Positions 1 to 27,161 of a stretch of 27,161 bases of DNA are shown in pieces; the first letter of the stretch is position 1, and each line of letters begins with the position of its first letter. The notes under the pieces were generated by a model. That model was not told where the DNA came from and did no database searches. It saw nothing but the letters and a program-made list of their open reading frames with translations. The translations under genes were made by a program, and so were the position numbers. Origin of the DNA: a virus; IMG/VR virus record IMGVR_UViG_3300028840_001495, positions 1 through 27,161 of that record. One strand, written 5' to 3'.

Positions 1-2
1 AT

Positions 3-137
3 CCATCGTGGGAGTGCCCAGCCAACGCGGGGATGTGTCCGATCTGTTGGCATCGGCGCAACCCAGACCGTGAACGAACTATCGCAAAAGGGTGGGTCAA
101 AGAAGCGATGGCCTCCGGGAGGGGAGGATGGAGATAG
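3..137 (+). CDS. C-terminal end of a small zinc-knuckle protein (partial)
   Basis: The reading frame is open from the window edge to a TAG at 135-137 and has no start inside the window, so only the last 44 residues are visible. They contain a Cys/His-rich stretch with CPAN, then MCPICWHRR, which looks like a zinc knuckle or the second half of a zinc ribbon, followed by a basic tail. The stop overlaps the start of the next gene by 10 bases, the coupling used throughout this region. No function can be assigned. The alternative is that the frame is non-coding, since the other two frames close at 71-73 and about 188 without recognisable motifs. Confidence 0.45.
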   Translation, partial: PSWECPANAGMCPICWHRRNPDRERTIAKGWVKEAMASGRGGWR

Positions 138-295
138 CAGAAGCAGAGCGGATCATCGCGGAGTGGTTGGGGTGGAGGCAAGAAGGTGATTGGTGGGAGG
201 ATTACTGCATCCGTGCGTCAGAGCCCGTAGGCGACAAAATCCCCGGTCCGCCGCTAAAAAAGCGGTCTTGGATTGGCCGCCGGAATGAGGTATGA
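128..295 (+). CDS. Small phage protein of the WLGW family
   Basis: A 55-residue acidic protein. The start at 128 is chosen because GGGAG at 117-121 lies 6 bases upstream; an in-frame start at 92 has no comparable site. The N-terminus carries RIIAEWLGW, which recurs as RIARWLG at 5447 and RLARWLGW at 6580, so three genes in this window share an opening helix followed by an aromatic-rich segment. The family resembles short phage proteins with a Phage_ABA_S-like sandwich fold, but that match is from memory and weak. The 3' end of the gene contains a predicted promoter and a small CCGCT/AGCGG hairpin at 251-265. Function unknown. Confidence 0.7.
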   Translation: MEIAEAERIIAEWLGWRQEGDWWEDYCIRASEPVGDKIPGPPLKKRSWIGRRNEV

Positions 296-296
296 T
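268..296 (+). promoter_or_regulatory. Predicted sigma70-type promoter for the replication genes
   Basis: TTGGAT at 268-273 and TATGAT at 291-296 are separated by exactly 17 bases. The -10 box is close to consensus and the -35 box only half matches. Transcription would begin near 303, at the edge of a set of inverted and direct repeats (302-367), and run into the replication initiator at 393. The promoter lies inside the 3' end of the preceding small gene. Inference from sequence alone. Confidence 0.5.
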
Positions 297-301
297 GACA
301 C

Positions 302-367
302 GGGGACGATCACCGGATCTCGACCTCTCCACTAGGTCTGGGATCGTCTCTGTGCGGGATCGTCCCC
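302..367. repeat. Nested inverted and direct repeats in the leader of the replication operon
   Basis: GGGGACGATC at 302-311 is the exact reverse complement of GATCGTCCCC at 358-367. The core GATCGTC also occurs at 342-348, and GGGATCGTC is a direct repeat at 340-348 and 356-364, spaced by 16 bases. Between the arms, GACCT at 322-326 can pair with AGGTC at 334-338. The left arm could therefore pair with either of two right arms. The position at the predicted transcription start suggests a repressor operator or an RNA switch in the leader. Confidence 0.6.
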
Positions 368-392
368 ACACCCTACACAGAGGGGGACAGAA

Positions 393-1148
393 GTGAGTAT
401 CAGATTCACGCTTCGTACTAAATGCAACGACCCAGAGTATCGTGCCCTACCTCCCGATGCGAAGCTGCTACTCGAACACCTGAAGGACGTATGCGACCCT
501 GCAGGTTTCCTCGAATGGGATCCACAGCGGGTGCGGTTCGAACTCGGGCTAAGTCCAAAGCGGATCGAGCGTGCTATTCAAGCGCTTGTCACTGCCCGTC
601 GTGTAGCTGACAACGGTGTCCGGCTCTGGATACCGGATCACATCACCGAACAACGGAACTGGCCGCTCAATCCTGACAACAACTCACATAAGGGTATCAT
701 CCGTTTGCTGGAAGAGCGTATCGGGTTCGATCCTCGGATCGGGCTGCTCCTCTCCGGGGAAGGACTACCTCAGGCCTTTGGAGCCCCTAGTGAGGGCTTG
801 TTCAGGGACACAAGTATAGGTAAAGGTAAAGGTACAAGTAAGGGTTCTGTTGAAGAAGATCTTCGCTTCACCAACTTCTGGGATCTCTACCCGCGCAAGG
901 TCGCCAAGAAGAAGGCGTGCGAAGCGTTTGCCAAGGCTGTCAAGTCGGACGAGACATTCAAGGCCATCATGGAAGGGCTTCGTCGGCACGTCGGCTGCCA
1001 ACAGTGGGAGAAGGACGGCGGACAGTACGTGCCGTATCCAGCGACGTGGCTGAACCAGGAGCGATGGGAAGACGAGGTGAAGCCGGGGCAGCAACGCGGT
1101 GCCCGTGGCCGCGACGACTCGGAATACGAGGGGGTTGTGAGGCGATGA
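393..1148 (+). CDS. Phage replication initiator / replisome organiser (DnaD-like)
   Basis: A 251-residue protein with a GTG start preceded by AGGGGGA at 381-387. Residues 1-100 look like a winged-helix DNA-binding domain, with a segment ELGLSPKRIERAIQALVTAR typical of a recognition helix region. A Ser/Gly/Lys linker near residues 138-150 (GKGKGTSKG) follows. The C-terminal part carries the signature of phage replisome organisers: FWDLYPRKVAKKKACEAF, then YVPYPATWLNQERWEDEV. Such proteins bind the phage origin and recruit helicase loader and helicase, which fits the DnaC-like gene two positions downstream. The linker is encoded by GGTAAA-type repeats, so the origin may lie within the gene. The stop overlaps the next start as ATGA. 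Confidence 0.85.
   Translation: MSIRFTLRTKCNDPEYRALPPDAKLLLEHLKDVCDPAGFLEWDPQRVRFELGLSPKRIERAIQALVTARRVADNGVRLWIPDHITEQRNWPLNPDNNSHKGIIRLLEERIGFDPRIGLLLSGEGLPQAFGAPSEGLFRDTSIGKGKGTSKGSVEEDLRFTNFWDLYPRKVAKKKACEAFAKAVKSDETFKAIMEGLRRHVGCQQWEKDGGQYVPYPATWLNQERWEDEVKPGQQRGARGRDDSEYEGVVRR
810..845. repeat. Iteron-like short direct repeats inside the replication gene
   Basis: Two adjacent GGTAAA hexamers (819-824, 825-830) and a third variant GGTACA (831-836) are bracketed by direct repeats ACAAGTA at 810-816 and 834-840. The stretch is AT-richer than its surroundings and encodes the flexible linker between the two domains of the initiator. In lambda and SPP1-type phages, origins lie within the initiator gene, so this is a candidate origin. 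It could instead simply encode a Gly-Lys linker. Confidence 0.5.
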
Positions 1149-1819
1149 AAGAGCGTCCGATCCTTTTCAAAGGCGAGATGGTGCTGGCGATTCTCGAAGG
1201 CAGGAAGACGCAGACGCGGCGGGTAATCAAACCTCAGCCGATTGGCCCGGATCACATACGGTATGCTGGCACAGCCATTGACGGTGATCACATCATCCTC
1301 GGCGATAGCTCGGGGAGTGGTTTGCCGATCAAGAATCTGGCGTCTGGTAGCGACGGAACATTTTTGCCGTTCGCATATCGGACGTGCCCTTACGGCGTCC
1401 TCGGCGATCGCCTGTGGGTGCGGGAGACGTGGCGACCTGAGATCGAAGACGATACGGGGTTTGCCTGCATCAATTATTGTGCAAAAGGGTCCAAGGCGGT
1501 CGGGCGCAATCGGATCTTACCGTATATGAACGGCACCGAGAATTGGCGCCCCTCCATCCACATGCCGCGCTGGGCATCGCGGATCGATCTGGAGATCACG
1601 GACGTTCGCGTCGAGCGGGTGCAGGAGATCTGGGCTGGGGACGTGGTCCACGAAGGCATATTCCCAAACCCTGGGTGTGGATTCAGTGCGGAGACGGCGA
1701 CGATGGCTCGGCATGCATTTCGCGACCTCTGGAACTCCATCAATGCCAAGCGCGGCTACGGCTGGGAGGAAAATCCGTGGGTGTGGGTAATCGAGTTCAG
1801 AGTGGTGGAGGCACGATGA
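1145..1819 (+). CDS. ASCH-domain-like phage protein
   Basis: A 224-residue protein starting at an ATG that overlaps the previous stop. The opening MKERPILFKGEMVLAILEGR followed by KTQTRRVIKPQP is a very common phage signature. Later conserved pieces are CPYGVLGDRLWVRETW near residues 79-94, WRPSIHMPRWASRI, and a C-terminal WNSINAKRGYGWEENPWVWV. These recall the ASCH/PUA-like fold, which binds RNA or modified nucleotides, and the family is common in phage early regions, but its reaction is not established. Its place between the initiator and helicase loader suggests an early role. The assignment to a phage family is firm; the ASCH link is from memory. Confidence 0.8.
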   Translation: MKERPILFKGEMVLAILEGRKTQTRRVIKPQPIGPDHIRYAGTAIDGDHIILGDSSGSGLPIKNLASGSDGTFLPFAYRTCPYGVLGDRLWVRETWRPEIEDDTGFACINYCAKGSKAVGRNRILPYMNGTENWRPSIHMPRWASRIDLEITDVRVERVQEIWAGDVVHEGIFPNPGCGFSAETATMARHAFRDLWNSINAKRGYGWEENPWVWVIEFRVVEAR

Positions 1820-2526
1820 TCCAGGGCAGCAACTTCGGCCCCGAGTTCGCGGACGCCTACTTCCGATCGACACGCGTCCACGCCGGAAACCGGGCCGCTT
1901 TTTCGGCTTGCGAGGATCTTGCGGCTGGACGGCTGCAGGGCGTCGTGATCTTCGGCCTGGTCGGTACAGGCAAGACACACCATCTCGTCTGCGCGGCACG
2001 CGAGTTTGAGGATCGGGTGTGGATGGAGCGGCGATTCCCCGAGAGCGGCGAGGCGGCTGGCGAGCTCGTCAAGGTCGACGTGAAGCAGCTCATGGCCGAG
2101 GCGGCGAAACGATACGCGGAGATCGATCCGGCGAGCGAGCCTGCGCCGACGCTCACACGGGAGGAGATGACGAACCTCGCCGATGTGCGGTTCTGGTTCG
2201 TCCCGGAACTGGCCGAGACGTTGCGGTCTGAGATCTCCGAGGGTGTACGTTGGACGGCGGAGAAGTGCAAGGAATGCGACTTGCTGGTGCTCGACGACCT
2301 CGGTTCGGAGCGCACGACCGACTTCGTGCTGGAGGCGCTGGAGCAGATCATCGACTACCGGTACCGGCAGCACCTCCCGATCGCGGTGAGCACGAATCTG
2401 CGGTGGCCGGGCGCGGTCAGGGATAGGTACGGTGACCGTGCCGTGTCGCGTTGGTCGCAGCACTGCGCGGTTGTGGAGATGACGGGGCCTGATCAGCGTG
2501 TGAGAGGGGGCGAGGAGTCCCCATGA
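1816..2526 (+). CDS. DnaC/IstB-type helicase loader ATPase
   Basis: A 236-residue AAA+ ATPase. Walker A is GLVGTGKTH at residues 47-55, Walker B is LLVLDD at 156-161, the sensor-1 region is STN at 192-194, and RYGDRAVSRW at 204-213 supplies the arginine-finger region. This is the layout of DnaC/DnaI and IstB proteins, which load a DnaB-type helicase onto melted origin DNA. The spacing between Walker A and B is longer than in E. coli DnaC and includes an acidic insertion around residues 100-145, with a CKEC pair at 151-154. No helicase gene is visible in this window, so the partner is upstream, elsewhere or from the host. The start overlaps the upstream stop (ATGA). Confidence 0.88.
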   Translation: MIQGSNFGPEFADAYFRSTRVHAGNRAAFSACEDLAAGRLQGVVIFGLVGTGKTHHLVCAAREFEDRVWMERRFPESGEAAGELVKVDVKQLMAEAAKRYAEIDPASEPAPTLTREEMTNLADVRFWFVPELAETLRSEISEGVRWTAEKCKECDLLVLDDLGSERTTDFVLEALEQIIDYRYRQHLPIAVSTNLRWPGAVRDRYGDRAVSRWSQHCAVVEMTGPDQRVRGGEESP

Positions 2527-2777
2527 TCCACGCAGTGCAGATCGCCGGACGCCGCGACACAGTGAACTATCGAGTCGGCTGGCGGTTGCTCCCTGTGTGT
2601 CGCGAGATTGTGACGGGATTGCTCCGCGCAGTGGAGGCGGCGCAGCAATTCGATCGGGAATATCGGGCGATCTTCGGCTCCCCGCCGCGCTATCGGGGCG
2701 ATCCCTGGCACCGCCCAGTGCCTCCATACCGTGATCCAAGGACAAAGGAGATGGGATGCACGCGGCGCAGATCGTGA
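2523..2777 (+). CDS. Hypothetical protein in the replication operon
   Basis: An 84-residue basic protein with an ATGA overlap to the helicase loader and GAGGAG at 2512-2517, five bases before the start. The sequence has an Arg- and Pro-rich C-terminal half (SPPRYRGDPWHRPVPPYRD) after a predicted helix around residues 25-48. I recognise no domain. The last 22 bases overlap the next gene, whose own strong ribosome binding site lies inside this frame, so the C-terminus may be dispensable. Function unknown. Confidence 0.7.
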   Translation: MIHAVQIAGRRDTVNYRVGWRLLPVCREIVTGLLRAVEAAQQFDREYRAIFGSPPRYRGDPWHRPVPPYRDPRTKEMGCTRRRS

Positions 2778-3127
2778 ACGATGACGGCAGCTACCGCGCG
2801 ACGAAGCCGGGCGAGGTATTCCGATTCCTCGATGAGCAGCTGGGCTGGGTCGAGGAAGACGGCGTGGAGTTTCTGGCGTCACCGTGGTTTTCGAGCTGGC
2901 AGTTGACGGAGCGATGTCGGACAGCGGCGATCGGGACGCGGGTATCTGAGATCCGCGCATGGTTGCCGGGTGGCTTGAAGTTGTGCCAGGCCGAGCGTTT
3001 GCGACGATACGAGATCCAGCAAAGCTATCGCAGCGGCGCGTGGTACTACCGGCTTGTGCGTTGGCCGGAGGTGGAGCAGGCTGAGCAGATGGCGCTTGCT
3101 GGGATGGCGGAAGGGAGGCGGGAATGA
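2756..3127 (+). CDS. Hypothetical protein
   Basis: A 123-residue protein with AAGGAG at 2745-2750, five bases before the ATG. It is rich in Trp and Arg: residues 38-45 read FSSWQLTE, and the second half contains YRSGAWYYRLVRW. The first 35 residues (a short acidic strand pattern with GEVFRFLDEQLGWVEED) may form a small alpha/beta unit. No catalytic motif and no cysteine cluster is seen. It is coupled to both neighbours by overlaps, so it is probably cotranscribed with the replication genes. Function unknown. Confidence 0.75.
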   Translation: MHAAQIVNDDGSYRATKPGEVFRFLDEQLGWVEEDGVEFLASPWFSSWQLTERCRTAAIGTRVSEIRAWLPGGLKLCQAERLRRYEIQQSYRSGAWYYRLVRWPEVEQAEQMALAGMAEGRRE

Positions 3128-3423
3128 TGAAGAATGTCCAGATTCGCGATGGCAGACTTGCGATGACCAAGCTCGCAGAGCACGGGATGCTTGATGGGTT
3201 CACTGTGTTCGACCTAGCGCAGATGACCGACGAAGAAGTGATCCGTACTGGCGCGAAGTATGCGGCGAAGATCATGGAGCCCCTTGTCAAGTGGATCGAG
3301 GAGAATATATTCCCGGCACTACGACACTTCCTCGACGAGTTCTGGGAGTGGTGGGAATCATTGCCGCCAGAAGTGAGAGACAACATCTTGGAGGAATCGA
3401 CTGATGCCGACGACAGGTCCTAG
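3124..3423 (+). CDS. Hypothetical mostly helical protein
   Basis: A 99-residue acidic protein that starts in an ATGA overlap; two adjacent ATG codons (3124 and 3127) are possible. GGGAGGCGGGA lies just upstream. The sequence is largely helical, with an amphipathic aromatic stretch around residues 55-80 (LVKWIEENIFPALRHFLDEF, then WEWWE). This could be a protein-binding helix or a membrane-peripheral helix; it is too charged to be a classical membrane segment. No known domain is recognised. The last 20 bases overlap the HNH-like gene. Confidence 0.72.
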   Translation: MMKNVQIRDGRLAMTKLAEHGMLDGFTVFDLAQMTDEEVIRTGAKYAAKIMEPLVKWIEENIFPALRHFLDEFWEWWESLPPEVRDNILEESTDADDRS

Positions 3424-4291
3424 CGAGAAAACACGGCGCGAAGTCTTCGCGCGCGACAACGTTGATTGCCAATTCTGGCATCGTGAACCAGTCGAGGCGA
3501 CGAAGATCTCGCATATGATCCACCAGGGTCCGGGAGGTCTTCCACCGGAGCATGAGTTGAACCAACCGGGGAATTTGGCGTCGTCGTGTTCGGAGTGCCA
3601 TCGGCGATTCCCGCCGAACGGTCGGTGGCGGTGGCGGCAGTTCGAGCCGATCGGGTTCGGCGTGGATCACGTGGGGCAGCGTATGGTGATCGAATCGCCG
3701 AGCGGGAAGGTTGTCCCGAAGCGAGATCTCTGGTTCTACAACCGCTGGCGCTGGAAAGAAAGCGAAGCAAAGTACCTCGAATTGGAAAACTGGATTGCGA
3801 AGGAACACAGCGCAGCATGGAAGGCGGCCGAATTGATCGCGTGGTTCAAGGATCACGGGATCGCTCACGCTGCCGTCAGCGAGGCTGCGGACTATCTCGA
3901 CGTAGCGGCGGATGTTGGGCTCTCCAGCGGCGAAGCGAAGAAACGAAAGCGAGTTGCGGGCTTCAGGGGAGGGCTTGCAGTCCCCGGACAGAACGCGCTC
4001 GATCGCGTCTCGCTCGACGTGGCCGATCGGCTCCGGAAGATCCCCGATGACGAGCTGGTCGCAGTGGCCGGATGGTTCGCGGACCTCCCGCCCGCCGAAG
4101 CGTGGTCCCGATTCAACGAGAAGTATCCGGGGCCTGAGAAGCGGAAGACGTACCGCATTTTCACAGGAGCATTCCGTGAAGAGTCTGCTGCCGAGGATGA
4201 TGCGATAATCACGAAGAAGGGCGAGGTAGTAGTGAAGGGAGGATCGGTGATTCGGGGGCCACGGGAGGAGATCGAAAAGGAGGCGGAATGA
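3404..4291 (+). CDS. HNH-like protein with an altered zinc site
   Basis: A 295-residue protein starting 7 bases after GGAGGAA (3390-3396). Residues 11-67 follow the HNH plan: REVFARDNVDCQFW, a His at 37, NLASSCSECH with N57, C62, C65 and H66. Typical HNH zinc sites begin with CxxC; here only C22 is present, followed by W25 and H26, so zinc might be held by C22, H26, C62 and C65, or the site may be degenerate. Residues 68-295 match no domain I know and contain basic and helical stretches. HNH proteins of phages are often homing or packaging nucleases; its location in the early operon favours an early role. Nuclease activity is uncertain. Confidence 0.65.
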   Translation: MPTTGPSEKTRREVFARDNVDCQFWHREPVEATKISHMIHQGPGGLPPEHELNQPGNLASSCSECHRRFPPNGRWRWRQFEPIGFGVDHVGQRMVIESPSGKVVPKRDLWFYNRWRWKESEAKYLELENWIAKEHSAAWKAAELIAWFKDHGIAHAAVSEAADYLDVAADVGLSSGEAKKRKRVAGFRGGLAVPGQNALDRVSLDVADRLRKIPDDELVAVAGWFADLPPAEAWSRFNEKYPGPEKRKTYRIFTGAFREESAAEDDAIITKKGEVVVKGGSVIRGPREEIEKEAE

Positions 4292-4509
4292 CAAAGCTCG
4301 AATACCAGATCATATCGGTAGTCAATGAACCGATGCTGCTTCAGGAAGCAGTACGCTGTGCGATGCTAACGGGCTGGAATCCGGTAGGCGGGATCGGCGT
4401 GACGCCTGTTGATAGGACCAATAATGTGCATGTATCTCAGGCGATGACGAAGGAGGCGAGGATGCATGACCTAGCGTGGGAGATCGCGGAGGCCGCCGAT
4501 GAATCGTGA
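4288..4509 (+). CDS. DUF1737-like small protein
   Basis: A 73-residue protein with AAGGAGG at 4276-4282 and an ATGA overlap. The core runs from YQIISVVNEPMLLQEAVRCA to GWNPVGGIGV and VSQAM, which is the pattern of the DUF1737 family: a beta strand, a helix, the GW-P-GG turn, and a terminal QAM strand. The family is widespread in phages and bacteria and has no established function. The last 20 residues (acidic, helical) extend past the usual domain length. Recognition is from the sequence pattern only. Confidence 0.75.
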   Translation: MTKLEYQIISVVNEPMLLQEAVRCAMLTGWNPVGGIGVTPVDRTNNVHVSQAMTKEARMHDLAWEIAEAADES

Positions 4510-4536
4510 CGCGCTGGTCGAGCAGAAGGAGGAATC

Positions 4537-4728
4537 ATGCACGAAGCAATTCCTGTAGTGAGGGTGTCAGTCATGGGAGAGGGATCTACGTACATCTTCC
4601 GTGCAACTGATCTTGGACACCAGACCCATCTCTTCGACGGGTGTGATCCCGGTGATTGGTATCGCTTCGAGTTCGGCGTAATGACGCAGGAAGAACTGGA
4701 CGCGCTACCCGAGTTCGGCGGGTTCTAG
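4537..4728 (+). CDS. Hypothetical small protein
   Basis: A 63-residue acidic protein with an excellent ribosome binding site, AAGGAGGA at 4526-4533. The sequence alternates strands (PVVRVSVMGEGSTYIFRATD) and ends with the motif MTQEELDALPEFGGF, which resembles the C-terminal tails of several phage orphan proteins. There are single Cys and several aromatic residues but no zinc motif. Two bases separate its stop from the following ATG. Function unknown. Confidence 0.75.
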   Translation: MHEAIPVVRVSVMGEGSTYIFRATDLGHQTHLFDGCDPGDWYRFEFGVMTQEELDALPEFGGF

Positions 4729-4730
4729 TC

Positions 4731-5000
4731 ATGTCCCGCGAGCGACTGATCGAGCAGATCCGCAACGCGCCGGAGGATCATCCACTGTCGCTGATCGAGT
4801 GGATTCCGGTCGAGGAGCGGTTGCCGGAAAGCGGTCGGCCAGAAGAAGGATGGCGTGCTGTGTGGGCGATCGCCGATGGGTATCTGCCTGTGACGTTGTG
4901 GAGAAATATGAGGCTCGGATGGCGCTGGTTTTCGACGGGGCATCCATTCTCGGCGGCTGTGATTTACTGGGCCGAGATCCCGGAGGTGCGAGATGGATGA
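4731..5000 (+). CDS. DUF551-like protein
   Basis: An 89-residue protein starting at an ATG right after the previous stop. Residues 23-89 follow the DUF551 pattern: EWIPVEERLPESG, a central strand pair with VTLWRNMRLGWRWF, then AVIYWAEIPE. DUF551 proteins are small beta-rich proteins frequent in phages and prophages, without a known activity. The N-terminal 22 residues form a likely helix not part of the usual domain. Its end overlaps the zinc-ribbon gene that starts at 4993. Confidence 0.75.
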   Translation: MSRERLIEQIRNAPEDHPLSLIEWIPVEERLPESGRPEEGWRAVWAIADGYLPVTLWRNMRLGWRWFSTGHPFSAAVIYWAEIPEVRDG

Positions 5001-5163
5001 GATGAAGCAACATGCTGAGATTTGCCCAGTGTGTGGCGGTCGCGGCACGGTCCCGCCTGATCTACAGTACGGGTCGACGTCAGTTGGCATAGAGCAAACA
5101 TGCCATGGATGTGGCGGCTGCGGATGGGTTGTGGTGCCGGACAGGAGGGCCGATTGCGACTAG
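4993..5163 (+). CDS. 56-residue DnaJ-type zinc-finger protein
   Basis: A small frame starting inside the end of the DUF551-like gene. The protein shows CPVCGGRG near residue 11 and CHGCGGCGW near residue 37, two halves of the CxxCxGxG zinc-binding motif known from DnaJ. Such small proteins are common in phages and probably use the zinc to stabilise a minimal fold or bind a partner. The next gene's ribosome binding site (5143-5148) lies inside its 3' end. Short, but the paired motif makes it convincing. Confidence 0.75.
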   Translation: MDEMKQHAEICPVCGGRGTVPPDLQYGSTSVGIEQTCHGCGGCGWVVVPDRRADCD

Positions 5164-5450
5164 GGACGCATGGAGCAGTCCGCGGACATCCGACGCGGTT
5201 CGACGAGGATGCGTGGGAATGGGTTTGGGCCGATACGCTTGAACTTGTTGGCGATGGTCAAGGCCGGCCATGTGCGCGCTGTGGCCAGTATCCGACCCCT
5301 GAAGGCCACGACGCATGTATCGGGACGCTGGGCGGCGGAGTAGTCTCGGCTTGTTGCGGGCACGGCATTGAGATCCCGTATCTCATGTTCGAGGATGGCA
5401 CAAGATTGGAAGACAAAGCAGCGGCGAGATTCATGAAGGAGGGCCGATGA
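5154..5450 (+). CDS. Cys-rich phage protein with CGHG motif, TTG start
   Basis: A 98-residue protein. The TTG at 5154 is preferred because AGGAGG at 5143-5148 ends five bases before it; an ATG further upstream at 5100 lies in the coding region of the previous gene without a site. The middle reads RPCARCGQYPTPEGHDACIG, followed by ACCGHGIEIPYL, with six cysteines and two histidines able to bind zinc. I recognise the CCGHG pattern from small phage hypothetical proteins, but it has no known role. The stop overlaps the next ATG. Confidence 0.75.
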   Translation: MRLGTHGAVRGHPTRFDEDAWEWVWADTLELVGDGQGRPCARCGQYPTPEGHDACIGTLGGGVVSACCGHGIEIPYLMFEDGTRLEDKAAARFMKEGR

Positions 5451-5821
5451 ACGCGAAAGAGAGGATTGCGAGGTGGCTAGGAATCTTCACAGAGATGCCG
5501 AATAAGGGGGCCGATCCAGAATGGGGCGAGGTCTTTTCGTATCAAGGGCAGACATGGCTTGCTGTCGAGAGCAATCGCCACGGCTGTGCTTTCGAGACTA
5601 TTGCATGGCTGCCCGACGTTGACATCGCCCTCTGGCATGGTGAGGACGGCCTGCTGGCGAAGATAGAGGAGCGTGGATTGATCTACAAGTTTCTCTGTCA
5701 ACTCATTAAAAACGAAGGTGATTTTAGCATGCCTTCCGCGGTTGAATTGTGGGGCATGCTGAGATCGTCCCCCGCCCAACTTACAGCGGCGTTGGCGGAG
5801 GTGATCGGCGATGGGCTCTGA
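5447..5821 (+). CDS. Small phage protein of the WLGW family
   Basis: A 124-residue protein starting in an ATGA overlap, with GGAGGG upstream. It opens with ERIARWLG, shared with the genes at 128 and 6580, then a GEVFSYQGQTW strand region and a C-terminal helix ending PAQLTAALAEVIGDGL, which parallels the end of the 6580 protein (TPLQLKTALLRVVDQW). The similarity at both ends indicates true paralogy over the full length, with a divergent middle. Function unknown. Confidence 0.78.
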   Translation: MNAKERIARWLGIFTEMPNKGADPEWGEVFSYQGQTWLAVESNRHGCAFETIAWLPDVDIALWHGEDGLLAKIEERGLIYKFLCQLIKNEGDFSMPSAVELWGMLRSSPAQLTAALAEVIGDGL

Positions 5822-5996
5822 TAATTCAGCCGCATGGGTTCGTCATGAGGAGGAATCGCGATTCATCGAAGTCCCGTGCCAGAACTGCGGAAAGCCTGTC
5901 CGTGTCTATGCGCCGAGTGGTGTATGGCGAGGATGCGCGTTCTGCCGAGACTGCCTCGACACCACAGGCACGTATATCTACCGAGAGGCATGGTGA
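5811..5996 (+). CDS. Small zinc-ribbon protein
   Basis: A 61-residue protein with GGAGGTGA at 5797-5804, six bases before the ATG. It has CQNCGKPVRVY at residues 23-33 and CAFCRDCL at 42-49, a four-cysteine (plus one) zinc ribbon. The second knuckle has an extra cysteine. Proteins of this size may bind nucleic acid or protein through the ribbon; nothing more can be said. The first 11 bases overlap the previous gene. Confidence 0.75.
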   Translation: MGSDNSAAWVRHEEESRFIEVPCQNCGKPVRVYAPSGVWRGCAFCRDCLDTTGTYIYREAW

Positions 5997-6002
5997 TCGG
6001 CG

Positions 6003-6287
6003 ATGCCTGAGATGACGGCAGAGGAAAGGGCAAAGTCGTTCATTGAATCGTTGCTGATCAGCATTCATTGGAACGGAGAGCGGAGCGAGCATCCTCATGA
6101 TGTCAAGTGGCTCGCTGCGCGGGTGAAGCAGCTTATTCCGAGCGTGATGCCTTTTCTCCTCGCCGCCCAACGCGAGGCCGAGGAGCGGATGAGGGAGCGG
6201 TGCATTCTAGCGGTTGGCGCTGGGCAGAATGGAGCAGTTGGAGCTTACATCCGCGCCCTGCCGTCGGAGTACGGAGAGGACAAGTGA
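6003..6287 (+). CDS. Hypothetical helical protein
   Basis: A 94-residue protein that is mostly helical by composition. A 14-base stretch GGTGATCGGCGATG covers its start (5992-6005) and also the start of the preceding gene (5800-5813), so the two translation start regions look copied. Residues 25-60 contain HPHDVKWLAARVKQLIPSV followed by a charged helix EAEERMRERC. No domain is recognised. The stop TGA overlaps the GTG start of the next gene. Confidence 0.72.
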   Translation: MPEMTAEERAKSFIESLLISIHWNGERSEHPHDVKWLAARVKQLIPSVMPFLLAAQREAEERMRERCILAVGAGQNGAVGAYIRALPSEYGEDK

Positions 6288-6580
6288 AGCCAAGCGCAGT
6301 CGACTTCACGCGAGCGGAGTGTCGTTGGCGGCCATGTGAGTGGGGCGGTGCCGACGAGGGACCCCATCCCGGTGACGAGCTGGTCGTCAGCACAGCGGAC
6401 TACTCAATCGCAACGCGCTTACGGAAGGCGCGGGATCAAGGTCGCCACGTCGTCCGCAAGACAAGGGGTGACACCGCGATCACGCACCACGAGGTGCTGC
6501 GCGAAGAGGACGGAGCGTTCATCCTGCGGCGTGTTGGTCGCGGGCCCTCAGAGTGGTATAGTAGAGGGAGGGAGGCGTAA
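6284..6580 (+). CDS. Hypothetical protein, GTG start
   Basis: A 98-residue basic protein. The GTG at 6284 overlaps the previous stop (GTGA), with CGGAGAGGA upstream. The sequence has a short N-terminal part with CRWRPCEWGG, then a strand-rich core (DELVVSTADYSIATRLRKAR) and HHEVLREEDGAFILRRVGRG. It may be a small beta-barrel, but I recognise no family. The stop overlaps the next start as TAATG. Earlier in-frame starts lie within the preceding gene and are less likely. Confidence 0.68.
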   Translation: MKPSAVDFTRAECRWRPCEWGGADEGPHPGDELVVSTADYSIATRLRKARDQGRHVVRKTRGDTAITHHEVLREEDGAFILRRVGRGPSEWYSRGREA

Positions 6581-6927
6581 TGACAGACAACGACAGGCTT
6601 GCGAGGTGGCTCGGCTGGCACAACCGGAACGTCGTCGGCGAGTGGTACTCGACGCCGGATGGGGGACGGCAGAGCGATCCGCCGGCGTTCGAGACGAACG
6701 ATGCCTTGTGGAGGGGGCCGAAGGGCGCGATCGCAGCGGCGTGCGAAAAAGCGCCCGTTTTGTTCGGCAAGGCGATCTGGTTCGAGGCGCGAGAGGACGG
6801 ACCCGAACCGGATCATCGAACGCTGGAATTCAACAGGACCGTATCCGCTGTCCTGACCGCTACGCCGCTTCAGTTGAAAACCGCCCTACTTCGGGTAGTG
6901 GATCAGTGGGAGGATGACGGGGAATGA
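6580..6927 (+). CDS. Small phage protein of the WLGW family
   Basis: A 115-residue acidic protein with GGGAGGGAGG just upstream. It begins RLARWLGWHN, as in the genes at 128 and 5447, followed by WYSTPDGGRQSDPPAF, a strand-turn pattern that resembles the Phage_ABA_S sandwich proteins (aromatic, Y-S-T, then a proline turn). The C-terminus has a helix near TPLQLKTALLRVVDQW. It is the fullest member of the local paralogue set. Function unknown. Confidence 0.78.
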   Translation: MTDNDRLARWLGWHNRNVVGEWYSTPDGGRQSDPPAFETNDALWRGPKGAIAAACEKAPVLFGKAIWFEAREDGPEPDHRTLEFNRTVSAVLTATPLQLKTALLRVVDQWEDDGE

Positions 6928-7100
6928 ACGCCGAGACGCTTGATCGTGCAAAGAAGGAAGCCCTACGCTTCGTTGATCGTATTCGCGCCTACCAGGCGGC
7001 GGCGTGCGATGGCGGCGCTCCTGGGAAGGATCGCGCGGCGGTGCGACGGGCATCGATGGATCTGACGCGGACGCTCGCGGATCTGAGGCAGGGAAGATAG
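6924..7100 (+). CDS. 58-residue helical protein
   Basis: A short frame in an ATGA overlap with the preceding gene. The protein is two basic helices separated by a Gly/Pro turn (CDGGAPGKD), with many Arg and Ala residues. It could be a small nucleic-acid-binding or regulatory protein, but there is no diagnostic motif. The coupling by overlap and the position 14 bases before the methyltransferase gene support expression. Its stop is at 7098-7100. Confidence 0.65.
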   Translation: MNAETLDRAKKEALRFVDRIRAYQAAACDGGAPGKDRAAVRRASMDLTRTLADLRQGR

Positions 7101-7114
7101 ATAAGGGCGTCGAA

Positions 7115-8395
7115 ATGCCGGAAACGAAGATACGGATAGCGTGCGAGGGAGCTGCAACACTGCCTCTCGACGCGTTTGAGTTCTTCCAGGGGGACCTCAA
7201 GAAGCTTACGCCGAAGAACGCCGAGCGGCTCCGCAAGGAGATCCTCCAGGACGGCTTCTCGGAACCGGTCGCCGTCTGGCGCAAGGGAGAACACAACTGG
7301 ATCCTCAACGGGCACCAGCGCATCGCGGTGTTGCGGAGCATGGCGGACGAGTTCGAGATTCCGCCGCTGCCCGTGTCATGGGTCGAGGCGAAGACGTACA
7401 AGGAGGCGAAGCACAAGCTTCTCGGACTGACTTCGCAGTACGGCGAGATGACGTTCGATGGGCTGGCTGCGTTCTCCAAGGATCTTGATCTGTCATTCGA
7501 CGACCTGGACACGACATTCCGGTTTCCGGAGGTCGATCTATCTGCGTTTCGCGAGATGGAGGACGATTCCGAGGCGGTTGCCGAGATGATCGATCGCGCC
7601 GAGGCTCTTCTTGAGAAGTGGGGAGTGGAACGTGGACAGATATGGGAGATTTCCGGCAAGGCGGGAACGCATCGAGTGATGTGCGGGGATTCGACGGACG
7701 ATGGCGATGTGGCGTTACTGCTTGGCGACGCGGAGCCGTATCTGATGGTGACTGATCCGCCGTATGGCGTGGAGTATGACCCGACGTGGCGCGATGAAGC
7801 TGGCGGCCAATTTGGCGATGGCAGGACAGTGCAGCGCGGTAAAGTATTGAACGATGACCGCTCAGATTGGAGCGAGGTGTTTCGCAACTGGCCGAGCGCA
7901 GTCCTATATTCCTGGTCGCCGGGCGGCGACCACATTATAGCGACGGGCAAGGCAATTCTTGACGCCGGGTTTCAGATCCGTGGTCAGATCATTTGGCGGA
8001 AATCTCACTTTGTACTGAGTCGCGGAGCATACCACTGGCAGCATGAGCCTTGCTGGTACGGAGTTCGGAGTGGCTCGAAAGCTAAGTGGGTAGGAGATAG
8101 GAAACAGTCAACGGTGTGGGATCTCGCTGGGATGAATCCTGCCGGAGGATGCGGCGAAAAGAAAACTGGACATGGGACACAGAAGCCCGTCGAGTGCATG
8201 GCGCGGCCTATCCGCAACCACGAGGGTAACGTGGCTGACCCATTCCTCGGCTCTGGCACAACTGTAGTGGCTGCCGAGCAAGAGGGGCGTATCTGCTACG
8301 GCATGGAGATCGAGCCGAAGTACGCCGCCGTGACGCTTGAACGTCTCGCTGCGTTGGAGCTTGAACCAAAACAGGTGACGGATGTCCGGTTGTGA
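7115..8395 (+). CDS. ParB-like domain / DNA methyltransferase fusion
   Basis: A 426-residue protein. Residues about 15-110 form a ParB-like (Srx) domain with the hallmark NGHQR at 65-69. The methyltransferase domain begins near residue 175: catalytic DPPY at 214-217, HGTQKPVE at 353-360, and the SAM-binding DPFLGSGTT at 375-383. This motif order (IV before I) indicates a beta-class amino-methyltransferase acting on adenine N6 or cytosine N4. Such fusions are frequent in phages and give anti-restriction or timing marks; no cognate nuclease is evident. The start at 7115 is preceded by AAGGG at 7103-7107; further upstream in-frame starts lie in the preceding gene. The target sequence cannot be read from the protein. 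Confidence 0.9.
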   Translation: MPETKIRIACEGAATLPLDAFEFFQGDLKKLTPKNAERLRKEILQDGFSEPVAVWRKGEHNWILNGHQRIAVLRSMADEFEIPPLPVSWVEAKTYKEAKHKLLGLTSQYGEMTFDGLAAFSKDLDLSFDDLDTTFRFPEVDLSAFREMEDDSEAVAEMIDRAEALLEKWGVERGQIWEISGKAGTHRVMCGDSTDDGDVALLLGDAEPYLMVTDPPYGVEYDPTWRDEAGGQFGDGRTVQRGKVLNDDRSDWSEVFRNWPSAVLYSWSPGGDHIIATGKAILDAGFQIRGQIIWRKSHFVLSRGAYHWQHEPCWYGVRSGSKAKWVGDRKQSTVWDLAGMNPAGGCGEKKTGHGTQKPVECMARPIRNHEGNVADPFLGSGTTVVAAEQEGRICYGMEIEPKYAAVTLERLAALELEPKQVTDVRL

Positions 8396-8399
8396 TCAC

Positions 8400-8428
8400 T
8401 TGACAATACCGGTCGGGTATGGTATGGT
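8400..8428 (+). promoter_or_regulatory. Predicted sigma70-type promoter for the packaging genes
   Basis: A perfect TTGACA at 8400-8405 and TATGGT at 8423-8428 are separated by 17 bases, directly after the methyltransferase stop. Transcription should start near 8435, so an ATG at 8435 would have no leader, and the real start is the ATG at 8459 with AAGGAGG at 8447-8453. It would serve the genes from 8459 through the terminase. Prediction only. Confidence 0.7.
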
Positions 8429-8458
8429 TGGTTTATGAAAGCCCCGAAGGAGGCAAGC

Positions 8459-8713
8459 ATGACCAGGAAAAAGGAGACCACACCACGGCCGATAGAGCGG
8501 ACGGTGCGGATGTACAAAGTGGTAGATGGAAGCAGGACAGCGAAGGTGAATGCCCCGAGTAGCGCCCAGGCGGCGTCGCAGTTTTCCAAGATTCCAGTTC
8601 GTCGGTTGGCTTCTTCGAACTTTCATGACGAGCGTGGATTCTCGGTCTTCATCGTATGCACGGATGATTTGCACGAGACGGACCATACGGTTGCTGTCTG
8701 GAGGATGTCATGA
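8459..8713 (+). CDS. Hypothetical small protein, first gene after a promoter
   Basis: An 84-residue basic protein with AAGGAGG at 8447-8453, five bases before the ATG. The N-terminus is Lys/Arg/Thr-rich; the rest forms a strand-helix-strand pattern (VRMYKVVDGSRTAKVNA, then AAS, and FSVFIVCTDDLHE). The composition and size resemble small DNA-binding or antirepressor-like proteins, but no domain is recognised. The stop overlaps the next ATG. As the first gene after the promoter at 8400 it may regulate the packaging operon; this is inference. Confidence 0.75.
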   Translation: MTRKKETTPRPIERTVRMYKVVDGSRTAKVNAPSSAQAASQFSKIPVRRLASSNFHDERGFSVFIVCTDDLHETDHTVAVWRMS

Positions 8714-8937
8714 ATGCGGGGACCAAGGTACCGATAGCGAGCGTGGCAGTGAAGACGGAAAGCTACGCGTTCGCGCACGGACGGAAGCCCCGCGGACGCG
8801 GCTGGTGGTGGTTCGGATTCGGCGGCGGAGTCACGTACCGTGAGTTCCAAGCGTTCGGACTGTACAGCGAAGCCAGGCGCAAGGCGCAGACGTTTGCGGC
8901 GTCGTGCGGATGCCGCGAAGTGACGGTGCTTCCATAA
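8710..8937 (+). CDS. Small phage protein with GRGWWWF motif
   Basis: A 75-residue protein with an ATGA overlap. The middle contains RKPRGRGWWWFGFGGG, and the C-terminus a helix with EARRKAQTFAASCG followed by a strand ending VTVLP. I recognise the GRG-W-F then EA..A..A pattern from many small phage proteins of unknown function, which may form a compact alpha/beta fold. Its position before the terminase genes is typical for that kind of protein. Confidence 0.75.
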   Translation: MNAGTKVPIASVAVKTESYAFAHGRKPRGRGWWWFGFGGGVTYREFQAFGLYSEARRKAQTFAASCGCREVTVLP

Positions 8938-9086
8938 TGCGTGCAGCGTATGAGAAGTTTACGCTTCAGCTCAATACGGAAACCGACGCGGATGTGATCA
9001 AGTATCTGGAGAGCCAAGCGAACAAGAACGACACGATTCGGCAGGCTCTCAAGGAACGAATGGCTCGCGAGGAGCAATTAGCGTGA
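8937..9086 (+). CDS. Ribbon-helix-helix-like small protein
   Basis: A 49-residue protein whose ATG overlaps the preceding stop (TAATG). The sequence KFTLQLNTETDADVIKYLES followed by NKNDTIRQALKERM has a short strand and two helices, the plan of ribbon-helix-helix DNA-binding proteins seen in phages and plasmids. Such proteins dimerise and bind operator DNA. It immediately precedes the small terminase and is a candidate regulator of the packaging operon. Short but with a clear fold pattern. Confidence 0.7.
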   Translation: MRAAYEKFTLQLNTETDADVIKYLESQANKNDTIRQALKERMAREEQLA

Positions 9087-9640
9087 AGGCGAGCAAAGAG
9101 AAGAAACACCCTGGCGGGCGTCCGCGCATCTTTGCGACTGTCGCCGCGATGGAGAAGGAGATCGACGCATACTTCGACGAGTGTGACAAGGGCGTTCCGG
9201 AGCAGGTCATCACGAAGCAGGGGGGGCCGGGCGAAGTAACAGGTGTCAAGGTCGTCGAAGTGCGGAAGCCGATCCCGTACACCATGACGGGACTCGCGAA
9301 TAGACTCGGGATTTCTAGGTGGACGTTGGTCAACTACACAAACAGGTCCGACGATTTTGGAAAGAAGTTTTTCCCCACGATAACGCGCGCGCGCGCGAGG
9401 GTCGAAGAGAATCTGGAGCGGCGCCTGTATTCAGGCGTCGGCTCACCGCACGGCCATGAGTTCGGCTTGCGGAATAACTTCGGGTGGCAAGACAAGCAGA
9501 CGCACGAGCATAGCGGGCCTGACGGCGGGCCGATGCAGCATCAGCATGAGATGGCCGACCTGTCCGATGAGCAGCTGTTAGAGCGGATCGAGCGGCGCAG
9601 GAAAGCGATGGCGGAACTTGACGACGGGGATAGCGATTGA
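9083..9640 (+). CDS. Terminase small subunit
   Basis: A 185-residue protein with a GTG start in a GTGA overlap. Residues 65-85 (TMTGLANRLGISRWTLVNYT) are a helix-turn-helix, followed by ITRARARVEENLERRLYSG and GLRNNFGWQDK, the signature of the GP3-type DNA-packaging proteins. It recognises the pac or cos site in the concatemer and passes DNA to the large subunit. The C-terminal 35 residues are charged (DLSDEQLLERIERRR) and probably bind the large subunit. It lies directly before the large terminase, with a 23-base overlap. A (CG)7 run at 9384-9397 encodes part of the helical region. Confidence 0.9.
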   Translation: MKASKEKKHPGGRPRIFATVAAMEKEIDAYFDECDKGVPEQVITKQGGPGEVTGVKVVEVRKPIPYTMTGLANRLGISRWTLVNYTNRSDDFGKKFFPTITRARARVEENLERRLYSGVGSPHGHEFGLRNNFGWQDKQTHEHSGPDGGPMQHQHEMADLSDEQLLERIERRRKAMAELDDGDSD

Positions 9641-11117
9641 GGAACGCGCAGAGCTAGAGCGCAGGAATCGCGCCGACCTTGGGGAGCTTGCACGTCGGCG
9701 GCTTTCTTCTTTCTGCGAGTACACGGGGGAAGGCCGCTGGGTTCACTCGCCGCACCTCGACTTGCTCTGTGAGAAGATCGAGGAAGCCGAGCGGTGGACG
9801 AACGAGGGGCACGACGAGATCAAGCTGATCGTCGTGTCAGCACCTCCGAGGCACGGAAAAAGCGAGGCCGTTTCCCGCAACGCGCCTGCGTGGTTCCTCG
9901 GGCGAAACCCAGACAAGGAAGTGATCCTCGCAGCGCACACGGCGAGTCTCGCAACGGATATGAGCAGGGAAGCGCGGCGGATCTTCCGGGACTATGCGGG
10001 CCCGCTGTTCGGCCTTGAACTGTCTCAGGACACGCAGTCGGTGGAGTTGTGGCATGTCGCTGGGCACAGCGGGAAGATGCAGGCGGCCGGCGCCGGCGGA
10101 CCGCTGATGGGGCGCGGGGGAAGCCTAGTCATCATTGAGGACCCCCACAAGAGCTTGGAAGAGGCGGAGTCTCCGACGTACCAACGGAAGATCCTCGAAT
10201 GGTTCAAGTCGACGATCGTGCGGAGCCTTGCTCCGAGCGGCGCAATCGTCATTGTAGCATCGCGGTTGCACACGAAGGATCTGATCGGGCAGCTGTTGGA
10301 GGAAGCCGAGATCAGCGGGCTTGTGTGGGAGATGGTTGAGTTCCCGGCGATCGCGGGGGAAGACGATCCACTCAGACGCGAAGAAGGTGCGGCGCTATGG
10401 CCGTGGCGGTTCAACGAGAAGCGGTTGGCTCAGATCCGCGCTTTGCTGGCGAGTGAGAGGATCTGGCTCGCGCAGTATCAGCAGAGACCGACGCCAGACG
10501 TCGAGGGCGCGTTGTGGAAGCTTGGCCTGATCGATGCGCTGCGGATCGGCGAGGGACAGATGCCCGAGCTCTACAGGACGGCGATCTCGTGGGACCCGTC
10601 GACGACATCAAAGAAGACGAGTGACGAGCACGGCATCTATGTGCTTTCCGTTGGCGCTCCGTACTACGCCTCGGGCGAGGGATCGACCATCGGTGAGCTT
10701 GACACGAAGCACGGTTACGTGCGTGACAACCTCTCAGGGATCTACACGCCGGACGAAGCGACGCGGATCGTGATCGACGCCTATCATCGATACGGTGCCG
10801 GGGCCGTCGTTGCAGAGGACAATCAGGGCGGTGACTGGATTGAGACAGCTGTGCGGTTGCGAGACCCCGACGTGTCCTACCACGGCATCACAGCGTCGGA
10901 ATCGAAGAAGGGCCGCGCGGAGCCTGTTTCCGCGCTCTATTCTCAGCGAAGGATCCACCATGTTGGTGTGTTCACGCAGCTCGAGAAGGAGTTGACGACA
11001 TATACTGGGCCGCCGATGCCGTCACCGAACCAGCTGGATGCGGTGGTGCACGGCTTTGCGGAGTTGTTCGATCTGGCGAAAACGCGGAAGGAACGGAAGC
11101 CGGTCGGAGTGTGGTGA
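9618..11117 (+). CDS. Terminase large subunit
   Basis: A 499-residue packaging motor. The ATPase half has a Walker A-like APPRHGKS at 75-82 and Walker B LVIIEDP at 170-176, with MGRGGSLVII just before. The nuclease half has conserved acids in SWDPS (D326), VVAEDN (E400) and NQLDAVVHG (D474), an RNase H-like site that cuts the concatemer. It pumps DNA into the procapsid through the portal. The start is set at TTG 9618, inside the small subunit gene, with only a weak GGCGGA site, so a start slightly downstream is possible. The portal gene does not follow directly; about 2.4 kb of small genes intervene. Confidence 0.93.
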   Translation: MTTGIAIEERAELERRNRADLGELARRRLSSFCEYTGEGRWVHSPHLDLLCEKIEEAERWTNEGHDEIKLIVVSAPPRHGKSEAVSRNAPAWFLGRNPDKEVILAAHTASLATDMSREARRIFRDYAGPLFGLELSQDTQSVELWHVAGHSGKMQAAGAGGPLMGRGGSLVIIEDPHKSLEEAESPTYQRKILEWFKSTIVRSLAPSGAIVIVASRLHTKDLIGQLLEEAEISGLVWEMVEFPAIAGEDDPLRREEGAALWPWRFNEKRLAQIRALLASERIWLAQYQQRPTPDVEGALWKLGLIDALRIGEGQMPELYRTAISWDPSTTSKKTSDEHGIYVLSVGAPYYASGEGSTIGELDTKHGYVRDNLSGIYTPDEATRIVIDAYHRYGAGAVVAEDNQGGDWIETAVRLRDPDVSYHGITASESKKGRAEPVSALYSQRRIHHVGVFTQLEKELTTYTGPPMPSPNQLDAVVHGFAELFDLAKTRKERKPVGVW

Positions 11118-11126
11118 GGAGGCAAT

Positions 11127-11321
11127 ATGAAACGGAGACTACGGCTTGCGGTTGCATGGTGGCGGGCGCGGAGCAAACGGCCTGCCGTCGGAAGGCTCGG
11201 GCTCGGCCTTACGCAATGGCGGAAACCGGGAGGGAATGCACACGACAGGCGGAAAGCGTGGCGGCGGTTCCTGCGTGATCCATCGCGACACGTGTTGATT
11301 GAGATAGGGGGACAAGATTGA
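11127..11321 (+). CDS. Small very basic protein
   Basis: A 64-residue protein rich in Arg and Trp, with AGGAGG at 11117-11122 four bases before the ATG. It starts MKRRLRLAVAWWRARSKR and continues in the same style, with no acidic cluster until the end. The first residues could form an amphipathic or nucleic-acid-binding helix. I recognise no domain. The stop overlaps a tiny downstream frame as TGATG. Confidence 0.62.
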   Translation: MKRRLRLAVAWWRARSKRPAVGRLGLGLTQWRKPGGNAHDRRKAWRRFLRDPSRHVLIEIGGQD

Positions 11322-11365
11322 TGCTGAAATGCGGGCGGGCGCGCGAAGTACTTGAGGAGGCATGA
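11321..11365 (+). CDS. Possible 14-residue leader peptide
   Basis: The frame MLKCGRAREVLEEA begins in a TGATG overlap with the previous stop, nine bases after a GGGGG run (11307-11311). Its last codons contain the ribosome binding site (GAGGAGG, 11354-11360) for the next gene, so translating it could couple or gate that gene. It is too short to judge from composition and may be chance. Confidence 0.25.
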   Translation: MLKCGRAREVLEEA

Positions 11366-11366
11366 C

Positions 11367-11675
11367 GTGAACAAGGAACAGCTTGTGGAAGAGGTATCTG
11401 GTCGGTTCAAGACAGCGGTCGAGGCGCTGAACTTCTTTCCGAATGGACCGCAGGGCGAGTTGTGGGAGGCGCTCGCGGAGATCGCAAGAGAGAATCCAGA
11501 GGGGGCGCAGCTCGGATCGGTGCTCATGGACGACGCCGTGAAAAAGACGCTTGCCGGGATCAAGCAGCTTGCCGTTGGATTCGCGATGTTCGGGGTACAC
11601 GTTGACGTCGGTGATGGCGAATCGGGCGACTTGCGCAAGCGGCTTGGGAAGTTCTTCGGGAGTAGCGCTGGATAA
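11367..11675 (+). CDS. Hypothetical protein, GTG start
   Basis: A 102-residue protein with GTG at 11367 and GAGGAGG at 11354-11360, six bases upstream. The first 60 residues are an acidic helical segment (KEQLVEEVSGRFKTAVEALN, then a Gly/Pro turn and another helix). The middle contains a hydrophobic strand near VGFAMFGVHVDV. No family is recognised, but the regular alternation of helices suggests a folded protein. It belongs to the group of small genes between terminase and portal. Confidence 0.72.
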   Translation: MNKEQLVEEVSGRFKTAVEALNFFPNGPQGELWEALAEIARENPEGAQLGSVLMDDAVKKTLAGIKQLAVGFAMFGVHVDVGDGESGDLRKRLGKFFGSSAG

Positions 11676-11685
11676 GGAGGCGAGG

Positions 11686-12150
11686 ATGACGCGTGATGAA
11701 GTGATGGCGATGTCAGATGAGGAGCTGAACAGCACAGCAGCCCGGCTCGATGGATGGAGACCGCCCGAACAGCCAGACGCGGGGATGCCGGTCGGGCTGA
11801 TGTTTCATTCTGAGCCCGACGGTGAGATGTGGTATGACACGGAACTGGATCGGAAGCTCTCGTCTGGTCGTCGCGTACCCGTCGAGGAGGTCAATCGGGC
11901 GGTCCACTGGCATACGGATGATGGCCGCGCGGCATCTGGGTTGCCCAACTACTGTCACGACATCGCGGCGGCGTGGGAGTTGGTTGAGTCGGTCCGCGAA
12001 AATGCGTTGCGCTTCCAGGTTGGAAATACGCGGCATTGTTGGGATAGTTGGTGGGCGGAGTTCAGAGGGGGCAAGCCGACAGTCTATGCCGAATCAGCGC
12101 CCAAGGCCATCACCCGCGCCTTCGTCCTCGCGATGGACGGCAAAGCATGA
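11686..12150 (+). CDS. Phage_ABA_S-like protein
   Basis: A 154-residue protein with AAGGAGG at 11674-11680. It starts with TRDEVMAMSDEELNSTAARL and GWRPPEQ, then has LPNYCHDIAAAWELVESVRE near residues 85-104, and ends with ESAPKAITRAFVLAM. The NYCHDI-AAWELVE pattern and the final A-TRA-AF helix match the Phage_ABA_S sandwich domain, common in phage small proteins of unknown function. Similar opening logic is seen in the shorter WLGW proteins. The stop overlaps the next start. Confidence 0.75.
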   Translation: MTRDEVMAMSDEELNSTAARLDGWRPPEQPDAGMPVGLMFHSEPDGEMWYDTELDRKLSSGRRVPVEEVNRAVHWHTDDGRAASGLPNYCHDIAAAWELVESVRENALRFQVGNTRHCWDSWWAEFRGGKPTVYAESAPKAITRAFVLAMDGKA

Positions 12151-12425
12151 GCCGCTCGAAGCGCCACACGCTCAGGAACCGCGACCTGCGTGCTGGGCGG
12201 AGAATGCACGCGCTACGCCGTGCCAGGCAGCGGTACGGCCAGTATCTGACGATGGCCGACCTCGACGTGATCTCCGAGATGATCCGGAGCGGGGAGGGCC
12301 GTTGCGTCGAGGTGAAGTCGCGCACCGTCACGATCTGGGACGTGACGTACCGCGGCGTCGAGATGCGCGTGGCCTACAGCAAGAAGTGGGGGATGCCGCT
12401 GTCGTTCTACGAGGTGTACGATTGA
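12147..12425 (+). CDS. Hypothetical basic protein
   Basis: A 92-residue protein starting in an ATGA overlap. Residues 1-33 are Arg-rich (SRSKRHTLRNRDLRAGRRMH), then a helix MADLDVISEMIRSG and a strand-rich end (VEVKSRTVTIWDVTYRGVEM, then a final aromatic strand). The layout suggests a basic N-terminal tail on a small alpha/beta domain, perhaps binding nucleic acid. No domain is recognised. The TTG start of the next gene overlaps its stop. Confidence 0.72.
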   Translation: MSRSKRHTLRNRDLRAGRRMHALRRARQRYGQYLTMADLDVISEMIRSGEGRCVEVKSRTVTIWDVTYRGVEMRVAYSKKWGMPLSFYEVYD

Positions 12426-12838
12426 TTTACACGATTGGGCCGCGCGAAGTGTACGACAGGCACCACGAGGAACTTGGCGATCGGCATGCAAAGCTAGGGA
12501 GATTGACACCTTCGGAAGCCTATCTACATAACGCCGTGGTCATGATGAGCGATCCGCACTGGGCTATCATTCGTGAGCCGGAGAGAGGCTACCGAGGGGG
12601 TTGCGTGTTCCAGAGTATCGGCAAGGCGCTGCTTGGGCTGATCCGCGCGAAATTTGATCGGGAGTATGGCGTCTATGGAGTCGGTGCTGATTGGGATGCG
12701 GACACGGTGGCCGGGCATGGGAATGAGGAGTTCGGGCATCACGATCTACTCGTAACGAGTCGCATCGTGACTGGTTGTCTCGCAAGTGTTCCAGGAACAG
12801 TGAAAAGCTGCGCATGGACGAAGACTGCGGTCAGGTGA
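12422..12838 (+). CDS. Hypothetical protein, TTG start
   Basis: A 138-residue protein. The TTG at 12422 overlaps the previous stop (TTGA), and GAGGTG lies at the right distance upstream. It contains a His-rich N-terminal part (YDRHHEELGDRHAKLGR), a central helix MMSDPHWAIIREPERGY, and a later GADWDADTVAGHGNEEFGHH with several His and Asp residues. The metal-ligand-like residues might indicate a metal site, but no known enzyme family fits. The last 25 bases overlap the next gene. Confidence 0.65.
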   Translation: MIYTIGPREVYDRHHEELGDRHAKLGRLTPSEAYLHNAVVMMSDPHWAIIREPERGYRGGCVFQSIGKALLGLIRAKFDREYGVYGVGADWDADTVAGHGNEEFGHHDLLVTSRIVTGCLASVPGTVKSCAWTKTAVR

Positions 12839-12993
12839 CTGGTAGCTATCCAACCACGCGGTGCAACCCGATGGCCGCGTGGGGCGATCACGGGAAGTAC
12901 GACGGCAAGGAGCAGGATTCCAGGAAGCCGCGATGGTCGCTGATGACGGTGCGCGTGCGGTTTGAGATCGTTGAAAGAAAGGAGTCGGAATGA
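12814..12993 (+). CDS. Small hypothetical protein
   Basis: A 59-residue frame starting inside the preceding gene, with CAGGAAC some distance upstream as a weak ribosome site. It has two cysteines (EDCGQ and TRCNP) and ends with a strand-like MTVRVRFEIVERKESE. The last part looks like a true edge strand. The stop overlaps the ATG of the following zinc-ribbon gene. Existence is moderately supported by the coupling, not by homology. Confidence 0.5.
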   Translation: MDEDCGQVTGSYPTTRCNPMAAWGDHGKYDGKEQDSRKPRWSLMTVRVRFEIVERKESE

Positions 12994-13223
12994 TGCGCCT
13001 AGCGAAGCGAGGACCGCGAGTCGGCGTTGGCATGAAGCCAGCACGCGCGAACGAGGAAGTCGCGACGTGTGCCAAGTGCGGGAAGAAGATCAAGCGGAAG
13101 GACCTCGGTCATAGGGCGAGTTCCATTGTCGGCGCGAAGAGCAGCGGGATGCTCTGCCCGAAGTGCGCGAAGGGGAAGCGGGGCTTGCTCGGGCGGATGG
13201 TTGATATGGTAGCGGGAAGGTGA
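12990..13223 (+). CDS. Zinc-ribbon protein
   Basis: A 77-residue basic protein with AAAGGAG at 12978-12984. It has CAKCGKKIKRKDLG at residues 27-40 and CPKCAKG at 56-62, a classical CxxC...CxxC zinc ribbon, followed by a basic tail. A second in-frame ATG immediately follows the first. Ribbons of this type bind nucleic acid or proteins; no specific role can be given. It sits with another zinc-ribbon gene directly downstream. Confidence 0.78.
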   Translation: MMRLAKRGPRVGVGMKPARANEEVATCAKCGKKIKRKDLGHRASSIVGAKSSGMLCPKCAKGKRGLLGRMVDMVAGR

Positions 13224-13224
13224 A

Positions 13225-13467
13225 ATGAATGGCGACAAGGAGTGCGTGATGATTGAGGATATGTGCCCGAATTGCGGAGCGAGGTTGACGCATGTTGAAT
13301 ACACGACGTATCCGTCGATTCCAGGAGTTGTATGCCCGCAATGCGGATTCAGGGCCGAGCGCAAACAACAGAAGATAGAACAGCGAGTGTTCGAGGTGCC
13401 GCCTGATTGGGCTGTTACATCTCCTGGAGTTGACGTCGCGAAGGGACAAATGGAAACAACTTCCTAG
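13225..13467 (+). CDS. Zinc-ribbon protein
   Basis: An 80-residue protein with CPNCGARL at residue 14 and CPQCGFRAE at residue 37, another four-cysteine ribbon. The start at 13225 follows GGAAGGTGA. An internal start at 13249 (residue 9) has a better placed AAGGAG at 13237-13242, so the true protein may be 72 residues. The end of the protein is Val/Pro-rich and probably unstructured. It is the last gene before the promoter of the virion genes. Confidence 0.75.
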   Translation: MNGDKECVMIEDMCPNCGARLTHVEYTTYPSIPGVVCPQCGFRAERKQQKIEQRVFEVPPDWAVTSPGVDVAKGQMETTS

Positions 13468-13477
13468 CCCCAATCCG

Positions 13478-13506
13478 TTGACGCGGCGCGCTCCCCCTGC
13501 TAGATT
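13478..13506 (+). promoter_or_regulatory. Predicted sigma70-type promoter for the virion genes
   Basis: TTGACG at 13478-13483 and TAGATT at 13501-13506, with 17 bases between them. It lies in the 109-base gap between the last accessory gene and the portal. The start of transcription would be near 13513, giving a leader of about 60 bases that contains a strong hairpin (13528-13553). Confidence 0.6.
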
Positions 13507-13527
13507 GAGGTAACGCGCAATGCAATA

Positions 13528-13553
13528 GGCTCTGAGCGCGGGTGGTCAGGGCC
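13528..13553 (+). promoter_or_regulatory. Leader hairpin upstream of the portal gene
   Basis: GGCTCTGA (13528-13535) pairs fully with TCAGGGCC (13546-13553) with one G-U pair, enclosing a 10-base loop. It is followed by GCTTTCATTG, a weak T-rich stretch, then the GAGGGGG ribosome site for the portal. It could be an attenuator, a weak terminator of upstream read-through, or an mRNA-stabilising 5' structure. Confidence 0.55.
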
Positions 13554-13576
13554 GCTTTCATTGTTGAGGGGGACCG

Positions 13577-14992
13577 ATGGGCCGCGACTCACGTGGGCGA
13601 TTCACGCCGCTGACAGCCGACGATGTACGTCGGAATCAGCGTTTGGCTGTCAATTCCAGCACGATCGCGAGTCGGTCAATCCTTTCACATCTGGCGGGGT
13701 ACCAGTTCGGCGGCGACCGTGACATCGACACGAACCTCGGCTACACAAAAGACCCGACGCTCGATCAATACCTGTCCTACTACAACCGGCGTGGGCTCGC
13801 CTCTACGATCGTAGACGCGCCGGCCAAGACAACGTGGCGTCGGCGCCCGGTCGTCACCGACGGGTCCGAAGGCAAGTCGAAGTTCATGAAGGGCTGGATC
13901 GAGCTGCGCGATCGTCTGAAGATCTACTCGTACCTAGAGCGGGCGGATCGGCTCTCTGGAATCGGGCGGTATGGCGTGATTCTGATCGGCACGAAAGACG
14001 GTCAACTTTCTGAGCCGCTTGAGAGAGTCGGGAGCAACAAGGACGTGATCTACCTCTCGACGTTCAGCGAGGTCTACGCGGACATCCGGTCCCATGACAC
14101 AAACGTCAACAGCCCGCGCTTCGGCCGACCGGAGACGTACAACATCGACCTCAAGAGCAACGTGGTCGAGGGCATGAAAAGCGGGATCGGGATACGGGCC
14201 GTCCACCACTCGCGGATCATCCACATTGCCGAGGGCTTGCTTGAGAACGAAGTGTTCGGCGAACCCCGATTGCAGAAGGTGTACAACTACCTGCAGGACT
14301 TGGATAAGGTGGTGGGCAGCTCGGCTGAAGCATTCTGGCAGAACGTCGTCAAAGGGTACGTGCTGCAGCCGAAGGAAGGGTTCGAGATGACTGCAGGCGG
14401 GCGCTCTGCGGTCAAGGAAGAGTGGCAGAGCTATATCCACAACCTGCAGCGGCTCATCAGCTCGGAGGGGATCGACTGGAAAGAGATCGGGGCCACGCCA
14501 GAGGATCCCGGCAACGTGTTCAAGGTGCTTATCCAACTCGTCTCCGGCAAGACGGGGATTCCGCAGCGCATCCTGCTCGGGAGCGAGCGCGGGGAGCTCG
14601 CGTCGTCTCAGGACGAGGCGAACTGGCTTGGCCGTATCGCCGAACGGCAAGAGCAGTTTGCGGGGCCGAACATCCTGGAGGCGCTGATCGACCGCCTGAT
14701 CGACATCGGGGCGCTGGACGCACCGCAGGACGGGCAGTACGAGGTTGAGTGGCCAAACCTGTTTTACCTGACGGATCAGGAGCAAGCCGAGGTCTACCAA
14801 AAGAAGGCCGAGGCGATTCACAAGGTCAGCGCGGGACAGCCGATGGATTTGTTTACGGTGCCAGAGCTACGCGAGATGGTTGGACAACCGGCCGAGCCGG
14901 AGGGCGTTGCTCTGACCGTCCAGGAGCTTGACGAGAGCGACGAAGAGGTCGCCGCGATGTTCGCGAAGTTGCGAGGGAGGTCTGCGGAATGA
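13577..14992 (+). CDS. Portal protein (DUF1073 type)
   Basis: A 471-residue protein, the first gene after a promoter and leader, with GAGGGGG at 13566-13572. It carries the DUF1073 portal signature: STIVDAPAKTTWRRRPVV near residue 76, a middle region with HHSRIIHIAEGLL, and SERGELASSQDEANWLGRIAE at about 337-357. Portals form the dodecameric ring at one capsid vertex through which DNA enters and leaves, and serve as docking point for terminase and connectors. The length is slightly short of some relatives. Its last bases overlap the minor head gene. The residues before 60 form an unconserved N-terminal arm. Confidence 0.9.
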   Translation: MGRDSRGRFTPLTADDVRRNQRLAVNSSTIASRSILSHLAGYQFGGDRDIDTNLGYTKDPTLDQYLSYYNRRGLASTIVDAPAKTTWRRRPVVTDGSEGKSKFMKGWIELRDRLKIYSYLERADRLSGIGRYGVILIGTKDGQLSEPLERVGSNKDVIYLSTFSEVYADIRSHDTNVNSPRFGRPETYNIDLKSNVVEGMKSGIGIRAVHHSRIIHIAEGLLENEVFGEPRLQKVYNYLQDLDKVVGSSAEAFWQNVVKGYVLQPKEGFEMTAGGRSAVKEEWQSYIHNLQRLISSEGIDWKEIGATPEDPGNVFKVLIQLVSGKTGIPQRILLGSERGELASSQDEANWLGRIAERQEQFAGPNILEALIDRLIDIGALDAPQDGQYEVEWPNLFYLTDQEQAEVYQKKAEAIHKVSAGQPMDLFTVPELREMVGQPAEPEGVALTVQELDESDEEVAAMFAKLRGRSAE

Positions 14993-15858
14993 GCGCACAG
15001 ATTGCAGAACTAGTCGCCCTTGCTAAACGCGAGTTAAACCTGCGCCTCAAGCCCGTACAGGACCAGTACGAGGCGGAGATGGTCAAGCGGTTCGGGCTGC
15101 TTGAGAAGCAGATCCGCGCGAAGATCGTCGACGAAGGATTCCTCGGGGGTACGAAGATCCGTACCGCGATGGCTGTGAATGCTGACGTGTACGACTATCC
15201 GCACGCGGCGGAAAAGGTGCAGGCGTTCATGACGTGGCTTGCCAAGCAAGAGGACGCGGGAATCCTGGAGATCATTAGCTACGAAGGTCGGTCGACCGTG
15301 AAGCACACGGGCTGGCAGAACATCTACGTGAAGCGCAGCTACTCGAAGGGTGCCGAGTGGGCGGAGAAGAAGATGAGGGAACTTGGTTTGGAGATCCCCG
15401 CGGCAGCCGACACGGCCATCGGCGTGACGCTTGCCGGACCATTCCACGCCGATGCACTTGGGATGCTGTACACGCGCAACTTCGCAGAGCTAGAGGGGAT
15501 AACACGGGCGATGGATCAACAGATCTCGCGGGTGCTCACCGACGGGTTGGCGCAGGGCAAGAATCCCCGCGCCATCGCCTCCGACCTCGCCGGCAGAAAC
15601 GGGCGCGTGAGGAAGATCGGCCTGACCAGGGCGCGGACCTTGGCGCGAACGGAGACAGCGCGGGCGTTCGACGAAGCAACGCTGAATCGATACACGGACT
15701 TCAAGGTGGAAAAGGTTGACTGGATCTACGGCGGCGGACCGTGCCCGACGGGCGTCTGCCCGGACGGCGCGGGTGCTTCTCCGTACACGCTTGAAGAGGC
15801 ACGTGGGTTGCTGCCGGCTCATCCGAATTGCACCTGCGCGTGGGCACCGGCGGTGTGA
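14989..15858 (+). CDS. Minor head protein (Mu-F / SPP1 gp7-like)
   Basis: A 289-residue protein starting in an ATGA overlap. The C-terminal half has the morphogenesis signature: GLAQGKNPRAIASDLAGRNG, then ARTLARTETARAF and PCPTGVCPDGAGASP with LLPAHPNCTCAW. The last block holds the conserved cysteines and His of the Mu-F/SPP1 gp7 family (CP, C, HPNCxC). These proteins occur in a few copies inside the head and help DNA ejection or procapsid assembly. The N-terminal helical half is less conserved. It follows the portal, as in most phages with this module. Confidence 0.9.
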   Translation: MSAQIAELVALAKRELNLRLKPVQDQYEAEMVKRFGLLEKQIRAKIVDEGFLGGTKIRTAMAVNADVYDYPHAAEKVQAFMTWLAKQEDAGILEIISYEGRSTVKHTGWQNIYVKRSYSKGAEWAEKKMRELGLEIPAAADTAIGVTLAGPFHADALGMLYTRNFAELEGITRAMDQQISRVLTDGLAQGKNPRAIASDLAGRNGRVRKIGLTRARTLARTETARAFDEATLNRYTDFKVEKVDWIYGGGPCPTGVCPDGAGASPYTLEEARGLLPAHPNCTCAWAPAV

Positions 15859-15859
15859 G

Positions 15860-16066
15860 ATGAAAGCACAAAAGAAGTCTGGCGGGACGAAGAAGCACGG
15901 GCGCAATCTTGTCAAGTGCGCGGCCTACCGTGCATCAGGAAGGCGCTATCGCAGCAAAGATCGCAAGTGCAGGAAGTCGAATGGGAAACCGTATTCGGTC
16001 GTATGGGCGGAATCGCGATCAGCAAATAGGCTTTCCACGACGGCGGGGGCTAGAGCGGGAAGATGA
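15860..16066 (+). CDS. Small basic phage protein
   Basis: A 68-residue protein two bases after the minor head gene. The pattern KHGRNLVKCAAYRASGRRYR resembles a very common tiny phage protein (K-GRN-K-C--YR---R). Such basic proteins are found in head modules and probably bind nucleic acid or the procapsid interior, though this is not proven. The C-terminal tail is Ser/Arg-rich. The stop overlaps the start of the protease gene. Confidence 0.7.
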   Translation: MKAQKKSGGTKKHGRNLVKCAAYRASGRRYRSKDRKCRKSNGKPYSVVWAESRSANRLSTTAGARAGR

Positions 16067-17904
16067 AGCTAGTAACGTTACAGACAGTCACGGCGGAGGT
16101 ACGCGAAGAGGTCGTCAACGGCAAGACGTATCTCGTTGCACCCGTCGTTGCCGTGCGTGCTGGAGTGCTGAACAGCGCGTTGTTGACGGCGGACGAGTTG
16201 CACAAGGTCCTCCCGGTTCAGTGGGATGACATTCCCATCCCGGTTGGGCACCCGATGCGCGGGGACGAGCCGATCTCATCGACTGACATTGCGGTCATCG
16301 AGCAGAACGTGTGCGGGCGCTTCTACCATGCCTACTACGATGGGGACAAGCTGAAGGGCGAGCTGTGGGTCGACGTCGAGCGTGCGCTTGAGATGGGCGG
16401 TGAGGCGGAGAAGGCGCTGCGCACGCTGCAGGCTGGTGATCCACTTGAGGTTTCGACGGGATATATCTGCGACGAAGAGGAGCGGCCCGGCACGTGGAAT
16501 GGTATCCCGTACGACGTGGTCCAGCACAACATCCGCCCGGATCACATCGCGCTGCTTCCATCTGCGATCGGTGCGTGCTCGTGGGCGGATGGATGCGGTG
16601 CGCCGAGGATCAACGAGAGGGAGCAGACCATGCTGACAGTTCAATTGCGAGAGGGGGAGAGTTTCGAGGATAGGACGCGGGCGCTTGAGACGGCGTTGCG
16701 AGAACAGTACATGCCGGCAGACGGAGGATTCCTGTACGTTTCCGATCTCTATGAGGATGCGGTCGTGTACAACCTTCGATCGGAGGACGGGAAAACCGAT
16801 GCCTATTTCCGCGTAGGCTATGGATTCAGCGGCAAAACCATCGTCTTCTCCGGACAACCGATGAAGGTCGATCGCAAGGTGACCTATACGCCGCTTGCCG
16901 CAAACATCCGCAGCGCAGCACGCACGCCATCCTACAGCGGCAAGGAGAGCACGTCGTGGGAAGGGCCGACGCTCTCCGACATGATTGACGGCTACGTGAA
17001 GCACACGGGCGGCGACAGGCCGGAGAGTTCGCGCGTGGCTGATCTTCCAGGAGCGGTCAAGTCGTGGATCGCTAGCAAGACGCTGCTTGGCGAGGCGTCG
17101 GCGGAGGACACGCGGAACCTGATGTTCTTCCCGGTGGTCAACCCGAGCACGGACAAGCTGAACGAGAACGCGTTGCGTGCCGTTATCGGCGGTCGTGGCG
17201 CACAAGCAGATATACCGGCGGCGGCGAAGAAGTCCGCGCAGGACAAGGCACGGGCACTGTTGGAGAAGGAGTTCACGATGGCGACACAGTCGGCGAATTG
17301 TGAGAAGTCGATCCTGCAGAAGATCGGCGCGTTTTTTCGGACCCTAGGGGTGAACACGATGGACAGAGAAGAGATGGTGAAGACGCTGCAAGAGCGAGGC
17401 GTTGCTGAGGACCTGTACAAGGATCTGGGCGACGGGCAACTGGCGTGGATGGTGGAGCACAGCGAGCCTGCCGAATCAGCTGAGCCCGCGGCGGAACCAG
17501 CGGCCCCGGCGGTCGAGCCTGCTCAACCGCAAGCCGAATCGGGTGCGAACATGATCGAGGGGGCTGCCCCTATCGGACCCCTGGATGAGCCGCTGCAGAT
17601 TTCGGCTTCGATCGACGGCGACACGGAGATCGACGGCGTGAAGTTCAGCGAGATCGCCGCGCTCGTGAAGAACCAGAAAGCTGAGGATACGGAGAAGCGG
17701 AACAGCCTCGTCGCGCGGTTGGTCGCGAACGAACGCTGCACGGTCAGTAAGGAGACGCTGGAAGGTGCCTCAATCGAGATGCTCGCTCAGTTGGTAGCCA
17801 ACTTCGAGCCGGGCAGCTACGTCGGTGCAGGCGTCCCGCGCGGCTCGGGGTCGGAGATTCCGCAAGCGCCGGCGATCCTGTTGGCGAAGAAGGAGAGTGA
17901 GTAG
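16063..17904 (+). CDS. DUF2213 prohead protease fused to scaffold-like domains
   Basis: A 613-residue protein in three parts. Residues 1-185 are the DUF2213 domain (likely head maturation protease): PVGHP with H63, EVSTGY with S131, RPDHIALLP, and GACSWADGCGAPR. Residues 190-405 form a second conserved unit with SFEDRTRALETALREQY, a Leu/Gly block TLLGEASAEDTRNLMFFPV, NPSTDKLNENALRAVIGGRG and LLEKEF. Residues 406-613 are charged and helical with an EPA/APA-rich stretch near 466-485, like scaffolding proteins. Good ribosome sites precede ATG codons at both junctions (16630 and 17278), so shorter products may be made. It overlaps the previous gene (ATGA). Confidence 0.87.
   Translation: MKLVTLQTVTAEVREEVVNGKTYLVAPVVAVRAGVLNSALLTADELHKVLPVQWDDIPIPVGHPMRGDEPISSTDIAVIEQNVCGRFYHAYYDGDKLKGELWVDVERALEMGGEAEKALRTLQAGDPLEVSTGYICDEEERPGTWNGIPYDVVQHNIRPDHIALLPSAIGACSWADGCGAPRINEREQTMLTVQLREGESFEDRTRALETALREQYMPADGGFLYVSDLYEDAVVYNLRSEDGKTDAYFRVGYGFSGKTIVFSGQPMKVDRKVTYTPLAANIRSAARTPSYSGKESTSWEGPTLSDMIDGYVKHTGGDRPESSRVADLPGAVKSWIASKTLLGEASAEDTRNLMFFPVVNPSTDKLNENALRAVIGGRGAQADIPAAAKKSAQDKARALLEKEFTMATQSANCEKSILQKIGAFFRTLGVNTMDREEMVKTLQERGVAEDLYKDLGDGQLAWMVEHSEPAESAEPAAEPAAPAVEPAQPQAESGANMIEGAAPIGPLDEPLQISASIDGDTEIDGVKFSEIAALVKNQKAEDTEKRNSLVARLVANERCTVSKETLEGASIEMLAQLVANFEPGSYVGAGVPRGSGSEIPQAPAILLAKKESE
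16618..16632 (+). promoter_or_regulatory. Internal translation start in the protease gene (junction 1)
   Basis: AGGGAG at 16618-16623 lies six bases before an in-frame ATG at 16630 (M190), directly at the end of the DUF2213 domain. Translation from here would give a 424-residue product without the protease. Lambda C/Nu3 uses the same logic. Confidence 0.5.
17266..17280 (+). promoter_or_regulatory. Internal translation start in the protease gene (junction 2)
   Basis: AAGGAG at 17266-17271 lies six bases before an in-frame ATG at 17278 (M406). The product would be a 208-residue protein that starts MATQSANCEKSILQKIG and contains the acidic, Ala/Pro-rich, scaffold-like C-terminal part. This is a separate scaffold candidate. 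Confidence 0.5.
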
Positions 17905-17906
17905 CG

Positions 17907-18356
17907 ATGGCACAGCATCACGCGACACAGAAGTCGGTGATTGTCCGGTCGACCCCCGAGGGGCCGATCCAGAAGGAATGGATCATGGACGCGGCTTGCC
18001 TGCCAGGCATGGCGGTCGAGTACGCAAGCTCGACGCGCATCCAGGTCTTGTCGGCGACGCTTGACCCGACGCTACGGGTCGTTGTCGAGAGCGGCACGAT
18101 CCCGTCGGACGGAACGTACGCGAGCGGCGACCAGATGCCGTTCATCGTGCCTCAGCGCGGTGACGAGGTCATGGTCTACGCGACGGCGGCGGCTCTGTCG
18201 ACGCTGGCGGTCGGGAATGAGCTGGTCTCGGACGGGGCCGGGTTCCTGATCTATGCGGCCTCCCCGATTGTGGGCGAGGCGATGGCCGTGGTCATGGAAG
18301 CTGCGACGATCGCGGCGGACCCAGGTCTGACGCAGGTCATCGTGGAGGTGTTGTGA
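17907..18356 (+). CDS. Putative head decoration protein
   Basis: A 149-residue protein between the protease/scaffold gene and the major capsid gene, the usual place of a lambda gpD-like decoration or cement protein. It is rich in beta-strand and Ala/Val/Thr residues and in turns (VIVRSTPEGPIQKEWI, DGTYASGDQMPFIVPQRGDE), with no cysteine cluster apart from one Cys. AAGGAG at 17889-17894 is a little far upstream. Sequence similarity to a decoration family is not obvious, so the call rests on position and composition. Confidence 0.65.
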   Translation: MAQHHATQKSVIVRSTPEGPIQKEWIMDAACLPGMAVEYASSTRIQVLSATLDPTLRVVVESGTIPSDGTYASGDQMPFIVPQRGDEVMVYATAAALSTLAVGNELVSDGAGFLIYAASPIVGEAMAVVMEAATIAADPGLTQVIVEVL

Positions 18357-19357
18357 TGAGTTACCAAGTCGGAGATGTACAGATTGGGACGACGGAAGCG
18401 CTGTTGGGCGGGTCCAACAATGTGCTCAGGATTCTCCGGTCGAATGGGTGGAATCTTGGCGCGCTCCGTACGAACGCAACGCTCCCGAAGAACGCATGGA
18501 TCGCCATTGACAACACCGTGCAAGAGGTTGCTGGTCAGCGCCTGAACGCGATCGCCGACTTGCAATCGCGCGGGTTTACCCGTGACCTCGGTGGTCTCGG
18601 CATCCTCTACGACTACTGGCAGAATGCGTCGGATGGCTTGACCGCACGGCAAGACATGGATGGCACGTCGACCGGCGATGAGAACGCTCTCGATTTCGGG
18701 GAGACGGGTGTGCCCATTCCGATCACGCACTGCGACTTCCGGATTCCGATCCGGCAGCTTGCTGCGATGGAGCGGTCGGGCACTCCGCTCGACACGACGA
18801 TGGTCGCCCAAGCGACGCGTAAGGTCGTGGAGAAGCTCGAGGACACGCTTGTCAACGGGTCGACCGTCGTGTCAGGCGGCAACTCGCTGTACGGCTACAT
18901 GACGTACACGAACTCGAACGCGATCAGCACCCTGACCGGCAACTGGACGGGCACGATCGCCGGCTGCGAGGCCGATGTGCGGCTTCTGATCGCCGAGCTT
19001 GAGAACGACAGGCACTGGGGACCGTACATGCTGTACGTCCACGCGAACGAGTGGAACGACCTACGGCAATCCCACGCCTACACGGGCAAGAGCTACTACC
19101 AGATCCTGAAGGACATGGCCGGTATCGAGGACATCAAGCCGCTTGGCGTATTGGCCGCGAATGACATCCTTCTCGTCGAGATGAGCCGGGAAACCGTCGA
19201 CCTCGACATCGGGGTGGACATCCAGGTCGTCGAATGGCCGACGCACGGCGGGATGCAGATGAACTTCAAGGTCATGGCCGCGATGGCACCGCGCATCAAG
19301 GCGGACTACGCCGGACGGTGTGGAGTGGCTTACGACACAGACATTGGCAGCAGCTAG
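18356..19357 (+). CDS. Major capsid protein (HK97 fold, encapsulin-like type)
   Basis: A 333-residue protein. The ATG at 18356 overlaps the previous stop (TGATG), with GGAGGTG at 18344-18350. The pattern matches phage capsid proteins of the encapsulin-like HK97 group: NSLYGYMTYTN near residues 178-188, HWGPYMLYVHANEW near 221, YYQILKDMAGIEDI, then FKVMAAMAPRIKADYAGRCGV near the end. It forms the icosahedral shell. The N-terminal part (1-60) may be the scaffold-interacting arm. It also contains ILYDYWQ, found again in a small protein at 20466. No leading delta-domain cleavage site is evident. Confidence 0.9.
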   Translation: MSYQVGDVQIGTTEALLGGSNNVLRILRSNGWNLGALRTNATLPKNAWIAIDNTVQEVAGQRLNAIADLQSRGFTRDLGGLGILYDYWQNASDGLTARQDMDGTSTGDENALDFGETGVPIPITHCDFRIPIRQLAAMERSGTPLDTTMVAQATRKVVEKLEDTLVNGSTVVSGGNSLYGYMTYTNSNAISTLTGNWTGTIAGCEADVRLLIAELENDRHWGPYMLYVHANEWNDLRQSHAYTGKSYYQILKDMAGIEDIKPLGVLAANDILLVEMSRETVDLDIGVDIQVVEWPTHGGMQMNFKVMAAMAPRIKADYAGRCGVAYDTDIGSS

Positions 19358-19360
19358 GCC

Positions 19361-19747
19361 ATGGCCGCAAGGGTAACGACCGCAGAGGTCAAGGAAATCA
19401 TTGACACCGACCTCACGGATCTCACCGTGTTTATCACGGTAGCCGACCAGCACGTGGACCGGGTGGCGGCGGCAGACTCCTCCCTGGCTGCCGCCACCCT
19501 GAAGGAGATCTCGCGTTGGTTGGCTGCCCACTTCACGGCGATCAGGGACCCTCGCGAAAGCAAGAGTACCGTAGGGCCGACTTCGTTCACCTACGAGGGC
19601 AAGACGGGCATGGGCCTGAGCTTCACGCGGTACGGGCAACAGGCGCTGCTGCTCGACACGACGGGGACGCTCGCGAACCTCGGCACGAAGAAGGCGAGCG
19701 CCCACTACCTCGGATACGAGGCGGAAGACGGCGAAATGGAGAGCTAG
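19361..19747 (+). CDS. Head-tail connector (gp6-like)
   Basis: A 128-residue protein three bases after the capsid gene; no strong ribosome site is visible, so it probably relies on coupling. The sequence has VTTAEVKEIIDTDLTDLTVF, helices with VDRVAAADSSLAAATLKEIS, and ASAHYLGYEAED at the end. This helical profile and position fit the HK97 gp6 / SPP1 gp15 connectors, which bind the portal ring and carry the stopper. Homology is suggested by layout more than by motif. Confidence 0.75.
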   Translation: MAARVTTAEVKEIIDTDLTDLTVFITVADQHVDRVAAADSSLAAATLKEISRWLAAHFTAIRDPRESKSTVGPTSFTYEGKTGMGLSFTRYGQQALLLDTTGTLANLGTKKASAHYLGYEAEDGEMES

Positions 19748-20095
19748 ATGTCATTGCTGATGTCTGCCGTCGGCTTCGCTGCGGTAGAGAAGATGTTCCG
19801 GGGCGCGCTTCCGGGGCCGATCGAGCCGTGGCATGTGCAGACGAATACGGAATACGCGGCGTACGTTGAGCTGGGGACGAAGAAGATGCGTGCCAAGTCG
19901 TACATGATGCCGGCGGTCCAAGAAGCGCTAGCAAACACATCCGATCTGAAGGCTAAGGCGCAAACCCTGAATGACTTCGTCCGTTTGCTTGCGCTACGGA
20001 TTGAGGCGTTGGCGAAGAAAAACTGCGCCCGGAAGTTCAGCGAAAAGGCGACTGGGAACCTCATGCGATCGATCGAGGCGGAGAAGATGAGATGA
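19748..20095 (+). CDS. HK97 gp10-like head-tail/tail completion protein
   Basis: A 115-residue protein directly after the connector. It contains TEYAAYVELGTKKMRAKSYM followed by MPAVQEAL, the pattern of gp10-like proteins (YA-YVE-GT-K---RP--- in relatives). Those proteins take part in joining heads and tails. The N-terminal 25 residues are a short hydrophobic helix. The stop overlaps the next start. Confidence 0.8.
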   Translation: MSLLMSAVGFAAVEKMFRGALPGPIEPWHVQTNTEYAAYVELGTKKMRAKSYMMPAVQEALANTSDLKAKAQTLNDFVRLLALRIEALAKKNCARKFSEKATGNLMRSIEAEKMR

Positions 20096-20469
20096 GCGTA
20101 GGGACACGGCACATCGCGGCGCACGGACACAGCGTTGTGCTGCAGACCTACGAGGAGGGCGGAAATGACAGCTATGGAGATGCGACGCTCACGGCGACGC
20201 CGAGCACAGTCATGGCGATTCGCGATCTGCGAACTGGTCCTGCTGACGCTATGCGCGATCCGTCCGGGGCAATACCCGTCGGCGAGGCAGTCTTCTACGT
20301 CAAGGACACGATCACCGTCGGGACGGTCACCTCGACGATCAGCGTCTATGACGGGGCGGCGACGCATGCGAGCGAGTTGGTCGACAGCGGGTCGACCTAC
20401 GCCGTCGTCCAGGTCGATGACCTCAACAACGGGGTGATCGTCGTGGTGACGGAAAGGAATAGGGCATGA
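20092..20469 (+). CDS. Head-tail stopper/adaptor-like protein
   Basis: A 125-residue protein starting in an ATGA overlap. It is beta-rich (HSVVLQTYEEGGNDSYGDAT, later VFYVKDTITVGTVTSTISV and ATHASELVDSGSTYAVVQVD), typical of SPP1 gp16-type stoppers, which close the portal channel, and of tail proteins with a small barrel. There is no cysteine cluster and no transmembrane part. The assignment depends on place in the module and general character. Confidence 0.65.
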   Translation: MSVGTRHIAAHGHSVVLQTYEEGGNDSYGDATLTATPSTVMAIRDLRTGPADAMRDPSGAIPVGEAVFYVKDTITVGTVTSTISVYDGAATHASELVDSGSTYAVVQVDDLNNGVIVVVTERNRA

Positions 20470-20639
20470 AGAGGCGACGACGCGCTTCCACTGTAGACGA
20501 AGAAGCGATCCGAAGATCGGTAACGGATCTCTACCACGATTGGGTAAAGCGCGGACGTCCTGGAAACACGGAATGTGGCTACACTTGCATCCTCTATGAC
20601 TACTGGCAGACTAAACATGAACGTGAGGAGAAGCCATGA
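20466..20639 (+). CDS. 57-residue protein sharing ILYDYWQ with the capsid protein
   Basis: A short frame from an ATG in ATGA overlap to a TGA that overlaps the next start. It opens MKRRRRASTVDEEA, continues with a helix LYHDWVKRGR, and contains CGYTCILYDYWQTKHE. The coding DNA for that heptapeptide matches the capsid gene at 23 of 24 bases (18600-18623 vs 20587-20610). The protein is basic at the start and has two cysteines close together. No family recognised. It may contact the capsid. Confidence 0.65.
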   Translation: MKRRRRASTVDEEAIRRSVTDLYHDWVKRGRPGNTECGYTCILYDYWQTKHEREEKP

Positions 20640-21055
20640 AAACGGTCATTGTTTCGGGCTACTTTAACCCGGTACACATTGGCCACCTTGCCTATTTCCG
20701 GGCGGCGAAGCGGCTCGGTGATGAACTCTGGGTCATCGTCAACAACGACCGCCAAGTCGAACTCAAGGGCAGCGTACCCTTCATGTGCGCTGCGGACAGG
20801 CTGCGGATCATCTCCGAGATGAGTGTCGTCGATCGCGCGGTCATGTCGATCGACGAGGACCGTACCGTCTGCAAGACCGTGGCCTCGCTGTGGGACGACC
20901 AACACGAGTTCGTGTTCGCGAACGGCGGGGATGCCACCCACGACACCGTACCGGAGGTCGTGGTCTGCGAAGACCTTGGAATTGAGCTTGCCTTCGGTGT
21001 CGGAGGCCAGAAGATCGCGGCGAGTTCTGAGTTGCTCAGCAAGGCGGCGGTATGA
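20636..21055 (+). CDS. Cytidylyltransferase-like nucleotidyltransferase
   Basis: A 139-residue protein with the HIGH motif GYFNPVHIGHLAYF at residues 8-21, the nucleotide-binding turn of TagD, RfaE and related enzymes. The late GGQKIAASSELLSK matches the position of the ISSS-type phosphate-binding element. Such enzymes transfer a nucleotide to a phosphorylated sugar, alditol, pantetheine or similar compound. The length is the minimal one for the family. Within a head-tail module this is unusual, and it may feed a glycosyl or alditol donor to the glycosyltransferase at 25076. The substrate cannot be told from sequence. It overlaps the neighbours at both ends. Confidence 0.82.
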   Translation: MKTVIVSGYFNPVHIGHLAYFRAAKRLGDELWVIVNNDRQVELKGSVPFMCAADRLRIISEMSVVDRAVMSIDEDRTVCKTVASLWDDQHEFVFANGGDATHDTVPEVVVCEDLGIELAFGVGGQKIAASSELLSKAAV

Positions 21056-21504
21056 CCGCCCCGAAGATCGCACTCATGGGGCTCCTGAGTGACAACTGGG
21101 ACGATGACAACACGTCGTCGATCACGCCGACGTTCTCGACGGGCTGGTACGACAGCAAGTCGAAGAAGCCTCAGGTGACGATCACCGATCCTACGGAGGA
21201 TCCGCTGTCAAGCGGTCCGGCCCCGTTCTTCGGACTCGTGGCAAGTGGTGGGCCCGTGCAGTACATGCTGAACACGCTGGCGGTGAACGTCTGGGTCGAG
21301 CGGAACGTTGTCGCGATCAATCCGAAGAAGGCCGTGTACGAGATAAAGGAAGAAATCGCGAGGATTCTGCTCGCGAACTACGCGGAGCTTTCCGACCTTG
21401 ACTATGTCGCGTGGCTTGGCGGGGAAGAACTCGTTGATGAAGATCCGCCACCACCGGTGTTTCGGTTTGCAGGGGCTGCTGGTTACGGCTACCTGAAGAC
21501 ATAG
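21052..21504 (+). CDS. Tail completion/terminator-like protein
   Basis: A 150-residue protein in an ATGA overlap. The sequence has a strand-rich start (TPTFSTGWYDSKSKKPQVTI), a central VNVWVERNVVAINPKKAVYEIKEEIARI, and a Pro-rich loop EDPPPPVFRF near the end. The helix after a strand pair and the size fit tail terminator proteins (lambda gpU-like), which cap the tail tube. No direct motif proves it, and it might also be a neck protein. Confidence 0.6.
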   Translation: MTAPKIALMGLLSDNWDDDNTSSITPTFSTGWYDSKSKKPQVTITDPTEDPLSSGPAPFFGLVASGGPVQYMLNTLAVNVWVERNVVAINPKKAVYEIKEEIARILLANYAELSDLDYVAWLGGEELVDEDPPPPVFRFAGAAGYGYLKT

Positions 21505-21527
21505 GAAAGGCAGGTGCGGCACTGAGA

Positions 21528-22034
21528 ATGAAATCGACGATCTCGGCACTTGCGAATGGCACGGAATTGGTCCGCGTAACGAAGTTCAACGCGATGGCAC
21601 GATCCTTAGCTGACCGGCATTACTCCAGGGGGAAGCCAGGTAGCAACCAATTCATGCCACCTGGGGAGACGATTGTCCTCCTTGCGGCAGACGGATCCGC
21701 TGTCTTCGGTTGGTGGAGACCACACCCGAGAAGCGGGGTCAAACAGATGAATGGTTTCGACGGATGGACATGCACAATCTTCCGCAACGAGGGGACGGCC
21801 CTGTCAAGTGAGTTGATCCTGGAAGCAGAGGAATACCTATTGAATTCTGGCGTTACCGTCGGCCCTGACGGCTTCCTTACGTACGTTTTTGATGATCGAG
21901 TGCGGTCTGACAATCCAGGGTGTTGTTTCAAAAAAGCTGGGTGGGATGTAATCGGTCGATCTGCTGACGGCAAGAAGACTTTGTTACAGAAGATACCGGA
22001 AGAGGAGATGGGCGATGCGTGCATACCAAGTTGA
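21528..22034 (+). CDS. GNAT-like (Mom-like?) phage protein
   Basis: A 168-residue protein with a weak ribosome site (CAGG, then GAG near the ATG). Conserved-looking blocks are DRHYSRGKPG at 29-38, MPPGETIVLLAADGSAVFGW, WTCTIFRNEG with SSELILEAEEYL, TYVFDDRVR at 118-126, and NPGCCFKKAGW at 129-139. The strand/helix order and the terminal NPG-CF--AGW element resemble GNAT acetyltransferases, and the HYS motif recalls phage Mu Mom, which modifies adenine in DNA. I recall the family from phages, but not an assigned function. It sits among virion genes and overlaps the next gene by 20 bases. Confidence 0.6.
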   Translation: MKSTISALANGTELVRVTKFNAMARSLADRHYSRGKPGSNQFMPPGETIVLLAADGSAVFGWWRPHPRSGVKQMNGFDGWTCTIFRNEGTALSSELILEAEEYLLNSGVTVGPDGFLTYVFDDRVRSDNPGCCFKKAGWDVIGRSADGKKTLLQKIPEEEMGDACIPS

Positions 22035-22407
22035 GGAGTTGATGAACGAGGCGACCCTGGCGGCGGCAAGCACCGTCCCGTCTACCGTTGCTGGCACCGA
22101 ATGCACCGTAGCGGACTTGACCGACAACGAGGAGTTCGCGCTGACGGTGGAATGCCTGTTCGCTACGGCCGCCACGGGCAATGCCGTGGTTCACGTGAAG
22201 AGTTCCCCAAGCGGCGGGTCGACTTCCGCCGATGAGTGGGATACCGAGGACTACGTCACGGCCACACTGAGCGTCGTCGCGGCGACCAGGGTGCAGAAGA
22301 CGATCGTGATTGAGGCCGCTCCGAAGTTCGCCAAGGTCTTGGTGGAGAACGAGGACGCGAGCAAGGCGCTGTATGACATCGTGGTCACGAAGGTGACGAC
22401 GCCCTAG
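22015..22407 (+). CDS. Structural (beta-rich) virion protein
   Basis: A 130-residue protein with GAGGAG just upstream, starting inside the preceding gene. It is rich in Thr, Ala and Val and in alternating strands (TECTVADLTDNEEFALTVEC, VVHVKSSPSGGSTSADEW, later VQKTIVIEAAPKFAKVLVEN), a composition of small virion surface or tail-tip beta proteins. One block is an N-terminal helix (QVEELMNEATLAAAS). It precedes the large repeat protein and may be its assembly partner. No named family is recognised. Confidence 0.65.
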   Translation: MRAYQVEELMNEATLAAASTVPSTVAGTECTVADLTDNEEFALTVECLFATAATGNAVVHVKSSPSGGSTSADEWDTEDYVTATLSVVAATRVQKTIVIEAAPKFAKVLVENEDASKALYDIVVTKVTTP

Positions 22408-22417
22408 GAGGTGTACC

Positions 22418-24703
22418 GTGAAGTACCCGGAAACCGATAGTGTCCGAGACCTAGGGCGAATCGACACCGCTGCGCACGCGGGTGCGGTTGACGACGCGAC
22501 GAAGGCCATGGGCTACCACAAGCAGAATGTAACGAACACTGAGTCAATTCTCGTCATCCTCGGCGGTGCGGCGATCCAGCTCCGCACGGAGCAATCGGTC
22601 AGCGCCGGCGTCGAGGAGAACGCGCTGATGCAGTTCTCGATTGGGCTGATGGACGTCGACTCAGGAGCCGTCGCTTCTGACGACATTGACATCACAGGTA
22701 TCACCGCGACGATCGAGAAGTCGACGGGCGGCGGTGCGTTTTCGGACGCAGGTCTGACGGCGATCACGTTTGGCAAGGAAGCCGGACGCGTGTTCGTGGA
22801 CTACCAGTTCAAGGCGGCCGAGTGGGCTGTGGGCGACGTGTACAAGATCGTCGTCACGGGGATCACCGCGGAGGTCGGAGGCGATACGGCGTACGTCCCC
22901 GCGATGGTATGGTCAAACTACATCGTCGAACACGCGGACGTCAAGGCTGCAGTGGACACGATCGAGGCGACGCTGGGCGCGGTCGACGACGCTGCAGCGG
23001 AAGGCGCCGTCACCGATGCCGATACCGCGATGGCGTACCTGAAACAACTCGTCACGGCTGCGATCACCATTGCGGCCGACGTGGTCAACATCGACGGCGA
23101 CGCGATGCGCGGCACAGACTCCGCAGCCCTCGCGTCGGTCCTAGGCGCACTAGACGACACAGCTGCAGCCGGGGCGGTCACAGACGCCGACACGGTGATG
23201 GCCTACGTCAAGCAACTTGTGACCGCAATCATCACGATAGCCGGTGACGTGGAAAACCTGGACGGTGACGCAATGAGGGGGACCGATTCAGCCGCCCTCG
23301 CTTCCGTCTTGGGTGCACTGGACGATGCGACGGCTGAAGGCGCGGTGACGGACGCCGACACCGCCATGGCTTACCTGAAACAGCTAGTCACGGCGATCAT
23401 AACCATCGCAGGCGACGTCGAGAATCTGGACGGGGACGCCATGCGAGGGACGGATAGCGCCGCGCTGGCTTCGGTGTTGGGTGCCCTGGACTCTGCAGCC
23501 GCTTCGGGGGCTGTCTCGGATGCCAAGGTCGTCATGGCGTACGTCAAGCAGCTGGTCACATTACTGATTGACGGGACATACGGGCTGTCTGCACTGCAAA
23601 CGGACGTTGCGGCGATCCCCACGGATGCCCAACGGGGAACCGACGACGCCGCGTTGGCTTCCGTGCTTGGGGCGTTGAACGATGCCGCTGCAGAGGGTGC
23701 CGTCACGGATGCGGACACCGCAATGGCATACCTCAAGCAGTTGGTGACTGCGATTATCACGGTTGCGTCAGACGTTGAAAACCTCGACGGGGATGCGATG
23801 CGTGGAACAGATAGCGCAGCGCTTGCCTCGGTACTCGGGGCACTTGACGACGCGGCGGCTGAGGGTGCAGTGACCGACGCGGATACGGCCATGCAGTACG
23901 TCAAGCAGATCGTCACCTTGCTACTGGACGGCACGTATGGACTGTCGGCCGTTCAGACGATCGTCAACGCGATTCCGACGACTGCCATGAGAGGGACGGA
24001 CAACGCGGCCCTCGCCTCGACGCTGGAAGACGCAATGCAAAAGGCGACCGGGCCAGCGTACAACCAGGATACCGACAGCCTGGAAGCGATCTCGGAAGCG
24101 GTAGCGGCGATTCCTGCGGATGCGCAACGTGGGACGGACGATGCTGCACTAGCGTCTGTCGTCGGTGCCTTAGACGATGCTGAGGCGTCCGGACCGGTAA
24201 CCGATGCCGATACGGTTATGCAGTACGTCAAGCAGCTAGTGACGGCCGTAATCTCGATCCTGGAGGACACGGGCACCGATGGCGTTGTGTTGGGGTCGAA
24301 AGCTGCAGCATTCGGGAAGCTGGCCGGCGAGGATCAAATCGCAGCCACGACGGAGGACCTGAACCAGGCGGCCGGAGACTACGATCTGTTCACCGGTACG
24401 ACGCAACCGGTCCTACTCACGGCCCTCACGATCAAGATGCCGGACGACGTAGCGTCCGATGCGACCTTGACCAGCATCTCCGTACAGACGGACGATACGA
24501 CGGCAGCGGAGATCATCTCGTCCGACGACGGTGCGGTCGCGAACCTGACCGCCGAAGCTGAGTTCTCGTGGACTGGCGCGGTCCGGATCAACACCGGGAC
24601 GAAGATCCAGTTGACGATCAACGGCGGCGCGGAGGGTGCCGAGTACATCACGACGGTTACCGCACTTTGCAAGGCGATTGCTGATGGAGGATACCTTGCG
24701 TAG
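22418..24703 (+). CDS. 761-residue tandem-repeat virion protein
   Basis: A large acidic protein with a GTG start preceded by AGGAGGTG at 22406-22413. Residues 12-36 are a degenerate first repeat (LGRIDTAAHAGAVDDATKAM), then a beta-rich domain to about residue 185. Seven units follow from residue 186, each with LGALDD-A-GAVTDADT-MAY-KQLVT and a following RGTD-AALASV. Unit lengths are 56, 56, 56, 63, 56, 109 residues, and a partial last unit. The C-terminal 130 residues are beta-rich. This layout suits a fibre, stalk or head-surface protein; there are no hydrophobic membrane parts or enzymes. Function is inferred from position and repeat nature only. Confidence 0.8.
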   Translation: MKYPETDSVRDLGRIDTAAHAGAVDDATKAMGYHKQNVTNTESILVILGGAAIQLRTEQSVSAGVEENALMQFSIGLMDVDSGAVASDDIDITGITATIEKSTGGGAFSDAGLTAITFGKEAGRVFVDYQFKAAEWAVGDVYKIVVTGITAEVGGDTAYVPAMVWSNYIVEHADVKAAVDTIEATLGAVDDAAAEGAVTDADTAMAYLKQLVTAAITIAADVVNIDGDAMRGTDSAALASVLGALDDTAAAGAVTDADTVMAYVKQLVTAIITIAGDVENLDGDAMRGTDSAALASVLGALDDATAEGAVTDADTAMAYLKQLVTAIITIAGDVENLDGDAMRGTDSAALASVLGALDSAAASGAVSDAKVVMAYVKQLVTLLIDGTYGLSALQTDVAAIPTDAQRGTDDAALASVLGALNDAAAEGAVTDADTAMAYLKQLVTAIITVASDVENLDGDAMRGTDSAALASVLGALDDAAAEGAVTDADTAMQYVKQIVTLLLDGTYGLSAVQTIVNAIPTTAMRGTDNAALASTLEDAMQKATGPAYNQDTDSLEAISEAVAAIPADAQRGTDDAALASVVGALDDAEASGPVTDADTVMQYVKQLVTAVISILEDTGTDGVVLGSKAAAFGKLAGEDQIAATTEDLNQAAGDYDLFTGTTQPVLLTALTIKMPDDVASDATLTSISVQTDDTTAAEIISSDDGAVANLTAEAEFSWTGAVRINTGTKIQLTINGGAEGAEYITTVTALCKAIADGGYLA
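22973..24271 (+). repeat. Seven coding repeats with synonymous-codon divergence
   Basis: Unit starts are 22973, 23141, 23309, 23477, 23666, 23834 and 24161. The protein is nearly invariant while the DNA is not: over KQLVTAIITIAGDVENLD at 23210-23263 and 23378-23431, 14 of 18 codons differ, all synonymously. Units 4 and 6 carry an alternative insert (LLIDGTYGLSALQ / LLLDGTYGLSAVQ). Confidence 0.9.
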
Positions 24704-24725
24704 AAAGGCAGCGACAGAGAACTGG

Positions 24726-24753
24726 CCGACCACGGGGTCGGATGGTCGGATGG
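24726..24753. repeat. GC hairpin with tandem octamer after the repeat-protein gene
   Basis: CCGACC (24726-24731) can pair with GGTCGG (24736-24741) across a 4-base loop. GGTCGGAT is repeated in tandem at 24736-24743 and 24744-24751. There is no T-run after it, so it is not a classical terminator. It may act as an mRNA processing or pausing element; the role is unknown. Confidence 0.5.
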
Positions 24754-24818
24754 TGTTCACGTGTATCTGGTCGCGTCCTATGAGCGACCTCGGCCTCGCG
24801 GCATATCAAGGAGGAGAC

Positions 24819-24935
24819 ATGGCGAAGGGCGTACCGAAGCGAGACGGTAGTGGAGGAGGAACCCGCAAGAATCGGGGGCGCGGCGGCTGCGCTCCATCCA
24901 AGCAGCCAAGCAAAGGCAAGGGGAGCAACCGATAG
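24819..24935 (+). CDS. 38-residue basic Gly/Lys-rich phage peptide
   Basis: The start at 24819 has AAGGAGGA at 24808-24815, four bases away, while an in-frame ATG at 24684, inside the repeat gene, has only a weak site. The peptide reads KRDGSGGGTRKNRGRGGC with a Ser/Lys-rich end and single Cys. The KRDGSG-R-NRGRGGC pattern is familiar from tiny phage proteins, but its function is not known. If the upstream ATG were used, it would be 84 residues, with the first 45 not conserved-looking. The segment 24704-24818 otherwise holds only the hairpin and octamer repeat. Confidence 0.7.
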   Translation: MAKGVPKRDGSGGGTRKNRGRGGCAPSKQPSKGKGSNR

Positions 24936-25075
24936 GTCGGAGGAGACCATGAGCATTGCCGAGCTGGGACGTGGTCCGGCTAGAGGATAGGTACGGGAGG
25001 AATCTGGGCGAGGCATAGAGGGAGGACACGGCGCGTCGTCATCGTGTCGGCGTGCCGCGAAAGGAGATCGACTCC

Positions 25076-27161
25076 ATGAAGATTGTGTGGTGTGGTAATC
25101 ATCACGGGCAACCGACTGGCTACGGCGTCATCTGCAAGAACGTCGTCAGTCACATCCAGAACAACTCGAAGCACGAGATGGTCGAGTTCGCCATCTCGGG
25201 AATCCAGCGTGTTCTACCATCGACGTGGGGAAACGTCAAGGTCTACGGAGCGTCGAACTACGGCGGGCAATTTGGACTTGGCGATTGGGCGACCGTCCAA
25301 GCGATCGAGAAGCCGGACGTGTGGATGCTAAACTTCGACACGTGGGCTGCGGGGCCAAACATCTCGAAGATCGGACTCAAGTACGCGGTCTACCCGCCGA
25401 TTGACCATGATCCGCTACCGCCTGTGTGGTCAGACGTGCTGAAGGGCGCGGTAGACATCGTTCCCTACTGCCAGTTCGGGGAACGCGTACTACGGAAAGG
25501 ACTGGGCATCACCGCGCCGATCAGCCCGTACATTCCGCACGGCGTTGATACGCAGGTCTTCAGGCCGATGGACGTCATCAAGTCCGAGGTCTTCGGCAGA
25601 GAAACGCCTGAAGACGCGTTCGTCATCGGCATCTACAAGAACAACCAGGGAACGCGAGCGAAATACGACGTGCAGCTACAGGCGTGCAAAATGTTCATTG
25701 ACACGGTGAAGGACGACAACGTGCGAATTTACGTGCACGCATTCCAGACGGGACATCAGGCGCCGGACCTTGCGGAGCTTGTCCAGCGGTTCGGGCTGAC
25801 GCAGCACGTGTACATGATCTCGCCGATGCGCTACCGCTATGGGATCAGCGAAGAAGACCTGGCGCGGACGTACAACGCGTGCGGCGTCATCCTGAACGCC
25901 GTCTCCGGCGAGGGCTGGGGTCTGCCGATCACTGAGGCCTTCGCTTGTGGAAGGCCGGTGATCGCGACAGCGTTCTCGTCGATGCCCGAACTGCTCACTG
26001 GCGCAGAGGGGGAGATCAAGAAGGAGCTACTCGCGACAGGTGAGTGCTACGAGGCGGAGCGCGGCTGGCTCGTACCGACGGCGGGAACGGAGTGGACGCT
26101 TGGTAAGCATTCGACGCGGCGCGTCTTCCATGCGCGCGACGTGGCCGGGGCGCTCATCAAGGCGTACGAGGATCCGGGCAAACGCCGCGAGATGGGGCAA
26201 AGAGCGCACGAGTGGGTGCAGAAACTGGACTGGCGGAAGGTCGGCGACCAGTGGATCGACTACTTTGACAGACTCTCCGAAAAGGTGACGCCGAAACAGT
26301 ACACGTGGAAGCCTCGCGAGGATACGGAGCCCGTCGGTCAGATGAGGACGGCGTGCGTCGTTTTTTCGTTCAACCGGCCGGACTACCTAGTGCAGACGCT
26401 CGACTCGTTGGCGAAAAACACGATGGCCGACGAGTGCGACTGGTATCTCTACCAGGATGGCTGGAGAAACAACCCGCGCTACCCGTACTGCTCTGAGGAA
26501 CACGAGGAGAACCACCGTACGCGCGTACAGCAGTGCGTTGAGATCATGGAGGGCTTCCCGTTCAAGTACAAGGAGATCGTCGCCAAGGAGTACAACGTCT
26601 GCATCGGTCGGCAACTCCAAGAAGCGAAGGAACGGCTGTTCAAGGAGTACGACCACGTGATCTTTTTCGACGACGACCACGTTGTGAGCCGGGACTACAT
26701 CGATGTTTTGCTCCGGATGCACGAGCAGTTCCCGGATGCGCTGGTCGGTGCGCAGGCGACGGAGTCGCGACACATTCCGATCGACGCGGCGCTTGATGAG
26801 GTTGGTATCACGCTGGAGCACAAGGGCGACGCCATTCCCGTTGCCGGTCGTTGGCGCTGGCTTGGCTACCTCGTGCCGAAGTCCGCCTACGAGGCGACGA
26901 AGGACGAGATGGACGAGTACATGGAGTTCATTGGTGCAAGCTACCGAAACATCCCGGACCACGCGGTGCGCGTGAAGTACGGCGTGGTTGTCACGGGGTT
27001 CGACGGAGTGCTTGACAAGATCTGCGACCAGAAGGAGATCAGGCGGATTGCGACCGTAGTCCCGCGCGCACGGTACATCGGCAAGGTCGGCACGTTCAGC
27101 ACGCCGGAGGCTTACGAGAAGATGGGCTTCCCGCCGAACGACCGATACGAGTTCGACGAAC
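25076..27161 (+). CDS. Two-domain glycosyltransferase (GT4-like plus GT2-like), partial
   Basis: An open frame of 695 complete codons with no stop before the window end; AAAGGAG precedes the ATG. Residues 1-415 look like a GT-B fold: an opening IVWCGNHHGQPTGYGVI, PYIPHGVDTQVFRP near 159-172, and EGWGLPITEAFACGRPV with the E279 and E287 spacing of GT4 enzymes. From about residue 423 a GT-A/GT2-like domain follows: VVFSFNRPDYLVQTLDSL, and FFDDDHV with D532 and D534 as the metal site. Together they could transfer two sugars in turn, onto virion protein, lipid or nucleic acid. A cluster of virion genes lies directly upstream, so decoration of the particle is likely. The C-terminus is missing. Confidence 0.85.
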   Translation, partial: MKIVWCGNHHGQPTGYGVICKNVVSHIQNNSKHEMVEFAISGIQRVLPSTWGNVKVYGASNYGGQFGLGDWATVQAIEKPDVWMLNFDTWAAGPNISKIGLKYAVYPPIDHDPLPPVWSDVLKGAVDIVPYCQFGERVLRKGLGITAPISPYIPHGVDTQVFRPMDVIKSEVFGRETPEDAFVIGIYKNNQGTRAKYDVQLQACKMFIDTVKDDNVRIYVHAFQTGHQAPDLAELVQRFGLTQHVYMISPMRYRYGISEEDLARTYNACGVILNAVSGEGWGLPITEAFACGRPVIATAFSSMPELLTGAEGEIKKELLATGECYEAERGWLVPTAGTEWTLGKHSTRRVFHARDVAGALIKAYEDPGKRREMGQRAHEWVQKLDWRKVGDQWIDYFDRLSEKVTPKQYTWKPREDTEPVGQMRTACVVFSFNRPDYLVQTLDSLAKNTMADECDWYLYQDGWRNNPRYPYCSEEHEENHRTRVQQCVEIMEGFPFKYKEIVAKEYNVCIGRQLQEAKERLFKEYDHVIFFDDDHVVSRDYIDVLLRMHEQFPDALVGAQATESRHIPIDAALDEVGITLEHKGDAIPVAGRWRWLGYLVPKSAYEATKDEMDEYMEFIGASYRNIPDHAVRVKYGVVVTGFDGVLDKICDQKEIRRIATVVPRARYIGKVGTFSTPEAYEKMGFPPNDRYEFDE

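Follow-up and report, generated by a model that had tools for sequence, protein, structure and literature searches.

The window analysed here, a virus record of 27,161 bases, carries a gene (22418–24703, plus strand) in which high protein identity between tandem repeats is combined with full saturation of their codons, and it is this combination that is unusual. We consider it probable that the repeats are very old copies of a strongly conserved block whose codons have come to equilibrium. A sequence-only reading of the same DNA had pointed to protein-identical repeats with scrambled codons at 22973–24271, attributed them to strong selection on the protein, and proposed in addition that the DNA was being pushed apart, possibly to avoid recombination between the repeats. 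The repeats are real and lie in frame within the gene, and the selection on the protein is borne out below. The pushing apart is not, as the units share codons about as often as randomly paired synonymous codons would, with a deficit that is only borderline.

The gene is preceded by genes for portal, head morphogenesis, head maturation protease, decoration, capsid and neck proteins and is followed by a glycosyltransferase-like reading frame. Its 761-residue product (Table 1) consists of a beta-rich N-terminal domain, six full units of 56 or 63 residues accompanied by degenerate ones, and a beta-rich C-terminal domain. It is most likely a modular structural protein of the virion, a fibre or stalk of the head, neck or tail. 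Two structure models, both poor (mean pLDDT 43.0 and 39.5), predict with low confidence a beta domain, two helices per unit and a second beta domain. They support the gross plan only, and with models of this quality the fold and the stalk role of the protein are not established.

Table 1. Layout of the repeat-containing gene, in positions of the window
Feature	Positions	Strand	Remarks
Repeat-containing gene	22418..24703	+	761 aa, GTG start
N-terminal beta-rich domain	22418..22966	+	contains degenerate module copy
Module 0, degenerate 31-aa core within N-terminal domain (RDLGRIDTAAHAGAVDDATKAMGYHKQNVTN)	22445..22537	+	HMM of unit core
Unit 1 (u1), 56 aa	22967..23134	+	
Unit 2 (u2), 56 aa	23135..23302	+	
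Unit 3 (u3), 56 aa	23303..23470	+	
Unit 4 (u4), 63-aa variant, linker LLIDGTYGLSALQTDVAAIPTDAQ	23471..23659	+	
Unit 5 (u5), 56 aa	23660..23827	+	
Unit 6 (u6), 63-aa variant	23828..24016	+	
Degenerate unit, RGTDDAALAS end retained	24017..24154	+	
Unit 7 (u7), 31-aa core only	24155..24247	+	HMM of unit core
C-terminal beta-rich domain	24338..24700	+	

Among named phages, nothing matched the complete protein, its repeats or its N-terminal domain. The N-terminal domain has no match in Pfam, a PDB sequence search with the repeat protein returned none, and comparison of the module with Pfam, PHROGs and PDB gave no family beyond weak or compositional matches. A match to flagellar protein FlaF (Pfam PF07309; 32 bits, cut-off 23.6) covers residues 399–462 only, across parts of two units; it is lacking in all relatives scanned and was taken as compositional. 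Among environmental phages, both end domains are shared with L002 and L048. The N-terminal domain is 84% identical in L002 and 67% in L048, and the C-terminal domain 74% and 56%, respectively, with further relatives of the latter at 45–46% in L100–L103. The stalk repeats of L002 and L048 are of other kinds, the gene is split there into two reading frames with the C-terminal domain in each, and the module occurs once or twice, against eight times in the repeat gene.

Other genes of the window merit a brief mention. The capsid protein (18353–19357) matches Linocin_M18/encapsulin (Pfam PF04454, E 4e-15) and DUF6260; among named phages it comes closest to those of Brevundimonas and of haloarchaea, at 30–34%. 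A Cytidylyltransferase-like gene (20636–21055; Pfam PF01467) lies amid neck and tail-completion genes, and L002 has one too. The gene at 21528–22034 has a GC3 of 0.57, compared with about 0.77 in its neighbours, and no Pfam match; it is missing at the same place in L002 and is probably a recent insertion. Finally, a long reading frame at 25052–27160 joins two glycosyltransferase-like parts that are separate genes in L002.

Units of equal length share 76–93% of their residues and 65–73% of their nucleotides; for the 56-residue units alone the protein identity is 80–93%. Protein and DNA identities are 91 and 73% for u2/u3, 93 and 73% for u3/u5, and 88 and 70% for u2/u5. The mismatches fall mostly on third codon positions (7, 1 and 38 at the first, second and third positions in u3/u5), and each pair among u1, u2, u3 and u5 differs at only 4–11 of 56 residues. 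The codon list confirms that 18 identical residues shared by u2 and u3 (KQLVTAIITIAGDVENLD) are encoded with 14 of 18 codons different. Such a window is no signal by itself, as the worst window of shuffled sequences averages 4.4 matching codons and the observed one has 4 (P = 0.52). The Arg of RGTD, already noticed for its changing codons, is encoded by CGC, AGG, CGA, CGG, CGT and AGA in u1–u6, each of the six Arg codons occurring once. A serine was likewise said to switch between TCN and AGY. It does (TCC, TCA, AGC and AGC in u1, u2, u3 and u5), in a column that is itself variable, with D or N in u4 and u6; ordinary intermediates thus exist, and we do not accept the switch as proof of forced divergence.

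Across all units, the same codon is used in 237 of the 717 pairs of identical residues, a codon excess of -0.03. Shuffling of codons between like residues inside the repeats gives an expectation of 257.6 +/- 12.7 (P = 0.049), and shuffling within units one of 252.1 (P = 0.093). Because codon identity matches that of codons reshuffled within the repeats, the synonymous sites between units are saturated. Shuffling over the whole gene raises the expectation to 278.5 (P = 0.002). The references disagree because codon use is more even in the repeats than in the neighbouring genes: codon homozygosity is 0.361 in the repeats and 0.416 in the neighbouring late genes (z = -3.2). An excess of codon differences over random synonymous choice is therefore borderline in this gene. 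The comparison of observed with expected codon identity gave no clear excess of differences, and what stays of the original interpretation is that the repeats are very old and conserved.

Selection against DNA homology would be the mechanism if the DNA were indeed pushed apart: units sharing long identical DNA would be lost through recombination, synonymous changes that break identity would be favoured, and codons would diverge faster than neutrally. The low codon identity relative to whole-gene codon usage fits this explanation. So do the identity below simulated saturation (268 shared codons when simulated from the codon frequencies of the repeats themselves, P about 0.02–0.035), the flattening of codon use in the repeats but not in the gene's end domains (z = +1.3 for the N-terminal and +0.8 for the C-terminal domain), and the appearance of all six Arg codons across six units. 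However, when codons are drawn from the repeats alone, the deficit reaches only P = 0.05–0.09, and the footprint expected in the lengths of identical runs does not appear. The longest run, 18 nt, is not shortened relative to within-column shuffles (17.5), and runs of at least 8 nt are not depleted (31 versus 34 expected, P = 0.21). Shortened runs gave P = 0.002 in one version of the test only and were rejected as a sign of recombination avoidance; P was 0.05 with hand-set unit alignments, 0.14 within units and 0.21 within columns. Ten other saturated arrays likewise show no codon deficit (417 shared codons observed, 407 expected, z = +0.7), which argues against any general avoidance. The flattened codon use was rejected as a family-wide footprint, other arrays having no such trend (z from -2.3 to +4.3), and z varies between -4.7 and +4.6 among the remaining genes of the contig. 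Active avoidance of DNA identity in the repeat gene is thus not established, and we hold this explanation to be quite improbable. We are hardly less doubtful of the proposal that the codons of these repeats, and perhaps those of L022 (see below), are under selection, or deletion survivorship, against shared DNA, so that divergence outruns the neutral clock. The mild deficit of codon identity and the flattened codon use in this gene remain unexplained.

A synonymous substitution model, simplified by fixing kappa at 3 and treating the units as a star, sets the lower 95% bound of dS at 2.0–3.25 for the unit pairs, which excludes recent duplication or gene conversion for each pair. Star-tree simulation places the requirement higher, at dS above about 4. 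By arithmetic, dN/dS for u3/u5 is below about 0.015. The few residue changes noted above, set against such synonymous distances, are those of a protein under strong selection. As controls, the portal protein differs from that of sister phage L051 by 9% at dS 0.98, and the N-terminal domain from that of L002 by 16% at dS 1.75; ordinary genes of sister phages at a protein divergence similar to that of the units have dS of about 1. In orthologous phage genes the median codon excess is 0.40 at 85–90% protein identity and 0.50 (range 0.23–0.85) at 90–95%; a few antisense frames passed the filter for this set, but the portal and head rows (0.34–0.41) are sense. Unlike these genes, unit pairs at 85–95% protein identity have no codon excess left.

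A profile of the 31-residue core detects copies in about 35 other reading frames on contigs of environmental phages, and the module is spread over many uncultivated phages without a description in Pfam and PHROGs. A further match, a KQLVT module around position 5001 of L049, lies on a contig assigned by binning to a Nanohaloarchaea MAG; this contig may be a virus or provirus of the archaeon. Copies that are 80–90% identical between different phages have a codon excess of 0.02–0.05 (30 module pairs). Because these cross-phage copies are codon-random as well, the module itself must be conserved over saturated distances. Another saturated array is found in the unrelated phage L022 (about 5851–6234), where two 64-residue units agree at 60 of 64 residues while their codons are random (18 of 58 shared, dS > 4.75).

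Recent duplication had been expected to leave the opposite pattern, and this is what we see elsewhere. L006, L007, L009, L017 and L036 contain recent duplicates with clear codon excess, amounting to 0.2–0.8 in the first four (segments at >= 80%). Exact repeats are 89 nt long in L006, 95 nt in L007, 35 nt in L017 and 50 nt in L036. Arrays of the RGTD/KQLVT kind thus form a continuum from fresh duplicates to saturation, and since other relatives show recent duplications, array turnover appears to be ordinary. It might be asked whether saturated arrays are merely the ones that are recovered: long exact repeats interrupt short-read assembly, so intact arrays in metagenomes would be enriched for codon-diverged ones, from which a reader would then pick out an extreme case. 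The recently duplicated array of L007 does run past the end of its contig, and the array gene of L017 starts at a contig end. Yet arrays with exact repeats of 89–95 nt do assemble (L006, L007), and such enrichment is unable to produce saturation within the repeat gene. We find this account unlikely.

A variant of the explanation by old units is that the array was assembled as a mosaic, its units having been acquired singly from different phages that carried already diverged copies of the conserved module, and never having had a recent common DNA ancestry within this genome. In phages built on other backbones (L002, L034, L038) this module subtype is present as a single copy, and relatives exchange stalk modules, L002 carrying LYTCLVTDRLD-type repeats in place of the KQLVT type found here. 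Moreover, the units resemble each other at the DNA level no more than they resemble modules of unrelated phages, both comparisons being equally codon-random. On the other hand, u1–u6 share residues, TDADTAMAY for example, that make them closer to each other than to nearly all outside copies, which points to duplication within the lineage, and no class of outside copies has excess codon identity to the array units. The mosaic variant seems to us rather unlikely. Protein scans with the N-terminal domain, the repeats and the C-terminal domain turned up no sister phage with the array, and neither did the records of phages with related portals; the units may have arisen either by old tandem duplication or by transfer of modules that had already diverged.

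The reading that we prefer, old units under strong purifying selection, can be outlined as follows. The protein would form a helical stalk of repeated small two-helix modules between two beta domains. The module would be under strong purifying selection wherever it is present, here and in unrelated phages. The units would have arisen long ago, via duplication or module transfer, with synonymous sites at equilibrium since then and no DNA-level homogenisation after their origin. Copies would be gained, lost and exchanged, and the long-lived ones would drift to codon equilibrium while their protein sequence is held. The data show the saturation, the small amount of protein change relative to synonymous change and the spread of the module; the stalk role is inferred, as is the choice of purifying selection over faster synonymous change as the cause. 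With a longest exact DNA repeat of 18 nt, little DNA homology is left, so homogenisation is now unlikely and the array should resist homologous recombination. Such stability should be a consequence of divergence and need not be its cause.

Some observations speak against age as the explanation. Relative to synonymous change, the repeats have changed far less in protein than the portal has, which is surprising for a stalk in which the number of units varies between relatives. The shared codons are somewhat fewer than even simulated saturation predicts (237 versus 268), and codons in the repeats are more even than in neighbouring late genes.

Phage structural genes can therefore carry repeats that are identical in protein and saturated in codons. 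If avoidance were nonetheless true, selection on DNA homology itself would become measurable in nature, and the array would be stabilised, a natural equivalent of synthetic repeat genes with scrambled codons. Our limited literature search, which is not proof of absence, found no paper on natural avoidance in phage repeats.

Modular fibre and stalk proteins of phages carry swappable repeats between conserved beta end domains. The repeat gene resembles them in its beta ends, its interchangeable middle and a unit number that varies among relatives; it differs in that its sequence matches none of the named fibre families of Pfam, PHROGs or PDB. The closest precedent for the repeats themselves is polyubiquitin, whose repeats likewise follow one another head to tail, with almost the same protein sequence but many synonymous differences between them. 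These differences were explained by strong purifying selection with birth-and-death evolution of old duplicates (Nei et al. 2000, in PMC10457151), a reading that has been disputed in favour of slow concerted evolution (PMC10457151). Polyubiquitin is, however, eukaryotic and is cleaved to free proteins, whereas the phage units stay in one structural protein; and within a species ubiquitin repeats usually retain some synonymous similarity, whereas the units of the phage array retain none. Engineered repeat genes such as the TReSR designs use deliberate synonymous codon scrambling and, like the phage array, produce the same protein repeats from different DNA (PMC10096509). Their scrambling is designed; in the phage array, equilibrium after long divergence suffices.
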